NCBI GenBank assembly: GCA_032027085.1
Contig: JAVSMS010000001.1
Location: 3,183,126-3,247,125, forward strand
Length of the DNA stretch: 64,000 nucleotides
Origin: Pseudorhodoplanes sp.
GTDB lineage: Bacteria > Pseudomonadota > Alphaproteobacteria > Rhizobiales > Xanthobacteraceae
Direction: 5' to 3'
A model generated the notes under the pieces. The model made no database searches. It was not told where the DNA came from and saw nothing but the letters and a program-made list of their open reading frames with translations. Each line of letters begins with the position of its first letter. Position 1 is the stretch's first letter. Shown here in pieces: positions 1 to 64,000 of this stretch. A program made the translations under genes and the position numbers.

Positions 1-1
1 G

Positions 2-460
2 GAGGCCGACCGCTTGATCGAGCGTTCGCTTGCGATGGAGCCGTGGTCACCCTGGGCCTGGATCAGGCGCGCCTGGCTGTCCGCCTATCAGGGCGATGAC
101 GAAGCGGCGCTGCGCGAGATGCAGATGACGCTGCGGGTGATGCCGTTCGAGCCGATGCGGCATCTCGCTTTCATCGGCATGGGCTGCGCGCATTTCAACG
201 CCGGTCGCTATGACCGCGCGGCGCGCTGGGTACAGAGCGGTGTGCAGGCGGTGCCGGATTCGTTCTGGGCCGAACGCGTGCTGGTCGCCTCGACCGCGCT
301 CGCGGGTGAGAGAGCCCAATCCCGCCGGCAGGCGCGAACGCTGTTGCGCAAGGACGACAGCCTTACCGTGACCGGCGCGCGCGCTGCCTGGCCGTTTACG
401 CCAGGCTTCATCGACCGGCTGGGAGAGGGATTGCAGATCGCGGGCGTGCCAAGGAACTAG
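2..460 (+). CDS. C-terminal part of a TPR-repeat protein (5' end outside window)
   Basis: The frame is open from the first bases of the window and ends at a stop at 460, so only the last ~153 residues are present. The sequence is helical and Ala/Arg-rich, with TPR-like helix pairs such as AWIRRAWLSAYQGDDEAALREM and a later repeat around FNAGRYDRAARW. In Hyphomicrobiales this kind of TPR tail is common at the end of adenylate-cyclase-like or OmpR/CadC-type winged-helix regulators, where it mediates protein contacts. The catalytic or DNA-binding part lies outside the window, so the parent family cannot be fixed from this piece. No in-frame start is needed here; a TTG at 14 is not a convincing start. 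Confidence 0.7.
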   Translation, partial: EADRLIERSLAMEPWSPWAWIRRAWLSAYQGDDEAALREMQMTLRVMPFEPMRHLAFIGMGCAHFNAGRYDRAARWVQSGVQAVPDSFWAERVLVASTALAGERAQSRRQARTLLRKDDSLTVTGARAAWPFTPGFIDRLGEGLQIAGVPRN

Positions 461-772
461 CCGGGTATCCTGGCCTGCCATTTCGTCTCTACTGTGTGCC
501 AGTTGGAGCGCGCCTGAGCTATGCGATTGCTCGCGCGAGGACACGCATGCTCGGCGCAGATCAGGCGACGCTCGGGCCATCCTCGCGCCCGAGGAAGTGC
601 ATTTCTATGAGCATGACAAACGGCAGATCTAAGAGCAGGACAAACGGCAGGATCTAAGAGCAGGCAAATGGCAGAGCCGCTGGATTCCAGGTCCGGGCGT
701 ACAGCGGTCGCGTGCGCACTAGGAATTTGTTCACGTGAAACAACGGACCAAATCCTTGAAACCTGGTCATTA
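461..772. other. non-coding stretch before the argC promoter
   Basis: About 310 bases with no convincing gene on either strand. It holds the short tandem repeat at 615-674, described separately, and leads into the promoter at 773. Reading frames here lack ribosome binding sites and recognisable protein features. Confidence 0.5.
615..674. repeat. short tandem repeat, two and a half copies of ~24 bp
   Basis: Copy 1 (615-638) and copy 2 (639-663) both read GACAAACGGCAG(G)ATCTAAGAGCAG, differing by one inserted G. A partial third copy GCAAATGGCAG follows at 664-674. No reading frame makes sense of it. It may be replication slippage or a binding-site array upstream of argC. Confidence 0.75.
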
Positions 773-801
773 TTGACGCCGCCTCGAGGCGGTCCTATAT
801 G
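773..801 (+). promoter_or_regulatory. sigma-70-like promoter with palindromic spacer, upstream of argC
   Basis: A TTGACG -35 (773-778) and a TATATG -10 (796-801) are separated by exactly 17 bases. The spacer holds a perfect 14-bp palindrome CCGCCTCGAGGCGG (779-792), a natural operator position where a bound dimer would block RNA polymerase. Transcription would start near 808 and give a ~200-base leader before argC. Assignment to argC follows from position only. Confidence 0.55.
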
Positions 802-808
802 GCGCGCC

Positions 809-877
809 ATGACGAAGGCGCGCCCATTCTCGTTCCGCCGCCGTGCCGGCGCGGCACGGGTGCGTGCTTGCGCGTGA
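809..877 (+). CDS. possible leader peptide (22 aa) in the argC 5' leader
   Basis: An ATG at 809 lies at or next to the predicted transcription start, so it could be translated leaderless. It encodes a very basic 22-residue peptide (MTKARPFSFRRRAGAARVRA plus Cys-Ala) with seven arginines. An arginine-rich leader ahead of an arginine-biosynthesis gene would fit translation-coupled sensing of arginine supply. GC-rich leaders produce Arg codons by chance, so this is weak. No Shine-Dalgarno sequence can exist if the start is leaderless. Confidence 0.2.
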   Translation: MTKARPFSFRRRAGAARVRACA

Positions 878-1009
878 TCGTCTCGTGCCGCCGGACATCG
901 GCTCCGCGGCGTTTCTTCTCCCGAAATTCGCGGTTGTCATGTCCCGGCGGCGCCGGTTGATTGAACATGGCGGCTCGCGTAAGCCGCTGGCGAAGCTTGG
1001 AGAAACGAC

Positions 1010-2068
1010 ATGGCGACGAAGGCGAAGATCGGGGTGCTCGGCGCCTCAGGCTATACCGGCTCCGAACTGGTGCGGCTGTTGCTGCGGCATCCGCGCGCCG
1101 AGATCGCGCTGCTCACCGCCGACCGCCGGGCCGGGCAGGAGATGCGCGCCGTGTTTCCGCAATTCTCGCCGTTCGATCTGCCGACGCTGGTGTCCATCGA
1201 TGACGTCGATTGGAAGACCACCGGCCTCGACCTGATCTTCTGCGCGTTGCCGCATGCGACCACGCAGAAGGTGATTTCGCAGATCTTTGCGGTGAAGCCT
1301 GACGCGAAAGTCGTTGACCTGTCTGCCGATTTCCGGCTGCGCGATGTGGCCGCCTACGCCAAATGGTACGGCCATGAGCACCACGCACCGGAGCTGCAGA
1401 AGGAGGCCGTCTACGGCCTTGTGGAAGTCCACCGGCGCGAGATCAAGAATGCGCGGCTGATCGCCAATCCCGGCTGCTACACCTCGGGCGCGCAATTGCC
1501 GCTGACTCCGCTCCTGAAGGCGAAGGCGATCGAGACCGACGAGATCGTGATCGACGCCAAGTCCGGCATGACCGGGGCGGGGCGTTCGCCCAAGGAAGCC
1601 ATGCTCTTCTCGGAGGTGTCGGAAGGCTTCCACGCCTATGGCGTCGGCCATCACCGGCATATGGCTGAACTGGATCAGGAATTCTCGCTCGCCGCCGGCA
1701 AGGAGGTGATCGTCACCTTCACCCCGCATCTGGTGCCGATGAACCGCGGCATCCTCTCGACCATCTACGTGCGCGGCCGGCGCGGCAAGACGCCGGAAGA
1801 CCTTCATGCGATACTATTGAAGTTCTACGAGAAGTCGGCGTTCGTGCACGTCCTGCCGTTCGGCGAGACCCCGCAGACGCGGCACGTTCGCGGCTCAAAC
1901 ATGACCTTCATCGGCGTGGCCAAAGACCGCATTCCCGGCCGCGCCATTGTGATCTCTGCGCTCGATAATCTGGTGAAGGGCGCCTCGGGGCAAGCGATCC
2001 AGAACATGAATCTGGTACTCGGCTATCCCGAGACGACGGGATTGGAACAGGTTGCGCTGTTTCCGTGA
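1010..2068 (+). CDS. argC: N-acetyl-gamma-glutamyl-phosphate reductase
   Basis: Cytoplasmic enzyme of arginine biosynthesis. It reduces N-acetyl-glutamyl-5-phosphate to the semialdehyde with NADPH. The 352-residue length suits the long (type 1) ArgC. The N-terminus has the dinucleotide-binding motif GVLGASGYTG (residues 8-17), and the catalytic cysteine is in ANPGCYTSG (Cys156). GHHRHMAEL near residue 215 is the conserved ArgC histidine region. The ATG at 1010 follows a GGAGAAACGAC ribosome binding site. The gene stands alone after a ~200-base leader; the next gene is convergent, with its stop 4 bases away. Confidence 0.95.
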   Translation: MATKAKIGVLGASGYTGSELVRLLLRHPRAEIALLTADRRAGQEMRAVFPQFSPFDLPTLVSIDDVDWKTTGLDLIFCALPHATTQKVISQIFAVKPDAKVVDLSADFRLRDVAAYAKWYGHEHHAPELQKEAVYGLVEVHRREIKNARLIANPGCYTSGAQLPLTPLLKAKAIETDEIVIDAKSGMTGAGRSPKEAMLFSEVSEGFHAYGVGHHRHMAELDQEFSLAAGKEVIVTFTPHLVPMNRGILSTIYVRGRRGKTPEDLHAILLKFYEKSAFVHVLPFGETPQTRHVRGSNMTFIGVAKDRIPGRAIVISALDNLVKGASGQAIQNMNLVLGYPETTGLEQVALFP

Positions 2069-2071
2069 GCG

Positions 2072-2857
2072 TCAGTGCATCAGCGCGGAATAGCTCATGT
2101 ACAGGCCGACGCTGATGACGATGCCTGCAAAGGTGAGGGAAAGCGCCCGCTTGTAGGGCGCCAGCCGTCGCGCTAGTGCGATGCCCAACACGCCGCCGAT
2201 CATGCCTCCGGCAACAAAGGTTGCCGCCAGCCGCCAGTCCACAAGACCGGAGAACGCGTAGCTCGTCGCGGTCGTAAGCCCGAAGGCGCTCACCGACACC
2301 AGCGAGGAGCCGATGGCGTTGAGAAGCGGCATCGCGGTCGCACCGATCAGGCCGGGCACGATCAGAAAGCCGCCGCCGATGCCGAAAAAGCCGGACAAGG
2401 CGCCGACGCCGAAGCCCCAGGCGGCGAGACGGGGCAAAAGCTTGCGCGCGCTGGCGCGTGTGAGTTTGACTTCGGGGTCGCCGTCGGTGCGGCGCGGCCA
2501 CAGCATCAGGAGGCCGACGATCACCATCAGCGCGCCGAACAGGCCGAGCAATGGTCCGCCCGGCATCATCTTGCCGAATTGCGCGCCGGCCGCTGCGCCG
2601 GCAATGCCGGAAAGCGCGAACACGATGGCGCAAGGCCATTTTACGGTCCGTGCGCGTGCATGCCCGGCGAGATTGAAGGCCGCGCTCAACGCCACCGCCA
2701 CCGCGCTGGTTCCGATCGCGACATGCGCCGACGGCACCCCGACGACATGAATCAGGAGAGGCACGGCGAGGATCGAGCCGCCGCCGCCGATCAGGCCAAG
2801 AATGAAACCAACCGCGCTGCCGGAGAGGACCGACAGGATGTCCTGAAACTCGATCAT
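2072..2857 (-). CDS. TSUP-family sulfite/sulfur-compound exporter (TauE/SafE-like)
   Basis: Polytopic inner-membrane protein of the TauE/SafE (TSUP) family, 261 residues, with about eight hydrophobic segments. The start of the family is clear: a glycine-rich GLIGGGGSILAVPLL segment after the first helix, echoed in the second half by GFFGIGGGFLIVPGL, the internal duplication typical of TSUP proteins. I chose the ATG at 2857; a longer frame to 2956 would overlap the upstream rhodanese gene and adds only low-quality sequence. It is last in the regulator-rhodanese-TSUP operon (3766 to 2072), where such proteins are thought to export sulfite or related anions made during sulfide oxidation. The exact substrate is not visible from sequence. 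Confidence 0.85.
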   Translation of the reverse strand: MIEFQDILSVLSGSAVGFILGLIGGGGSILAVPLLIHVVGVPSAHVAIGTSAVAVALSAAFNLAGHARARTVKWPCAIVFALSGIAGAAAGAQFGKMMPGGPLLGLFGALMVIVGLLMLWPRRTDGDPEVKLTRASARKLLPRLAAWGFGVGALSGFFGIGGGFLIVPGLIGATAMPLLNAIGSSLVSVSAFGLTTATSYAFSGLVDWRLAATFVAGGMIGGVLGIALARRLAPYKRALSLTFAGIVISVGLYMSYSALMH

Positions 2858-2873
2858 GTCGGGGTAACGCGCC

Positions 2874-3410
2874 TTACGCTGCTGCGGCGCCCCTGCGATT
2901 CCACGGCATAAAGGCCAGCACCTTTGCCATGCCGCAAAAGCCGGTGATGCCTGCAAAGATCAATCCGGCGCCGACGAATCCGGACAGCGCGTAGAAGAAG
3001 GGATTGACCAGCGCACCGAGCAAAACGCCAATCAGAACAAGGCTGCCGGCTCCGATTTGCACCTGGCGGATGATCTCGATCGGCTGCTTGCGATCAATCG
3101 CGACCGGCAGGCCGGCCTTCTTCCAGGCGTCGAGCCCGCCTTCCAGCACATAGACGTTGCAGCCCTGCACCGCCTCGGCGAGCTTCGCAGCATTGGCCTT
3201 GGTGCGCATGCCGGTGCGGCAATGGAAGATCAGCACATCGTCACCCGCCCGAACGGGGCTTTCGGCGTCGATCTTCGACAGTGAGTGGTGACGCGCGCCG
3301 GCGATGCGCTCGCGCGCATGCTCGTCGGCTTCGCGGACGTCGACCACCACCGCGCCTTCGCGGATCAGGCGGGCCGCCTCATGCGGCTGAACAGCTTTCA
3401 GATCGCTCAT
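2874..3410 (-). CDS. rhodanese domain fused to DUF2892 membrane anchor
   Basis: A 178-residue two-part protein. The first ~100 residues form a rhodanese fold with active-site loop FHCRTGMRT, whose cysteine would carry the persulfide. The C-terminal ~55 residues contain two transmembrane helices and the DUF2892 signature ITGFCGMAKVLAFMPW. It would sit on the inner membrane with the sulfurtransferase domain in the cytoplasm and move sulfane sulfur towards the neighbouring dioxygenase or exporter. The ATG at 3410 has a GGAA-type site just upstream; the longer frame to 3455 lacks one and overlaps the regulator. It is the middle gene between the ArsR-type regulator and the TSUP exporter. Confidence 0.88.
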   Translation of the reverse strand: MSDLKAVQPHEAARLIREGAVVVDVREADEHARERIAGARHHSLSKIDAESPVRAGDDVLIFHCRTGMRTKANAAKLAEAVQGCNVYVLEGGLDAWKKAGLPVAIDRKQPIEIIRQVQIGAGSLVLIGVLLGALVNPFFYALSGFVGAGLIFAGITGFCGMAKVLAFMPWNRRGAAAA

Positions 3411-3451
3411 CTTGTATTCCTTTTCTTGGTGTTGCGAGCTTTCGCTCGGGA

Positions 3452-3766
3452 TCACGGGCAGTAGATATCCTTGAGGAGCTGAAGCAGCCGCGCGACTTTC
3501 GGATCGGTCAATCTGTAGAAGATTGTCTGTGCATCGCGCCGCGTTCCGACGAGGCCGTTATCCCGCATCATGGCGAGATGCTGCGACAGCGCCGACTGAC
3601 TGAGCCCGACCGCATCGGCAAGGGCGCCAACCGGCATTTCCTCCTCGCCGATCAAACGGCAGAGGACCAGGAGTCGTTTCTCGTTGGCGACCAGCTTGAG
3701 CAGGCGCGCGGCATCCCCCACTTTCTTCTCGAAAATAGCGAGGTCGGCAGCCCGTTTCGTAGTCAA
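3452..3766 (-). CDS. bigR: ArsR/SmtB-family persulfide-responsive repressor, BigR/SqrR-like
   Basis: A 104-residue winged-helix protein of the ArsR family. The recognition helix is in LSQSALSQHLAMMRDNGLV (about residues 55-73). It lacks the metal-binding cysteine motif of arsenic or cadmium sensors. It has just two cysteines, Cys36 (LVLCRL) and Cys103 (DIYCP), spaced 67 residues apart as in BigR/SqrR proteins, where the pair is oxidised by polysulfide and releases DNA. It heads the rhodanese-TSUP operon and is divergent from an MBL-fold hydrolase. An inverted repeat lies in the 75-base gap (3781-3794), fitting autoregulation and control of both sides. Confidence 0.85.
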   Translation of the reverse strand: MTTKRAADLAIFEKKVGDAARLLKLVANEKRLLVLCRLIGEEEMPVGALADAVGLSQSALSQHLAMMRDNGLVGTRRDAQTIFYRLTDPKVARLLQLLKDIYCP

Positions 3767-3780
3767 GACTATGCTCCTGA

Positions 3781-3794
3781 TTAGATATTGCTAA
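3781..3794. promoter_or_regulatory. candidate BigR-type operator in divergent promoter
   Basis: An AT-rich inverted repeat TTAG-N6-CTAA sits in the short intergenic region between the repressor (start 3766) and the MBL-fold gene (start 3842). AT-rich -10-like elements (ATAATATATAA) follow at 3806-3816. BigR-family repressors are known to bind AT-rich palindromes in such divergent promoters. The exact footprint is inferred. Confidence 0.5.
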
Positions 3795-3841
3795 ATTAGG
3801 GTACCATAATATATAAGTCAAGGTCAGCACAGGAGTTTGCC

Positions 3842-4717
3842 ATGACGACACCGCGCAGGCCCGAGATCAGGGCCTTTTTCGATGAACCGACCAACACCGT
3901 GAGCTACCTGGTCTGGGACGCCGCCACCCATGAGGGCGCCGTGATCGACCCGGTGCTGGATTTCGATCATCGCTCCGGCAAGGCGTCGGTCGCTTCCGCC
4001 GATGCGATCCTGGATTTCGCCGTACAAGCCGGGGTCAAGATCGTCTGGGTACTCGAAACTCACGCGCACGCCGATCATCTGTCGGGCGCGCCGTACATCA
4101 AGCTGAAAACCGGCGCCAAGGTCGGCATCGGAGAACATATTCGCGACGTGCAGCGCATCTTCCGACCGGTCTTCAATGCGCTCGATGTGTCGGGCGAGGG
4201 CACTGAATTCGATCATCTCTTCAAGGACGGCGAGCGGTTCAAGATCGGCGGGCTCGACGTCGAGATCATCTATACGCCTGGCCATACGCCTGCCTGCGTG
4301 TCGTACAAGATCGAGGACGCCGTGTTCGTCGGCGACACAATGTTCATGCCGGATTACGGAACCGCCCGCGCCGACTTTCCAGGCGGGGATGCACGTTCGC
4401 TCTACCGTTCGATCCAATGGATCCTCAGTCTGCCGGCCGAGACGCGCCTATTCATGTGCCATGATTACAAGGCGCCGGGCCGGGATTCATATGCGTGGGA
4501 GACCACCGTGGGCGAGGAGCGCGCGCGCAATGTTCACGTTCGCGATGGCGTCAGCGAAGATGAATTCGTAACGATGCGCGAAGCGCGCGACGCCAAGCTG
4601 GCGGCGCCGCTGCTGCTGTTGCCCTCGATCCAGGTCAATATCCGCGCCGGCAAATTTCCCCCCGCCGAATCCAATGGCGTCCACTATCTTAAAATTCCGG
4701 TGAAGCTGGCGTCCTAG
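3842..4717 (+). CDS. blh: MBL-fold hydrolase, persulfide-dioxygenase-like (Blh)
   Basis: Metallo-beta-lactamase-fold protein of 291 residues. The metal-binding motif HAHADH covers residues 74-79 after VLETH, and further ligands are present in YTPGHTPAC, VGDTMF and CHDYKA. The pattern fits the ETHE1/Blh group, which oxidises glutathione persulfide to sulfite with one Fe(II). A strong AGGAG site lies 6 bases before the ATG at 3842. It is divergent from the BigR-like regulator and so likely derepressed by sulfide. Blh proteins in related bacteria often carry an extra DUF442 phosphatase-like domain; this one has none. A paralogue of the same size lies at 54007-54879. Confidence 0.85.
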   Translation: MTTPRRPEIRAFFDEPTNTVSYLVWDAATHEGAVIDPVLDFDHRSGKASVASADAILDFAVQAGVKIVWVLETHAHADHLSGAPYIKLKTGAKVGIGEHIRDVQRIFRPVFNALDVSGEGTEFDHLFKDGERFKIGGLDVEIIYTPGHTPACVSYKIEDAVFVGDTMFMPDYGTARADFPGGDARSLYRSIQWILSLPAETRLFMCHDYKAPGRDSYAWETTVGEERARNVHVRDGVSEDEFVTMREARDAKLAAPLLLLPSIQVNIRAGKFPPAESNGVHYLKIPVKLAS

Positions 4718-4794
4718 ACACCGCACCCAATGCTGAAATCGAGATCCTGGCGAGGCCGGTGGCGGCCTTGCCAGCCTTGAATTTGCGGCAGCCT

Positions 4795-4829
4795 GGTTCG
4801 ATAATCGAACCTGAGTTCGTTATGCGAAT
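4795..4829. promoter_or_regulatory. two IclR/PcaR-type operator boxes
   Basis: Box 1, GTTCGATAATCGAAC (4796-4810, extended by flanking G and C), is a perfect inverted repeat around TAA. Box 2, GTTCGTTATGCGAAT (4815-4829), is an imperfect copy with the same half-site spacing. Their centres are 19 bp apart. The pattern strongly resembles the GTTCGATAATCGCAC-type sites I recall for PcaR-like IclR regulators. Both boxes lie just before the chosen start of the adjacent IclR gene, which suggests autoregulation. Confidence 0.65.
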
Positions 4830-4839
4830 AGGATTCCGC

Positions 4840-5673
4840 ATGGCTTCCCATCTGACATCCCTGCCGGAGACAGCCGTTTCCGGCCCAGGATCACCCCGTG
4901 CGGGCCGTCCTGGTGCGGCCGACGACAAGGAATTCATGACCACTTTGGCCAAGGGCCTCGCGGTGCTCGACGCCTTCGGCCCGCACCGTCCGGCGATGAC
5001 GCTGTCGCAGGCCGCTGCCGCGACGCAGGTCTCGCGCGCGACCGCCCGCCGGATCCTGCGCACGCTCACCGAACTCGGCTATGTGGCGCAGGAGGGCCGG
5101 CATTTCTCGCTGACGCCGAGCATCCTCGATCTCGGCTTCTCCTATCTCTCGACCCAGAACTGGATCGATCACGCGGTGCCGCTGATGAAGGAGCTGAGCG
5201 AGCGCATCCATGAATCGAGCTCGGCCGCGATCCTGCAGAATTTCGAGATCGTCTATGTCGCGCGCGTGCCGGCGAGCCGTATCATGTCGGTGGCGATCTC
5301 GGTTGGCAGCCGCCTGCCGGCATTCCACACCTCGATGGGGCGCGTCCAGCTCGGCTGCCTCGCCGACGACGTAATCTGGCGGCGGCTGACGTCAGTGCGT
5401 CTTGCGCAATACACACCGAACACCATCACCGAGCCGCAGGCGCTTTTCGCACGCATCCGCGCCGATCGCGCGCAAGGTTATTCCATTGTCGACGAGGAAC
5501 TGGAGACCGGCTTGCGCTCGATCGCCGTGCCTATTGTCGACCGGCGCGGGCAGGCGGTGGCGGGGCTCAATCTGTCGGCGCATGCGATGCGGACCACGCG
5601 CGAAGACATGTGCAATGCTTTTCTTCCGGCCTTGCGCGACGTCGCCGCCCGGATTTCGGCGTTTGTGAATTAG
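4840..5673 (+). CDS. IclR-family transcriptional regulator (PcaR/PobR-like subgroup)
   Basis: A DNA-binding regulator of 277 residues from the ATG at 4840. The N-terminal winged helix contains SQAAAATQVSRATARRIL, followed by ELGYVAQEG. The C-terminal IclR effector domain includes IVYVARVPASRIMSVAISVG and FHTSMGRVQLGCL. The phrases LAKGLAVLDAFGP and SRATARRILRTLTELGYV match the PcaR/PcaU/PobR group that controls protocatechuate or hydroxybenzoate catabolism. I reject the upstream start at 4759 because it would place the operator pair inside the coding region. No catabolic operon adjoins it, so its targets are elsewhere or it governs only itself. Confidence 0.85.
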   Translation: MASHLTSLPETAVSGPGSPRAGRPGAADDKEFMTTLAKGLAVLDAFGPHRPAMTLSQAAAATQVSRATARRILRTLTELGYVAQEGRHFSLTPSILDLGFSYLSTQNWIDHAVPLMKELSERIHESSSAAILQNFEIVYVARVPASRIMSVAISVGSRLPAFHTSMGRVQLGCLADDVIWRRLTSVRLAQYTPNTITEPQALFARIRADRAQGYSIVDEELETGLRSIAVPIVDRRGQAVAGLNLSAHAMRTTREDMCNAFLPALRDVAARISAFVN

Positions 5674-5725
5674 GCAGTCCACGCGATCTTCCTCGACAGG
5701 TAGCCCGTCGCAGCCAGAAACAAAA

Positions 5726-5753
5726 AAAGCGCGGGTCTTGCGGCCCGCGCTTT
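5726..5753. terminator. bidirectional hairpin terminator
   Basis: A 10-bp stem AAAGCGCGGG / CCCGCGCTTT (5726-5735 and 5744-5753) with an 8-base loop lies between convergent genes. An A-run (5722-5728) precedes it, giving a U-tract on the minus strand. Confidence 0.8.
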
Positions 5754-5774
5754 CTGCTCAATTGCGTCCGGTGA

Positions 5775-6173
5775 TCAAAGCAGCCGGAACACCGCCAGCA
5801 CCAAAGCCGCCTGCGCCAGAAAGCCGACCGCGAAGGCGAGGGTGCGCAGCACCGGCACGCCGAGCGCATAGACGATCGCATGCGCCAGCCGCGCCCAGAA
5901 ATACACCGCGCAGGCGATGGCGGTGGTCTGTGTCTGCCGGCCGAGCGAATCCAGGATCAAGACCAGCGGCGCAAAGATAACGAGATTGTCGACCGCGTTG
6001 GTGTGGGCGAAATACAGCCGCTGCGCCCACGGCGATTGCGGCTTATCCTTCGGAGAGGGATTGTCCAGGGTCTTCATCAGGCCGCGGACCATGATGCGGT
6101 CAATGATGTAGGGCAACCACAGCAGGCCGGTCAGAATGACCGTCATCGTCAGCCAGAATAATTCGCGTGACAC
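5775..6173 (-). CDS. MAPEG-family membrane protein
   Basis: A 132-residue membrane protein with four hydrophobic helices. The MAPEG signature region reads QRLYFAHTNAVDNLVIFAPLVL (about residues 51-72) with the conserved Asn, Glu/Asp and aromatic pattern. ARLAHAIVYALG and LRTLAFAVGF follow. Eukaryotic members are glutathione-dependent membrane enzymes; bacterial ones of this size are mostly uncharacterised. It is a monocistronic gene facing the IclR gene, with a shared terminator between them. The substrate is unknown. Confidence 0.8.
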   Translation of the reverse strand: MSRELFWLTMTVILTGLLWLPYIIDRIMVRGLMKTLDNPSPKDKPQSPWAQRLYFAHTNAVDNLVIFAPLVLILDSLGRQTQTTAIACAVYFWARLAHAIVYALGVPVLRTLAFAVGFLAQAALVLAVFRLL

Positions 6174-6316
6174 GATTGCCTCCCATTTGCGTCGAAGCCG
6201 GACGGAGAGTGTAGCGCCTGTACGTTCTAAAATCCCACCCTTTGCGCTGGCGCTAATAATCCGGCGAATCGGTCAGACAAGGATAGAGTGGCCGCAGGTT
6301 GTTCCGGGAGGTCTTC

Positions 6317-7009
6317 ATGCTGTCACGCCGTCGTCTTCTCCATGGTGCTGTCTGTGCATGCGGGGCGGCGTCGCTGGCTCCGTTTGTCCGGCAGGTCCAT
6401 GCCGCGTCCGCCATGCCGAAAACCGCTTTGTCCGCCGATCAGGCACTTGCCTTGCTGAAGGAAGGCAATGACGCCTTTGTGAAGGGTTCCTGCGCCGCGA
6501 CCGGCGCGCCGGCCCGCATCGGAGAACTAGCCAAGGGGCAGGCGCCTTTCGCGATTATTGTCGGCTGTTCCGATTCTCGGACACCGCCGGAGCAAGTATT
6601 CAGTCGCGGGCTCGGCGAATTGTTCATCACCCGGGTGGCAGGCAACACAGTCGATCCCGTCAGTCTCGGTTCGATTGAATACGGCCTCGCAGTCCTTGGG
6701 GTACCGCTGATCGTGGTTCTTGGTCACACACAATGCGGCGCCGTCGACGCCGCGGTGAAGGCGGTGAAAGACCATGCCAAATTTCCGGGCTCTATCGGCC
6801 GGGTGGTGGCACCGATCATTCCCGCTGTGCGCAGCGTCAAGGGGAGTGACGATATGGTGAACAAGGCAGTGCGCGCCAACGTCCAGCGCACGGTCGCGCA
6901 GCTCAAGACGGCCAAGCCGATCGTCGCCAAGGCGGTGAGTGGCGGTACGGCCAAGGTCGTCGGCGGTGTTTATGATCTGCAGAGCGGACTGGTGACGTTC
7001 ATGATGTGA
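6317..7009 (+). CDS. beta-class carbonic anhydrase, Tat-exported
   Basis: Interconverts CO2 and bicarbonate. The zinc site of beta carbonic anhydrases is complete: GCSDSRTPPE with Cys84, Asp86 and Arg88, and GHTQCGAVDA with the His and Cys ligands. The N-terminus SRRRLLHGAVCACGAASL followed by VHAAS is a twin-arginine-like signal peptide, so the enzyme is predicted to act in the periplasm. The ATG at 6317 follows GGGAGG at the right distance; an upstream start at 6299 lacks a site and would lengthen the signal. The mature enzyme is about 200 residues, normal for the class. It stands alone. Confidence 0.9.
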   Translation: MLSRRRLLHGAVCACGAASLAPFVRQVHAASAMPKTALSADQALALLKEGNDAFVKGSCAATGAPARIGELAKGQAPFAIIVGCSDSRTPPEQVFSRGLGELFITRVAGNTVDPVSLGSIEYGLAVLGVPLIVVLGHTQCGAVDAAVKAVKDHAKFPGSIGRVVAPIIPAVRSVKGSDDMVNKAVRANVQRTVAQLKTAKPIVAKAVSGGTAKVVGGVYDLQSGLVTFMM

Positions 7010-7028
7010 CGGATGCGCCGGCGGACGA

Positions 7029-8837
7029 TCACGACCGCACGCGCACATAGCTGCCCGGCGCATCCTCAATGGGTTTGAGTTTGCCGCTCCCCGGTTTTCG
7101 CGCCGGCACACGTTCGACATTTTGCGCTACGATCCAGGCGAGCCAGTCCGGCCACCACGATCCCTTGTGCTCGACCGCCTTTGTCATCCAGTCTTCGAAT
7201 TCGCCGGCCGGCGTGTCACCCACCCAATACTGATACTTCGCCTTGGCGACCGGGTTGACCACGCCGGCAATGTGCCCGGAGCCCGACAGCACAAAGCGCA
7301 CCGGCCCGCCGAAATATTGCGCGCCGAGAAACACAGATTTCGCCGGGGCAATGTGATCCTCGCGGGTGGCGAGATCATAGATGGGGACGGTGACCTTCTT
7401 CAAATCGAGACGAACGCCGCCGATCTCCATCTGGCCGCGGGTGAGCAGATTGTTGAGGTAGCAACTGCGCAGATAGAAAGAGTGATTGGCAGCCGGCATG
7501 CGCGTGGCGTCGGAATTCCAGTGCAGCAGGTCGAAGGGGAAGGGAGCTTTGCCTTTCAGATAATTGTTGATGATATAGGGCCAGATCAGATCGTTCGACC
7601 GCAGCAGATTGAACGCGGTCTTCATGTAGCGGCCGTCGAGATAGCCACGCTCCTGCATCTTCTGTTCCAGCGCCTTGAGCTGCTCTTCGTCGACGAAGAC
7701 TTTCAGGTCGCCGGCATGGCGGAAATCGACCTGCGCAGCGAAGAAGGTGGCAGACAGGATGCGGTCGTCGTTCGTCGCCGCCATGTAGGCGAGGGTGATG
7801 GCGAGCAGCGTGCCGCCCACACAATAGCCGACCGTATGCACCTTGCTCTCGCCAGTAGCGTCGCGGATGGCGTCGAGCGCGGCCAGCGGCCCCTCGCGCA
7901 TGTAATTCTCAAATCCTTTATCGGCGAGACGCTCGTCCGGATTCACCCAGGAGATGACGAAAACGGTGAGCCCCTGATCGACGCACCATCTGATGTAGGA
8001 TTTCTCGGGCGTCAGATCGAGCACATAGAATTTGTTGATCCAGGGCGGCACGATGAGGAGGGGAGTCTTCAGCACCGCTTCTGTCGCCGGCGCATATTGG
8101 ATGAGCTGCATCAACTCGTTCTGGAAGATCACCTTGCCAGGCGTCAGCGCCAGATTGCGGCCGAGCTCGAAGATGGACGGATCGGACTGGCGTATGTTGA
8201 TATGCCCATGCGGATCGATGTCCTCGCTGAGCATCTGCATGCCGCGGACGAGATTCTCGGCATTAGAGGTCAACGTCTCGCGCAGCAATTCGGGATTGGT
8301 CAGGACGAAATTCGACGGCGACAGCGCGTTGGTGATCTGCCTGATATAGAATTCCGCCTTCTGGCGCGTATGCGGATCGAGGCCGTCTGCATTTCTGACC
8401 AGCCGGTCGGCCCAGTCGGTCGAGAGCAGATAAAGCTGCTTCAGGAAATCGAAGAACAGGTTTGACGACCATTCCGGGTCGGCGAAGCGCCTGTCCTTGG
8501 GATCAGCCTTGGCGACCGGTTCAACAGTTTCGCCGGCGAGGCGCTTGGCGGCCGAGCCCCAGAGTTCGAGATAGGAACGGCCGAGCGAGATTTGCAATTC
8601 GGCCGAGCGCTGCGGATCGGATAGCCAGTATTCCAGCACCTGTCCGAGCGTCTTCACCGCATCATTGATCTGGTCGGCAAAGTCGTCGCGGGCCCTGCCT
8701 TCCTCGCGCGGCTTCAGATAGGCGGCAAGCGCCTTGCCGCCTTCTTCGACAAAGCGTGCGAGATTCCCCGCGAAGCGCTCCACATCGACCGTGCCGTCTT
8801 CAGCAACGACCGGTTTCTCCGGCACCTTGTTCATCAT
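7029..8837 (-). CDS. phaC: class I poly(3-hydroxyalkanoate) synthase
   Basis: Polymerises hydroxyacyl-CoA into PHA granules. At about 602 residues it has class I length. The lipase-box variant GYCVGG carries the catalytic cysteine (Cys340 counting from the TTG at 8840). The remaining triad is visible in TREDHIAP (Asp) and SGSGHIAGV (His). WWPDW near the C-terminus and the [12 protein letters not shown] block are PhaC signatures. The start could be ATG at 8837 or 8834; a TTG at 8840 is also in frame. Neither phasin nor phaAB/phaR lies next to it, so supply genes are elsewhere. Three TCAATGC heptamers lie upstream (8898-8927). Confidence 0.95.
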
Positions 8838-8897
8838 CAACCCGAGCGCTCGCGGCTTTGTCTGCCGCTTTCCTCCAGCTCACTTTTGAGCTCCTTT

Positions 8898-8927
8898 GCA
8901 TTGAGCATTGAGCCCCTTGCGCATTGA
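8898..8927 (-). repeat. three TCAATGC heptamers upstream of phaC
   Basis: On the plus strand GCATTGA occurs at 8898-8904, directly again at 8905-8911, and a third time at 8921-8927. The array lies 60-90 bases before the phaC start and could be a regulator-binding array. No known regulator is assigned. Confidence 0.4.
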
Positions 8928-9049
8928 TTCTAAGCAAGAATAGGACCGCAGAAGGGCTCAATTCGCCGTTAACCGCCTGTTTTTGCATCCTTGCTTTGGT
9001 CATATTGGCCCGATAGGGGCGGCTGATACCCTCCGCGGACTAAGATCTG

Positions 9050-9364
9050 ATGTCGCGACGCCGGCCGAGTGTGCCTATAAAACTGCAACGTGCTCTTGGC
9101 CGGGCCCTTTGGCCGGTGCTGTTTTTGGCCGCAACTTTGATGGCCGGCTGCAGTACCGCGCAGATCGACCATATTCCCCACAATATAGGAGGGCTTCCCG
9201 AGGGCGCCCCGGCACGGCCGACCGTTCAGCCGGCTTATCCCGCAGTGCACGATATGCCCCCGGCCAGGGCACAGCCCCTGCTCGATGAGGAGCAGCAGAA
9301 GCGCCTGGAAAAGGATCTTATCAGGGTGCGCAACCGCAATACTGGCCAAAGCAAGAACCCGTGA
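9050..9364 (+). CDS. small lipoprotein, conserved upstream of the aminotransferase
   Basis: A 104-residue protein with a basic N-terminus, a hydrophobic stretch (WPVLFLAATLMAGC) and a clear lipobox ending at Cys35, so it is predicted to be lipid-anchored. The mature part is short and Pro-rich, with a charged C-terminal helix (LLDEEQQKRLEKDLIRVRNR). No catalytic motif is visible. The gene is 64 bases before the aminotransferase gene and probably co-transcribed. Function not recognised. Confidence 0.75.
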   Translation: MSRRRPSVPIKLQRALGRALWPVLFLAATLMAGCSTAQIDHIPHNIGGLPEGAPARPTVQPAYPAVHDMPPARAQPLLDEEQQKRLEKDLIRVRNRNTGQSKNP

Positions 9365-9428
9365 TAAAAGCTTGATTCCAGACGCCCGAGCCGGCCCATT
9401 GGCCGGGGCGCCAGAAAGCCCTGCAACC

Positions 9429-10646
9429 ATGGAAGAATTTCATCGCATCCGCCGCCTGCCTCCTTACGTTTTCGAGGTGGTTAACCGCGCCAAGGCCGCG
9501 GCGCGGAATGCGGGCGCCGACATCATTGATCTCGGGATGGGCAATCCGGACCTGCCGGCACCGCCCCATGTGCTGGAGAAGCTCAAGGAGACCTTGGGCA
9601 AGCCGCGCACCGACCGCTATTCATCGTCCAAGGGTATTCCGGGCCTGCGCAAAGCGCAGGCGGCCTATTACGGCCGCCGCTTCGGCGTGAAGCTTAATCC
9701 CGACACGCAAATCGTCACCACGCTCGGCTCCAAGGAAGGATTCGCCAATGTCGCGCAGGCGATCACCGCGCCGGGCGATGTCGTGCTCGTTCCCAATCCG
9801 AGCTATCCGATCCATGCTTTCGGCTTCCTGATGGCCGGCGGGGTGATCCGCTCGGTACCGTCGGAGCCCACCCCGGAATTCTTCCACGCACTCGAGCGAG
9901 CGGTCATTCACTCGATACCGAAGCCGATAGCGGTGGTGGTCTGCTATCCGGCCAATCCGACCGCCTATGTGGCCGATATCGATTTTTACAAGGACCTCGT
10001 GGCTTTTGCGAAAAAGCACGAACTCATGGTCTTGTCGGACCTCGCTTACGCCGAGGTTTATTTCGACAACAACCCGCCGCCCTCGATCCTGCAGGTGCCG
10101 GGCGCGTTCGATGTTGCCGTCGAATTCACCTCGATGTCGAAAACCTTCTCGATGCCGGGCTGGCGCATCGGATTCGCGGTCGGCAACGACCGCATCATCG
10201 CCGCGCTGACGCGGGTGAAGTCCTATCTCGATTACGGCGCGTTTACGCCGGTGCAGGTTGCGGCAACCGCCGCACTGAACGGCCCGGAAGATTGCATCCG
10301 CGAGATGCGCGACACGTATCGCAAGCGCCGCGACGTGCTGGTTGATAGTTTCGGTCGCGCCGGCTGGCATATTCCGACGCCGTCCGCCTCGATGTTCGCC
10401 TGGGCGCCGCTGCCCGAGCAGTTCCGTTCTCTGGGCAGCGTCGAATTTGCAAAGCTGCTCGTTGAGAAGGCGGAGGTTGCGGTCGCGCCGGGCATCGGCT
10501 TCGGCGAGCACGGCGACGATTATGTGCGCCTTGCCGTCGTCGAAAATGAGCATCGCATCCGCCAGGCCGCACGCAATATCCGCCGTTTCCTTGAAACCGG
10601 CGCCCAGACATTGCACAACGTCGTTCCTCTTGCCACACGGCGCTGA
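9429..10646 (+). CDS. class I aminotransferase, AlaC / LL-DAP-aminotransferase-like
   Basis: PLP enzyme of 405 residues from the ATG at 9429. IRRLPPYVFEVVNRAK and DIIDLGMGNPDLPAPPH match the AlaC/DapL-like group of fold type I transaminases. The PLP lysine is in TSMSKTFSMPGWRIGFAVG, and the tail arginine lies in VRLAVVENEHRIRQA. In enterobacteria AlaC makes alanine from pyruvate with glutamate. Its place directly before hom is conserved in related alphaproteobacteria and fits amino-acid synthesis. The longer frame from 9285 overlaps the lipoprotein gene and is rejected. Confidence 0.9.
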   Translation: MEEFHRIRRLPPYVFEVVNRAKAAARNAGADIIDLGMGNPDLPAPPHVLEKLKETLGKPRTDRYSSSKGIPGLRKAQAAYYGRRFGVKLNPDTQIVTTLGSKEGFANVAQAITAPGDVVLVPNPSYPIHAFGFLMAGGVIRSVPSEPTPEFFHALERAVIHSIPKPIAVVVCYPANPTAYVADIDFYKDLVAFAKKHELMVLSDLAYAEVYFDNNPPPSILQVPGAFDVAVEFTSMSKTFSMPGWRIGFAVGNDRIIAALTRVKSYLDYGAFTPVQVAATAALNGPEDCIREMRDTYRKRRDVLVDSFGRAGWHIPTPSASMFAWAPLPEQFRSLGSVEFAKLLVEKAEVAVAPGIGFGEHGDDYVRLAVVENEHRIRQAARNIRRFLETGAQTLHNVVPLATRR

Positions 10647-10676
10647 GGCGCCATTCTTGCTTTTCGGAATTTTCAA

Positions 10677-11999
10677 ATGGTCGCGCCCCTGAAAGTGGGT
10701 CTTGCCGGACTCGGAACTGTTGGCGCCGCTGTCATCCGTCTGATCCGTGACAATCAGCAGGCGCTCGCCGCGCGCTGCGGCCGGCCGGTTGAAGTCGTGG
10801 CGGTGACGGCACGCGCGAAAAACAAGGATCGCGGCATCGATCTGAAATCCGTGCGCTGGTTCGACGATCCGATAGCGCTGGCGCGCGATCCTGGCATCGA
10901 CGTGTTTGTGGAGTTGATGGGCGGCGAGGGAGATCCGGCGAAGGCTGCGATCGAAGCCGCGCTGGGTGCGGGTAAATCCGTCGTCACTGCCAACAAGGCG
11001 CTGCTGGCGAAGCATGGGATTACACTGGCGGGTCTGGCCGAAAAAAATCAGGTCGCCCTGAATTTCGAGGCGGCAGTCGGTGGCGGCATTCCGATCGTCA
11101 AGGCGTTGCGCGAGGGCCTTGCAGGCAATGCGATTAGCCGCGTCTATGGCATTCTCAACGGCACCTGCAATTACATCCTGACCCGTATGGAGCAGGAGGG
11201 GCTATCCTTCGAGGATTGTCTGAAGGATGCGCAGCGCCTCGGCTATGCCGAAGCTGATCCGACCTTCGATATCGAGGGCTTCGATACCGCGCAGAAGCTC
11301 GCCATTCTGGCCAGCATCGCCTTCGGCACCAAAGTCGATTTCGACGCGGTGTATGTCGAAGGCATTTCGTCGATCACCTCGGCCGATCTGGCGGCCGCCG
11401 ACGAGCTTGGCTATCGCATCAAGCTATTGGGTGTGGCCGTGAGAACGGACACCGGCATCGAGCAGCGCGTGCATCCGACCATGGTGCCGAAGGAATCCGC
11501 GATCGCGCAGGTCATGGGCGTGACCAACGCGGTGACGATCGACGCCGAAGGCTTTCCGCCGATCACGCTGGTGGGGCCGGGCGCTGGCGGCGCGGCCACC
11601 GCATCCGCAGTCGTCGCCGATATCGGCGACATTGCCCGCGGCACGCGCATCGCCCCGTTCGGCCAGCCGTCAGGCCGGCTTGCCGCCGCCGGCAAGGCGC
11701 CAATGCAATTGCATGAGGGCGGCTATTACATCCGGCTGCTTGCGCTGGATAAACCGGGCACTGCCGCGACCATCGCCACCCGTCTCGCAGAGCAGCAAAT
11801 CTCGCTGGAATCGATTGTGCAGCGCCACCGCGGCCCGGAAGGCGGCAAGGATGCCCGTGCGGTCAGCGCTCCGGTTCCGGTGATCTTGATCACCTATGCC
11901 ACGACCGAGGATGCTGTCCGCCGCGCTTTGGCCGCGGTGAAGGCGGACAAGGTAATAACCGGCGAGCCGCAATTGATCCGCATCGAAAAAAACCGATAG
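10677..11999 (+). CDS. hom: homoserine dehydrogenase
   Basis: NAD(P)-dependent reduction of aspartate semialdehyde to homoserine, the branch point to Met, Thr and Ile. At 440 residues it has the monofunctional type with a C-terminal ACT domain. The Rossmann motif GLAGLGTVGAAV is at residues 8-19. The catalytic core NGTCNYILTRM and AEADPTFDIEGFDTAQKLAILA is intact. The ACT domain (about residues 345-430) begins near YYIRLLALDKPGTAATIA and would give threonine feedback. It lies 30 bases after the aminotransferase and 59 before glpX. Confidence 0.97.
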   Translation: MVAPLKVGLAGLGTVGAAVIRLIRDNQQALAARCGRPVEVVAVTARAKNKDRGIDLKSVRWFDDPIALARDPGIDVFVELMGGEGDPAKAAIEAALGAGKSVVTANKALLAKHGITLAGLAEKNQVALNFEAAVGGGIPIVKALREGLAGNAISRVYGILNGTCNYILTRMEQEGLSFEDCLKDAQRLGYAEADPTFDIEGFDTAQKLAILASIAFGTKVDFDAVYVEGISSITSADLAAADELGYRIKLLGVAVRTDTGIEQRVHPTMVPKESAIAQVMGVTNAVTIDAEGFPPITLVGPGAGGAATASAVVADIGDIARGTRIAPFGQPSGRLAAAGKAPMQLHEGGYYIRLLALDKPGTAATIATRLAEQQISLESIVQRHRGPEGGKDARAVSAPVPVILITYATTEDAVRRALAAVKADKVITGEPQLIRIEKNR

Positions 12000-12058
12000 A
12001 AGAGCGGCGGGAAGCCGGGGACAAGACTGGAAAGTCGGGGAAGAAAAGGATTTCACTG

Positions 12059-13057
12059 ATGTCGTCGTTGACCATTACGGTGCCTGCGCAACACGCTCTG
12101 GAGCGCATTCTGTCGCTGGAGATCGTGCGTGTAACAGAGCGCGCCGCCGTTTCGGCCGCCCGCCTGCGCGGCCACGGAAAGGACAAGGCATCGGATCAGG
12201 CGGCGGTCGATGCGATGCGCCGCGAGCTCAACAAGCTTCCTATCGACGGCACGGTGGTGATCGGCGAGGGCGAAATGGACGAAGCGCCGATGCTGTTCAT
12301 CGGCGAACAGGTTGGCACCAAGACTGGTCCGAAGGTCGACATAGCGGTCGATCCGCTGGAAGGCACGACGCTCTGCGCCAAGAACATGCCGGGCGCGATC
12401 GCCACGCTGGCGATGGCTGAGGCGGGGACGCTGCTGCACGCGCCCGATTGCTACATGGACAAGATCGCCATCGGCCCGGGTTATCCGAAAGGCACAATCG
12501 ATCTCGACGCACCGGCTGACGAAAACATCATTAGCCTCGCCAAAGCCAAAGGCGTCAAACCCTCCGAAATCAACGCGATCCTGCTCGATCGGCCGCGGCA
12601 TGCAAAGATCATCGAAGCGGTGCGCAGGACCGGGGCGGCGGTCAGCCTGATCTCCGACGGCGACGTGGCCGGAGTCATCCATTGCGCCGAACCCAAGACC
12701 GGCATCGACATCTATCTCGGCATTGGCGGCGCGCCGGAAGGCGTGCTGGCGGCCGCGGCGCTCCGCTGCATCGGCGGCCAGATGCAATGCCGCCTTGTGG
12801 TTGATTCCGAAGCGTTGCGTGAGCGCACGCTGAAGATGGGTATCAAGGACCCCAACAAGAAATACGAGATCGAGGACATGGTGAAGGGCGATTGCCTGTT
12901 CGCCGCGACCGGCGTCACCACAGGACCGATGCTGACCGGCGTGAAATTCAGCAAAAGCATCATCGAGACCGAAACGGTGGTGATGCGCTCGGTCACCGGA
13001 ACGGTGCGCAAGATTTTTGCCGAGCATCGTCAGCTCGACAAATTCCACCTGGATTGA
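12059..13057 (+). CDS. glpX: class II fructose-1,6-bisphosphatase
   Basis: Gluconeogenic phosphatase of the GlpX family, 332 residues. It has the Li+-sensitive phosphatase-fold metal motifs: GEGEMDEAPM (about residues 65-74) and VDPLEGTTLCAKN (near residue 97). LISDGDVAG and YLGIGGAPEGVLAAAALRC complete the GlpX pattern. The order hom-glpX-recJ is a familiar alphaproteobacterial block. The GNAT gene starts 7 bases after its stop. Confidence 0.95.
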   Translation: MSSLTITVPAQHALERILSLEIVRVTERAAVSAARLRGHGKDKASDQAAVDAMRRELNKLPIDGTVVIGEGEMDEAPMLFIGEQVGTKTGPKVDIAVDPLEGTTLCAKNMPGAIATLAMAEAGTLLHAPDCYMDKIAIGPGYPKGTIDLDAPADENIISLAKAKGVKPSEINAILLDRPRHAKIIEAVRRTGAAVSLISDGDVAGVIHCAEPKTGIDIYLGIGGAPEGVLAAAALRCIGGQMQCRLVVDSEALRERTLKMGIKDPNKKYEIEDMVKGDCLFAATGVTTGPMLTGVKFSKSIIETETVVMRSVTGTVRKIFAEHRQLDKFHLD

Positions 13058-13064
13058 TCGGGCG

Positions 13065-13517
13065 ATGTCGAGTGGCGATCTGCACGTTCGACCGTTGCGG
13101 CCGGACGAGCGCGCCGCTTGGGAACCGCTCTGGAACGGCTATCTCGCCTTTTACGAAACAGCGGTGCTGGCGGAGGTGACAGAAGCCGCCTGGCGGCGCA
13201 TGCATGATTCGGCCGAACCCATGTTCGGTCTCGGTGCATATGCCGACGGCAATCTGGTCGGCATCGTGCATTACCTGTTCCATCGCTCCTTCTGGACTAT
13301 CGGCGATTACTGCTATCTGCAGGATCTGTTCGTGTCGGAGGCGGCGCGCGGCAAAGGCGCAGGGCGTGCGTTGATCCAGGCGGTGGAGCGCGCGGCGCGG
13401 GAGGCGGGTGCAAGCCGCGTGCACTGGCTGACCAAGGAAGACAATCACACCGCACGCGCCCTTTACGACAGGCTGGCGGATCGCTCCGGTTTCATCCAGT
13501 ATCGCAAGCTCTTCTAA
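13065..13517 (+). CDS. GNAT-family N-acetyltransferase
   Basis: A 150-residue acyl-CoA-dependent acetyltransferase. The acetyl-CoA loop is in LFVSEAARGKGAGRALIQAVE (about residues 89-109, the R/QxxGxG/A motif). The C-terminal HWLTKEDNHTARALYDRL is the usual motif B region. The ATG at 13065 sits just after glpX, implying co-transcription. The substrate is unknown; amines, amino acids or aminoglycoside-like molecules are all possible. It is inserted between glpX and recJ. Confidence 0.85.
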   Translation: MSSGDLHVRPLRPDERAAWEPLWNGYLAFYETAVLAEVTEAAWRRMHDSAEPMFGLGAYADGNLVGIVHYLFHRSFWTIGDYCYLQDLFVSEAARGKGAGRALIQAVERAAREAGASRVHWLTKEDNHTARALYDRLADRSGFIQYRKLF

Positions 13518-13535
13518 ATCGCCTGGTCGGGGTCC

Positions 13536-15389
13536 ATGTCACTTGCTTTGGCCACCGCGCCGAGAATGCCCGCGCGGCATTTTCTCGGCGTCGAACGTTC
13601 CGTCTGCGGCCGCGCCTGGCGGGACCGGCTGGACGAGCGCGCGGCCGCGCAGGCTTTGGCGATCACACAACGCCATGGAATGCCCGAATTGCTTGCGCGC
13701 ATTCTGGCCGGTCGTGGCGTGACTCCGGATCAGGCCGTCAGCTTTCTTGATCCGACGATCAAGACCCTGCTGCCGGACCCCAGTACGCTCACCGCCATGG
13801 CGTCAGCGGCGTCGCGCATCGCCGATGCCATCATGCGCGGTGAGAGCATTGCGATCTTCGGCGACTACGATGTCGATGGTGCCACCTCGTCCGCCTTGCT
13901 GGCACGCTATCTGCGCTATTGCGGCCTGTCTCCGATCATTCACATCCCCGACCGCATCTTCGAAGGCTATGGCCCGAACATCGAGGCTGTCCGCTCGCTG
14001 CGCGAACGTGGAGCGTCGCTGCTGGTCACGGTCGATTGCGGCACCACCAGCATTGAAGCTTTGGCGGAAGCGAAGAAAATCGGATTCGATATTGTCGTCA
14101 TTGATCATCATCAGTGCGGCGATGCGCTCCCCGATGTGCTGGCGCTGGTTAATCCGAATCGGCCCGATGATTTGTCGCAGCTCGGACATCTGGCGGCGGC
14201 CGGTCTCGTTTTTCTCACGCTTGTTGCGGTCAATCGTGAATTGCGATCACGCGGATTTTTCTCGGGCGACCGGAAGGAACCCGATCTGTTGTCGACCCTC
14301 GATCTCGTCGCGCTCGGCACCATCGCCGACGTTGTGCCGCTGAGGGGATTGAATCGCGCTTTCGTCGCCAAGGGCCTGATCGCGATGCGCGGACGACGCA
14401 ATGTCGGCCTGACCGCTCTGATGGATGCCGCGCGTCTGGATGGTCCGCCGGAACCGTTTCATCTCGGCTTCCTTCTCGGGCCTCGCATCAACGCCGGTGG
14501 TCGTATTGGCCGCGCCGATCTCGGCGCCAATCTCCTGCTGGAAGAAGACCCTATCGAAGCGGCGCGGGTCGCCGCCGAACTCGATCGCCTCAATCGCGAA
14601 CGGCGGGCGATGGAGCAGCAGATGCTCGTCGAGGCGGAGGCCGAAGCTTTCGCCGCGTTGGGATTGGAGGAGAAGGGTGCGGTCGTTGTCACCGCCGCGC
14701 GCGGTTGGCATCCGGGCATTGTCGGGCTGATCGCGGCGCGGCTGAAGGAGCGCTTCGGACGGCCGGCCTTTGCCGTCGCGCTCGACACCGAAGGCGTCGG
14801 CACCGGCTCGGGGCGTTCGATCGCTGGCGTCGATCTGGGCCAGGCGGTACGGCGGGCAGTGTCGGAGGGACTGCTTCTGAAGGGCGGCGGCCATGCCATG
14901 GCCGCCGGCATTACCCTGCGCAAGGACGCCTTGGCTGCGTTCCGCGCCTTTATGGAAGACGCGCTCGGAAACACGGTCGAAGCTGCGCGGCGCGACGATG
15001 CATTGTTGATCGATGGAGCCCTTGCCGCGGCGGCCGCCACCGTCGAATTCTGCAACACCGTTGCACAGGCCGGTCCCTTTGGTGCCGGAAATGGCGAGCC
15101 GGTTTTCGCCCTGCCAAATCACGCCATCGCCTTCGCCGATGTGATCGGCGAAAAGCATGTACGGGTGCGGCTGCGGGCTGCGGACGGCGCCATGCTGAAT
15201 GCGATCTCGTTTCGCTCCGCTGACAACGATCTCGGCAGGGCGCTGATCGCAAATCGCGGCCAGCCGGTTCACATCGCGGGATGTCTAAGCGTGGATCGCT
15301 GGCAGGGCGCCGAACGCGTGCAGCTTCGGATTCTCGACATGGCACCGGCCGGGCCCATGCCAGCAAACATGCCCGCAATCGGGATGTGA
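13536..15389 (+). CDS. recJ: single-stranded-DNA-specific exonuclease RecJ
   Basis: 5'-3' ssDNA exonuclease used in RecF-pathway recombination and mismatch repair. It has 617 residues. The DHH phosphoesterase motifs are present in order: FGDYDVDGATS (Asp110 region), VTVDCGTTS, VVIDHHQCG and the DHHA1 motif LKGGGHAMAAG near residue 450. The C-terminal OB-like region ends with VHIAGCLSVDRWQGAERVQL. It is 18 bases after the GNAT gene and likely ends the operon that begins with the lipoprotein gene at 9050. Confidence 0.96.
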   Translation: MSLALATAPRMPARHFLGVERSVCGRAWRDRLDERAAAQALAITQRHGMPELLARILAGRGVTPDQAVSFLDPTIKTLLPDPSTLTAMASAASRIADAIMRGESIAIFGDYDVDGATSSALLARYLRYCGLSPIIHIPDRIFEGYGPNIEAVRSLRERGASLLVTVDCGTTSIEALAEAKKIGFDIVVIDHHQCGDALPDVLALVNPNRPDDLSQLGHLAAAGLVFLTLVAVNRELRSRGFFSGDRKEPDLLSTLDLVALGTIADVVPLRGLNRAFVAKGLIAMRGRRNVGLTALMDAARLDGPPEPFHLGFLLGPRINAGGRIGRADLGANLLLEEDPIEAARVAAELDRLNRERRAMEQQMLVEAEAEAFAALGLEEKGAVVVTAARGWHPGIVGLIAARLKERFGRPAFAVALDTEGVGTGSGRSIAGVDLGQAVRRAVSEGLLLKGGGHAMAAGITLRKDALAAFRAFMEDALGNTVEAARRDDALLIDGALAAAAATVEFCNTVAQAGPFGAGNGEPVFALPNHAIAFADVIGEKHVRVRLRAADGAMLNAISFRSADNDLGRALIANRGQPVHIAGCLSVDRWQGAERVQLRILDMAPAGPMPANMPAIGM

Positions 15390-15464
15390 ATGGCTTTCTG
15401 TTTTGCTTCTTGCGTCGCTTTCGCCTAAAGCAAGACGTTGTCAGTTCACGCGAAGTCAGCATAC

Positions 15465-16451
15465 ATGTCGAAGCTCAGTCTTTCCGTTGCCATCGGCGAT
15501 TACGACCGCAATCGCCCGCTGATCGACGGCGCCGTCCAGATCGACGGTGTCGACCCGGTGTTCATGACGCTGTCGCCGGAGGAGATTTTCTTCCGCGCGT
15601 TTCGGGCGCAGGAATTCGACATCTGCGAATTGTCGTTGTCGAGCTCGACGGTGAAAACCGCGCAGGGCAATTTTCCGTATGTCGGCGTACCGGCATTTCT
15701 GTCGCGCGCCTTCCGCCACACCTGCATCTGGGTGCGCACCGACCGAATCAAGAAGCCGGAAGACCTGAAAGGCAAGCGTTTCGGGCTACCGGAATATCAA
15801 TTGACTGCCATGGTCTGGGCGCGCGCCATGCTGGAAGACGATTACGGGGTGAAGCCGTCAGACGTCACCTGGGTGCGCGGCGGGATCGAGGAGCCGGGAC
15901 GCCCGGAAAAGATCAAGCTCGATTTACCGAAGGACGTGCGGCTGGAAACTGCGCCGGAAGGCAAGACGATTTCCGGAATGCTGGCCTCTGGCGAGATCGA
16001 CGCCTTCATGGCGCCGCGCGCGCCCGCGCTGCCGGCCAACACGCCGAATGTCGGCTGGCTTTTCCCAGATCCGGTGGCGGCGGCCAAGGATTATTACAAG
16101 CGCACCAAGCTGTTTCCGATCATGCACATTGTCGGCGTGCGGCGTGAGCTTGCGGACAAGCATCCGTGGTTGCCGGGCGCGGTGTTCAAGGCCTTCGAAC
16201 AGTCAAAGGCGAAGGCGCTGGCGCATCTTGGCGAAACCTCGGCGACGAAGGTGACGCTGCCTTTTGTCGAAGAACGTTTGAGGGAAGCGCGCGACCTGAT
16301 GGGCGACGATTACTGGTCCTACGGCGTCGAGGCGAACCGCCATACGCTGGAATATTTCTTTAAGCAGCACCATGCGCAGGGGCTATCGTCGCGGCTGGTG
16401 AAGCCGGAGGATCTGTTCCATCCCGGGACGCTGGAAAGCTTCAAACTCTGA
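15465..16451 (+). CDS. 4,5-dihydroxyphthalate-decarboxylase-like / periplasmic-binding-fold protein
   Basis: A 328-residue protein with the type II periplasmic-binding fold but no signal peptide, so it is probably cytoplasmic. LSLSVAIGDYDRNRPLIDG, the SLSSSTVK region and the terminal ANRHTLEYFFKQHHAQGLSSRLV stretch match the group annotated as 4,5-dihydroxyphthalate decarboxylase (Pht5). Few members have been tested. The ATG at 15465 is chosen over a TTG at 15438. A strong hairpin terminator follows at 16456. It may belong functionally with the convergent aldehyde dehydrogenase cluster. Confidence 0.75.
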   Translation: MSKLSLSVAIGDYDRNRPLIDGAVQIDGVDPVFMTLSPEEIFFRAFRAQEFDICELSLSSSTVKTAQGNFPYVGVPAFLSRAFRHTCIWVRTDRIKKPEDLKGKRFGLPEYQLTAMVWARAMLEDDYGVKPSDVTWVRGGIEEPGRPEKIKLDLPKDVRLETAPEGKTISGMLASGEIDAFMAPRAPALPANTPNVGWLFPDPVAAAKDYYKRTKLFPIMHIVGVRRELADKHPWLPGAVFKAFEQSKAKALAHLGETSATKVTLPFVEERLREARDLMGDDYWSYGVEANRHTLEYFFKQHHAQGLSSRLVKPEDLFHPGTLESFKL

Positions 16452-16455
16452 AAGC

Positions 16456-16483
16456 ATCGGGCCCGGCGAAAGCCGGGCCCGAT
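16456..16483. terminator. bidirectional hairpin terminator
   Basis: A 12-bp perfect stem ATCGGGCCCGGC / GCCGGGCCCGAT with a GAAA tetraloop lies between two convergent genes. There is no long U-run on either side. Confidence 0.75.
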
Positions 16484-16492
16484 TATTGAGGC

Positions 16493-17992
16493 TTAGGCCT
16501 TTGCCGGCCGCAGCCGTACGTGAATGTTCTTTTCTTGCGTGAAGGCGAACAACTCTTCAATGCATTCCTCGCGGCCGATGCCGGACTGCTTGAAGCCGCC
16601 AAACGGCGTACCGATGAAATGCTTGCTGGTCTCGTTGATCCAGACAAAGCCGGCTTCGACGGCGCCTGCGGTGCGGTGCGCGGTCGACAGATCGTTGGTC
16701 CAGATCGAGCAGGTGAGGCCGTATTCGACCGCATTGACCTGATCGAGCATGTTCTGTTCGTCCGACCATTTGAAGATGCCGAGCACGGGACCAAAGATTT
16801 CCTCCCGCGCGATGGTCATGTCGGGCGTGACGTCGGCGAAGATCGTCGGCTCGACGAAGAAGCCCTTGCCGAGCTTCGCATTGGCGGGGCGACCGCCGCC
16901 ATAGAGCACGCGTGCGCCTTCCTTCTTCGCCGTGTCGATGTAATGCATGACACGGTTGAACTGCACCTTGGAGACGATGGCGCCCATGGTGGTGGCTGAA
17001 TCGGTCGGGATGCCTGGCTTGTAATAGGCGACCTTCTGCTTCACGCGCTCCAGCACGGCGTCGTAGATCTTCTCATGGATGAAGGCGCGGCTGGTCGAGC
17101 CGCAGGATTGCCCGCACCAAGTGAAATTCATGCCGCCAACCACACCGCCCGCGACCTCGTCCGGATCGGCGTCGGGATAGGCGATCAGCGCATTCTTGCC
17201 GCCGAGTTCGAGCAGCACCGGCTTCACGGTGTCGGCGGCGGCTTTCATCACCGCGCGGCCGGCCGGCACGCTGCCGACCAGCGCCACCATGGCAATGTCG
17301 GGATGGGCGGAAAGACGCGCGCCCGCGTCCTTTCCGCCGGGGACGACGTTGAACACGCCGGGCGGGAACAGGCCGTCGCAGAGCTCGGCGAGACGCAGCG
17401 AGGAGAGGGGCGCCTGCTCCGGCGGCTTGACCACGATGGTATTGCCGGCGGCCAAGGGAGCGGCTGACTTGCCGGCGCAGAACATGAACGGATGGTTGAA
17501 CGGGATGATGCGGCCGATGACGCCGCGCGGCTCGCGCACGGAGAAATTCACCACGTCCGGTCCCATCGGAATGGATGCGCCCTTCATTTCGGTAACGAGA
17601 CCGGCAAAAAACTCCATCTGCGCTGCCGCGATGTTGGCGTCGGCGAGCATCTCCTTCACCGGGTTGCCGCAATCGGCGGCGTCGATCATGGCGAGTTCGC
17701 CCGCATGCTCGCGCAGGATTTGCGCGACCCGCTTGAGAATGCGTGCACGCTCTAGCGGCGGCACGCGGCGCCATTCCCTGAAGCGGGCCTTCGCCGAAGC
17801 GATGGCCGCATCCATGTCGGCGTCGCCGCAATCGGCGACTTTGCCAAGCGATTCGCCGGTGCCTGGATTGATGGTGTCGACATAGCTGCCGTTCTTCGGC
17901 TTGTGCCATTTGCCGCCGTAATACGCATCGCGGTGCTCGGGCAGCCGAATCTCCGTTGGAACGGCGGTCTGCGGAGGCAGGGCGGTCGTCAC
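16493..17992 (-). CDS. NAD(P)-dependent aldehyde dehydrogenase
   Basis: Oxidises an aldehyde to the acid. It has about 499 residues from the GTG at 17992, which follows GAGAGGTGAT; a TTG at 18007 is less likely. The ALDH signatures are present: the glutamate in LLELGGKNAL (general base) and the cysteine in CGQSCGSTSRAF (nucleophile). IIPFNHPFMF replaces the usual TPWNFP segment. The C-terminal GFKQSGIGREE block is typical of betaine-aldehyde- or benzaldehyde-type enzymes. It lies downstream of the ABC transporter and ThDP-enzyme genes but after a terminator, so it may have partly separate expression. Confidence 0.92.
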   Translation of the reverse strand: MTTALPPQTAVPTEIRLPEHRDAYYGGKWHKPKNGSYVDTINPGTGESLGKVADCGDADMDAAIASAKARFREWRRVPPLERARILKRVAQILREHAGELAMIDAADCGNPVKEMLADANIAAAQMEFFAGLVTEMKGASIPMGPDVVNFSVREPRGVIGRIIPFNHPFMFCAGKSAAPLAAGNTIVVKPPEQAPLSSLRLAELCDGLFPPGVFNVVPGGKDAGARLSAHPDIAMVALVGSVPAGRAVMKAAADTVKPVLLELGGKNALIAYPDADPDEVAGGVVGGMNFTWCGQSCGSTSRAFIHEKIYDAVLERVKQKVAYYKPGIPTDSATTMGAIVSKVQFNRVMHYIDTAKKEGARVLYGGGRPANAKLGKGFFVEPTIFADVTPDMTIAREEIFGPVLGIFKWSDEQNMLDQVNAVEYGLTCSIWTNDLSTAHRTAGAVEAGFVWINETSKHFIGTPFGGFKQSGIGREECIEELFAFTQEKNIHVRLRPAKA

Positions 17993-18001
17993 TGCATCAC
18001 C

Positions 18002-18038
18002 TCTCAAAAAGAAAGCCCGCCGCGCGGACGCGGCGGGC
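18002..18038 (-). terminator. rho-independent terminator after the ABC transporter operon
   Basis: A 10-bp GC stem (18015-18024 / 18029-18038, loop CGGA) is followed on the minus strand by TTTCTTTTT. It lies between the binding-protein gene and the aldehyde dehydrogenase gene and may reduce read-through. Confidence 0.85.
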
Positions 18039-18051
18039 GGATTACATCGCC

Positions 18052-19020
18052 TTACTTCTTGCGTGGCGGAATCTGGATCAACTGCTTGAGCTGATCGGCC
18101 GTGAGCGGCTGCGCGGTATATTTGAAAGTCACGGCGTCCGGCACGATCGCATCGAGGCCCTTCACTTCATCCGGATTGACCAGCGACTTCGGAAAGAATT
18201 CATCGCGCACGCGCTTGGCCGTTGCTTCCGGCACGCCGACGAATTCGGCATAATCTTTGATGACCTGTGGATTGTCGCTGTACATGTAGTCGATGGTTTC
18301 GCGATAGGCGTCCATGAATCGCTGCAGCACATCCTTCTTCTTCGCGACCGTATCGGGATGGGCGATCAGCAACCGGATGGTCTGGCCGCGCACCAGCGGG
18401 GAGTCGCTGGCCTTGGCGACGATATTGATCTGCTTGGCATCGATCTCCTTCAGGCCAAAAGGCGGGGAGGCCCAGCCGACATCGACCTGGTTTGTCATCA
18501 CTGCTGTCAAGGTCGAGGCCGGATTGCCGGTCGCCGTCGGTTTCGCGGTCAGCTTGTTTTCCTTGACGAAGGCGAGAACGATTGAATGGGTCGAGGACCC
18601 GTTAGTGGAATAAGCAATTGTCTTGCCGTTGGTGTCCTTCAGCGATTTGATTCCGGAATCGGCTTTCGCATACCAATAGTCCGCGGCGCCTGTCGCCTGC
18701 GCGCCGATGATACGGACCGGCGCACCCTTCGAGAACGCGCCAAGCACGCCGTAAATGCCGGCTGCGGCGCCGACGTCGACGGAATTCGAGATCACCGCCT
18801 GCTGGGTTTCGCCGCCGCCGGAGGTGTAGAGTAGTTCAAGCTTGATACCGTGCTTCTTGAAAATACCGGCCTTGTCGCCGAGATGCGCGATGGCGGTGTC
18901 CCAGTTTCCGCGCTGGCCGATCGCCATCTTCACCAGGTCTTCGGCCGTCGCAGCCGTTGAAACGGACATTGCCGCAGCAGTTACGGCGGCTGCGCAAAGC
19001 AGCGACGTGAAGTTTCTCAT
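18052..19020 (-). CDS. NitT/TauT-family ABC transporter substrate-binding protein
   Basis: Periplasmic receptor of 322 residues. A Sec signal peptide covers residues ~1-27 (SLLCAAAVTAAAMSVSTAATA). The mature chain shows the SsuA/NMT1-like fold: KAGIFKKHGIKLELLYTSGG, then VDVGAAAGIYGVLGAFSKGAP. GGAGG-type site 5 bases before the ATG. Relatives bind sulfonates, nitrate, pyrimidine precursors or aromatic acids, so the ligand is not fixed by family. Genes order: ThDP enzyme, ATPase, two permeases, this receptor. Confidence 0.9.
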   Translation of the reverse strand: MRNFTSLLCAAAVTAAAMSVSTAATAEDLVKMAIGQRGNWDTAIAHLGDKAGIFKKHGIKLELLYTSGGGETQQAVISNSVDVGAAAGIYGVLGAFSKGAPVRIIGAQATGAADYWYAKADSGIKSLKDTNGKTIAYSTNGSSTHSIVLAFVKENKLTAKPTATGNPASTLTAVMTNQVDVGWASPPFGLKEIDAKQINIVAKASDSPLVRGQTIRLLIAHPDTVAKKKDVLQRFMDAYRETIDYMYSDNPQVIKDYAEFVGVPEATAKRVRDEFFPKSLVNPDEVKGLDAIVPDAVTFKYTAQPLTADQLKQLIQIPPRKK

Positions 19021-19032
19021 TTGGTTCCTCCC

Positions 19033-19827
19033 TTACAAACGCTTGATGGAATCAAGCCCGCCAAGCCGCCCGACCAGAGCATTCGCGCCGATTGCCAGCA
19101 CGAACAAGACGATCAGCATGGCGTACATGCGCGGCATGTCGAACAGGCTGTAGGCCTGAATGATCAGGAAACCGATGCCGCGGTTCGACAGCTTGGTTTC
19201 CGCGAGCAGTGTGCCGATGATGGCGACGCCGAGGCCGAGCCGCACGCCGTTGATGATCGGATGGCGCATCGCCGGGAGATAGATCTTCCAGGCCATCTGC
19301 CAGGCGTTTAGGCGGAAGCTCTTGCCGACGCGGATCAGGACGGGATCGATCTGCCGCATGCCGGCCGCGACGGAGAGGGCAATCGGAAAGAAGCAGGAGA
19401 GCGTGCCGAGCGCAACTTTCGAGGCGGGGCCGACACCGAACCACATGATCATGATCGGGAAGAAGATGATCTTGGGCGTCGGGCCGAGATAATAGAGATA
19501 CGGTTCGTAGGCCTTGCCCAGAAAGCGGCTGCCGCCCAAGACCAGGCCGACCAGTACGCCGCTGATGCCGCCGATGGCCAGCGCCGCGCCGATTTCAGCG
19601 GCGGTCACGCCGAGATGCCAGTAATAATCTGGATTGGAAAGAAGCGTCACGAGCGCACGGCCGATGGCGAGCAGCGAGGGCACCACGTCGCGGTAGAGCC
19701 ACCCGGAGGCGGCCACAGCCTCCCACAACACCAGCACGGCGGCGATGATGGCGACGCGAACCAGCGTCACCGGCCTCAGGAGTGGCGAGGTGATCGCCGC
19801 TTGGGTCAGTCTGCCGGTCTCAGCCAT
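19033..19827 (-). CDS. ABC transporter permease (SsuC/TauC type), first
   Basis: Inner-membrane subunit of 264 residues with about six helices. The cytoplasmic coupling loop reads GKSFRLNAWQMAWKIYLPAMRHPIINGVRLGLG, the EAA-like motif of binding-protein-dependent permeases. It overlaps the next permease gene by 22 bases, which suggests translational coupling. The pair is likely to form a heterodimeric pore. Confidence 0.9.
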   Translation of the reverse strand: MAETGRLTQAAITSPLLRPVTLVRVAIIAAVLVLWEAVAASGWLYRDVVPSLLAIGRALVTLLSNPDYYWHLGVTAAEIGAALAIGGISGVLVGLVLGGSRFLGKAYEPYLYYLGPTPKIIFFPIMIMWFGVGPASKVALGTLSCFFPIALSVAAGMRQIDPVLIRVGKSFRLNAWQMAWKIYLPAMRHPIINGVRLGLGVAIIGTLLAETKLSNRGIGFLIIQAYSLFDMPRMYAMLIVLFVLAIGANALVGRLGGLDSIKRL

Positions 19828-20576
19828 CGCTCAATCCGTTCAATGACGACAAAGAAGACGACGCTCACCAAGATGACAAAGCAGATCGCCGCGTAAGTGC
19901 CTGGAAGATCATAGCGTTCGGCCAGATCATTGATGAGCTGCCCGAGGCCGCCGAAATTGATCAGGAATTCCACGCCGACGACATTGATCAGGGCGAAAAT
20001 CAACCCAAGCTTCAGCCCGACGAAGATCGTCGGCATGGCGGCCGGGAACAGGATTTTCCAGAACATCTGGCTTTCGCTCAGCTTGAAGCTGCGACCGACA
20101 TTGATCAGCACACGCCGTGTCCCGGAGAGCCCTTCGATGGTCTTGAGAATGACCGGCGGCAGGCCCGCAACGAAGCCCATCATCACGATTGTCGTGGCCG
20201 ACCGGCCAAAGATGACCAGAAAGAGGGGATACATCAGAACGGTTGGCGCGGATGCGGCGGCGGCGACCCATGTTTCGGTCGCGCGGCGTAACAGGTCGAA
20301 GCGGTGCAGCAGGGTGCCCATTGAAACACCGATCACGGTGATCAGCACTGCGGCGGCGAAGCATTCCTTGAAGGTCAGGTAAAAGCGGTCAAGCAGATGC
20401 TCTTCCACGATCACGCGCTCGAAGCTGGCCGCGATCTCCGACGGCAGCGGAACGATAAACTGATTGAGCAGGCCGACACGGATCGCAGCTTCCACGAGAA
20501 GCACGGCAACAACGAGCGTGCCGAAGCCGACAATTGCCGGCGCTCCGGGGATGCGGTTAAGCGCGGTGGCGGTCAT
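19806..20576 (-). CDS. ABC transporter permease (SsuC/TauC type), second
   Basis: Inner-membrane subunit of 256 residues. The EAA-like loop is VGRSFKLSESQMFWKILFPAAMPTIFVGLKLGL. Its start overlaps the ATPase gene stop by four bases (ATGA). Two different permeases in one NitT/TauT-type system point to a heterodimer, as in several aromatic-acid importers and unlike the usual SsuC homodimer. Confidence 0.9.
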   Translation of the reverse strand: MTATALNRIPGAPAIVGFGTLVVAVLLVEAAIRVGLLNQFIVPLPSEIAASFERVIVEEHLLDRFYLTFKECFAAAVLITVIGVSMGTLLHRFDLLRRATETWVAAAASAPTVLMYPLFLVIFGRSATTIVMMGFVAGLPPVILKTIEGLSGTRRVLINVGRSFKLSESQMFWKILFPAAMPTIFVGLKLGLIFALINVVGVEFLINFGGLGQLINDLAERYDLPGTYAAICFVILVSVVFFVVIERIERWLRPAD

Positions 20577-21439
20577 CGCTTGGCTCGCGCCACGCGGCGG
20601 CCTTCATCTTCGCTCAGGCCGCGGCTGGCTTCCTCGCGCAGATCGTTCCAGATTTGCGCAACGTAATGACCGAAGGCCTCGGAGCCGACGATTTCGGATG
20701 AGCGCGGTCGCGGCAGATCGATATCCACCATGCGCTTCACTTTGCCGGGACGATAGGTCATCACCATGATGCGGTCCGACAACTGCACGGCCTCCGTGAT
20801 GTTGTGGGTGATCAGCATCGTGGTCTGTTTCAGCTCCTGCTGAATCTGCAACACCTTGTCGCCGAGCAGGAGGCGGGTCTGCTCGTCGAGCGCCGCGAAA
20901 GGCTCGTCCATCAGGAGGATTTTAGGCTCGGACGCCAGCGTGCGCGCGAGCGAGACGCGCTGCCGCATGCCGCCGGACAATTCAGAAGGGTACCGGTTCT
21001 CGAAGCCGTCGAGCCCGACCATGTGGATGAAATGCCGCGCCTTCTCGTAACGCGTCGCCTTCGGCATGCCCTCGATTTCGAGCGGGAAGGAAACGTTCTC
21101 TATCACTGTGCGCCAGGGAAATGTCGATTCCTCCTGGAACACCATGCCGACAGACGGATGCGGGCCGGTGATCTTTTCGCCGGCGACGGTGACATTGCCT
21201 TCATACTCGCCGAGCAGGCCGCCGATTACGTTGAACAAGGTCGACTTGCCGCAGCCGGAAGGGCCGATCACCGACAGGAACTCGCCTTGCTTCACTCCGA
21301 GCGACACATGATCGACCGCTGTTACCGTGCCGTCCGGCGTCGGAAAGCGCTTGCTCAGGTTGTCGACAATGAGCAGGCCTTTGCCGTTATTTGCCGGTGC
21401 GGGAGCAGCTTGCTTGATGGGCATGGAGGCAACAGACAT
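20573..21439 (-). CDS. ABC transporter ATPase (SsuB/TauB type)
   Basis: Energy-coupling subunit of 288 residues. Walker A is GPSGCGKSTL, the Q-loop VFQEESTFPW, the signature LSGGMRQRVSLAR, Walker B ILLMDEPFAALD, and the H-loop TMLITHNITEA. An extra ~22-residue N-terminal segment precedes the core. It lies 28 bases downstream of the ThDP-enzyme gene, in the same operon. Confidence 0.93.
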   Translation of the reverse strand: MSVASMPIKQAAPAPANNGKGLLIVDNLSKRFPTPDGTVTAVDHVSLGVKQGEFLSVIGPSGCGKSTLFNVIGGLLGEYEGNVTVAGEKITGPHPSVGMVFQEESTFPWRTVIENVSFPLEIEGMPKATRYEKARHFIHMVGLDGFENRYPSELSGGMRQRVSLARTLASEPKILLMDEPFAALDEQTRLLLGDKVLQIQQELKQTTMLITHNITEAVQLSDRIMVMTYRPGKVKRMVDIDLPRPRSSEIVGSEAFGHYVAQIWNDLREEASRGLSEDEGRRVARAKR

Positions 21440-21467
21440 CGATCATCTTCCGTGTTGAAGTGCTCGG

Positions 21468-23285
21468 CTAGTCAGCTTGCCGGGTCATGGCTGCTGTTGT
21501 GAGCGGAGCATAGCCCGGTTCGACCCGCACATCGACTACTGCAACGGAGCCATTCTCGACAGCGGCAATCGCGTTGCGGAAAATTTCAGGCAGATCCGCC
21601 GACTGCGTGACCGGACCAAATCCTTCTGCACCTTGCGCGCGTGCCATAGCGGCAAGGTCGATCTCGGGATCAGACATGCGCTGGCCGATCCATCTGTTTT
21701 CCACCGGCCGGTTGCGCGTGCGGGCGACGCGTTCCTGATGCAATTCGTCGTTGAAGAAGGATCGATTGTTGGCCACGACAATGAGGAGCGGAATGCGGTA
21801 ATGCGCCGCTGTCCAAAGTGCAGTCACACCCATCAGGAAATCGCCGTCGCCGCAAATCGCGATGGGGAGGCGGTCGCTGTCCTTCAGCGCCAGCGCCGCG
21901 CCGACGGCTATGCCGGGGCCGCCGCCAATGCCGCCGCCGCCGTCGGAGCCCAGATAATCGAGCGGATGACGGAACGGCCACCAGGCGCCGTTCCAGGATA
22001 GTGGCAAATGGCTGAACGACACCGGCTTGCTACCGACGGCGTCGCGCAATGCGTTTGCGAGATGCTCGACGGTGAGAGAAGTCTTGGAAAGACTGGACGC
22101 CGCGGGAATGGAGTTGCGTGGCTGATAGGCGGGCTTCGCCCCCGGCGCGAGGGTTTCAAGCAATGCGCTCACGGTGGCATCGGCATCGGCGGAAATGAAC
22201 AGATCGACCGGCGGCAAAGCCTGATGATCCATGCTCCAGCCGTTATGGAGGTGATGATCGAGCGAGACTTGGATGATCTGCGCCTTGGTCGAAAGCGCCT
22301 TCGCTGTTTTCAACGCGCCGGCAAGATCCACCCAGTCGAGACTGAGAATGACGTCGGCCTCGGCCAGCGCTTCCAGCCCTTGCGCATCAGGAACGAGATT
22401 GCTCGGCGCGCCGACATGCAACGGATGGTCGGTCGGGAAAGAAGCGCCGATTTTCAGGTCAGTCATGACGCGCGCATTCAGCGCTTCAGCCAGCGCCACG
22501 CGATCGTTCCAGGCCGCGACATCGCGCGACGCACGGCCGGCAAGGATCACAGCGTTTTTGGCACCGCGCAGCTTGGTCGCGGCGAGTTGCACCGGTCCGC
22601 GGGCGGGTGCTGCGAGTACGGGCGGCATGAAACGCGCCGCATCGATCGGCGGCAAGGGCTGGGGAAGCCTTGCCTCCTGCATCTCTGCATCAAGATTGAC
22701 ATAGACCGGCCCCTGCGGTGCCGTGTTGGCGATCCACGCGGCGCGCAGAAGGGATTCGCGCGCTGCGGCCGGGGAGGCCGGCTGATCGTCCCATTTCGTG
22801 TAATTGCGGATTAGCGCGCCCTGGTCGCGCGCAGTGTGGATCCAGTCGATCCAGGGGCGGCGCTTGTCGGCATCGACCGGTCCGGTTGCGCCGAGGATCA
22901 CCACCGGCGTGCGGTCGCACCAGGCGTTGAAGACCGCCATGGTAGCGTGCATCAGCCCGACATTGGAATGCACGACGGCCGCCATGGCGCGGCCGGTGAC
23001 CTTGGCCCAGCCTTGCGCGATGGCGATTGCGGCTTCCTCGTGCAAGCAGAGCAGCATTTGCGGCTTCTGGTTGCCGAGATAGTTGACGATGCTGTCGTGC
23101 AGCCCCCGATAGCTCGCGCCGGGATTGAGCGCGACATAGGGGATGTCGAGCGAACGCAACGTCTCAGCGACGACATCGCTCCCGAAGCCCGGAGTATTGG
23201 CGCCGGAGGCGACGGGCCGCTCAAGAGACGTCAGATCCTGCGATACCATTTTTGCGGTCTGGACGCGTGATGTCGGTACAGTCAC
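21468..23285 (-). CDS. thiamine-diphosphate-dependent enzyme, benzoylformate-decarboxylase/acetolactate-synthase family
   Basis: A 605-residue ThDP enzyme. The activating glutamate is in CLHEEAAIAIAQGWAKVTG. The ThDP/Mg motif runs from CGDGDFLMG to VVANNRSFFND. Domain order PYR, central, PP is that of POX-type enzymes. It has no clear FAD-type signature I can name, so decarboxylase action on a 2-oxo acid is more likely than an oxidase, but carboligation is possible. It is the first gene of an operon with a NitT/TauT importer and is followed by an aldehyde dehydrogenase, matching a 2-oxo acid to aldehyde to acid route. Start: GTG at 23285 after AAGGACC, or ATG at 23249. Confidence 0.85.
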   Translation of the reverse strand: MTVPTSRVQTAKMVSQDLTSLERPVASGANTPGFGSDVVAETLRSLDIPYVALNPGASYRGLHDSIVNYLGNQKPQMLLCLHEEAAIAIAQGWAKVTGRAMAAVVHSNVGLMHATMAVFNAWCDRTPVVILGATGPVDADKRRPWIDWIHTARDQGALIRNYTKWDDQPASPAAARESLLRAAWIANTAPQGPVYVNLDAEMQEARLPQPLPPIDAARFMPPVLAAPARGPVQLAATKLRGAKNAVILAGRASRDVAAWNDRVALAEALNARVMTDLKIGASFPTDHPLHVGAPSNLVPDAQGLEALAEADVILSLDWVDLAGALKTAKALSTKAQIIQVSLDHHLHNGWSMDHQALPPVDLFISADADATVSALLETLAPGAKPAYQPRNSIPAASSLSKTSLTVEHLANALRDAVGSKPVSFSHLPLSWNGAWWPFRHPLDYLGSDGGGGIGGGPGIAVGAALALKDSDRLPIAICGDGDFLMGVTALWTAAHYRIPLLIVVANNRSFFNDELHQERVARTRNRPVENRWIGQRMSDPEIDLAAMARAQGAEGFGPVTQSADLPEIFRNAIAAVENGSVAVVDVRVEPGYAPLTTAAMTRQAD

Positions 23286-23401
23286 GAATGGTCCTTTTCG
23301 GCGAGCGGTCTTGCCTGCGTTCGTCCGGATATGAGGGTGAGCCCGTGGCGGGCGCTGTGTGGTTCGTTTTCTCCCTGCTGCGGCGCGTACCGCGCCGTCA
23401 T

Positions 23402-23471
23402 ATTGTTGCAGTCACCCTACGCTTTGACATTAGCGACGATAAGACGCTAAATACGAACCGCATTGTTGCAG
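23402..23471. promoter_or_regulatory. divergent control region with LysR-type inverted repeat
   Basis: An inverted repeat ATTAGCG-N9-CGCTAAAT (23429-23452) has the shape of a LysR T-N11-A site. It begins at the end of a TTGACA -35 (23424-23429), whose AT-rich -10 would lie about 17 bases on, so the repeat would overlap the regulator's own promoter. The decamer ATTGTTGCAG flanks it at 23402-23411 and 23462-23471, exactly 60 bases apart. Confidence 0.55.
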
Positions 23472-23494
23472 ATCATTAAACAATAGAGTCCGCG

Positions 23495-24424
23495 ATGGAC
23501 CGTTTCCGGACCATGGAAAGCTTCGTGCGGGTGGTGCGGGCGGGCAGTTTCACTATCGCCGCTAACCAGCTCGGGCTCTCGCGCGCATTGGTCTCGCGTC
23601 ACGTCAGTGATCTCGAAACACGGCTGGGCGTGCGCCTGCTCAATCGTTCGACCCGCTCGCTCAATCTGACCGAAGAAGGGCAATCCTATCTGGAATTCTG
23701 CGAGCAGCTTTTTCGGGACGTTGAAAGCAAGGAGCGGCTCATTGTCCGAACGCGCACCGAAGCGGTGGGCACGCTGAAACTGACGGCGCCAAAATCCTTC
23801 GGGGCCATACATCTGTCCGACGCCGTCATCGCCTTCGCGGGCACGCAACCCAGGCTGCGCGTCTCATTGATCCTGGAGGATGTGTCAATGCGGCCGGGAG
23901 AGTTCAGCGAAAAGGGGCTTGATCTTGCCCTGCGGATCACCTCCGCCCGGAACGCGTCCTTCGTCGAGGAGGAGATCGCGCCGATCGACTGGATCGTCTG
24001 TGCCTCGCCGGAATATCTCGCGCGCAGAGGCCGTCCAGCCACGCCTGCCGAGCTCACCGATCATGCCTGTCTCGTGCATGTGAATGTGCTGCCGAGCGAT
24101 CACGTCTGGCGTTTTGAGGGACCGAAGGGGGGCCAGTCGGTCAAGGTCAGGGGTGCCTTCATGTCCAACAGCGCACTCGCGCTACGCAAGGCGGCATTGG
24201 CGGGACTGGGCATCACCTTGGTGCCGCGTTATGCGGTTGTCGAGGATCTGGCAAATGGTGCGTTGTCAGCCGTACTTCCACGCTACAGGACAACGCCGCG
24301 CCCGCTTCTCGCCGTGTATCCGCGCGCGCCGGCGGTGCCGCAAAAGGTGCGCAGCTGCATTGATTTCCTGAACGACTGGTTCGCCGCGCGTAACGTCAAT
24401 CGCGCGGCGGGGCTCAGGCCCTAA
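23495..24424 (+). CDS. LysR-family transcriptional regulator
   Basis: A 309-residue LysR regulator. The winged helix-turn-helix covers residues ~18-40 (GSFTIAANQLGLSRALVSRHV), followed by RLLNRSTRSLNLTEEG. The rest is the periplasmic-binding-like effector domain with the CrgA-type features LDLALRI and GLGITLVPRYAV. It is divergent from the ThDP-enzyme operon, 209 bases apart, and is the natural regulator of it. Its stop overlaps the convergent transglycosylase stop by four bases. Confidence 0.93.
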   Translation: MDRFRTMESFVRVVRAGSFTIAANQLGLSRALVSRHVSDLETRLGVRLLNRSTRSLNLTEEGQSYLEFCEQLFRDVESKERLIVRTRTEAVGTLKLTAPKSFGAIHLSDAVIAFAGTQPRLRVSLILEDVSMRPGEFSEKGLDLALRITSARNASFVEEEIAPIDWIVCASPEYLARRGRPATPAELTDHACLVHVNVLPSDHVWRFEGPKGGQSVKVRGAFMSNSALALRKAALAGLGITLVPRYAVVEDLANGALSAVLPRYRTTPRPLLAVYPRAPAVPQKVRSCIDFLNDWFAARNVNRAAGLRP

Positions 24425-25653
24425 TTGCCTTGGCGCAGCCGCGCCAGCAGCTTGACGCCGGCATATCCATCTGCAGGCTCCATGCCGACCTTGCGCTGAT
24501 AATTGCGTACCGCCTTCATGGTCTCCAACCCGACACGGCCATCGGTGCCATTGGTATTGAAGCCGAGCGCCGTTAGCCGCCGCTGGATTTCCTGCACTTC
24601 AGCCAGCGTCGGCGCTCGTTCGCTGCCGGGAAAAGTCTGCAAAAATGGCTCGCCGCCGAGAATGCGGTCGCCGAGATGACAGATCGCGAGCGCATAATTC
24701 ATCGAAGGATTGTAGCTCTTCACCGCCTCGAAATTCTGCCCGATCAGAAAAGCCGGGCCGCCGGCGACCGGCACCCAGAGTTTCGCCGAAGCGCTCGGCA
24801 TGGAATAGGGTTTGCCGTCGGCGCGGACCACACCAAGCTGCTGCCACGCGGCATAACTGCGCGTGCCATTCGCAGCGTTCGCGGCCCGCACCTCATAGCC
24901 CCACGGCTCGCCGCGCCGATAGCGGCCGCGCTTCAGGAGATATTTGCAGGTGCCGGCCAGCGCATCATCAGGCTTGCCGAACGGTGAGGCCCGGCCGTCG
25001 CCGTCATAATCAAAGCCGATATTGAGCCACACCTCCGGCATCCATTGCGTGTGTCCCATCGCGCCGGCCCACGAGCCGCGCATGTCCTGCGGCGTGCTCC
25101 AGCCGCGTTCAATGATAACCAGCGCATTGAGCAATTCGGTTTCCCAATAGCTGCGGCGGCGCGGCTCCCCCCAGGCGAGAGCGGCCAACGCCGGGATCAC
25201 CGGACGCATGTGGTTCTGATGTACGATGGGGTCGCCGAACGCCGTCTCCATGCCCCACAGGCCGAGCAGGATAGAGGGCGCGACGCCAAAATCTTTCTCC
25301 AGACGGGTGAGCAGAGGACGCACCTCGCGCAGCCGCTCCTTGCCGGTCATGATGCGCCAGTCGGAGACACGCCGGTTGAGATATTGCCAGAGCTGTTCGC
25401 GGAATTCCGGCTGGGAGCGTTGCAGGGTGAATACGCCCATGTCCGGCTTCAGGTTGCCCATCACGCGATTGTATGTCGCTTCCGAAATGCCGCGCTTCAA
25501 CGCGCGCGGACGAAAGGCGATGATCCACTGCTCGAACGTTTGCTGCGCGGATTGCGCCAGCGTCGAAAGTGGTGACGCCAGCAGCGTGCATGATGACAGC
25601 GCGGAAACGAGCAGCGCGCGGCGTGTCGGCTTCGAATCGGGAAGGGGGCTCAT
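24421..25653 (-). CDS. lytic murein transglycosylase, MltB family (SltB3-type) with peptidoglycan-binding domain
   Basis: Cleaves glycan strands of peptidoglycan to 1,6-anhydro products. It has 410 residues. An N-terminal twin-arginine-like segment (TRRALLVSALSSCTLLASPLSTLAQ) directs export. The catalytic glutamate is in LGLWGMETAFG, and GAMGHTQWMPEVW follows, both MltB signatures. The last ~65 residues form a PG_binding_1 domain (IQRRLTALGFNTNGTDGRVGLETMKAVRNYQ). Convergent with the LysR gene. Confidence 0.92.
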   Translation of the reverse strand: MSPLPDSKPTRRALLVSALSSCTLLASPLSTLAQSAQQTFEQWIIAFRPRALKRGISEATYNRVMGNLKPDMGVFTLQRSQPEFREQLWQYLNRRVSDWRIMTGKERLREVRPLLTRLEKDFGVAPSILLGLWGMETAFGDPIVHQNHMRPVIPALAALAWGEPRRRSYWETELLNALVIIERGWSTPQDMRGSWAGAMGHTQWMPEVWLNIGFDYDGDGRASPFGKPDDALAGTCKYLLKRGRYRRGEPWGYEVRAANAANGTRSYAAWQQLGVVRADGKPYSMPSASAKLWVPVAGGPAFLIGQNFEAVKSYNPSMNYALAICHLGDRILGGEPFLQTFPGSERAPTLAEVQEIQRRLTALGFNTNGTDGRVGLETMKAVRNYQRKVGMEPADGYAGVKLLARLRQGN

Positions 25654-26098
25654 CCTGCAATCCTATTCATGGAGGCCTTCGCTGCAATGAACGAGCCGAT
25701 TGCCTGTGGTCGCGAGGCCGCCTCTGACGGTCACCGCGCTTGCCGGCATCCGAGCCGAGACTTGAAAGGAAAAGGCCTAAAGGGTGGTGCCCGGCCCGGG
25801 CCGCGCTGAGCAAGGTGGTCCTAGCCAGTTTGGAGGGGTCAAAGCGTGGTTGCCAGAAAGGCAACCAGGGCAACTCCCAGAATCCAGGTCAAGGTAAGAG
25901 CCGGTTCAAATTCGCTGTCTGCCTGCCGCCAGTCGCGGTTGGACCCGTCTTGCGCCATGGGTGCGTCCCGGGATCAGACCCGTGTGCCTTACAACCTTGA
26001 AACCGCCGCGCGGTTCCCGCGGAACCTTGCCTTGTTGCAGCCGACATTCAGACTGATGAAGCTGCACCCGGACGCGGCCGGCGTCTGGTTCAGGGGAC
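25654..26098. other. non-coding gap of ~445 bases
   Basis: It separates divergent genes (transglycosylase on minus, lipoprotein on plus). Apart from short GC palindromes such as GGCCCGGGCC near 25793 I see no gene, RNA or repeat family. Promoters for both flanking genes must lie here, but none is clear. Confidence 0.5.
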
Positions 26099-27118
26099 AT
26101 GGTTTCGGATATGGCGTTGGGCCGTCTTGCGACAATTTTCCTGCTGCTGACGGCGCTCGCCGGCTGCGGCTTTGGCCTTTCACCGGACAGCATAGGCGCC
26201 ATTCCGGCCGCCGAGCGGCGCGACCTGCCTGGGCACGTCTATCTGCTGCGCGGTCTCATCGGCGACGTGTTCTCATTGGGCATGGACGATCTTGCTGCGA
26301 AGATCCAGAAGCGGGGCGTCAAGGCTTCGGTTCATGGCGTGTCGGCCGCGCGGTTTCTTGCCGACGATATCATCAAGGAGTATCGCGCCGATCCCGCGCA
26401 TGCTCCGATTATGCTGATCGGACATTCGACCGGCGGCGACGAGATCATTGCGATGGCCGAGCGGCTGAAGGCTGCGAATGTTCCGGTTGCGCTTGCGGTC
26501 GGATACGATCCGACGCGCATAGCGGGCGATGTGCCGTCCAACGTGGAATTGTTCATCAATCTCTATCAGGCCACCAATCTGATTGGTGGCGGACGCGCGA
26601 CTCCGGGGCGCGGCTTCCGCGGACGTCTTGTGAATGTCGATCTGCGTCAGCGCAGGGAGATCGTGCATATCACGCTGGACAAGTCCCCCGTCATTCATGC
26701 GCTCTTGATCGACAAGATCGTCGGCATTGCCGAGCTCGCGGCAGAAAGCCGTGAGTCGGCGCAGGCGAGCGCGTCAGCAAAGACATCACGCCGCCGCGAC
26801 TCTCAGTCCTCTGACATCAGGCCGCTGGTAATGAAATATGTGATCCCGGCAAATGCGCGGATCGAATTGTGGGACAGCGCAATTGCTGAGACTGTTGCAG
26901 ATGACGACACGCTTAACTCGATTGCTTCACGCACCGGCGCACCCGCCTGGGCCATCGCGCAAATCAACAATCTTGACGAGAATGCGTCGCTGCAACCTGG
27001 ACGCAAATTGACGATCCCGCGCAACGCTGTGACGCGGGATCGGGCGAAAAATGACGGTTCTTCCGACACGGCGATCGGTGCCGCGCGCATAAAGCCGTCA
27101 TCGTCTTCAATTCATTGA
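26099..27118 (+). CDS. lipoprotein with alpha/beta-hydrolase-like domain and C-terminal LysM-like domain
   Basis: A 339-residue protein. Residues ~13-23 (FLLLTALAGCG) form a lipoprotein signal. The middle part has a nucleophile elbow GHSTGGDE preceded by IMLIG, as in serine hydrolases; the later acid and histidine are unclear. The C-terminus holds a LysM-like unit: AIAETVADDDTLNSIASRTG then LDENASLQPGRKLTIP. This suggests a cell-wall-associated hydrolase. The start is ATG at 26099 or 26111; the second gives a neater signal peptide. Confidence 0.7.
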   Translation: MVSDMALGRLATIFLLLTALAGCGFGLSPDSIGAIPAAERRDLPGHVYLLRGLIGDVFSLGMDDLAAKIQKRGVKASVHGVSAARFLADDIIKEYRADPAHAPIMLIGHSTGGDEIIAMAERLKAANVPVALAVGYDPTRIAGDVPSNVELFINLYQATNLIGGGRATPGRGFRGRLVNVDLRQRREIVHITLDKSPVIHALLIDKIVGIAELAAESRESAQASASAKTSRRRDSQSSDIRPLVMKYVIPANARIELWDSAIAETVADDDTLNSIASRTGAPAWAIAQINNLDENASLQPGRKLTIPRNAVTRDRAKNDGSSDTAIGAARIKPSSSSIH

Positions 27119-27191
27119 AAATTCTGCTCGGAACCTTACCGAATGGGCATTGTTGTCTTTCGTGCACGGACCGAAGCACAGGAGATGAACT

Positions 27192-27482
27192 ATGTCTGAC
27201 ATGAGGGATCCCAGGCTGGACCCCAGCCACCCCGACTATCGCAATCCAAAAGCGAGCTATGAACCGGACGGGATGAACTGGAGCTGGATTCTCGGCGGAA
27301 TCGGCGCTCTGGTCGTGCTTCTGTTGGCACTGAGCTACTGGTCCGGAAGCGATCGCCAGACGGCCGGCGATACGACACCGCCCGCTACCACTACTGGTCA
27401 GGCGCCGAAGCCTACTCCACCGGCCACAACCGGGCAGGGGTCGACGCGTCCGACCTCGCCGCCGCCGAGTTCAAATCAGTAA
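27192..27482 (+). CDS. small single-pass membrane protein with Pro/Thr-rich tail
   Basis: A 96-residue protein with an AGGAG site before the ATG at 27192. An N-terminal polar part (DPRLDPSHPDYRNP) is followed by one transmembrane helix (residues ~30-51, WSWILGGIGALVVLLLALSYW) and a Pro/Thr/Gln-rich, probably periplasmic tail. No function is recognised. A strong terminator follows. Confidence 0.7.
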   Translation: MSDMRDPRLDPSHPDYRNPKASYEPDGMNWSWILGGIGALVVLLLALSYWSGSDRQTAGDTTPPATTTGQAPKPTPPATTGQGSTRPTSPPPSSNQ

Positions 27483-27498
27483 AAACCATTTGTTTTCA

Positions 27499-27524
27499 GG
27501 CCCCGGCAGCGATGCCGGGGCCTG
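27499..27524 (+). terminator. hairpin terminator
   Basis: An 11-bp stem AGGCCCCGGCA / TGCCGGGGCCT with a GCGA loop lies 17 bases after the small membrane protein stop. The U-tract is weak. Confidence 0.75.
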
Positions 27525-27663
27525 TCGTCATCAAAAAGGCCCGAAATATCGGGATATCCAACGACATTGCATCAAAAAATGCTTGGTATTGCTTCGCTTC
27601 TGAGTGCGAATCTCCTAATGCCTTTTTCTGTAGGCGCATCACGCGCTCTCGGAGAAACAACAA

Positions 27664-27975
27664 ATGGCTGCCAAAAAAGCGCCCAGCGCGAAACCCAATC
27701 GTCCCGTTACACTCAAGCATCTCGCTCATGCGCTTGCTGAAAGCCATGAGCTGACGAAGAAGCAGGGCGAAGCTCTGCTCGGTGATCTCGTTGGAATGAT
27801 CACCAAGCATTTGAAGAAGGGCGAGAAGCTCCGCCTCACCGGTCTTGGCATTCTGCAGGTCCGCAAGCGGGCAGCCCGCATGGGCCGCAATCCGGCGACC
27901 GGTGAAGCGATCAAGATCAAGGCCAGCAAGAAGGTGGCGTTCCGCGCCGCCAAGGAATTGAAAGAAGCGGTCTGA
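27664..27975 (+). CDS. HU-family DNA-binding protein
   Basis: A 103-residue nucleoid protein of the HU/IHF family. It has an N-terminal basic extension (AAKKAPSAKPNRP). The arm and tip region is recognisable in RAARMGRNPATGEAIKIKASKKVAFRAAKELK, including the conserved RNPxTGE DNA-intercalating segment. The extension and divergent N-terminus set it apart from canonical ~90-residue HU, so it is probably an accessory paralogue. Confidence 0.93.
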   Translation: MAAKKAPSAKPNRPVTLKHLAHALAESHELTKKQGEALLGDLVGMITKHLKKGEKLRLTGLGILQVRKRAARMGRNPATGEAIKIKASKKVAFRAAKELKEAV

Positions 27976-28002
27976 TCGCTACACGACATGCGGTCGATTT
28001 CG

Positions 28003-28033
28003 AAACCCCGCGGGCCCGAGCCGGCGGGGTTTT
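28003..28033 (+). terminator. rho-independent terminator of the HU gene
   Basis: A 9-bp stem AAACCCCGC / GCGGGGTTT with a 12-base loop ends in TTTT. It is 28 bases after the HU stop. Confidence 0.85.
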
Positions 28034-28130
28034 CGCTTGCCGGGCTTGCGTGACTTCACAGGAATACATTCCAGCGTGCGCCGGCAAGCGCGAAGGGATA
28101 TTTGTCATCGCTGAAGGCGCGAGAAAGAGC

Positions 28131-28205
28131 TGGCGCTCCCTAGCGGAATCGAACCGCTCTCTCCACCGTGAAAGGGTGGCGTCCTAACCGATAGACGAAG
28201 GGAGC
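28131..28205 (-). tRNA. tRNA-Glu (UUC)
   Basis: Minus-strand cloverleaf with 7-bp acceptor GCTCCCT / AGGGAGC. The anticodon arm is CCACC-CTTTCAC-GGTGG, giving anticodon TTC. The T arm contains GTTCGATTC. CCA is encoded after discriminator G. Total 75 bases. Confidence 0.96.
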
Positions 28206-28284
28206 TTCTGCTCATGGCCGCGCCGGGGGCGCGTTGAGGCTGTGGGTATAGTCACCCGGGCCCCGACAGGCAAGCAGCCTGTCG

Positions 28285-28743
28285 CTACCATTTGCCGGAA
28301 TTTGGCATCGACTTCCAAGGCTCTTGCGGCGGCAGCGGGTCGCCCTTCTGCAGCAATTCGATGGAATGGTGATCGGGTGAGCGAACAAAGGCCATCTGGC
28401 CGTCCCGGGGCGGCCGATTGATGGTGACTCCGGCCGCCATCAGGCGCTGGCAATGTTTGTAGATATCGTCAACCTCGTAGGCGAGGTGGCCGAAATACCG
28501 TGCTTCTCCGTAATCCTCGGTGTCCCAGTTATAGGTGAGCTCGACCAGCGGCGCCCCGCGATGGCCCTCGGCCTTCGCCACGCCGACCAGCTTCTCGTCC
28601 TCGGGAGCGGCGAGGAAGACGAGGGTGTAGCGGTTCTTCTCATCCACCCGCCGGCTGGTCTCCTTCAGGCCGAGCTTGTTCACGTAAAAATCCAGCGCCG
28701 CATCCAGATCGCGGACACGCAGCATGGTGTGCAGAAACTTCAT
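28285..28743 (-). CDS. gloA: glyoxalase I (lactoylglutathione lyase)
   Basis: Isomerises the methylglyoxal-glutathione hemithioacetal to lactoylglutathione. It has 152 residues from the ATG at 28743, which is preceded by GAGGAG. The VOC fold is clear: FLHTMLRVRDLDAALDFYVNKLGL at the N-terminus, then LVELTYNWD and FGHLAYEVDDIY. The His and Glu metal ligands at the usual places are present (His of FLHTML, Glu of ELTYNW, His of GHLAYE, Glu of HSIELL). The longer frame to 28830 has no start signals. It stands alone, divergent from the H-NS-like gene. Confidence 0.93.
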   Translation of the reverse strand: MKFLHTMLRVRDLDAALDFYVNKLGLKETSRRVDEKNRYTLVFLAAPEDEKLVGVAKAEGHRGAPLVELTYNWDTEDYGEARYFGHLAYEVDDIYKHCQRLMAAGVTINRPPRDGQMAFVRSPDHHSIELLQKGDPLPPQEPWKSMPNSGKW

Positions 28744-28906
28744 GCGAATTCTCCTCGAAGCGCGGGCAGGGCTCATCACCGAATTAGGCGAAGCGCGGAT
28801 GAGGTCAATAGACCCGCCCGAAGCCCGCATGTGGATAGGGGCGGCGGCGCTCTTGTGCCGCCCGGATGTTCCCGATACGTCCCGACAAGGTCAATGGAGT
28901 GACGTC

Positions 28907-29131
28907 ATGCAGAAAATAGACTTGGACGCGATGTCGATCGAGGAACTGGCGGCGTTGCGCGACAACGCCACCGTGAAGCTGGCGGAAAAGGTCGCCGCGC
29001 GCCAGCAGGAACTCGAAGCCGAACTGGAAAAACTGTCCGCCTATGGCGGCAAGCCTCGCAAGACGCCGTCGCCCAAATCGGCAAAAGAGCCGGCGAAGGA
29101 GCAGAAAGACCCGGTCGCCAAGGCCGCGTGA
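28907..29131 (+). CDS. short H-NS-like protein lacking the DNA-binding domain
   Basis: A 74-residue protein. Residues ~1-45 (IDLDAMSIEELAALRDNATVKL onward to ELEAELEKL) form the coiled-coil oligomerisation domain of alphaproteobacterial H-NS-family proteins. The Lys/Pro/Ala linker follows, but the protein stops before the YRD...TWSGRG-type DNA-binding domain expected at the C-terminus. No remnant of that domain follows the stop in any frame. Such truncated forms can poison full-length H-NS oligomers. A hairpin terminator follows. Confidence 0.7.
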   Translation: MQKIDLDAMSIEELAALRDNATVKLAEKVAARQQELEAELEKLSAYGGKPRKTPSPKSAKEPAKEQKDPVAKAA

Positions 29132-29163
29132 GACAAGGCTGCGTGATAAATGGTCCGTTGAAC

Positions 29164-29180
29164 GGGGCCCTTCGGGCCCC
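29164..29180 (+). terminator. hairpin, probable terminator
   Basis: A 7-bp GC stem GGGGCCC / GGGCCCC with a TTC loop lies 32 bases after the H-NS-like stop. There is no continuous U-tract. Confidence 0.6.
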
Positions 29181-29277
29181 CGAATGCGTTTGTCGTCATC
29201 TGCCTGCATCTTGCAACCAGGCGCATGATGACAAAGATGCACGGTCATGATCCAGCTGCCGCACTGATCGTCCTCGC

Positions 29278-30039
29278 ATGATCGCTCCCGATCTCACGAC
29301 CGCCATCGACCGTCTGCGCGAACTGGTCGAGGAATCCGACATGGTGGTGCCGTTCACGGGCGCCGGCATTTCGACCGAATGCGGCATCCCGGATTTCAGA
29401 TCGCCGGGCGGGCTCTGGACCAAGACGCAACCGATTCCCTTCGACGACTTCATGGCGCGACAGGACATGCGCGACGAGGCCTGGCGGCGCCGCTTTGTCA
29501 TGGACACCTATTTCGCGAATGCGAAACCGGGACGCGGGCACCTCGCTCTGGCCAGTCTCTATCGCCTGGGCAAGGTGCCGGCGGTGATCACGCAGAATAT
29601 CGACAATCTCCACCAGGTTTCAGGTGTCTCGCACGGCGACGTGGTGGAATTGCATGGAAACACCACCTTCGCCACCTGCATCGGCTGCGGGACGCGCTAC
29701 GAACTGGACTGGGTCAAGCAGAAATTCGACGCGGAGGGCGGCCGCGCCCCCGATTGCGCCTGCGGCGGCCATATCAAGACGGCGACGGTGTCATTTGGGC
29801 AGGCGATGCCAGACGATGCGATGCTGCGCGCCGACGAACTTTCCAGCTCGTGCGACCTTTTCCTGTCAATCGGCTCTTCGCTTGTGGTGTGGCCCGCGGC
29901 TGGATTTCCGCTGCGGGCGAAGCAGCGAGGCGCGCGGCTGGTCATCGTCAATCGCGAGCCGACGGAATTCGACGAGATGGCCGATCTCGTTATTCGCAAC
30001 GATATCGGCGACGTATTCGGTCCTTTCATTGCGCAATGA
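29278..30039 (+). CDS. cobB: NAD-dependent protein deacylase, Sir2/CobB family
   Basis: Removes acyl groups from lysines using NAD+. It has 253 residues. The NAD motifs FTGAGISTECGIPDFRS and ITQNIDNLHQ are intact. The catalytic histidine is in VVELHGN. Four zinc cysteines follow as CIGC and DCAC. SFGQAMP and SIGSSLVVWPAA complete the Sir2 core. It has no N-terminal extension. Position between the H-NS-like gene and the cold-shock gene has no obvious functional link. Confidence 0.95.
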   Translation: MIAPDLTTAIDRLRELVEESDMVVPFTGAGISTECGIPDFRSPGGLWTKTQPIPFDDFMARQDMRDEAWRRRFVMDTYFANAKPGRGHLALASLYRLGKVPAVITQNIDNLHQVSGVSHGDVVELHGNTTFATCIGCGTRYELDWVKQKFDAEGGRAPDCACGGHIKTATVSFGQAMPDDAMLRADELSSSCDLFLSIGSSLVVWPAAGFPLRAKQRGARLVIVNREPTEFDEMADLVIRNDIGDVFGPFIAQ

Positions 30040-30216
30040 TTCGCGCCGCGTGCGCGCGCATGGCGGTCAAGCGAACTTGTGCACAGCTCTTACAATCTCT
30101 TGCGCGACCACATTTTCCACTTTTTCCTCGGCGTCGCAGTGTTATCTTTAAACACATAGAGATTCGTTCAAGCGCCCTTGAAGAGGCGCCAGGAAAGCGG
30201 CGGCGCGAAGAGAGTC

Positions 30217-30840
30217 ATGGCGTCGGACGGATTGGGGCCAAAAATGCCCGGCGCAACTTACGGTCTGGGGCCGGACCGAGGCGTCAACGAGCAGGATATC
30301 CACGTCTCGGATGAGACCGCGGCGAATATCGTCGAAATCTCCGGCGTCATCAAATGGTTCGATGTGTCGAAGGGTTTTGGCTTTATCGTCCCGGACAACG
30401 GGATGCCTGATGTTCTCCTGCACGTGACCTGCCTGCGACGTGATGGTTTCCAGACCGCCTATGAGGGGGCGCGGGTCGTCTGCGAAGCTCTGCAGCGGCC
30501 GCGGGGGCTTCAGGCGTTCCGGGTTCTGTCAATGGATGAATCGACCGCGATCCATCCGGCACAATTGCCGCCGCCTCGCACGCATGTGACCGTGACACCG
30601 ACCAGCGGGCTTGAGCGGGCCGTGGTCAAATGGTTCAATCGCTTGCGCGGCTTCGGTTTTCTCACGCGCGGTGACGGCACTCCGGATATTTTCGTGCATA
30701 TGGAGACGTTGCGCCGCTATGGAATCACCGAACTGCGCCCTGGTCAGACCGTTCTGGTGCGGTTTGGTCCCGGACCGAAGGGTATGATGGCTGCGGAAGT
30801 GCAGCCCGATGGCGGACCACACGGACCCGCCTCGCATTAG
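30217..30840 (+). CDS. double cold-shock-domain protein
   Basis: About 207 residues from the ATG at 30217. It has two cold-shock domains separated by a Pro/Thr-rich linker. Domain 1 carries [17 protein letters not shown] and DVLLHVTCL; domain 2 carries [18 protein letters not shown] and DIFVHMETL, so both RNP1 and RNP2 motifs are kept. Such tandem CSD proteins are typical of Hyphomicrobiales and bind RNA or ssDNA. An earlier TTG at 30178 is possible. The ~180-base upstream gap may give a long structured leader. The DUF192 gene starts within its 3' end. Confidence 0.92.
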
Positions 30841-31333
30841 GCAGGGTGGTTGCGTGCTGCGATCTGGTCGGGAGTGGTGTGCGAGGCGGCGCCTGTGTCG
30901 GGTGGCCGCCTTTGTCATTCTGGCGCTGCTGGCCTGGCCTGCCGTTGCGGCCGACCAGAATACACTTGAGATCGTCAGCAAGTCCGGCGTGCATGTGTTT
31001 TCGGTCGAAGTCGTTTCCAACGATGCTGACCGCGCAAAGGGGCTCATGTTCCGCAAGGAATTGCCGGAAGGACGGGGCATGCTGTTCGATTTCCAGCGCG
31101 ACCAGGAGATCGCGATGTGGATGAGGAACACCTACATACCGCTGGACATGATCTTCATTGCCGGGGACGGACGCATCAGGCGCATTGCCGAAAACACCGA
31201 GCCGATGTCGGAACGTATCATTCCGTCAGGCGGACCGGTTCGCGGCGTGCTGGAAGTCATTGGTGGAACGGCGCGCCGATTGGGCATCGCGCCGGGCGAT
31301 CGGGTGGCCCATCCGATATTTTCGGGGCGCTAG
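30809..31333 (+). CDS. DUF192 family secreted protein
   Basis: A protein of 174 residues whose first codons overlap the cold-shock gene by 32 bases; a GTG at 30854 would avoid the overlap. A signal sequence is visible ([20 protein letters not shown]). The mature region carries the DUF192 pattern: [25 protein letters not shown], then [15 protein letters not shown] and [15 protein letters not shown]. Family function is unknown. The overlap implies co-expression with the cold-shock protein. Confidence 0.88.
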
Positions 31334-31403
31334 AACCAATTCCGATCAGGCCACATTGACCCGGCGTTCGTCCCTGTGCCCCGATCTTCGCTCGCTTTGC
31401 GAA

Positions 31404-31429
31404 CTTCGGCGGGTTCGAGTCCGCCGAAG
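31404..31429. repeat. hairpin, possible dispersed palindromic (REP-like) element
   Basis: A 9-bp perfect inverted repeat CTTCGGCGG / CCGCCGAAG with an 8-base loop (GTTCGAGT). It lies in the 200-base gap before the first DUF1538 gene. The loop recalls a tRNA T-loop but the stem and flanks do not form a tRNA. I suspect a repeat family because of its style, but no second copy is seen in the window. Confidence 0.45.
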
Positions 31430-31534
31430 CGCAGAGCGCGAAGGCGGAAAGCGGGGGGCCTGAGGCAAATTGCGTTGGATTCCCACTGGAGCCTGCACTT
31501 GGGGCTGCTCCGCGCGGACCGGGGTGCAGAAGTC

Positions 31535-32230
31535 ATGTGGCACTTGCTGAGAGACAAGTTGCTGTACGTGCTCAAAGCTGTCGCTCCGCTGATTAGCGCA
31601 GTCCTGGTGCTTCAGATCACGATTGTTCAGGCGCCCGCTGAATTATTTCTGCAATTTCTGGCGGGTTCGGTGCTGGCGGTGGTCGGCATGATGCTGCTCT
31701 TTGTCGGCATCGACCTCGGCATATTGCCAATGGGCCGATTTGTCGGAGCCGAACTGCCCAAGAAGGGCTCGCTGGCGCTGATCCTCGCCGTGACCTTTTC
31801 GCTCGGCTTTGCGACGACCATCGCCGAGCCCGATGTGCTGGTCCTGTCACGGCAGGTCGATGTCGTATCGCAGGGCACGATCCCCGGGCAGGCAGTGCTG
31901 TATGTGATCGCTCTCGGTCTCGCCGTCTTCGCGGCGCTGGCGATGGCGCGAATCATCTTTGGCTGGCCGATGGCCTATCTGCTGACGGCCGCATATTCGG
32001 TCATGCTTGTTCTTTCGTTCTTTGCGCCTGCTGAATTCATCCCGCTGGCCTATGACGCGGGCAGCGTAACGACCGGCGTCTTGTCCGCCCCGATCGTGAT
32101 CGCGCTGGCGATTGGCCTCAGCTCCGTTCTGGCGGGGCGTTCGGCCGTGTCTGACGGTTTCGGACTTCTGGGATTTGCCTCTGCTGGGGCAATTATCGCC
32201 ATCCTGCTGATGGGAATGCTGCTGTCATGA
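31535..32230 (+). CDS. DUF1538 membrane protein, first subunit
   Basis: An integral membrane protein of about 231 residues from the ATG at 31535, with six or so hydrophobic helices. The DUF1538 hallmarks are VGMMLLFVGIDLGILPMGRFVG and FATTIAEPDVLVLSRQV. Later comes FIPLAYDAGSVTTGVLSAPIVIALAIGL, with a conserved Asp-Ala-Gly-Ser. The family has no established function; the polar motifs inside helices suggest transport. Its stop overlaps the second DUF1538 start (ATGA). Confidence 0.88.
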   Translation: MWHLLRDKLLYVLKAVAPLISAVLVLQITIVQAPAELFLQFLAGSVLAVVGMMLLFVGIDLGILPMGRFVGAELPKKGSLALILAVTFSLGFATTIAEPDVLVLSRQVDVVSQGTIPGQAVLYVIALGLAVFAALAMARIIFGWPMAYLLTAAYSVMLVLSFFAPAEFIPLAYDAGSVTTGVLSAPIVIALAIGLSSVLAGRSAVSDGFGLLGFASAGAIIAILLMGMLLS

Positions 32231-32955
32231 TTGATGTCTGGCTGGCCGAGATCGCGGAGACGATATGGAGCGTGACGATTGCGGTTGTTCCATTGGCGAT
32301 TCTTTTTCTGCTCTTTCAGATCTTTCTTCTGAGATTGCCGCGCAGAGAAGTCGCAGACATCCTGAAGGGCACGGTGATTGCAGCGGTCGGCCTTTTCTTG
32401 TTTCTGCTCGGAATTGCCATTGGCTTTCTTCCATTCGGACGCCTCATCGGTGAGGCGCTCGGCGCGATGGACCAGGTATGGCTTTTCGTGCTCGCGGGAT
32501 TGTTGCTCGGATTCGTGACCACATGGGGGGAGCCTGCCGTGCGCATTCTGGCGGAGCAGGTGGAGGAGGCCTCGAATGGCTCCATTCGCGGACCGGTGGT
32601 TTTGCTCGCGGTCTGCCTCGGGGTCGCGCTCTGGGTGGGGCTCGGGCTGATAAAGATCGCCTTTGGGATACCGCTGCTGTATCTGCTCGTGCCGGGCTAC
32701 ACTTTGGTCATCCTTATGATGTGGCGCAGCGAGCAGGATTTCGTCGCGGTTGCCGTGGATGCCGGCGGTGTTGCCACCGGACCCCTGGCGAACACGTTTC
32801 TCCTGGCCTTTGCGCTGGGCGCGTCCGCCGCAATGGAGGGGCAGAACCCTGTCGTTGATGGTTTGGGTTTCGTCGCGCTGATTGCGCTTGCCCCCATCAT
32901 GTCGGTCATGATGCTGGGCTTCTTCTTTCGCCTGAAGACCCGCGAACGGGAGTAG
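32227..32955 (+). CDS. DUF1538 membrane protein, second subunit
   Basis: A homologous membrane protein of 242 residues. GLFLFLLGIAIGFLPFGRLIGE and GFVTTWGEPAVRILAEQVEE mirror the first copy, as does VAVDAGGVATGPLANTFLLAFALG. The two proteins probably form a heterodimer or pseudo-symmetric pore. The gene is translationally coupled to its partner and followed 6 bases later by the PII-like gene. Confidence 0.88.
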   Translation: MIDVWLAEIAETIWSVTIAVVPLAILFLLFQIFLLRLPRREVADILKGTVIAAVGLFLFLLGIAIGFLPFGRLIGEALGAMDQVWLFVLAGLLLGFVTTWGEPAVRILAEQVEEASNGSIRGPVVLLAVCLGVALWVGLGLIKIAFGIPLLYLLVPGYTLVILMMWRSEQDFVAVAVDAGGVATGPLANTFLLAFALGASAAMEGQNPVVDGLGFVALIALAPIMSVMMLGFFFRLKTRERE

Positions 32956-32960
32956 ATCAC

Positions 32961-33290
32961 ATGCACAATCCCTGCCTGATAGTCAGCATCGTTCGAAAGG
33001 GCTGGGGGGATACGGTCCTGGAAGCAACAATGAAAGCCGGTGCGCATGGCGGCACCGTGCTGTTTGGACGGGGAATCGGACGCAACGAGCAGCAGAGGGT
33101 CTTCGGCATCCAGATCGAGCCGGAAAAGGAAATCGTCCTCACGGTTGTTCCCCGTGAGATCAAGGAGGCCGTGCTTCAGGAGATCGTGCGGGCGGCGCAA
33201 TTGACTGTGCCCGGTCACGGTCTCGCTTTTGTCGTGCCGGTCGAGGCGGTGGCCGGCATCGTGCATCTCGTGGAGGAGCGGCCTTCGTAA
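32961..33290 (+). CDS. PII-like signal protein associated with DUF1538
   Basis: A 109-residue protein with the beta-alpha-beta repeat of the PII superfamily: LIVSIVRKGWGDTVLEATMKAGAHGGTVLFGRGIG, then EKEIVLTVVPREIKEAVLQEIV. The loop region GRGIGRNEQQRVFGIQIEPEKE takes the T-loop place but lacks the GlnB uridylylated tyrosine context. So it is a PII-like sensor, not GlnB/GlnK. It would bind a nucleotide or small effector and act on the two DUF1538 proteins, as GlnK acts on AmtB. That partnership is inferred from the operon. Confidence 0.82.
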   Translation: MHNPCLIVSIVRKGWGDTVLEATMKAGAHGGTVLFGRGIGRNEQQRVFGIQIEPEKEIVLTVVPREIKEAVLQEIVRAAQLTVPGHGLAFVVPVEAVAGIVHLVEERPS

Positions 33291-33316
33291 TGGTCGCGAC
33301 TTGCGGCCGGCGCCGG

Positions 33317-34222
33317 TCAGGTCGCGGTGGTCTTCCAGGCCCTCGGGTCCCTCACGACAAGCGCATCACACGGCAATTCCTCCATGATCTGCTTGGCGAC
33401 ACTGCCGATCAGCACGTCAAAGAACGCACTGCGCCCGTGCGTTCCCAAGACGACAAGATCGATGTCTCTGTCGCGCACATAGTCTCGCAAGAGCGCGCTC
33501 GGTGTTCCGAACTCGATGAGAGGCCGCGCACGTTTTCGGATCGCCGCGCCGGAGGGGATGGAGTTGAGAAACGCGTCATATTCCTGCTGGACGGAGTCTT
33601 GATAGTCCCGGCGATATGTTGCGGGATCGGTCGCGAGCCCGCTCATCACCGGATCGTAGGCATGGAAGATCGTCAGCGGATCTGACGGAAAATAACGGTC
33701 CGCCGCTTCGAGGGCATGGCGCGAGGATTCGGAGAAATCGGTTGCCACGAGGATGTGATGATAATGCCGTCTCGCCCTGTTCTTGACGACCAGGACGGGT
33801 AGAGGTGAATCGCGAAGCAGGCGGTCTATTGTCGTTCCCAGAAGGAAGCGTCCAAGCGGTTCGTCGCGGGCGACGCCGGTGATGATGAGATCGCAGTCTC
33901 GCGCCTCGGCGGTCCGCAGGGTCGCATCGGCCGGATTGCCCTCGTCGATGACGATCGTCGCCGTATTCGCCACCGGACCGACGTCGTCGATGAGCTGCCT
34001 TTGAGCAATTTTGAATGGATCGGGCGGACGCTTCCAGGACGGCAGAACAATATCCGTGTCCCAGGAGCGGACATCTTCGAGGACATTTAGAATGATGAGC
34101 TTGGCTTGCCACAGCTCAGCGAGCAGCACCGCCCGGTCCAGTGCACGGTCGCAGCGCGGGCTGAGATCCGTGGCAAGCAGGATTTTTTTGGGTGGTCCGC
34201 TCATCCAGCGCGGCGCGTTCAT
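33317..34222 (-). CDS. universal stress protein, two UspA domains
   Basis: A 301-residue tandem UspA protein. Domain 1 begins KILLATDLSPRCDRALDRAV and ends at LPVLVVKN; domain 2 begins HILVATDFSESSRHALEAA. Domain 2 keeps the ATP-binding signature GTHGRSAFFDVLIGSVA. Domain 1 has the related GVARDEPLGRFLLGTTIDRLL. An AGGA site precedes the ATG. It faces the PII-like gene and is divergent from the cation ATPase, sharing a control region with palindromes. Confidence 0.92.
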   Translation of the reverse strand: MNAPRWMSGPPKKILLATDLSPRCDRALDRAVLLAELWQAKLIILNVLEDVRSWDTDIVLPSWKRPPDPFKIAQRQLIDDVGPVANTATIVIDEGNPADATLRTAEARDCDLIITGVARDEPLGRFLLGTTIDRLLRDSPLPVLVVKNRARRHYHHILVATDFSESSRHALEAADRYFPSDPLTIFHAYDPVMSGLATDPATYRRDYQDSVQQEYDAFLNSIPSGAAIRKRARPLIEFGTPSALLRDYVRDRDIDLVVLGTHGRSAFFDVLIGSVAKQIMEELPCDALVVRDPRAWKTTAT

Positions 34223-34248
34223 ATGGCAATCCTTCCGCTTTCGTCTGA

Positions 34249-34371
34249 CTCAAATGATTGAGAAATATCCGTTCGCTCGTCGTCCGGAAACCGAGGGATA
34301 TTATGGCTGCGACAATCGGCTCCAGCATGTCATTTAACGATAGCAAAGTTGAATATTTTGAGAATTCTCAA
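34249..34371. promoter_or_regulatory. divergent control region with two TTGAG/CTCAA palindromes
   Basis: The region between the universal stress and P-type ATPase genes holds CTCAA-ATGA-TTGAG (34249-34262) and a perfect palindrome TTGAG-AATT-CTCAA (34358-34371). A further CTCAATGATTG lies at 34381. Half-site order and 14-bp size recall FNR/FixK sites (TTGAT-N4-ATCAA), but the T/A at the inner position is replaced by G/C. Candidate operator only. Confidence 0.45.
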
Positions 34372-34451
34372 TCCGCCTTCTCAATGATTGTGGAAGATTA
34401 AATTGTCGCGCCGGCTGCATCCGATTCTGAAACAGGCGTATCTTTTCCCGC

Positions 34452-37310
34452 ATGCAGGGCATATCCGAGGATTCCGCAGATGCAATTGCGCGCACGCCGC
34501 ACCACCACGCGGTTGGTGATGTTCTGGCGGCTTTGCAGACCCACGCCGAGTCGGGCTTAGACCCGGCAGAGGCCGCGCGGCGTCTGGCGCGCTACGGCAG
34601 AAACGAGCTTGCCACCACGGCGCCGCGGCCGACATGGCGGAAATTCCTCGACCAGTTCACCTCTCTGCTGGTGATTCTATTGCTCGTGGCGGCGGCGATT
34701 TCAGCCGGCCTCTGGCTTTACGAACGCGAGTCCGTGCTGCCCTACGAAGCCATCGCGATTTTCGTCATCGTCATCCTCAACGCCTTCATGGGCTACATCC
34801 AGGAAGCCCGGGCCGAACGGGCCGTCGCGGCGCTGCGGGATCTGTCGGCCGCGCGCGCCAAGGTGCTCCGCGGCAATACAAGGCAAGTCATCTCGGCGAC
34901 CGAGCTCGTTCCGGGCGACATCATTTTCGTCGAGGAAGGGGACACCATTCCGGCTGATGCGAGGCTGATCCAGTCTACCGCCCTGCAGACGGCTGAGGCC
35001 GCGCTTACGGGCGAGAGCCTGCCGGTTTCAAAGGACACCACCCCGGTCGTCGGTGAAGCGGAAGTCGGCGATTGGCACAACATGGTGTTTGGCGGCACCA
35101 CGGCCGTTTACGGACACGGCCGCGCCGTCGTGACGGCGACCGGAATGCGGACGCAGATGGGCCGGATTGCCGACATCCTTGAGAGGGCGCCGGACGAGAC
35201 GACGCCGCTCCAGAAAGAACTCGACCGCGTCGGCAGGATAATCGCGGTCACGGTCGTGGTGATCGCCACGGCAATGATCGGCACCATCTTGCTTGTCAAC
35301 GAAGTGCATGGCTTCCGCGATTTGTTCGACGTGCTGATCCTGGGGGTCGCGCTTGCAGTTGCCGCCGTTCCGGAAGGATTGCCAGCCGTCGTCACGGCCG
35401 TTCTCTCCCTTGGTGTCCAGCGCATGGCGAAGAAGAACGCCATCATTCGGCGCCTCGCCGCCGTGGAAACGTTGGGCTCGGCGACGGTCATTGCTTCGGA
35501 CAAGACCGGCACGCTGACGCGAAACGAGATGACGGTGCGGCGGGTCGTCACGGCAAGCGGCTGCGCCAATTTGTCGGGCACGGGTTATGTGCCGAACGGC
35601 AAGGTGGATCTTGTCGGCGGTCAATTGGACAGCGGCGCTTTGCAGTTCGAGCTTGTCCGCGCCTTGTCTGCGGCCGATCGGGCCAGCAATGCCGCATTGC
35701 AGGAATGCGACGGAGACTGGATCGTGCGGGGCGACCCGACAGAAGGGGCACTGATTGTGGCAGCGCGCAAGGCCGGCCTGTCGGCGGGATCGCTGGCCGC
35801 GCGTTTTTCCCGGGTCGGGGAAGTGCCATTCTCTTCCGAACGCAAGCTGATGAGCACGGTGCATACCGATGCGGAACGGAATGAACGTCTGATCGCAGTC
35901 ACCAAAGGGGCGCCGGATGTTCTGCTTGGACGCTGCTCGCATGAACTTGTCGGCAAGGATGCGGTACCGCTGACCGACGCGCGGCGGTCCGAGATCGTGG
36001 CAAGTAACGATGCATTGGCAGCGGAGGCGCTGCGCACGCTTGGCGTTGCCTTCCGCTCGCTGCCGATCGATGCGATGGGAAGCGATTCATTCGATGAAGA
36101 TGTAGAGCGCGACCTCGTCTTTCTCGGCCTGATCGGCATGATGGACCCGCCGCGACAGGAAGCGCGCGACGCCGTTGCGCGTGCGAGTGCAGCAGGAATT
36201 CGCTCCATCATGATTACGGGAGATCATCCGAGGACGGCGGCCGTCATTGCCGCGGAACTCGGCATAGGGTCCGGGCAGCGTGCCGTCAGCGGTGCCGAGC
36301 TTGCAGCGATGTCGGATGAAGACCTCGACCGGACGATGCGGGATGTGTCGGTTTATGCGCGCGTCAATCCCGAGCACAAATTGCGGATCGTCACCGCATT
36401 GCAGCGGGCAGGCGAAACGGTTGCGATGACGGGAGACGGTGTCAACGACGCGCCGGCGCTCAAAGCAGCCGATATCGGCGTGGCAATGGGTATCACCGGA
36501 ACCGACGTTTCCAAGGAAGCCGCCGATATGGTGCTGGCGGACGATAACTTTGCCACCATCGTCGCTGCCGTCGAGGAAGGGCGGGCGATCTTCTTCAATA
36601 TCAGAAAGTTCCTGCGCTACCTGCTCTCGTCGAATATCGGAGAGGTTGCGACCATGTTTTCCGGCGTGCTCCTCGCCGACATGATCGGACTGTCTGTCGC
36701 AGGAGACAGCGGCCTCGTGCTTCCGCTGCTGGCGACGCAGATATTGTGGATCAATCTGGTTACGGACGGGGCGCCCGCGCTTGCGATCGGCGTCGACCCG
36801 GCAGATCCTGGCGTGATGACGCAGCCGCCGCGCCCGCGCGGTGAAGGCGTGATCACAGCCCGCATGTGGGCCGGCATCTTCTTTGTCGGAATCATCATGG
36901 CAGCAGGGACGCTTCTCGTGCTCGACGCCTCCCTGCCGGGAGGACTGATCGAAGGGTCCGGCACCGTCGCCTACGGTCAGACGATGGCTTTTACGACCCT
37001 CGTGATGTTCCAGCTTTTCAACGTCTTCAATGCGCGCTCGGACGAGGAAAGCGCATTTTCGAGACTGTTCAGCAATGGCTGGCTCTGGGCCGCGGTCGCG
37101 CTTTCGCTGCTGCTGCATGTCGGCGTGATCTATACGCCGTTCCTGCAGGAGGCATTCTCAACCGTGGATCTGAGCCTCCGCGATTGGCTGTTTTGCACGG
37201 CCGTCGCCAGTTCGGTGCTGTGGCTGCGCGAACTCAGCAAGATTATGACAGGGGCATTCCGATCGTCATCCTCGCCCCGAGACGTCGCTCAAAGCCCCAG
37301 CCGGGGGTGA
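34452..37310 (+). CDS. P2-type cation-transporting ATPase (Ca2+/Mn2+-type)
   Basis: A 952-residue P-type ATPase. The phosphorylated aspartate is Asp350 in SDKTGTLT. The actuator loop is ALTGESLPV, the hinge TGDGVNDAPALKAADIGVAMG. The PEGLPAVVT motif in M4 and the N-terminal cation ATPase domain (YGRNELATTAPRPTWRKFLDQF) indicate the P2A/P2B Ca-type rather than heavy metal. The transported ion is not certain. The start at 34452 has no clear ribosome binding site, but no later methionine fits. Divergent from the universal stress protein gene. Confidence 0.92.
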   Translation: MQGISEDSADAIARTPHHHAVGDVLAALQTHAESGLDPAEAARRLARYGRNELATTAPRPTWRKFLDQFTSLLVILLLVAAAISAGLWLYERESVLPYEAIAIFVIVILNAFMGYIQEARAERAVAALRDLSAARAKVLRGNTRQVISATELVPGDIIFVEEGDTIPADARLIQSTALQTAEAALTGESLPVSKDTTPVVGEAEVGDWHNMVFGGTTAVYGHGRAVVTATGMRTQMGRIADILERAPDETTPLQKELDRVGRIIAVTVVVIATAMIGTILLVNEVHGFRDLFDVLILGVALAVAAVPEGLPAVVTAVLSLGVQRMAKKNAIIRRLAAVETLGSATVIASDKTGTLTRNEMTVRRVVTASGCANLSGTGYVPNGKVDLVGGQLDSGALQFELVRALSAADRASNAALQECDGDWIVRGDPTEGALIVAARKAGLSAGSLAARFSRVGEVPFSSERKLMSTVHTDAERNERLIAVTKGAPDVLLGRCSHELVGKDAVPLTDARRSEIVASNDALAAEALRTLGVAFRSLPIDAMGSDSFDEDVERDLVFLGLIGMMDPPRQEARDAVARASAAGIRSIMITGDHPRTAAVIAAELGIGSGQRAVSGAELAAMSDEDLDRTMRDVSVYARVNPEHKLRIVTALQRAGETVAMTGDGVNDAPALKAADIGVAMGITGTDVSKEAADMVLADDNFATIVAAVEEGRAIFFNIRKFLRYLLSSNIGEVATMFSGVLLADMIGLSVAGDSGLVLPLLATQILWINLVTDGAPALAIGVDPADPGVMTQPPRPRGEGVITARMWAGIFFVGIIMAAGTLLVLDASLPGGLIEGSGTVAYGQTMAFTTLVMFQLFNVFNARSDEESAFSRLFSNGWLWAAVALSLLLHVGVIYTPFLQEAFSTVDLSLRDWLFCTAVASSVLWLRELSKIMTGAFRSSSSPRDVAQSPSRG

Positions 37311-37396
37311 AATTCACCGCCAGTTCCGACAGGCGGTCAACCCGGCCTTGCGGAACGGGAGCAAAAACCCTATGCCAACTGGGCCTTTGGCGGCAT

Positions 37397-37473
37397 CGGG
37401 GCATAGCGCAGCCTGGTAGCGCATCTGCTTTGGGAGCAGAGGGTCGCAGGTTCAAATCCTGCTGCCCCGACCA
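37397..37473 (+). tRNA. tRNA-Pro (UGG)
   Basis: Acceptor CGGGGCA / TGCCCCG, D arm GCGCAGCCTGGTAGCGC, anticodon arm CTGCTTTGGGAGCAG with anticodon TGG, T arm AGGTTCAAATCCT, discriminator A, encoded CCA. 77 bases. Confidence 0.97.
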
Positions 37474-37591
37474 GCCTTCGGGCTATGGCTTGGCAAGCGG
37501 CCCGAATGCGAACGGTGAAGGCTGTCGCGCCAGAGCCTTGGCGAGGGCGGACGACAGCCGTGGGTCGAGATTGAGGTCTGATAGGAAGAAT

Positions 37592-37897
37592 ATGACAGCC
37601 CGCATCTACAAACCGGCGCGTACTGCGATGCAGTCCGGCACTGCCAATACCAAGGACTGGGTTCTGGATTACGAACCCGGCGCGCCGCGGGTGGTCGAGC
37701 CGCTGATGGGCTGGACCAGCTCCACCGACATGAACAGCCAGGTGCGGCTGCGCTTCGCCAGCAAGAAAGAGGCGATCGCATATTGCGAGCGGCACGGCAT
37801 TGCCTATCAGGTGGCGGAGGACAAGGCGCCGACGCGCCGGACCATCGCCTATGCCGACAATTTTGCATTTCAACGCCGGGGAATGTGGACTCATTAG
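37592..37897 (+). CDS. complex I accessory subunit, NDUFS4-like (ETC complex I subunit family)
   Basis: A 101-residue protein. ARIYKPARTAMQSGTANTKDWVLDY and GWTSSTDMNSQVRLRFASKKEAIAYCERHG match the NDUFS4/18-kDa subunit family, which in alphaproteobacteria joins complex I at the peripheral arm. YADNFAFQRRGMWTH is the usual C-terminus. The ATG at 37592 follows GGAAGAA. It lies behind tRNA-Pro, and the RidA gene begins shortly after. Confidence 0.92.
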   Translation: MTARIYKPARTAMQSGTANTKDWVLDYEPGAPRVVEPLMGWTSSTDMNSQVRLRFASKKEAIAYCERHGIAYQVAEDKAPTRRTIAYADNFAFQRRGMWTH

Positions 37898-37931
37898 AGT
37901 CAAAGTCCCCGGACCCGAGCAGGGGCGATCG

Positions 37932-38339
37932 ATGACATCGAATCTGCGTTTTCAGAATCCGGCGACGCTGTCGAAGCCGCCTGGCTACAGCCATGTCGTC
38001 GAGGTGATCGGGCCGGGGCGCATTGTCTATATTGCGGGTCAGCTCGGCCTTGACCGCGACGGCAATGTTGTCGGCGCGCCCGGCGATTTTCGCGCACAGA
38101 TCACGCAGGCGTTCGAGAATCTGAAACTGGCGCTGGCCTCGGTCGGCGCGGGATTCGAGCATGTGGTGAAGATCACGAATTATCTGACCGACATGTCGCA
38201 TCTGCCGATCTTCCGCGAGGTGCGCGACAGCTATTTCAACATGGCGGCGCCGCCGGCCAGCACGACCATCGAGATTTCTAAATTTGCCCGGCCCGGCGCG
38301 CTATTCGAAATCGAAGCCGTGGCGGTGCTGCCAGTGTGA
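37932..38339 (+). CDS. RidA/YjgF family protein
   Basis: A 135-residue member of the RidA superfamily, whose archetype hydrolyses reactive enamine/imine intermediates from PLP enzymes. GRIVYIAGQLGLDRDGNVV and FEHVVKITNYLTDM are family motifs. The archetypal arginine in the active-site region is not at the usual RidA place; ASTTIEISKFARPGALFEIEAVAV ends the protein, so it may belong to a non-RidA Rid subfamily. The ATG at 37932 is 34 bases after the NDUFS4-like stop. Confidence 0.85.
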   Translation: MTSNLRFQNPATLSKPPGYSHVVEVIGPGRIVYIAGQLGLDRDGNVVGAPGDFRAQITQAFENLKLALASVGAGFEHVVKITNYLTDMSHLPIFREVRDSYFNMAAPPASTTIEISKFARPGALFEIEAVAVLPV

Positions 38340-38461
38340 GCGAATTTTCGAACCAACCACCCTAATTCTGGCGAACGTCGGAATTGGACACTAGGCCTTT
38401 TGAGGTAGGCTGCGCGGGCCGGTCGCGTCATTTTTGCGGCGGTTTTTCTGCTAATGTTGCT

Positions 38462-38501
38462 CGACGAATTATCTGCGGTGACGACGAATTATCTGAGGTG
38501 A
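38462..38501. repeat. 20-bp direct tandem repeat, two copies
   Basis: Copies CGACGAATTATCTGCGGTGA (38462-38481) and CGACGAATTATCTGAGGTGA (38482-38501) differ at one base. They lie 50 bases before the next gene start. They could be a paired regulator site (two-turn spacing) or the scar of a mobile-element end. Confidence 0.75.
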
Positions 38502-38550
38502 CACTGTACTTTTGCAGAGGCATCAGGTGTCAGGAACGGTCGGCAGGCGG

Positions 38551-38964
38551 ATGCGATTTCTGGTGAGATCGTTGTGTCTCGCCGTTGTTGCCCTGTCGGC
38601 GCCGCTCGCGGCCGAACCTGTGTCGGTCGATCGCAGTGTGAAGGCACAATCCGGCCGCGACGTGCGCGTGGGCGTTTTCACCAGTCTCAAATCCGACTGC
38701 ACGGCGGGACAATTGCCCACCCTGCGTCTCAAGGAGACGCCGAAAAACGGAACGGTGACCGTCAAGCAGGGGCGCTGGCGCGCCACCAACATCAAGCGAT
38801 GCCTGGCGACGGAAGTGCCGGCCTTCATCGCGATCTACCGCTCGCAGCCGGATTTTTCCGGCAGCGACGAACTGGTGCTGGAGGTCGTGACTGCAAATGG
38901 CAAGATTCAACTGCAACGCATTCAAGTCACAGTCGAAAAGCCGCCGGCCGGGCAGTCGCTCTGA
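38551..38964 (+). CDS. secreted protein of unknown function
   Basis: A 137-residue protein with an N-terminal signal peptide (FLVRSLCLAVVALSAPLAAEP). The mature part is beta-rich, e.g. LPTLRLKETPKNGTVTVKQGRW, and has two cysteines (SDCTAGQ and IKRCLAT) that could form a disulfide in the periplasm. The pattern of short strands recalls Ig-like cadherin-type repeats, but I cannot assign a family. Start ATG at 38551; a frame from 38512 would spoil the signal. Confidence 0.65.
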   Translation: MRFLVRSLCLAVVALSAPLAAEPVSVDRSVKAQSGRDVRVGVFTSLKSDCTAGQLPTLRLKETPKNGTVTVKQGRWRATNIKRCLATEVPAFIAIYRSQPDFSGSDELVLEVVTANGKIQLQRIQVTVEKPPAGQSL

Positions 38965-39015
38965 GCTGCAAAAATCTGGGAATTTGCTGTTAACTATTTG
39001 AAATGACAATATTTT

Positions 39016-39092
39016 TGGCGACCCCGGGAGGACTCGAACCTCCGACCAACAGCTTAGAAGGCTGCTGCTCTAATCCACTGAGCTACGGGGCC
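39016..39092 (-). tRNA. tRNA-Arg (UCU)
   Basis: Minus-strand cloverleaf: 5' acceptor GGCCCCG with CGGGGTC (one G-T pair), anticodon arm CAGC-CTTCTAA-GCTG giving anticodon TCT, T arm AGGTTCGAGTCCT, encoded CCA. 77 bases. Confidence 0.95.
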
Positions 39093-39304
39093 GCATCTGC
39101 AAACACATATCGGCAGAGTGGGACGGGCGCCAGCGCCCTGTATGGCGACAATTTGAGCGCATGGTTTGAACCGTCGGCGTCTCCCGCGCGACAAAAAACG
39201 TCTCATGCCGTCACGAACCCGACAATTTTTACCGCTGACCTGATGAAACCCCGCCGGCCTCGATTCTGACCTGCCGGCCGGCACCGGGGAGGAGGATTCT
39301 GCCC

Positions 39305-42300
39305 ATGTTTGCGCATCTCCGTGCGGGCCTTGCCGCCGCGCTCGTCGCCTTTGCGTGTCTGCCTGCGGCCGCGGCCGACAAATCGTTCGAGCGCGACGAT
39401 CTCGCGCAAGCCGCGATCCGGCTCGAAGCGCAGATCAAAAGCGATGCGGGACAGGTCGGAAAATCCGCCGCGCAATTGCGCAAGGAGATCGACGCCGCCT
39501 TCCAGCGCAACGATTTCCGCGGCGGCCTGCAGCTTGTCGGGCAGCTCGCGGCGATTGCGCCGCAGGATGCGTCGAACTGGCTGCGGCTCGCCCGCACCGT
39601 CCAGCAGATCAGGCCGGCCAACAGCAGCGAAAGGACCATGCTGCTGGAGCGGTCCGGCACCGCCGGCTATCTCGCCTACAAGCGCACCAAGGACCGCGGT
39701 GAGGAAGCCGACGCCCTGGCCATCATCTCGAACAGCTACGCGGAGCGGAAAATCTGGCGACCGGCGCTCGATGCGCTGCGGCTGTCGCTCGATCTGCGCG
39801 AAGTGGCGGAGCTGCGGGCGCAATATGAGAAGATGCGGGAAGATCACGGTTTCCGTCTCCTCGACTACAGTGTTGATGCGGATTCAGCGTCTCCTCGGGC
39901 CTGTTTCCAGTTTTCCGAAAGCCTTCCCGGGCGGCGGACGGATTTCTCACCCTTCGTCGCCGTCGAGGGGCAGGACCGGCCGGCGATCACCGTCGATGAC
40001 AAGCAGCTTTGTGTCGAAGGCCTGAAACATGGCGAGCGCTATCAGGTGACTTTGCGCACCGGCATGCCGTCGACGGTCAAGGAAACCCTGGCGCGCTCTG
40101 CCGAAATGAATGTCTATGTGCGCGACCGCAGGCCGCTGGTGCGTTTCACCAACAAGGCCTATGTGCTGCCGCGGACCGGCCAGCAGGGCATTCCCGTCGT
40201 CAGCGTCAATACGCGCGCCGTCGAGATCGAGATCTATCGGGTCGGCGACCGCAATCTCCTCAACACCGTACTCGACAGCGACTTTCAGCGCGCGCTTTCG
40301 CGCTACGAGATCGAGCGGCTCGCCGATCAGCAGGGTGTCAAGGTCTGGAATGGCGAACTCGCCGTCGAGCAGACGCTGAATGCCGACATCACGACCGCTT
40401 TTCCCGTCGATCAAGCGGTGGGTGAGCTGCAGCCCGGCGTCTACGTGATGACGGCGACGCCGAAGGGGCTGCCGTCCGACGACGATTACGGGTCTCTGGC
40501 GACGCAATGGTTCATCGTTTCCGATCTTGGACTGACATCCTTCTCGGGCAATGACGGCATCCATGCCTTTGTACATTCGCTCGCCAGCGCCGAACCGAAG
40601 GGCCAGGTCGAGGTGCGGCTGCTGTCGCGCAGCAATGAGGTGCTTGCGACCAAACGCACCGATGCGAACGGGTACGTTCAGTTCGAAACCAATCTGGCGC
40701 GCGGCGAGGGCGGGGCGTCGCCGGCGCTTCTGGTCGCATCCGACGGCAAGACGGATTACGCATTCCTCAGCCTGAAAGCGCCGGCCTTCGATCTCACCGA
40801 TCGCGGCGTGGCGGGCCGGCGCACGCCGGCCGGGCTCGATGCCTATGTCTATACCGAACGCGGCGTCTATCGCTCCGGCGAGACCGTGCACATCACCGCG
40901 CTTCTGCGCAATGCCGCGGGCGTTGCCGCGCTGAACGCGCCGCTCACGCTTGTGGTGGAGCGGCCGGACGGCGTCGAATATCGCCGCGTCACGTTGCAGG
41001 ATCAGGGATTGGGCGGGCGCTCGCTCGATCTGCCGATCACAGCGTCGGCGTCGACCGGAACCTGGCGGATCCGCGCGTATACAGATCCGAAGCGCCCTGC
41101 CATCGGCGAGACCGCCTTCATGGTCGAGGACTATGTGCCCGACCGTCTCGAATTCGAATTGAAGGCGCAAAGCGAGAAGATCGCGCGCGATATTCCGGCC
41201 GAGATCGCACTTGAGGGCCGCTTCCTCTATGGTGCACCCGCCGCCAATCTCGACCTCGAAGGCGAGGTGAACATCGTCCCGGCGAAATCGCTGGCCGGAT
41301 TTGCCGGCTATCAGTTCGGCGTTGCCGACGACGAATTCTCGGCCGAGCAGCAATCGCTGGACGACCTGCCGCAGACCGACGAGCAGGGCAACGCGCATTT
41401 CACGGTCAATCTTGACAAGGTGCCGGCGATGCAACGCCTCTTGGAAGCGCGCATCACCGTGCGCATGGCGGAATCCGGCGGCCGCGCGGTCGAACGCAAG
41501 ATCACGCTGCCGGTGACGCCCGGCGGCAACATGATCGGTGTCAAGCCGCTCTTTTCCGGCAAGGCGCTCGGCGAGAATGATCAGGCTGCTTTTGACGTCG
41601 TCATGGTGCAGCCGGACGGCAAGGCCGTGGCGCGTCAGGGCCTGCGCTATGAACTCTTGAAGATCGAGTCGCGCTACCAATGGTACCGGCAGGGCGGAAG
41701 CTGGAATTTCGAGCCGATCAAGTCTGCCCGCCGTATCGCTGATGGCACGATCGACACTGCCGCGGGAACGCCCGGCCGGATTTCCCTGCCGGTGACCTGG
41801 GGCCGCTATCGTCTCGATGTGTCTGATGTCAATGGCGCGATGACATCGGTGTCGTTCGATGCAGGCTTCTATGCAGAGGCGACAGCCGACACGCCCGACC
41901 TGCTCGAATTGGCGCTCGACAAGCCGGAATACCGCGCGGGCGAGGCGATGAATGTCGCCGTCACTGCGCGCAGCGCCGGCCGCGTTACCCTGCATGTTGT
42001 CGGCGATCGCATGATCGCGACACAGACCGCCGAGGTGAAGCCCGGCCTGAATACTGTGAAGCTCGCTGTCGGAAAGGACTGGGGCAACGGCGCCTATGTG
42101 GTCGCGACCTTGCGGCGGCCGCTCGATGTGCAGGCCAAACGCATGCCGGGCCGCGCCATCGGCGTGCAATGGTTCTCGGTCGATCGCAAGGCGCGCACGC
42201 TGGCGCTCGACATGCAGACGCCGGATGTCATGCGGCCGAATTCGCCGCTGCGCATCCCGGTGAAAGTCGGCGGTCTCAACGCCGGAGAAGAGGCACGTAT

Positions 42301-44512
42301 CGTCATTGCCGCTGTTGACGTCGGCATTCTCAATCTCACCAATTACAAGCCGCCTGCCCCCGACGAATACTATTTCGGCCAGCGCCGCCTCTCGGCGGAG
42401 GTGCGCGACCTCTACGGCCAACTCATCGACGGCATGCAAGGCACGCGCGGGCAGATCCGTTCCGGCGGCGACGGCGGCGCACCCGCTTTGGAAGGCTCGC
42501 CGCCGGTGCAGAAGCCACTGGCCTTGTATTCCGGAATTGTCACCGTGAAGCCGGACGGCACAGCGGAAGTCGTGTTCGACATTCCCGCTTTTGCCGGGAC
42601 CGCGCGGGTGATGGCGATTGCCTTCAGCCGCGACAAGCTCGGCGCGGCGACAAAGGATGTGATTATCCGCGATCCGGTAGTGGTGACCGCGACCTTGCCG
42701 CGCTTCCTGCTCACCGGCGACCGCGGCACGCTGCATGTCGAGATCGACAATGTCGAAGGCGAGGTGGGCGACTATCTCGTTTCCGCGAAAACGGAAGGGG
42801 CCGTCGCTATCGAGGGCACGGGTCAGCGCCCCATCTATCTGCGCGCCAAGCAGCGGGACCGTTTGTCGCTTGCGCTCACCGGCTCATCCGCCGGTGCAGG
42901 TGAGGTGAATATCCGTGTCACCGGCCCGAACGGCTTCTCGAGCGAGCGCACTTACCCCATCCCTGTGAAGCCGGCGACGCAGGTGGCGACGCGCCGGACG
43001 GTGAAGCCGATCGCCAAGGGGGAAAGCGTCACGCTGTCGAACGATCTGTTCGACGATCTGGTGCCGGGTTCGGGACAGCTGGCGATCTCGGTGGCGCCGT
43101 CGACCGCGCTCGACGCGGCTACCTTGCTCAAGGCGCTGGACCGCTACCCGTTCGGCTGCTCGGAGCAGATCACCAGCCGCGCATTGCCGCTGCTCTATGT
43201 GAATGAATTGGCTTCGAGCCAGCAACTCGCGCTCGACACCGATGTCGACCAGCGCATCCGCGATGCCATCGATCGCCTGCTGGCGCGGCAGGGCTCGAAC
43301 GGCTCCTTCGGCCTGTGGTCGGTCGGCGGCGACGAGCCCTGGCTCGATGCCTATGTCACGGATTTTCTGACGCGGGCGCGCGAGCGCGGGTTCGTCGTGC
43401 CGGACGTGGCGTTCAAGCTGGCGCTTGATCGGTTGCGCAACTTTGTCGCCACCGCGCCGGAGCCCGGCAAGGATGGCGGCCGCGATCTGGCCTATGCGCT
43501 CTATGTGCTGGCGCGCAACGGGAACGCGCCGCTGGGCGACTTGCGCTACATCGCCGACACCAAGCTTGGCGATCTTGCTACGCCCATCGCCAAGGCGCAG
43601 ATCGCGGCGGCGCTCGGCTTCCTCGGGGACAAGCCGCGCGCCGAACGTGCCTACAATGCTGCGCTCGACGCCATTGCGCCGCAGCCGAAGCTGCAATTCG
43701 GGCGCACCGATTTCGGTTCGGTGCTGCGCGATGCAGCGGCTTTGGTGACGCTCGCCTCGGAAGGCAATGCGCCGCGCCAGACGGTGAGCGGTGCGCTGTC
43801 GCGCATCGATGCCGCACGCAATCTGTCACCCTACACGTCCACGCAGGAGAATGCCTGGCTGGTGCTGGCGGCGCGTGCGATCAGCAAGGACAAGGGCGGC
43901 GTCTCGCTGAATGTGAACGGCGAAGCGCGGCAAGGTCCGCTGTTCCGTAACATGACGGCGGCGTCGCTGCAGACTGCGCCTTTCATCGTGACGAATAGCG
44001 GAGAAGGCGACGTGCAGGCGGTGATTTCGGTCAGCGGTGCGCCGCTGGTTCCCGAGCCGGCCGCCGAGCATGGCTTCAGCATCCAGCGGGACTATTACAC
44101 CCTTGATGGCGAGCAGACCGACATCGCGCAGGTGACGCAGAACCAGCGTTTCGTGGTGGTGCTGAAGGTCACCGAGCAGCAGCCGCAATTCGGGCGCATC
44201 ATCGTCGCCGATTATCTGCCGGCCGGATTTGAGATCGACAATCCGCGTCTCGTCTCCTCCGGCGACACCGGCACGCTGGACTGGATCGAGAATGCGCAGG
44301 AGCCGGTGCATTCCGAATTCCGCGATGACCGTTTCACCGCGGCCTTCGAGCGCCAAGCCAAGGATGCGCCCGTCTTCAGTGTCGCCTATGTCGTGCGCGC
44401 CGTCTCGCCCGGCAGATATGTCGTGCCGCAGGCCTATGTGGAGGACATGTACCGGCCCGACCGGTTCGGCCGTGCGGCGACCTCCGAGATGGATGTGACG
44501 GCGGCGCGATGA
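39305..44512 (+). CDS. bacterial alpha-2-macroglobulin (YfhM/ECAM type)
   Basis: A very large periplasmic protease trap of 1735 residues. A signal peptide covers residues 1-24. Many beta-sandwich (MG) domains follow, for example GLDAYVYTERGVYRSGETVHI, a typical MG2-like start. The thioester motif is intact: YPFGCSEQITSRALP with Cys1285. A helical TED domain comes next. In Gram-negatives A2M pairs with PBP1C and is thought to capture proteases that breach the outer membrane while PBP1C repairs the wall. The first residues before the signal end lack a clear lipobox, so this may be soluble. Its stop overlaps pbpC by four bases. Confidence 0.93.
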   Translation: MFAHLRAGLAAALVAFACLPAAAADKSFERDDLAQAAIRLEAQIKSDAGQVGKSAAQLRKEIDAAFQRNDFRGGLQLVGQLAAIAPQDASNWLRLARTVQQIRPANSSERTMLLERSGTAGYLAYKRTKDRGEEADALAIISNSYAERKIWRPALDALRLSLDLREVAELRAQYEKMREDHGFRLLDYSVDADSASPRACFQFSESLPGRRTDFSPFVAVEGQDRPAITVDDKQLCVEGLKHGERYQVTLRTGMPSTVKETLARSAEMNVYVRDRRPLVRFTNKAYVLPRTGQQGIPVVSVNTRAVEIEIYRVGDRNLLNTVLDSDFQRALSRYEIERLADQQGVKVWNGELAVEQTLNADITTAFPVDQAVGELQPGVYVMTATPKGLPSDDDYGSLATQWFIVSDLGLTSFSGNDGIHAFVHSLASAEPKGQVEVRLLSRSNEVLATKRTDANGYVQFETNLARGEGGASPALLVASDGKTDYAFLSLKAPAFDLTDRGVAGRRTPAGLDAYVYTERGVYRSGETVHITALLRNAAGVAALNAPLTLVVERPDGVEYRRVTLQDQGLGGRSLDLPITASASTGTWRIRAYTDPKRPAIGETAFMVEDYVPDRLEFELKAQSEKIARDIPAEIALEGRFLYGAPAANLDLEGEVNIVPAKSLAGFAGYQFGVADDEFSAEQQSLDDLPQTDEQGNAHFTVNLDKVPAMQRLLEARITVRMAESGGRAVERKITLPVTPGGNMIGVKPLFSGKALGENDQAAFDVVMVQPDGKAVARQGLRYELLKIESRYQWYRQGGSWNFEPIKSARRIADGTIDTAAGTPGRISLPVTWGRYRLDVSDVNGAMTSVSFDAGFYAEATADTPDLLELALDKPEYRAGEAMNVAVTARSAGRVTLHVVGDRMIATQTAEVKPGLNTVKLAVGKDWGNGAYVVATLRRPLDVQAKRMPGRAIGVQWFSVDRKARTLALDMQTPDVMRPNSPLRIPVKVGGLNAGEEARIVIAAVDVGILNLTNYKPPAPDEYYFGQRRLSAEVRDLYGQLIDGMQGTRGQIRSGGDGGAPALEGSPPVQKPLALYSGIVTVKPDGTAEVVFDIPAFAGTARVMAIAFSRDKLGAATKDVIIRDPVVVTATLPRFLLTGDRGTLHVEIDNVEGEVGDYLVSAKTEGAVAIEGTGQRPIYLRAKQRDRLSLALTGSSAGAGEVNIRVTGPNGFSSERTYPIPVKPATQVATRRTVKPIAKGESVTLSNDLFDDLVPGSGQLAISVAPSTALDAATLLKALDRYPFGCSEQITSRALPLLYVNELASSQQLALDTDVDQRIRDAIDRLLARQGSNGSFGLWSVGGDEPWLDAYVTDFLTRARERGFVVPDVAFKLALDRLRNFVATAPEPGKDGGRDLAYALYVLARNGNAPLGDLRYIADTKLGDLATPIAKAQIAAALGFLGDKPRAERAYNAALDAIAPQPKLQFGRTDFGSVLRDAAALVTLASEGNAPRQTVSGALSRIDAARNLSPYTSTQENAWLVLAARAISKDKGGVSLNVNGEARQGPLFRNMTAASLQTAPFIVTNSGEGDVQAVISVSGAPLVPEPAAEHGFSIQRDYYTLDGEQTDIAQVTQNQRFVVVLKVTEQQPQFGRIIVADYLPAGFEIDNPRLVSSGDTGTLDWIENAQEPVHSEFRDDRFTAAFERQAKDAPVFSVAYVVRAVSPGRYVVPQAYVEDMYRPDRFGRAATSEMDVTAAR

Positions 44513-46575
44513 GGGCGTTTCGCATCATCGCCGCTCTTGCAGGCACCGCGCTGTTTGGCGTGGTGTTCGTCTTCGCCTGCTGGGTCGTGGCGTTGGGGCC
44601 GGCACCGTGCGGAGAGAGTGTCGTTTTCTCCAAGCAGGTGCTGGATCGTGACGGCTGGCTGTTGCGGCCCTATGCGACGCCCGACGGGCGCTGGCGCATG
44701 CAGGCGGGCGTCGAGGATGTCGATCCGCGTTTTCTGAAGATGCTGATTGCCTACGAGGACAAGCGCTTTTACGCGCATCGCGGCGTTGATCCGCTTGCTG
44801 TGGTGCGCGCCGCGTATCAGTTCGTCAGGCATGGCCGCATCGTGTCCGGCGGCTCGACGCTGACGATGCAGGTGGCGCGGCTGCTGGAGCCGCGCCGCGA
44901 GCGCTCGCTGACGGCCAAGCTGCGGCAGATGGTGCGGGCGGTCGAACTTGAGGCCGTGCTGTCGAAGGACGACATACTCTCGCTCTATCTCAGTCTTGCG
45001 CCTTATGGCGGCAATCTGGAAGGAATCCGCGCCGCATCTTTCGCCTATTTCGGCAAAGAGCCGCGCCGGCTGGCGTTGCATGAAGCGGCCTTGCTGGTCG
45101 CCTTGCCGCAATCGCCGGAAACACGGCGGCCCGACCGCGCGCCGGACATGGCGCGCATGGCGCGCGATCGTGTGCTCGATCGCATTGCGGAGGACGTGCA
45201 GATTCCGGCCGACGAAATTGCGTTGGCAAAAGCCGAGCCGGTGCCGCATGCGCGCAAGCCGATGCCGCATTTTGCGCCGCATGCCGCCGATCGGGCGATC
45301 AGCGCCGCGCCGGATGCGCCCGTGCACAAGCTGACGCTTGATCTGCATTTGCAGAAGAATCTGGAACTTCTCGCGCATGAACGTGCGCAAGCGTTGGGGC
45401 CGGTTATTTCGGTTGCGATCGTGGTGATCGATCATGCCTCCGGTGAGATTCGCGCGCGCGTGGGATCGGCGGATTATTTCGACGAGCGCCGGGCCGGGCA
45501 GGTGGACATGACACAGGCTGTGCGGTCGCCGGGCTCCGCGCTGAAGCCGTTCATCTATGGTCTCGGATTTGAAGACGGACTTGTGCATCCGGAAACACTG
45601 ATCGAGGATCGGCCGCTGCGCTACGGCAATTACGCGCCGGAAAATTTCGATCTGACCTTTCAGGGCACGGTGATGGTGCGCAAGGCGCTGCAATTGTCGC
45701 TGAATGTACCGGTCATCGCCTTGCTCGACAAAGTGGGCGCTAACCGGCTGACGGCGCGGCTGGCGCAGGCGGGCGCGCCGCTGTCGCTGCCCAGGGGCGA
45801 AGTGCCCGGGCTTGCCATGGGGCTCGGCGGCGTCGGCGTGAAACTCGCCGACCTGACCATGCTATATGGGGGGCTCGCACGACTTGGAACCACCGTGTCC
45901 CTGGTCGAGCATGCAGAAGATGCGTCGCTCGTGCGTCCACCGCGTCGCCTGCTTGACCCTGTGGCGGCCTGGTATGTCGGCAACGTCCTGCTTGGAACGC
46001 CGCCGCCCGACAACGCGGTGCGCAACCGCATCGCTTTCAAGACCGGCACGTCATATGGCTATCGCGATGCATGGGCCGTGGGCTTCGACGGCGCGCGAAC
46101 CATGGGCGTCTGGGTGGGACGGCCCGATGGGGCGCCGGTGCCGGGCATGACCGGACGTTCCGCCGCCGCGCCAATTCTGTTCGATGCATTTGCGCGCAGC
46201 GGGGAAATGATCCTGCCGCTGCCGCCAGCGCCAAAGGGCGTGATCTTCGCGGCCAATACCAAGCTGCCGCTGCCCTTGCAGCGCTATCGGCCCGACCGGC
46301 TGGCGGGCGATCCGGCCGAGCCTGCAATCCGCATCCTCTATCCACCTGACGGCGCCCGGATCGAGCTTGGCGAAGCGAACGGTGCAGCGGGACCGCTGGC
46401 GCTCAAGATTTCCGGCGGTGTCGAGCCACTGACCGTGCTGGTCAATGGCATGCCGCAGGCGGCGCAGAGAGGGCGGCGCACGCTCTTTGTCGATCCGGGC
46501 GGGCCGGGTTTTGTGCGGCTGACGGTGATGGACGCAAAAGGCACAACCGACAGCGTTGTTGTCCGGATGCAGTAG
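44509..46575 (+). CDS. pbpC: penicillin-binding protein 1C
   Basis: A bifunctional peptidoglycan enzyme of 688 residues with one N-terminal transmembrane helix. The GT51 motif is EDKRFYAHRGVD, followed by SGGSTLTMQVARLLEP. The transpeptidase motifs are SPGSALKPF (Ser343 nucleophile), SLN, and KTGTSYGYRD (Lys511). The C-terminal ~90 residues form the BiPBP_C domain (IRILYPPDGARI). Translational coupling to the A2M gene (ATGA overlap) shows the conserved defence/repair pair. Confidence 0.95.
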   Translation: MRAFRIIAALAGTALFGVVFVFACWVVALGPAPCGESVVFSKQVLDRDGWLLRPYATPDGRWRMQAGVEDVDPRFLKMLIAYEDKRFYAHRGVDPLAVVRAAYQFVRHGRIVSGGSTLTMQVARLLEPRRERSLTAKLRQMVRAVELEAVLSKDDILSLYLSLAPYGGNLEGIRAASFAYFGKEPRRLALHEAALLVALPQSPETRRPDRAPDMARMARDRVLDRIAEDVQIPADEIALAKAEPVPHARKPMPHFAPHAADRAISAAPDAPVHKLTLDLHLQKNLELLAHERAQALGPVISVAIVVIDHASGEIRARVGSADYFDERRAGQVDMTQAVRSPGSALKPFIYGLGFEDGLVHPETLIEDRPLRYGNYAPENFDLTFQGTVMVRKALQLSLNVPVIALLDKVGANRLTARLAQAGAPLSLPRGEVPGLAMGLGGVGVKLADLTMLYGGLARLGTTVSLVEHAEDASLVRPPRRLLDPVAAWYVGNVLLGTPPPDNAVRNRIAFKTGTSYGYRDAWAVGFDGARTMGVWVGRPDGAPVPGMTGRSAAAPILFDAFARSGEMILPLPPAPKGVIFAANTKLPLPLQRYRPDRLAGDPAEPAIRILYPPDGARIELGEANGAAGPLALKISGGVEPLTVLVNGMPQAAQRGRRTLFVDPGGPGFVRLTVMDAKGTTDSVVVRMQ

Positions 46576-46642
46576 CTTCCGCTTTCCGCGCGGAACCCTT
46601 TTCTTTATATGGGTCGGGCCGGTCTCCCATCGCCCGCCCCGA

Positions 46643-48364
46643 ATGAGCCTACTCACAGACAATTCCCGCAGTTTCTGGCCCAGAGGACTTGCCGCGCTGC
46701 TCGACTATGCCAGCGCCACGCACGCACGTGCGCTGGCATGCCTGGCCCTGTTGTCGCTGCTGACATTCCTGCCCGGTGCCTTGCAGCTGCCACCGATCGA
46801 TCGTGAGGAATCGCGGTTTGCGCAGGCGACCAAGCAGATGGTCGAGACCGGCGACTATGTCGACATCCGCTTCCAGGACGACGTGCGTTATTCGAAGCCG
46901 ATCGGTCTGTACTGGATGCAGGCAGCAGTGGTGAAGACGGCCGATACGCTCGGCGTTCGCCGCGCGCTCGCGCGCATTTCGCTTTATCGCGTGCCGTCCC
47001 TGATCGGCGGCATCGGTGCGGTGCTGATCACCTATTGGGCGGCGCTGGCTTTCGTGTCCCGGCGCGGCGCTGTTCTGGCGGCGACCATGCTGGCGTCGTC
47101 ACTCCTGCTTGGTGTGATCGCCCGTCTGGCGGTGACGGATGCCATGCTGCTTGCGGCAACAACCGCGTGCATGGGCGCGATGGCGCGCGCCTATCGTCTG
47201 CAGGCGCGCGGCGAGAGCGATAGCGATCATGTCGGCTGGTCTCTGCCCGCCATTTTCTGGACTGCGCTCGCCGTGGGCGTCCTGCTCAAGGGGCCGATTA
47301 TTGTCATCTTTGTCGCCCTGCCAGTGCTGACATTGTCCGTGCTGGAACGATCGGTGCAGTGGCTGCGCGGATTGCGTCCGTTGATCGGCACCGTTTGGTT
47401 TCTGCTTCTGGTCGCGCCCTGGTTTATCGCTATCAGCTTGCGGACCGGGCGCTTCTTTTTCCTGGAATCACTCGGCCAAGACATGCTTGGCCGCATCGCC
47501 AATATCAGTGAATTCCGTTTCGTTCCGCCGGGCGTGTATCTGCTGCTGTTCTTTGTAACCTTCTGGCCGGGGTCGCTGATGGCGGCGCTCGCCGCGCCAG
47601 CGGTCTGGCGCGCCCGGCACACGCCGCCGACGCGCTTCCTACTCGCCTGGCTCATTCCGGCATGGCTCCTGTTCGAGCTGGTCTGGGCGAAGCTGCCGCA
47701 CTTCATCCTGCCGCTCTATCCGACGATTGCGATCCTGATCGCGGGCAGCATCGAGACCTTTCAGTTGTCCCAGAACCGCTGGCTGGTGCGCGGCACCTTC
47801 TGGTGGTTCGGTCTGCCGGTCTTGTTCGTGCTGGCCGGTCTCATTTTCCTGATCCGCATGGAAGGTGATCTCGGCTTTCTCGCCTGGCCTTTCGCCGTCG
47901 CGGCGATGATCTTTGGTTTCCGCGCCTGGTGGCTCTACGACAATGACGGCGCCGAGCGCGGCGTGCTGCGCGCCTGTGCGGCGTCGATCCTGCTCGGTCT
48001 CGCTGTTTATTCGGTGGTGATCCCCTCGCTGCGATCGCTGTTTCCCAGCGATCTGGTGGCGCGCGCGATCCGCAATGCCGGTTGCCCGGATCCGGAAGTG
48101 GCCTCTGCCGGCTTCCATGAGCCGAGCGTGGTGTTTCTCCTCGGTACGCCGACGCAATTGACCGACGGAGCAGGGGCGGCCGAATTCCTGCGGCGCGGCG
48201 GCTGCCGGCTGGCGGTGATCGAGGCACGGCATGAGCGCAGCTTCGCCGTGCGCGCCGACGCGCTCGGGTTGCGCTACGCGCGCGGGGCGCGGATCGAAGC
48301 GGTGAACCTGCCGCGCGGCCGTCCGATGTCGGTGACGATCTATCGCTCCGAGGAGCGGCCCTAG
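46643..48364 (+). CDS. PMT/ArnT-family glycosyltransferase
   Basis: A polytopic membrane glycosyltransferase of 573 residues (GT39/GT83 type). LPPIDREESRFAQATKQMVETGDYV after the first helix holds the acidic catalytic pair expected in the first periplasmic loop of ArnT-like enzymes. About ten to twelve hydrophobic helices follow, and the last ~120 residues are a soluble periplasmic domain. It likely moves a sugar from a polyprenyl carrier to lipid A or other envelope targets. The ATG at 46643 is preferred; a frame from 46556 overlaps pbpC. Confidence 0.88.
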   Translation: MSLLTDNSRSFWPRGLAALLDYASATHARALACLALLSLLTFLPGALQLPPIDREESRFAQATKQMVETGDYVDIRFQDDVRYSKPIGLYWMQAAVVKTADTLGVRRALARISLYRVPSLIGGIGAVLITYWAALAFVSRRGAVLAATMLASSLLLGVIARLAVTDAMLLAATTACMGAMARAYRLQARGESDSDHVGWSLPAIFWTALAVGVLLKGPIIVIFVALPVLTLSVLERSVQWLRGLRPLIGTVWFLLLVAPWFIAISLRTGRFFFLESLGQDMLGRIANISEFRFVPPGVYLLLFFVTFWPGSLMAALAAPAVWRARHTPPTRFLLAWLIPAWLLFELVWAKLPHFILPLYPTIAILIAGSIETFQLSQNRWLVRGTFWWFGLPVLFVLAGLIFLIRMEGDLGFLAWPFAVAAMIFGFRAWWLYDNDGAERGVLRACAASILLGLAVYSVVIPSLRSLFPSDLVARAIRNAGCPDPEVASAGFHEPSVVFLLGTPTQLTDGAGAAEFLRRGGCRLAVIEARHERSFAVRADALGLRYARGARIEAVNLPRGRPMSVTIYRSEERP

Positions 48365-49557
48365 CTACTTTTCGCCAACGCCGCGAAGCCGCGTTCGAGG
48401 TCGGCTTTCAGGTCGCCGACATCTTCAAGCCCGACATGAAAGCGCAGCGCTGGGCCGCCCGGCGCCCAGCGGGTCGCTGTGCGATACCCCGTGCAGTCGA
48501 ACAGAATCACGAGGCTCTCATAGCCGCCCCAGGAGAAGCCCATGCCGAACAGGCGCAGGCTGTCGAGAAAGGCATAGACGGCCGCCTGTGAAACGGGTTT
48601 CAGAATCAGGCTGAACAATCCCGAGGCGCCGAGGAAGTCGCGCTTCCAGATCGCGTGGCCCGGATCTGTGTGCAGACCAGGATGCAGCACGCGCAAGACT
48701 TCCGGCCGTTGCTGCAGCCAGCATGCGATGTCCAGCGCGGATTGCTGGTGACGTTGCAGCCGCACGCTCAAGGTACGCAGGCCACGCAGGCCGAGATACA
48801 TGTCATCCGGCCCGACGCATAGCCCGGCTGTCAGAACGGTGTCGCGGAGCTTCGGCCAGGTCGCGGCGTTGGCTGACACCGTTCCGAGCATCAGATCGGA
48901 ATGACCGCCAATGTACTTTGTGCCGGCCTGAATCGAGAGATCGACGCCTTTGTCGAGCGCGCGGAAATAGAGCGGCGTCGCCCAAGTGTTATCCATGAGC
49001 ACGACGGCATTCCGCTCATGCGCAACGTTGGCGATGGCGGGCACATCCTGCATTTCAAATGTCTGCGAGCCGGGCGCTTCAACGAACACGGCTCTGGTGT
49101 TTGGTTTGAACAACGCCGTGATGCCGGCGCCGATCAGCGGATCGTAATAAGTCGTCTCAACACCGAAACGCTTTAAAATCGTATCAGCGAAATTGCGCGT
49201 CGGCCGGTAGACGCTGTCGGTGATCAGCAGATGATCGCCCGACGACAGAACGGAGAGCAGTGCGGTGGATACAGCGGCGGCTCCGGACGGCAACAGGGAT
49301 ACGCCTGCGCAGTTTGGCCCCTCCAGCGCGCGCAACGCTTCTTCCAGCGCTTCCGATGTCGGCGTTCCGCGGCGGCCATATTGATAGCGCGCGCGATGCG
49401 CGACCATGTCGGCCGCGGTCGGATACAGGACAGTCGATGCGTGATAGACGGGCGGATTGACGAAGCCGTGGTAGAGCGCAGTGTCGCGGCCTGAGGTCAC
49501 AAGGCGGGTGTCAGATTTCGTGTCCTGCGGGTGCTCTTCGTCTTGCGTGTGGCTCAT
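48361..49557 (-). CDS. metC: cystathionine beta-lyase
   Basis: A PLP enzyme of the Cys/Met metabolism family, 398 residues, that cleaves cystathionine to homocysteine, pyruvate and ammonia. The PLP lysine lies in QAGTKYIGGHSDLMLG. YGRRGTPTSEALEEALRALEG and VLMDNTWATPLYF are also family signatures. The alphaproteobacterial MetC type is longer at the N-terminus by ~15 polar residues (HTQDEEHPQDTKSD). Its stop overlaps that of the convergent glycosyltransferase. It is divergent from the aap genes. Confidence 0.93.
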   Translation of the reverse strand: MSHTQDEEHPQDTKSDTRLVTSGRDTALYHGFVNPPVYHASTVLYPTAADMVAHRARYQYGRRGTPTSEALEEALRALEGPNCAGVSLLPSGAAAVSTALLSVLSSGDHLLITDSVYRPTRNFADTILKRFGVETTYYDPLIGAGITALFKPNTRAVFVEAPGSQTFEMQDVPAIANVAHERNAVVLMDNTWATPLYFRALDKGVDLSIQAGTKYIGGHSDLMLGTVSANAATWPKLRDTVLTAGLCVGPDDMYLGLRGLRTLSVRLQRHQQSALDIACWLQQRPEVLRVLHPGLHTDPGHAIWKRDFLGASGLFSLILKPVSQAAVYAFLDSLRLFGMGFSWGGYESLVILFDCTGYRTATRWAPGGPALRFHVGLEDVGDLKADLERGFAALAKSS

Positions 49558-49783
49558 CCAGTCTGCTTATGGGGTGTGCCGAGATGGTGCAAGGGCGCAT
49601 GCCGGACGTGGGGATAACCCCTTGACCTGCAAATAAAATCGTTTTCAGATCGGAATGAATTCAGGACAGCAGGCGGGCGCTCTTTTGCCGGTGACAGGAC
49701 GGGACACACTGGTGAATATGTCGGCTGAGCCGTCCGGTGCCCTTTAGGATGCCATGATGACAAGAATTTCAGGGGATAAGTAC

Positions 49784-50800
49784 ATGAAGCGCGTCATTTT
49801 GACTCTGAGCCTCGTGGCCGGGATTGCGTTGACGGTAATTCCGGCTTCCGCGCAGACACTCAATACTGTCAAGCAGCGTGGCGTGTTGAATTGCGGAGCC
49901 AATGGAACGCTGGCGGGTTTTGGCTTGCCTGATCCGCAAGGGAACTGGACGGGTTTTGATGTCGATTATTGCCGAGCCATTGCCGCGGCGATTTTCGATG
50001 ATCCGAACAAGGTGAAATTCGTCCCGCTGACGGCCAAGGATCGTTTCACCGCCTTGCAATCGGGCGAGGTCGATGTGCTGGCGCGCAACACCACATGGAC
50101 CAGCTCGCGCGATACCAGCCTCGGTCTGCAGTTTACTGCGATCAATTACTTCGACGGTCAGGGCTTCCTGGTGCGCAAATCGCTGAAGGTGAATTCGGCG
50201 CTGGAACTCAATGACGCGGCGGTCTGTGTGCAACAGGGCACGACGACCGAGCTGAACCTGGCCGACTATTTTCGCGCCAACCGCATGAAGCTGAAGACGG
50301 TCACCTTCGCGACTTCGACCGAAGCGCTGAAAGCCTATGACGCGGGCCGCTGCGACGCCTATACGACCGACGCTTCCGCCTTGTATGCCGAACGACTGCG
50401 CACCACCAATGCCAACGATCATATTGTGCTGCCGGAAATCATTTCCAAGGAACCCTTTTCGCTTGCGGTCAAGCAGGGCGACGACCAATGGGCCGACGTT
50501 GCCAGGTGGGTACATTTTATCCTGATCAATGCGGAAGAATTCGGAGTAACCAAGGCCAATGTCGAGCAGCAGTTGAAATCGGAAAATCCGGAGATCCGGC
50601 GGCTTCTAGGTGTCGAAGGCAAGCAGGGCGAGGCCTTCGGTCTGACTAATGATTTTGCGGTTCGCATCATCAAACATGTCGGCAATTACAGCGAAATCTT
50701 TGAGCGCAACCTCGGCATGAATACGCCGCTCAAGATTACGCGCGGATTGAATGCGCTCTGGACCAAGGGTGGATTGCAATACGCGCCCCCGGTGCGCTGA
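49784..50800 (+). CDS. aapJ: general L-amino-acid ABC transporter, periplasmic binding protein (AapJ-like)
   Basis: A family 3 solute-binding protein of about 338 residues. A signal peptide runs to PASAQ (residue ~24). LNTVKQRGVLNCGANGTLAGFGLPD and DVDYCRAIAAAIF are AapJ hallmarks. AapJ proteins take a wide range of L-amino acids. The ATG at 49784 is preferred for the signal peptide and follows CAGGGGATAA; an upstream ATG at 49754 is also open. It is the first gene of the four-gene transporter operon. Confidence 0.92.
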   Translation: MKRVILTLSLVAGIALTVIPASAQTLNTVKQRGVLNCGANGTLAGFGLPDPQGNWTGFDVDYCRAIAAAIFDDPNKVKFVPLTAKDRFTALQSGEVDVLARNTTWTSSRDTSLGLQFTAINYFDGQGFLVRKSLKVNSALELNDAAVCVQQGTTTELNLADYFRANRMKLKTVTFATSTEALKAYDAGRCDAYTTDASALYAERLRTTNANDHIVLPEIISKEPFSLAVKQGDDQWADVARWVHFILINAEEFGVTKANVEQQLKSENPEIRRLLGVEGKQGEAFGLTNDFAVRIIKHVGNYSEIFERNLGMNTPLKITRGLNALWTKGGLQYAPPVR

Positions 50801-50839
50801 CGGCAGTTCTGCGATGAACGCGCGGCCAGGAGGCCCCGC

Positions 50840-52024
50840 ATGAGCCGCGCCGATACGGATCAGAAGCCGGCCATTTCGCCGCTGCATGATCCGCGTTGGC
50901 GTGGCATCGCCTATCAGGCGCTGCTCTGCATCGGGATCGTGGCGCTGGTCTACAGCGCCATCGACAATGCCGCGCAAAATCTGCAGAAAGCGCGGATCGC
51001 CTCCGGCTTCGATTTCTGGAATCACACTGCCGGATTCGACATCAGTCAGACACTGATCGACTATTCCACCGCGTCGACCTATGGCCGTGCCTTCTGGGTC
51101 GGCCTTCTGAATACGTTGCTGATCGCCGGTCTTGGTATCGTCTTTGCGACCATTCTCGGTTTCATCATCGGCATCGCGCGGCTGTCGCGCAATGTCTTGG
51201 TGTCGAAACTGGGCGGCGCCTATGTGGAAATCATCCGCAACCTGCCGCTGCTGCTGCAATTGCTGTTCTGGTACAACGCCGTGCTCAAGGCCTTGCCGGA
51301 GCTTGCCGACAGTCTGATCCTGCCGGGCGGCACTTTTCTCAACAATCGCGGTCTGTTTATGCCTCGCCCCATAGCGGGCGAGGGGTTATGGCTCGTCCCG
51401 ATGATGTTCGTTGTCGGCTCGGCCTCCGCGGTTGCATTCCGCCGATGGGCGAAACGGCGGCAAGAGAAAATCGGCTTGCAGGCACCGGTAGCGACGGTTG
51501 CAACCCTCCTGATTATCGGTTTGCCGCTCGCAACATTTGTCCTCAGCGGCATGCCGGTCGATTTCGCCTATCCTGAGAAGGGCCGTTTCAATATCCGCGG
51601 CGGCCTGGAAATCTTGCCGGAATTCATGGCGCTGCTGTTCGGCCTTTCCATCTACACAGCGGCATTCATCGCCGAGGCCGTCCGCGCGGGCATTCTCGCC
51701 GTGTCCTATGGGCAGACCGAAGCAGCCTATTCGCTCGGCTTGCGCCCGGCGCAAACCCTGCGGCGGGTGGTCATCCCGCAGGCGATGCGGGTGATCGTGC
51801 CGCCATTGACCAACCAGTATCTCAACCTCACCAAAAATTCGACGCTCGCGGTCGCCATCGGTTATCCAGACCTGGTGCAGGTCTTCGCCGGGACTGTGCT
51901 CAACCAGACCGGGCAGGCGGTGGAAGTGATCGCCATCACGATGGCCGTTTATCTCACGATCAGCCTCATCACATCGCTCCTGATGAACATCTATAACGCG
52001 CGTGTTGCGCTGGTGGAGCGGTGA
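50840..52024 (+). CDS. aapQ: amino-acid ABC transporter permease AapQ
   Basis: A permease of 394 residues, longer than HisQ-type permeases because of the extra N-terminal and central segments found in the Aap/Bzt group. The conserved loop reads SYGQTEAAYSLGLRPAQTLRRVVIPQAMRVIVPPL. FWVGLLNTLLIAGLGIVFATILG starts the permease core. It overlaps aapM by four bases. Confidence 0.93.
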   Translation: MSRADTDQKPAISPLHDPRWRGIAYQALLCIGIVALVYSAIDNAAQNLQKARIASGFDFWNHTAGFDISQTLIDYSTASTYGRAFWVGLLNTLLIAGLGIVFATILGFIIGIARLSRNVLVSKLGGAYVEIIRNLPLLLQLLFWYNAVLKALPELADSLILPGGTFLNNRGLFMPRPIAGEGLWLVPMMFVVGSASAVAFRRWAKRRQEKIGLQAPVATVATLLIIGLPLATFVLSGMPVDFAYPEKGRFNIRGGLEILPEFMALLFGLSIYTAAFIAEAVRAGILAVSYGQTEAAYSLGLRPAQTLRRVVIPQAMRVIVPPLTNQYLNLTKNSTLAVAIGYPDLVQVFAGTVLNQTGQAVEVIAITMAVYLTISLITSLLMNIYNARVALVER

Positions 52025-53193
52025 GCATGAGCGCGGTCACTCATGGCGACGTCTCCTTTGTGCGCCAGGCGCCAGTGGCCCCATTGCCGCCGCCGGTCAG
52101 CGAAACCGGCGTTATCGGCTGGCTGCGCAAGAATCTCTTTTCCGGCCCGCTCAACTTCGTTCTGACGGCACTGTCGCTCGGCCTCATCCTGTGGGTCATT
52201 CCGCCGCTGCTCGACTTCCTGATCTTCAACGCGACCTGGTCCGGGCAAGATCGCGAGGCCTGTGTTGCGACCGCGGAGCGGCCCGAGGTCGGCGCCTGCT
52301 GGGCCTTTGTGCGCGAGCGGATCAGCTATTTCATCTACGGTTTCTATCCGATCTCGCAGCGCTGGCGCGTCGACGTGTTCTTTGCGCTGCTCGCGGTCGG
52401 CATCGTGTGGCTGCTGGCGCCGCGTGCGAAGGGGCGGCTTTGGGGCGCATTGTATTTTTTCGTGGTGATGCCGCTTCTGTCCTACATCCTGCTGTTAGGC
52501 TGGCCGCGATACGGCCTGCCTTATGTCTCCACCGCGCAATGGGGCGGAATGCTGGTCACCGTGGTGGTGTCGGCGATCGGCATTGTCTTTTCCCTGCCGA
52601 TTGGGGTCGTGCTGGCGCTCGGGCGCCGGTCGCGCATGCCACTGGTGAAGCTTTTCTCCGTTATCTTCATCGAGTTTGTGCGCGGGGTGCCGCTCATCAC
52701 CGTGTTGTTCATGGCCAGCGTGATGTTGCCGCTGTTCGTGCCGGACCAATGGTCGCCGGACAAATTGCTGCGCGCGCTTGTCGGGGTGGCATTGTTCGCC
52801 TCCGCTTATATGGCCGAAGTGGTGCGCGCCGGGTTGCAGGCGATCCCGCGCGGACAATATGAGGGCGCCCAGGCAATCGGATTGTCCTACTGGCAGATGA
52901 TGGGGCTAGTCATCCTGCCGCAGGCGCTGCGCACCACCATTCCCAATATCGTCAACAGCTATATCGCGCTGTTCAAGGACACGACGCTGGTGTTCGTGGT
53001 TGGCATTTTCGATTTCCTTCGCACCATCGAGACTGCCCGCGTTGATCCGAAATGGGCGACGCCGGTGACCAGCACGACAGGCTATGCCTTCGCCGCCATC
53101 GTGTATTTCTTTTTCTGCTACCTGATGTCGCGCTACGCTTATGACATGGAACGGCGGCTGGCGACGGATTATCGGCGGAGGCGACGCGCGTGA
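52021..53193 (+). CDS. aapM: amino-acid ABC transporter permease AapM
   Basis: A permease of 390 residues starting with GTG at 52021 (or ATG at 52027). The permease loop is [36 protein letters not shown]. Extra helices before the core match AapM/BztC. The C-terminal [16 protein letters not shown] is basic and cytoplasmic. It overlaps aapP by four bases, so the four subunits are tightly coupled. Confidence 0.93.
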
Positions 53194-53999
53194 CCGACCA
53201 GCCGACAACCACCGGGAAGAAGCCTGTTTTCGGCGGCTTTGTCCGGCGCGAGGCGGGCGGCGCGACGCGGCCTGCCGTCGAAATGACCGGCGTGCACAAA
53301 TGGTTCGGTGATTTCCACGTGCTGCGGGACATCAATCTGACGGTCGCCCGAGGCGAACGCATCGTCATCTGCGGACCGTCAGGTTCCGGCAAGTCCACCA
53401 TGATCCGTTGCATCAACGCGCTTGAAGAACACCAGCGCGGCACGATCCTGGTTGACGGTATGCAATTGACCGCCGATCTGCGGCGGATCGATGAAGTCCG
53501 CCGCGATGTCGGCATGGTGTTCCAGCATTTCAATCTGTTTCCGCACCTCACCGTGATGGAGAATCTGACGCTGGCGCCGATCTGGGTGCGGCGGATGCCG
53601 AAAGCCGAGGCGGAAGAGAGGGCGATGCATTTCCTGCGGCGGGTAAAGATTCCGGAACAGGCGCAGAAATATCCGGGGCAATTGTCGGGCGGTCAGCAGC
53701 AGCGTGTCGCCATCGCGCGAGCCTTATGCATGAATCCGAAGCTCATGCTGTTCGACGAGCCGACCTCGGCGCTTGATCCGGAAATGGTCAAGGAGGTGCT
53801 GGACACGATGGTCCAGCTTGCGGAAGACGGCATGACCATGCTGGTCGTGACGCATGAAATGGGCTTCGCCCGCCAGATCGCCGACCGTATCGTCTTCATG
53901 GACGAAGGACAGATCGTCGAGGTCAACACGCCGGCTGAATTCTTCGCCAATCCGAAGCACGAGCGGACGAGGCTGTTCCTCAGCCAGATTCTGCATTGA
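53190..53999 (+). CDS. aapP: amino-acid ABC transporter ATPase AapP
   Basis: A 269-residue ATPase. Walker [14 protein letters not shown]-loop [13 protein letters not shown], signature [13 protein letters not shown], Walker [14 protein letters not shown]-loop [15 protein letters not shown]. An N-terminal ~30-residue extension precedes the core. Its stop lies 7 bases from the convergent MBL-fold gene's stop. Confidence 0.95.
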
Positions 54000-54006
54000 T
54001 CCGGGA

Positions 54007-54879
54007 TCAGATCGCGTCAATCGGGATTTTCAGATAGGAGCGGCCGTTGCTTTCCGGAGGGGGCAGGCGGCCGCCACGCAGATTGACCTGCAAGGCGTGC
54101 AGGATCAGCGCCGGCATCGGCAAGCTTTTGTCGCGCGCCTCGCGCATCGCGATGTAGCTCTCGCGCGTCGGATGCTTGGTAAGATGGATGTTGTTGCTCC
54201 TCTGTTCGGCGACGGTGGATTCCCACTGCGCCGGGCGGCCGTTCGGCTTGTAGTCATGGCCCGTGAAAAGCCGGGTCTGGTCCGGCAGCGCCAGAATTTT
54301 CTGAATCGAATCGTACAGCACCGCCGCGCTGCCGCCGGGAAAATCGGCACGCGCGGTCCCGAAATCCGGTTGAAACAGTGTGTCATGCACGAAAGCCGCA
54401 TCGCCGATCACATAGGTAATGGAAGCGAGGGTGTGACCCGGCGAATGGATGACACGGACAGGCAATGCGCCGACCGCAAAGGTCTCGCCATCGGCGAACA
54501 AATGGTCCCACTCCTTGCCGTCGGTGGGGAAGTCCGGCTCGTGATAGATGTGCTTCCAAAGTTTTTGCACATCGACCACCTTCTCGCCGATGGCCGTCGG
54601 CGCGCCAAGCTTGTCTTTCAGATAGGCGGCGGCGGAGAAATGATCGGCATGCGGATGCGTGTCCAGAATCCAGTCGATCGTCAGCTTGCGGTCCTTGACA
54701 GCCTTCAGCAGTTCATCCGCGGATCTCCCCGAGACGCGGCCCGCTCTTTCGTCATAGTCGAGCACGGGATCGATGATGACGGCGTGATGGCTGGTCGGAT
54801 CGGCCACGATATAGGCGATGCTGCCGGAAGGCTCATGGTAGAAGCCAGCGACGTCCGGACGAGGCAAGGCGCTAGTCAT
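54007..54879 (-). CDS. MBL-fold hydrolase, persulfide-dioxygenase-like, second copy
   Basis: A 290-residue metallo-beta-lactamase-fold protein with HPHADH at residues 75-80. Other ligands are in HSPGHTLAS, VHDTLF and GHDYKP. It shares size and block order with the BigR-linked copy at 3842 (both have VIDPVLD before the motif). It lies two bases downstream of a mercaptopyruvate sulfurtransferase gene, itself downstream of cysK, which fits a role in oxidising persulfide produced from cysteine. ETHE1-type activity is inferred; glyoxalase II-like activity is the alternative. Confidence 0.85.
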   Translation of the reverse strand: MTSALPRPDVAGFYHEPSGSIAYIVADPTSHHAVIIDPVLDYDERAGRVSGRSADELLKAVKDRKLTIDWILDTHPHADHFSAAAYLKDKLGAPTAIGEKVVDVQKLWKHIYHEPDFPTDGKEWDHLFADGETFAVGALPVRVIHSPGHTLASITYVIGDAAFVHDTLFQPDFGTARADFPGGSAAVLYDSIQKILALPDQTRLFTGHDYKPNGRPAQWESTVAEQRSNNIHLTKHPTRESYIAMREARDKSLPMPALILHALQVNLRGGRLPPPESNGRSYLKIPIDAI

Positions 54880-54881
54880 GC

Positions 54882-55745
54882 TCAGGGCTCAGGTTCGATC
54901 GGCAGGTCGCCGCGGCCCGCCCATTCGGTCCAGGAGCCATCGTAAAGCGCCTTCGGCTCCTTGCCGATGGCTTCCAGCGCCAGCGTCAGGATCGCGGCGC
55001 TGACACCGGAGCCGCACGAGGTGATCACCGGTTTGTCGAGATCGACGCCGCCCTTGCGGAAGGCCTGCTTGATGCGCTCGGCATCCACCAGGCGGCCGTC
55101 TTCCACAATGTCGGCATAGGGAACGTTGAAAGCACCCGGCATGTGGCCGGAAGGCAGTCCCGGCCGCGGTTCGGGCGCAGTGCCGGCAAAGCGCTCGGCG
55201 GAGCGCGCATCAACGACCTGGGCGGATTTGTCCGCCAGCGCCTTCTGAATGTCGGCGACCCTCGCCACCGCGCCGGCATTGAAGCGTGGCGTGAAATGCC
55301 GCGGGGTGCGGCGCGTTTCGCCAAGCTCGATCCTGCGGCCTTCGGCCTTCCACTTCGGAAAGCCGCCATCGAGGAGAAAGACGTCGCGCACGCCGAAAAT
55401 GCGAAACGTCCACCAGACGCGGGCAGCGGAAAACAATCCGAGCCCGTCGTAGACCACGATGGTCTGGCCGTCTCCAATGCCGAGATGGCGCATGGCCGAC
55501 GAGAACGCTTCGGGCGAGGGGATCATGTGCGGCAGATTGCTGGACGTATCCGCAATCTTGTTGATGTCGAAGAACACCGCACCTGGAATATGCGCCGCCA
55601 GATATTCCTGGTGGCCGTCGCGCTTCATCGTGGAGAGATAATAGGAGCCGTCCACCACCACAATGTCAGGTGCGTCGAGGTGGTCTTCCAGCCATTGCGT
55701 GGAGACCAGCCATCTGCTCGGCAACGTCGGATCGGAATTGGGCAT
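54882..55745 (-). CDS. sseA: 3-mercaptopyruvate sulfurtransferase
   Basis: A two-domain rhodanese of 287 residues. The N-terminal inactive domain covers about residues 1-135 (VSTQWLEDHL at its start). The C-terminal domain carries the active loop TSCGSGVSA, with Cys244. The CGSGV(S/T)A loop is that of mercaptopyruvate sulfurtransferases; thiosulfate types have CRKGVTA. It transfers sulfane sulfur from 3-mercaptopyruvate to a thiol and makes persulfide that the neighbouring MBL-fold enzyme could oxidise. Confidence 0.92.
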   Translation of the reverse strand: MPNSDPTLPSRWLVSTQWLEDHLDAPDIVVVDGSYYLSTMKRDGHQEYLAAHIPGAVFFDINKIADTSSNLPHMIPSPEAFSSAMRHLGIGDGQTIVVYDGLGLFSAARVWWTFRIFGVRDVFLLDGGFPKWKAEGRRIELGETRRTPRHFTPRFNAGAVARVADIQKALADKSAQVVDARSAERFAGTAPEPRPGLPSGHMPGAFNVPYADIVEDGRLVDAERIKQAFRKGGVDLDKPVITSCGSGVSAAILTLALEAIGKEPKALYDGSWTEWAGRGDLPIEPEP

Positions 55746-55757
55746 TGCAAACTCTTG

Positions 55758-56798
55758 TTACACTTTCTCGAACGGCGGCTGAATGCTGGTTTTGCGTTCA
55801 AGCCACGCGGGCACCGGCAGATCTTTCGAACGCAGGAAAGCCGGATTGAACAATTTCGACTGGTAGCGCGTGCCGTAGTCAGCCAGCACGGTGACAATCG
55901 TCTTGCCCTTGCCGAGTTCCTTTGCAAGACGAATTGCGCCTGCGATGTTGATGCCCGATGAGCCGCCGAGACACAGGCCCTCATGCTCCAGCAGATCGAA
56001 GATGATCGGCACGGCTTCTTCGTCGGGGATCAGATAGGCGTGATCGACCTTGATGTCCTCGATGATCGGTGTGATGCGGCCGAGGCCGATGCCTTCGGTG
56101 ATCGAGCCGCCTTCGGTCGCTTCCACCTTTCCGTGCGCGAACAGATTGTACATGGCCGCGCCTCTCGGATCGGCGACACCGATGACGATGTCTTTCTTCT
56201 TCTCGCGCAGGAATGTGGAGACGCCGGCAATGGTGCCGCCGGTGCCGATGGCGCAGATGAAGCCATCGATCTTGCCGCCGGTCTGCTCCCAGATCTCCGG
56301 TCCGGTCGATACGTAGTGGGCTTTGCGGTTGTCGAGATTGTTCCACTGGTCGGCGAAGATCACACCGTTCTTTTCAGTCTTCTTCAGTTGCTCGGCGAGG
56401 CGGCGGCCAACATGCTGATAGTTGTTGGGATTGCTGTAGGCGACCGCCGGCACTTCCACGAGCTCGGCGCCGCAGAGCCGCAGCATGTCCTTCTTTTCCT
56501 GACTCTGGGTGTCGGGGATGACGATGAGCGTGCGGTAGCCCAGCGCATTGGCGACCAGCGCAAGCCCGATGCCGGTATTGCCGGCCGTGCTTTCCACCAC
56601 CAGGCCGCCCGGCTTGAGCTCGCCGCGTTTTTCCGCTTCCAGAATCATCTGCTTGCCGGCGCGATCCTTCACCGACTGGCCGGGATTCATGAATTCGGCC
56701 TTGCCCAGAATGGTGCAGCCGGTCGCGGCCGAGGCATGTTCGAGCTTGATGAGTGGCGTGTTGCCGATGGCGTCGACGAGGCCGTTGCGGATATGCAT
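55758..56798 (-). CDS. cysK: cysteine synthase A (O-acetylserine sulfhydrylase)
   Basis: A PLP fold type II enzyme of 346 residues. The PLP lysine is in PGQSVKDRAG, and the phosphate loop is in GTGGTIAG. VESTAGNTGIGLALVANALG is the substrate loop (TAGNTG form). The long C-terminus (AFLRSKDLPVPAWLERK) exceeds the ~310-residue standard CysK and is typical of an alphaproteobacterial subgroup. It is first in the cysK-sseA-MBL cluster with gaps of 12 and 2 bases. Confidence 0.92.
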   Translation of the reverse strand: MHIRNGLVDAIGNTPLIKLEHASAATGCTILGKAEFMNPGQSVKDRAGKQMILEAEKRGELKPGGLVVESTAGNTGIGLALVANALGYRTLIVIPDTQSQEKKDMLRLCGAELVEVPAVAYSNPNNYQHVGRRLAEQLKKTEKNGVIFADQWNNLDNRKAHYVSTGPEIWEQTGGKIDGFICAIGTGGTIAGVSTFLREKKKDIVIGVADPRGAAMYNLFAHGKVEATEGGSITEGIGLGRITPIIEDIKVDHAYLIPDEEAVPIIFDLLEHEGLCLGGSSGINIAGAIRLAKELGKGKTIVTVLADYGTRYQSKLFNPAFLRSKDLPVPAWLERKTSIQPPFEKV

Positions 56799-56880
56799 GA
56801 AGATCGATCCGGCTTTCTGTGGAGAGCGCGACCCTATCGAGGCCGTATCCTCACGACAAGCCGTCCCGGACGGGCCTCAG

Positions 56881-58107
56881 CTATGAGCTTTTGGCGAACA
56901 CCATCTGCCGGACGTCGATATTTCCGGACAGAAATCCGGCTTCGCAATAGGACAGATAATATTCCCACAGCCGCCGGAATCGCTCGTCAAAGCCGAAGGG
57001 CGCCAGTCCCGGCCAGGCGGCCCGGAAGCGTTCGCGCCAGGTCGCGAGGGTGAGGGCGTAGTCATTGCCGAAGACTTTCTCGCCGGCGAGCGGCAGACCG
57101 AAGCCCTGTCCCAAAGCTTTCAGCGTTGACGGCGTCGGCAGCATACCGCCGGGAAACACGTAGCGGCGGATGAAATCGATCTCGCGCCGGTAATGGGCGA
57201 ACAGCTTTTCCTGAATGGTGATGGTCTGGATGCCGGCAAGCCCGCCGGGTACGAGGCGATCGCGCAATTGCCGGAAATAATCCGGCCAGAATTGCTCGCC
57301 CACCGCTTCCAGCATCTCGATCGAGGCGATGCGGTCATAGGAGCCGCGCTCGTCCCGATAATCCTGCAGCCGAATCTCAATCTTCTCCGCAAGACCCGCA
57401 TTGAAGACGCGCCGCTTCGCGTAGTCGAATTGCTCGCGGCTGATGGTCAGACCGACAACCCTGGCGCCGACGTTTTTCGCAGCATACTCGGCAAAGCCGC
57501 CCCAGCCGCAGCCGATCTCCAAGATTGTGTGATCGGATTTCAGATCGATCTGCTGTGCCAGGCTCTGATATTTGCGCAATTGCGCAGCGGATAGATCGTT
57601 GCCGTCCTGATCGAACAGGGCGGACGAATAGGTCATCGTCGGATCGAGCCAGGCGGCATAGAAGTCGTTGCCGAGGTCGTAATGGGCGTGAATGTTCTTG
57701 CGCGCCTGCCGCTTGGTGTTGCGGTTGAGCCAGTGGCGGAAGGTTTGCGCCCAGCGTACGAGGGGATGCGCAAGCACGGACTGCAGCATGTCCTGATTGA
57801 CACAGAACAGATAGAGGAAACGGGTCAGATCGGACGTTTCCCACTCGCCGCGCAAATAGGCTTCGGCCATTCCGATGTCGCCGCTCTGGAGCAACCGCCA
57901 GGCAAATCGATAGTCCTTGATGACCAGTTGCGCGGTGGGACCGTCCGTCTCGCCCTTGAAGACCAGGAGCCGGCCGTCCGGCAGCGAGACCTCAAGCGTT
58001 CCGCATCGGATGCGTTCGGCCAGCTTGAAGGCGGTGCGGACCGCCGCCGGCAAGCCGGTCAGAGCCTCCGTACGCGTTTGCGGGGTAATAGTGACGATCT
58101 GCTGCAT
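56881..58107 (-). CDS. cfa: cyclopropane-fatty-acyl-phospholipid synthase-like methyltransferase
   Basis: Adds a methylene group from S-adenosylmethionine to unsaturated fatty-acyl chains. It has 408 residues. The SAM motif is LEIGCGWGGFAEYAAKN. Other signatures are HYDLGNDFYAAWLDPTMTYSSALF and SIEMLEAVGEQFWPDYF. The N-terminal ~130 residues form the lipid-binding domain of the Cfa family. The 82-base gap after cysK suggests independent expression. Confidence 0.92.
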   Translation of the reverse strand: MQQIVTITPQTRTEALTGLPAAVRTAFKLAERIRCGTLEVSLPDGRLLVFKGETDGPTAQLVIKDYRFAWRLLQSGDIGMAEAYLRGEWETSDLTRFLYLFCVNQDMLQSVLAHPLVRWAQTFRHWLNRNTKRQARKNIHAHYDLGNDFYAAWLDPTMTYSSALFDQDGNDLSAAQLRKYQSLAQQIDLKSDHTILEIGCGWGGFAEYAAKNVGARVVGLTISREQFDYAKRRVFNAGLAEKIEIRLQDYRDERGSYDRIASIEMLEAVGEQFWPDYFRQLRDRLVPGGLAGIQTITIQEKLFAHYRREIDFIRRYVFPGGMLPTPSTLKALGQGFGLPLAGEKVFGNDYALTLATWRERFRAAWPGLAPFGFDERFRRLWEYYLSYCEAGFLSGNIDVRQMVFAKSS

Positions 58108-58249
58108 GAGGAGCCGCCCGAAGAACCAAAAAACCCATTATCGTGCGGCCACATCGACCTGTCTACGTGGCCTGTGGAGGCGCCGATGGGCAAATGGGCG
58201 GAAAGCCGTGGCGGATGTCCGGCAAAAAAAGAGGCAAATTCGCTGCGAT

Positions 58250-58270
58250 TTTGAAACCACTTTGAAACCA
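58250..58270. repeat. 11-bp-spaced direct repeat TTTGAAACCA
   Basis: TTTGAAACCA occurs at 58250-58259 and 58261-58270, i.e. in register on one helical turn, in the divergent region between cfa and the GGDEF gene. It is a candidate binding site. No regulator is assigned. Confidence 0.45.
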
Positions 58271-58406
58271 TGGCGAAGCGATTCAGCGTCACTCTTTGAT
58301 CAGTTTCACGACTTGTTTGCCCCCCGGGGCTATTGGTTGGCGTGTTTCCAGACGGGCCGGATTGTCTTGGCATGGCCCGATTTTTTGCTTTCCGGGTCAC
58401 CGTTGA

Positions 58407-59633
58407 ATGAGTCTCGACGTCCATACGCTTTTTCTCGTCACGATTTACGTCGAGGCAATGCTTGGGCTGCTGCTCCTCTTCGCCTGGGTGCAGAATACGG
58501 CGATCACGGCGGTCGCTTGGTGGGCGTGGGCGCATCTGCTGCGGGCGGCGTCCATCGCTCTGTTCGGCAGATTTGGGTCGACCTCGGACCTCATCACCAT
58601 CGATTTGGCGAACGCGCTTCTGTTCGTATCGTTCGCCATGACCTGGACCGGGGCGCGGGTCTTTGGCGGCCGCGCTCCATCGCTGATCGGTCTTGTTGTC
58701 GGTGCCGCGATCTGGCTGGCCGCCAGCAGGCTGGCCATCGTCGCCGAATCGATGGAAATGCGCATTCTCGTCAGTTCCAGCATTATCGCCGGCTATTCGT
58801 GGATGTCGGCCTACGAGTTCTGGCGCGGCCGCGACGAGCCGCTAGTGTCGCGCTGGCCCGCCATTTTCATGCTTTTCGCGCATGGCGCCTTGTTCATGCT
58901 GCGCACGCCGCTGAGCCTGATCCTCCCCTGGATGCCGGACACCCAGGTTTTCGACAGCGTGTGGATGATCGTCTTGAGCTTCGAAGCACTGCTGTTCACC
59001 ATTGCGATCGCCTTCATCTTCCTTGCCATGGCGAAAGAACGCACCGAGTTTCTGCACAAGACCGCCTCTCTGGTCGATCCGCTCACCGGCATTGCCAATC
59101 GACGCGCCTTTCTGGAGGGAAGCGAGGAACTGGCGCGTCGTATCGAAGCGGATCAGCGTCCGGCCAGCGTGTTGCTGATTGACCTGGATCACTTCAAGTC
59201 GATCAACGACAATTATGGTCACGCCTTCGGTGACCGGGTGCTGCAGATTTTCGCCAAGACCGCGACCGCGCGGCTCGGGCCGTGGGATATCGTCGGACGG
59301 CTGGGCGGCGAGGAGTTCGGGGTGCTTCTCTATGACGCCGACCATGATCGCGCGATGACCATCGCCGAGGAGATCCGCCATTCATTCGCGGAGCATGCCC
59401 GCCAGGTTGACGGATGCGATGTGCGGGCCACCGCATCGATCGGTGTTGCGATCAGTTTCAAGGCACCCCTTGACGTGCATACGCTGCTCGCGCAGGCGGA
59501 CGAGGCGCTTTATTGCGCCAAGGAGCGTGGCCGCAATCGCGTCGAGACATCCTCGCTCGACCTGATCCTCAGGTTGGACAGTTCGACGCCTTCGCTGCGC
59601 ATTCCCGAACTGGTGGCGAAGAACGCGGCTTGA
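58407..59633 (+). CDS. membrane-bound diguanylate cyclase (GGDEF)
   Basis: Makes cyclic di-GMP from GTP. It has 408 residues. Residues ~1-215 hold six or seven hydrophobic helices. The GGDEF domain starts at DPLTGIANRRAFLEG and has GRLGGEEFGVLLYD, with the GGEEF active loop at residues 300-304, so it is predicted active. An RxxD inhibitory site upstream of the loop is not clear. There is no EAL domain. It stands alone. Confidence 0.92.
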   Translation: MSLDVHTLFLVTIYVEAMLGLLLLFAWVQNTAITAVAWWAWAHLLRAASIALFGRFGSTSDLITIDLANALLFVSFAMTWTGARVFGGRAPSLIGLVVGAAIWLAASRLAIVAESMEMRILVSSSIIAGYSWMSAYEFWRGRDEPLVSRWPAIFMLFAHGALFMLRTPLSLILPWMPDTQVFDSVWMIVLSFEALLFTIAIAFIFLAMAKERTEFLHKTASLVDPLTGIANRRAFLEGSEELARRIEADQRPASVLLIDLDHFKSINDNYGHAFGDRVLQIFAKTATARLGPWDIVGRLGGEEFGVLLYDADHDRAMTIAEEIRHSFAEHARQVDGCDVRATASIGVAISFKAPLDVHTLLAQADEALYCAKERGRNRVETSSLDLILRLDSSTPSLRIPELVAKNAA

Positions 59634-59712
59634 TCGCGGCGCGCCCGCATTTGTCGGGCGGCGAACCTCTACATTCCAAACTGGGCATCCGACGCCATCG
59701 CGGATTTCATAT

Positions 59713-59765
59713 TTGACAGCGCCCGCCGGCGCTATGCATTATAGTTCATGCTGGGTGTCACACCC
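59713..59765 (+). promoter_or_regulatory. promoter and operator upstream of the feruloyl-CoA synthase gene
   Basis: A perfect TTGACA (59713-59718) is followed 18 bases on by CATTAT (59737-59742) as a likely -10. An inverted repeat GGGTGT-C-ACACCC (59753-59765) lies around or just after the start of transcription, a position for repression. Ferulate genes are often run by MarR-type repressors such as FerR; that regulator is not in the window. Confidence 0.5.
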
Positions 59766-59805
59766 CAAGAACAACCAATAAAACACTCGATCTGCGGGAG
59801 GATTT

Positions 59806-61674
59806 ATGATTCCGGCACGACAGTCGCCGTCGCAGGGCGACGGTAAGCCGCCATTCAAGCCGATCAATTTCGCGACAGCGGATGTCGTCTGCGAGCAGAC
59901 GCCGGACGGCGGCTACCGAATTCAATCAAAGCGTCCGCTGCAGTCGATCGAGCCAAGCTTGGCCGGCCTGTTTCGCCGCGCTGTCGAGCGACAGCCCGAG
60001 CGGCTGTTTCTGGCGGAGCGCGATGCCGCTGGGGTCTGGCAAGGCGTGACCTATGCGCAGGCGCGCGCGAAGGTTGATGCCGTCGCCCAAGCGTTGCTTG
60101 ACCGCGGCTTGTCGGCCGAGCGGCCGGTCATGGTTCTCTCCGGCAATTCCATCGAGCACGCCATCCTGATGCTGGCGGGTTATACGGCGGGCGTGCCGGT
60201 GGCGCCGATTTCGGTTGCCTATTCTCTGCAGAGCCAGGATCACGCCAAGCTCAAGCACATCAATGCTCTGCTGACTCCGGGCTTGGTCTATGTGTCCGAC
60301 ACCGCGCCCTTCGCCAAGGCCCTGGCGCATGTCGATGCCCCCATAGTCGCCGGACGCAACGGCGCCAACATCGATGCTGTCACTGCCTTCGATGACCTGA
60401 CGCGAACGGTGCCCGGACAGGCAGTGGAACGGGCTGCTGCGTCCATCGGCGCGGATACAATTGCGAAGTTCCTGTTCACATCGGGATCGACGAGTTTTCC
60501 GAAGGGCGTGATCAATACCCACGGCATGCTCACCGCAAACCAGCAGCAGCTCAGCCAATGTTGGCCCTTCATCGTCGAACGGCCGCTGATGATGGTCGAT
60601 TGGCTGCCGTGGAATCACACCTTCGGCAGCAACTACACATTCAATCTGGCTCTTTATAACGCCGGCACCATGTATCTCGATGCCGGCAAGCCGGTTCCCG
60701 CCTTGATCGAGCACACGGTGCGCAATCTGCGCGAGGTTTCACCGAGCGTTTATTTCAATGTGCCGGCCGGCTTCGGTGCATTGCTGCCATTCCTTGAAAA
60801 AGACGATGCGCTGGCGCGCTCATTTTTTGACAATCTGCAACTGATCTTCTACGCCGGAGCCGCCTTGCCGCAGGATTTGTGGGAGCGGCTGGAAGCGATT
60901 TCGATCCGCACGACCGGGCACCGCGTGCCGATGACTTCGGCCTGGGGCACGACGGAAACCTCGCCCTTGGCCACGTCGGCGCATTTCTTTCTTGAGCGCG
61001 CGGGAAATATCGGCGTGCCTGTGTCGGGCGTCGAGCTGAAGCTCGTTCCCAACGGCAGCAAACTGGAAATCAGGGTGCGCGGCCCGAATGTGACCCCGGG
61101 TTATTGGCGCAGCCCGGAATTGACCAAGGACGCCTTCGACAAGGAGGGATTCTACAAGCCCGGCGATGCGGTGCGGTTTGCCGATCCTGACGACGCCAAT
61201 CAGGGCGTGATCTTTGATGGCCGCACCGCCGAGGATTTCAAGCTCACCAACGGTACTTGGGTCGCTGTCGGTGCCCTGCGGGTGGGCGCGCTCGCGGCGG
61301 CGTCGCCCGCGCTCCAGGACGCCATCGTCGCCGGCGAGGGCCGCGATGAGGTGGGCCTTGTGGCTTGGCTCAACGCGGCAGGTTGCCGGCAATTGATCGG
61401 CGACAATGCCCCGGCAGATCTCGCCGAAATCGCCTGCCATCCGGTAATCCATGCGCATCTCGCCAAGGCCTTTGCGCGCTGGAATGCGGTTAATACCGGC
61501 GCGACCATGCGGATCGCGCGCATCCTGCTGCTGCCGGACACGCCGTCAATTGACGCCAACGAGATCACCGACAAGGGATACATCAATCAGCGGGTGGCGC
61601 TGGAAAACCGCCGTGCCGAGGTGAGCCGGCTTTTCGACAATGCGAAATATCCGGACACCTTGGTGATCGCCTGA
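59806..61674 (+). CDS. fcs: feruloyl-CoA synthase-like acyl-CoA ligase
   Basis: An adenylate-forming enzyme of 622 residues. The P-loop is TSGSTSFPKGVINTHGM, and MTSAWGTTETSP is the A5 motif. KPINFATADVVCEQTPDGGYRIQSKRPL at the N-terminus and the full length fit the feruloyl-CoA synthase group. It would activate ferulate or a related hydroxycinnamate as the CoA ester. A GGAGG site precedes the ATG at 59806. No enoyl-CoA hydratase/aldolase or vanillin dehydrogenase is in the window. The C-terminal catalytic lysine region is ITDKGYINQRVALENR. Confidence 0.88.
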   Translation: MIPARQSPSQGDGKPPFKPINFATADVVCEQTPDGGYRIQSKRPLQSIEPSLAGLFRRAVERQPERLFLAERDAAGVWQGVTYAQARAKVDAVAQALLDRGLSAERPVMVLSGNSIEHAILMLAGYTAGVPVAPISVAYSLQSQDHAKLKHINALLTPGLVYVSDTAPFAKALAHVDAPIVAGRNGANIDAVTAFDDLTRTVPGQAVERAAASIGADTIAKFLFTSGSTSFPKGVINTHGMLTANQQQLSQCWPFIVERPLMMVDWLPWNHTFGSNYTFNLALYNAGTMYLDAGKPVPALIEHTVRNLREVSPSVYFNVPAGFGALLPFLEKDDALARSFFDNLQLIFYAGAALPQDLWERLEAISIRTTGHRVPMTSAWGTTETSPLATSAHFFLERAGNIGVPVSGVELKLVPNGSKLEIRVRGPNVTPGYWRSPELTKDAFDKEGFYKPGDAVRFADPDDANQGVIFDGRTAEDFKLTNGTWVAVGALRVGALAAASPALQDAIVAGEGRDEVGLVAWLNAAGCRQLIGDNAPADLAEIACHPVIHAHLAKAFARWNAVNTGATMRIARILLLPDTPSIDANEITDKGYINQRVALENRRAEVSRLFDNAKYPDTLVIA

Positions 61675-61788
61675 CGCGGCATCCGGTCACAAAAGTCTCA
61701 AGAGCGGAAACATTTGCTGGAATTGCCGCTCGCAGCGCGGTGTTCTATCACTGTTCCATAATCAAGATGGGTACAGGGAGGAACGGCC

Positions 61789-62766
61789 ATGGTTGATGTG
61801 AGGCGCGCGCTCGCCTTCGGTGTCTTTGCGGCTCTGCTCGCAACGGCACCGCTTCCGGCTGCGGCGCAGGATTTTCCGAACAAGCCGGTCAAGATCATCG
61901 TGCCGTTCGGCGCGGGCGGTCCGGCCGACGTTTATGCGCGCGTTCTGGCTCAGCATCTCGGTGAGTCCTTGAAGCAGTCTTTCGTGGTGGAAAACCGGCC
62001 CGGCGCCGGCGCCACCATCGGAACCGACGCAGTCGCAAAGTCGGAGCCCGACGGCTACACGCTGCTAATGATGTCCAACACCCATACCACCAATGAATCG
62101 CTGCTGAAGAACAAGCCGTATGAGCTGATGCGCGATCTCACGGCGGTGGCGCCGGTCAATTATTCGGACCTGCTGATGGTCATCCATCCGTCGGTGCCGG
62201 CGAAGGACCTCAAGGAATTCATCGCGCTCGCCAAGAAAGATCCCGGCAAGCTGAATTATGCTTCGTCCGGCCCGGGTACGCCGTATCACATGGCCGGCGA
62301 GCTGTTCAAAGCGATGAGCGGCACCAACATCGTGCATGTGCCGCACAAGGCATCCGGCGACGCGCGCAACAGCGTGATCGGCGGGCATGTGCAGATGATG
62401 TTCGACGCCATCACCACCATGCGGACCAACGCCCAGGCGGGGCAGGTCAAGATCATGGGTACGACCGGCACCAAGCGTTCGGCGCTCTTGCCTGACGTGC
62501 CGACGGTGGCGGAAGCCGGCGTGCCCGGTTACGAGGCAACGATCTGGCTCGGCATCATGGCGCCGGCCAAGACGCCGAAGCCGATTATCGACAAGCTGAA
62601 CGCCGAAATCCGCAAGGCAATGGCACGGCCAGAGGTGAAGGAGGCCTGGGCCAAGCAGGGCGCCGTCGCGATGGACATGAGCCCGGCCGAGTTCGAGGCC
62701 TATCTGAAGAAAGACATCGAGAAATGGGCGAATGTCGTGAAGGTGTCCGGCGCAAAGGCGCCTTGA
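61789..62766 (+). CDS. TctC/Bug-family periplasmic solute-binding protein
   Basis: A 325-residue receptor of the tripartite tricarboxylate transporter group. The signal peptide is ALAFGVFAALLATAPLPAAAQ. The family signatures are FPNKPVKIIVPFGAGGPADVYAR and VENRPGAGATIGTDAVAKSEPDGYTLL. GGGAGG lies before the ATG. No tctA or tctB permease gene is nearby, as is usual for orphan Bug receptors. Its place 114 bases after the feruloyl-CoA synthase gene suggests an aromatic or carboxylic acid ligand. Confidence 0.92.
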   Translation: MVDVRRALAFGVFAALLATAPLPAAAQDFPNKPVKIIVPFGAGGPADVYARVLAQHLGESLKQSFVVENRPGAGATIGTDAVAKSEPDGYTLLMMSNTHTTNESLLKNKPYELMRDLTAVAPVNYSDLLMVIHPSVPAKDLKEFIALAKKDPGKLNYASSGPGTPYHMAGELFKAMSGTNIVHVPHKASGDARNSVIGGHVQMMFDAITTMRTNAQAGQVKIMGTTGTKRSALLPDVPTVAEAGVPGYEATIWLGIMAPAKTPKPIIDKLNAEIRKAMARPEVKEAWAKQGAVAMDMSPAEFEAYLKKDIEKWANVVKVSGAKAP

Positions 62767-62786
62767 CCGTCGACCTCACCGAATCC

Positions 62787-62816
62787 GAAAGGGCGCGGAC
62801 CTGTCCGCGCCCTTTC
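62787..62816. terminator. bidirectional hairpin terminator
   Basis: A long perfect inverted repeat GAAAGGGCGCGGAC / GTCCGCGCCCTTTC (14 bp) lies between the convergent TctC-like and methyltransferase genes. The stem ends in A-rich and T-rich flanks that can serve both directions. Confidence 0.85.
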
Positions 62817-62837
62817 AGTTTCTGAACGTGCCAGCTC

Positions 62838-63881
62838 CTACGGCCGCGCTTCCAAAATCATATTGAAGGGCGTCTCTGTCGCACGGCGGCATCGTGTAAA
62901 TCCGCCTTGGCGAAGCACGTCCTCGAGCCGTGCCTGGCCGGCTTGCGCGCCCAGCGCTGTGCCGACTTCCTGATTGAGCGACGTGGGAACGCAAACGCTC
63001 GTGGAGAACGCATAGAAGACGCGGCCGACCGGATTGAGATTACCTTCCAGCGTATCGGCGGCCATTGGCTCGACCAGCATCAAAGTGCCGTCGGGGGCCA
63101 GCGACTGGCGCATGTGCTTGGCGGCGCCGACGGGATCGCCCATGTCGTGCAGTGCGTCGAAGACTGTCACAAGGTCGTAGTCCCGGCCCGGATAATCTTG
63201 CGCGCGTGCGACTTCGAACCGGACGTTCTTGCGGCCTGCAATGCGACTGCGCCCCTCCCGGACCGAAGCCTCATGAAAATCAAAGCCGATGAATTCCGAG
63301 TTCGGGAATGCATCGGCCATCAGGATGGTGGACGATCCATGCCCGCAGCCCACATCGGCGACGCGGGCACCTTTCTTCAGCTTGGCCACGACGCCATCCA
63401 GCGCCGGCAGCCAGGAGCCGATGAGATTGGCCTTGTAGCCCGGCCGGAAAAACCGGTCGACGCCGCAAAACAGGCAATTGCATTGTTGACTCCAGCCGAC
63501 TCCATTTCCGGACTTGAACGCGTCCGTCAGTTTCGGCTCTGAAGCATAGACGGCCGCGAGCGAATAGAATCCACCGGTCATGTTCACGGGGCTGTCATCG
63601 TCGGCGAAGACGGCTGCCTGCTCAGCAGTAAGAGAAAACTTCCGAGTGGCAGAATCGTATGTCACGTAGCCGGACGCGGCTTGTGTGGCGAGCCATTCAC
63701 GGACCATTCGTTCGTGAGTGCCGGTCGTCTGAGCCAGCTCGGCCGGTGTCCGCGGCTCTTTCAGGGCACGGTAAAGACCAAGCCTGTCGCCGATCATGAC
63801 CAGGGGCGCGTTGGCGGCGGCGCCCATCTCGTTCACCATCGTCCCGAGCAAAGCATTGAGTTTTTGCTGATCCAGATTCAT
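62838..63881 (-). CDS. SAM-dependent methyltransferase with N-terminal winged helix
   Basis: A 347-residue protein from the ATG at 63881, which follows GGAGAGACAGG. Residues ~10-85 form a winged-helix dimerisation domain (PRTPAELAQTTGTHERMVREWL). The SAM-binding motif is VADVGCGHGSSTILMADAFP (about residue 168). FDALHDMGDPVGAAKHMRQSLAPDGTLMLVEPM is the later motif. This architecture is that of the Rv2258c-like or O-methyltransferase group. A cysteine cluster CNCLFC (Cys134, 136, 139) precedes the RFFRPGYKANL motif, where relatives as I recall them have His/Asp/Glu residues. Substrate unknown. Convergent with the TctC-like gene. Confidence 0.85.
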   Translation of the reverse strand: MNLDQQKLNALLGTMVNEMGAAANAPLVMIGDRLGLYRALKEPRTPAELAQTTGTHERMVREWLATQAASGYVTYDSATRKFSLTAEQAAVFADDDSPVNMTGGFYSLAAVYASEPKLTDAFKSGNGVGWSQQCNCLFCGVDRFFRPGYKANLIGSWLPALDGVVAKLKKGARVADVGCGHGSSTILMADAFPNSEFIGFDFHEASVREGRSRIAGRKNVRFEVARAQDYPGRDYDLVTVFDALHDMGDPVGAAKHMRQSLAPDGTLMLVEPMAADTLEGNLNPVGRVFYAFSTSVCVPTSLNQEVGTALGAQAGQARLEDVLRQGGFTRCRRATETPFNMILEARP

Positions 63882-64000
63882 CCTGTCTCTCCAGGTTTTA
63901 GGATATGTTGGTCGTTCGTCGGGCCGCATTGGTTCGATCAAAATGGCCAGTAATGCGGGCCGCCTCATTGGCGCGGCGACGTATCTCTGTTCAGGCGCGA

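What the first reader, a model, noticed from the sequence alone, without database searches (positions are those of the whole stretch)
54007..56798. Second persulfide module: cysK-sseA-MBL, parallel to the BigR module 50 kb away
Two MBL-fold proteins of 290 and 291 residues, each next to a rhodanese-type enzyme, occur in one window. The first sits with an inducible repressor; the second is tied to cysteine synthesis and mercaptopyruvate sulfurtransferase. This suggests a division of labour: one for external sulfide stress, one for persulfide from internal cysteine turnover. The pairing of cysK with a sulfur-removing pair in one operon is unusual because synthesis and breakdown would be co-expressed.
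Basis: partly seen in the sequence, partly recalled or inferred. Interest (0 to 1): 0.5.

Follow-up and report, generated by a model that had tools for sequence, protein, structure and literature searches.

The report
Cysteine operon with a persulfide oxidase
A bacterium carries genes for a cysteine-making enzyme, a sulfur-carrying enzyme and a persulfide-oxidising enzyme in one tight row; the first two are ordinary neighbours in its order, while the third place is filled in its family by either of two distantly related enzymes that are predicted to do the same job.

Summary
The three genes are real and correctly placed: cysK (56798-55758), sseA (55745-54882) and an MBL-fold gene (54879-54007), minus strand, gaps 12 and 2 bp. 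By sequence the MBL protein is a persulfide dioxygenase (PDO), not glyoxalase II: the dioxygenase half of Blh without its sulfurtransferase half.

cysK near sseA is not unusual: 56 of 61 sampled family loci and 34 of 40 from other families, often with alaX between.

What is special is the third slot. A PDO follows sseA in 30 of 61 family loci and 0 of 40 elsewhere: 24 times a type I PDO-rhodanese fusion, 6 times the Blh type. They exclude each other in 31 genomes checked; a weakly resolved host tree needs 12 changes of state.

Most likely SseA makes glutathione persulfide and the PDO oxidises it to sulfite, in an operon that also fixes sulfide into cysteine. The proposed division of labour fits few genomes: 6 of 31 also have an MBL1-type enzyme.

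The parts
55758..56798 (-). cysK: O-acetylserine sulfhydrylase (cysteine synthase) of the PRK10717 subgroup, 346 aa
   Evidence: NCBIfam PRK10717 532.9 bits; three solved 'cysteine synthase' chains 5jis, 5i7w, 5jjc at 471-478 bits, the next chain at 223.9 (that they are Brucella enzymes is recalled); Gln in place of Met in the PDTQS segment (from residue 95) and an extra segment near residue 118 against the genome's canonical CysK
54882..55745 (-). sseA: 3-mercaptopyruvate sulfurtransferase, two rhodanese domains, active-site loop CGSGV from residue 244, 287 aa; the only SseA found in the genome
   Evidence: PRK11493 312.3 bits; 1urh '3-mercaptopyruvate sulfurtransferase' 270.5 bits; single match in own genome at E 0.001; motif position
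54007..54879 (-). free-standing persulfide dioxygenase of the Blh type (called MBL2 here), 290 aa; predicted iron ligands H75, H149, D166 and GSH-binding R177, R246, R249
   Evidence: Blh NF040641 501.4 bits; alignment with 4ysk, full-length Blh and GloB; positions; tree
53190..53999 (+). convergent amino-acid ABC transporter ATPase gene that ends 7 bp from MBL2 and marks the far edge of the slot
   Evidence: function read from the translation; found convergent downstream of sseA in 39 of 61 family loci and 23 of 40 others
56881..58107 (-). cyclopropane-fatty-acid synthase-like gene upstream, 82 bp before cysK; probably not part of the module
   Evidence: found upstream of the cluster in only 7 of 61 and 4 of 40 loci
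3842..4717 (+). MBL1: the other PDO-like protein, beside the BigR-like repressor (comparison only)

Best explanation
The row is a cysteine/persulfide operon. SseA takes sulfane sulfur, most likely from 3-mercaptopyruvate, and passes it to glutathione, giving glutathione persulfide (GSSH). The PDO (MBL2), a mononuclear iron enzyme, oxidises GSSH with O2 to sulfite and GSH. CysK fixes sulfide into cysteine, so sulfide set free from persulfide, or made from the sulfite by sulfite reductase, is recovered. cysK-(alaX)-sseA is the old core in the order; a PDO was added behind sseA in the family, repeatedly and in two exchangeable forms: a type I PDO-rhodanese fusion or the Blh-type dioxygenase. In the Blh form SseA would stand in for the sulfurtransferase half that Blh carries on the same chain. 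Shown here: gene order, family assignment, active-site residues, exchange of the two PDO types. Inferred: enzyme activities, co-transcription, direction of flux.
For: Tight packing, 12 and 2 bp. MBL2 matches the dioxygenase half of Blh, keeps the 2-His-1-Asp residues and the three Arg reported to bind GSH in type II PDOs, and lies on a 100/100 branch with a confirmed full-length Blh, away from GloB. Two different PDO types take the same place between sseA and the convergent ABC gene: 24 fusion and 6 Blh-type of 61 loci, none of 40 in other families. In 7 genomes with MBL2 in the slot no full-length fusion was found, and in the 24 with the fusion in the slot no MBL2-type gene. Of 30 family genomes without a slot PDO 3 have the fusion elsewhere, so in these 61 genomes the fusion stands beside sseA in 24 of the 27 that have it. 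Separately purified sulfurtransferase and dioxygenase domains of Xylella Blh couple in vitro (PMC5823870, passages), so coupling in trans is feasible.
Against: No activity, transcript or metabolite was measured. 31 of 61 family loci have no PDO found behind sseA (one of them, L153, ends too soon to tell), so the PDO is optional. In some loci other genes lie between sseA and the PDO (gaps up to 2.3 kb; an SDR in several), which weakens strict co-transcription there. No sigma-70-like site was found in 53900-57100 (0 found, 0.8 expected in shuffles), which neither supports nor refutes one transcript.
Confidence: 0.72

Rival explanations
1. Assimilation module: the pair turns thiosulfate or persulfide sulfur into sulfite, which sulfite reductase and CysK turn into cysteine. 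Synthesis and 'breakdown' would then run in one direction. SseA would act as a rhodanese on thiosulfate as well as on 3-mercaptopyruvate. It overlaps with the best explanation and differs in the direction of flux.
For: cysK stands in all 30 loci with a slot PDO. A PDO-rhodanese fusion was assigned to sulfur assimilation in a 2017 J Biol Chem paper, known here only by its title in a reference list.
Against: The PRK11493 assignment and the CGSGV loop point to 3-mercaptopyruvate rather than thiosulfate (the loop rule is recalled). Sulfite reductase and cysE were not looked for.
Confidence: 0.4
2. Division of labour: MBL1 under the BigR-like repressor meets outside sulfide, MBL2 meets persulfide from internal cysteine turnover.
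For: Both enzymes are present here; MBL1 sits beside a BigR-like repressor with Cys36 and Cys103, MBL2 beside an MPST. The same pair occurs in G303, whose MBL1 also has BigR-like, rhodanese and TauE-like genes beside it.
Against: Only 6 of 31 genomes with a slot PDO have an MBL1-type enzyme. The Blh-type sequence lies on the supposed 'internal' side, although Blh itself is the BigR-controlled enzyme in Xylella and Agrobacterium.
Confidence: 0.3
3. MBL2 is a glyoxalase II or other thioesterase and its place is accidental.
For: Weak match to the GloB profile (80.7 bits, cut-off 200.8).
Against: Blh match of 501 bits; the genome has a separate GloB at 316 bits; the tree sets GloB apart (with very long branches to it); the R-x-D-F segment of PDOs is present in MBL2 and missing in GloB.
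Confidence: 0.03

Closest known systems
Blh of the bigR operon (Xylella, Agrobacterium)
   Same: The dioxygenase half is of the same sequence group: 501-bit match, and segments such as DTHPHADHFSAA and AAFVHDTLFQPD shared with a confirmed Blh, L102; a sulfurtransferase is paired with it.
   Different: No DUF442 sulfurtransferase half on the chain, no BigR or TauE beside it; the partner is an SseA-type rhodanese in trans.
Persulfide dioxygenase-rhodanese fusion (BpPRF, 5ve3) and MxPDO (4ysb)
   Same: Same reaction class; relatives of these fill the same slot in 24 of 61 family loci.
   Different: Type I PDO with C-terminal rhodanese; only 31-35% identical to MBL2.
Type II PDOs of Pseudomonas (PpPDO 4ysk, PaPDO)
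   Same: Similar length, the long middle segment that the type I fusion lacks, iron triad and GSH-binding arginines.
   Different: MBL2 is 53% identical to 4ysk; MBL1 rather than MBL2 shares the ETHxHADH, TPGHTPAC and FVGDT segments with it.
Mitochondrial sulfurtransferase-ETHE1 pathway
   Same: A sulfurtransferase makes GSSH and a dioxygenase makes sulfite (PMC5823870 introduction, passage, which names TST; the part of MPST is recalled).
   Different: Here the genes stand in one row with cysteine synthase; type I ETHE1 is replaced by the Blh type in this genome.
CysK of Brucella abortus
   Same: Met-to-Gln change and an extra Tyr-bearing segment as described for B. abortus CysK and A. brasilense CysK-B (PMC12811640, passages). 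The closest solved chains are 5jis, 5i7w and 5jjc, recalled as Brucella enzymes.
   Different: Whether this enzyme escapes CysE was not tested.

Membership tests
Persulfide dioxygenase (ETHE1/Blh group) | Iron triad 2-His-1-Asp in an MBL fold | tested here: met
   H75, H149, D166 correspond by motif to the PaPDO ligands His71, His146, Asp163; residues only, no metal measured
Persulfide dioxygenase (ETHE1/Blh group) | GSH-binding arginines of type II PDOs (Arg174, Arg244, Arg247 in PpPDO) | tested here: met
   R177 in GTARADF and R246/R249 in REARDK, in line with 4ysk
Persulfide dioxygenase (ETHE1/Blh group) | GSSH-dependent O2 uptake and sulfite formation | not testable with these tools
   needs protein
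Blh (bifunctional ST/SDO) | N-terminal DUF442 sulfurtransferase domain on the same chain | tested here: not met
   MBL2 matches profile 140-423 only and its ORF starts 2 bp after the sseA stop; a full Blh (L102) scores 746.5 bits over 2-423
Blh (bifunctional ST/SDO) | bigR and tauE in the same operon | tested here: not met
   neither stands beside MBL2
Blh (bifunctional ST/SDO) | dioxygenase half of the Blh sequence group | tested here: met
   501.4 bits; 100/100 branch that holds L102
Glyoxalase II (GloB) | GloB profile above its cut-off | tested here: not met
   80.7 bits, cut-off 200.8; the genome's GloB scores 316.2
3-mercaptopyruvate sulfurtransferase (SseA) | PRK11493 profile and CG[ST]GV loop | tested here: met
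   312.3 bits, cut-off 250; CGSGV from residue 244; loop rule recalled; substrate not tested
Cysteine synthase A, PRK10717 type | profile above cut-off; SVKDR, GTGGT and GGSSG segments | tested here: met
   532.9 bits, cut-off 387; motif positions; motif meaning recalled
BigR (repressor beside MBL1, the comparison module) | BigR profile above its cut-off | tested here: not met
   87.2 bits, cut-off 155, though two cysteines stand at 36 and 103

The most novel reading that the evidence does not exclude
The cysK-(alaX)-sseA core has a plug-in position that has been filled independently, and at times emptied and refilled, by two distantly related persulfide dioxygenases that did not occur together in any of 31 genomes checked. 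This would make it a natural replacement experiment showing that GSSH oxidation is a selected third step of MPST-linked cysteine metabolism in these bacteria, with SseA acting in trans as the lost sulfurtransferase half of Blh.
Probability: 0.6. Interest if true: 0.5.

Novelty: new variant of a known kind. Interest (0 to 1): 0.4.

Why it matters
All parts are known enzymes. The cysteine synthase - MPST - PDO row, and the exchange of two PDO types in one slot, did not appear in the listings of four full-text searches (open-access papers only, most of the listed papers not opened). It ties bacterial MPST to persulfide oxidation by gene order and offers matched relatives (for example G000 with MBL2 and G297, same genus, with the fusion) in which the coupling can be tested.

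Tried and rejected
Glyoxalase II/lactonase: rejected. 'cysK-sseA is unusual': rejected. Rfam elements in 53000-58500: none at gathering score. Promoter/terminator scan of 53900-57100: 0 promoter-like sites (0.8 expected); 5 terminator-like sites on both strands (2.5 expected), the 2 on the minus strand both inside sseA. A structure prediction was not run, because solved relatives exist (53% identity to 4ysk). For the second-PDO question MBL1 as query missed the fusion in 3 genomes that have it (G313, G351, G332), so the fusion was used as query too.

Limits of the sampling: 61 of the 75 other family rows with SseA at 54% identity or more, 19 of 47 rows at 41-49%, and 40 of 132 other-family genomes with a match were fetched. 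cysK counts as present if within 4 kb upstream, a PDO if within 3 kb downstream, both on the strand of sseA. One of the 61 (L153) has under 150 bp behind sseA and cannot show a PDO; it is counted as 'none', and its genome was left out. The host tree is a quick tree with SH-aLRT support only, 22 of its 72 inner branches are open and 6 rows are under half filled; starred branches alone force at least 3 changes for MBL2 and 8 for the fusion. In the PDO tree 8 duplicate rows were dropped first, the MBL2 rows of L059-L127 were thinned by 38 to a random 28 plus some chosen ones, three slot fusions too short or split (L134, L139, L143) were not in it, and two of the 14 slot-MBL2 rows (L052, L176) are identical and come from contigs of one length, so probably from one genome. 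In one search three genomes without a slot PDO (G359, G321, G304) show an MBL stretch at 38-40% to the fusion elsewhere, and G341 shows one at 40%; these were not assigned.

Full report
Observation. NCBIfam names the first two above their cut-offs (PRK10717 and PRK11493) and gives Blh as the best match of the third over its dioxygenase half (501.4 bits over 140-423 of 423). The window lies in a one-contig assembly of 4.97 Mb. The nearest named relative found is a Pseudorhodoplanes metagenome bin (82% in the MBL). The genome shows one SseA, three CysK-like proteins, of which one is CBS-like and one is canonical CysK, and four MBL matches to the query, the query included.

What the MBL protein is. 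It keeps H75, H149 and D166 and the arginines R177, R246 and R249, which correspond by motif to the iron and GSH ligands reported for PaPDO and PpPDO (PMC12856154, passages). In the tree of 116 rows it lies on a 100/100 branch together with L102, a full-length Blh (746.5 bits, both halves), and apart from GloB (the two GloB-like rows have very long branches, so only their exclusion is used). The MBL beside the BigR-like repressor lies outside that branch, with weak support for its exact place, and shares several segments with the Pseudomonas type II enzyme 4ysk.

Neighbourhood elsewhere. Regions around SseA were fetched for 61 family loci with SseA at 54% identity or more, 19 with a more distant SseA (43-49%) and 40 from other families of the order. 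They were scanned with the window's proteins plus four found on the way: AlaX, the PDO-rhodanese fusion, a HutX-like protein and an SDR (the first three named, the SDR from its sequence). cysK lies upstream on the same strand within 4 kb in 56 of 61, 0 of 19 and 34 of 40; alaX in 21, 0 and 28; a PDO within 3 kb downstream in 30, 0 and 0. So cysK-(alaX)-sseA is widespread in the order and the PDO is a family addition. Among the 30 the PDO is the fusion in 24 and the Blh type in 6. Empty sites exist, for example L158, where about 70 bp separate the sseA match from that of the convergent ABC gene.

Exchange of the two PDOs. The Blh-type slot PDOs (14 rows, named MAG loci included) form one clade and the fusions (21 rows) another, but their hosts do not: on the SseA+CysK tree of 75 rows the three states need at least 12 changes, against 29.8 on average when shuffled; MBL2 alone needs 4 and the fusion 10, of which well-supported branches force 3 and 8. 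In the genus, G297 carries the fusion; G000, G303, G302, G298, G301 and G299 the Blh type, in G301 and G299 behind an SDR gene; in G300 the contig ends inside sseA. Of 31 genomes with a slot PDO, the 7 with the Blh type have no full-length fusion and the 24 with the fusion have no MBL2-type gene. Of 30 family genomes without a slot PDO, 3 have the fusion elsewhere. Near relatives of MBL2 outside the cluster are not beside sseA or cysK (0 of 29 and 0 of 71 loci), while 10 of 29 and 2 of 71 have a BigR-like gene near (the first set has only 1.5 kb on either side).

Mechanism. Known: in Xylella Blh the sulfurtransferase domain makes GSSH from thiosulfate and GSH, the dioxygenase domain oxidises GSSH to sulfite, and the two work together also when purified apart (PMC5823870, passages). 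MPST converts 3-mercaptopyruvate to pyruvate and persulfide (PMC9774590, passages). Inference: SseA and MBL2 work as such a pair in trans. CysK of this subgroup carries the Gln change that in B. abortus is reported to abolish the interaction with the CysE tail (PMC12811640, passages), so it may run free of CysE control. Whether the row burns surplus cysteine sulfur or feeds sulfite back to cysteine cannot be told from sequence. Two papers on these points are known here only through other papers; the one on a PDO-rhodanese fusion in sulfur assimilation is not held.

Grouping with GloB: not so. cysK with sseA unusual: not so. Division of labour: of 31 genomes with a slot PDO, 6 have an MBL1-type enzyme (75% identity or more), so it cannot be the general reason for the slot; in this genome it remains open. 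In two of those six (G000, G303) the MBL1 gene was checked and stands beside BigR-like, rhodanese and TauE-like genes; the other four were not checked.

Novelty. Four searches for the combination listed 3, 12, 0 and 1 papers; none shows it in title or abstract start. Of the listed papers only PMC5823870 and PMC9774590 were opened, in passages; subscription papers were not searched. The parts are known, the arrangement is a variant, and the exchange of two PDO types in one place is the point of interest.

Noticed in passing
L039:745-1461, L050, L051, and 28 of 40 other-family loci: An alanyl-tRNA editing protein (AlaXM-like, 196 bits, cut-off 300) stands between cysK and sseA in much of the sample; it is missing here, and a search of the own genome gave one weak match, inside a 915-codon frame that looks like AlaS. 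Why a tRNA editor sits in a cysteine row is unexplained.
   Followed up: partly
L049:4552-5064, L052, L055, L170, L176, L208: A HutX-like heme carrier (182.9 bits, cut-off 110) stands between cysK and sseA in one sub-lineage.
   Followed up: no
L189-L207: A more distant SseA group (43-49%) in the family has no cysK beside it but a rhodanese-domain-like stretch just upstream in 19 of 19 loci.
   Followed up: no
L134 and L139 (G313, G392): The fusion gene matches in two pieces in different frames in two draft genomes: frameshift or assembly error.
   Followed up: no
window 3452-3766: The repressor beside MBL1 scores 87.2 for BigR (cut-off 155) yet has cysteines at 36 and 103, comparable to the Cys42/Cys108 pair of BigR.
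   Followed up: partly
G000:C1:3161808-3162746 and 3179755-3180666: A CBS-like protein (372 bits, cut-off 510) and a canonical CysK (458 bits, cut-off 351) lie about 21 and 3 kb before the window.
   Followed up: partly
L059, L061, L063, L064, L069, L079, L082, L085, L086, L090, L092, L098, L099, L101: MBL2-type and MBL1-type genes follow each other on one strand in these 14 loci, mostly halomonads.
   Followed up: no
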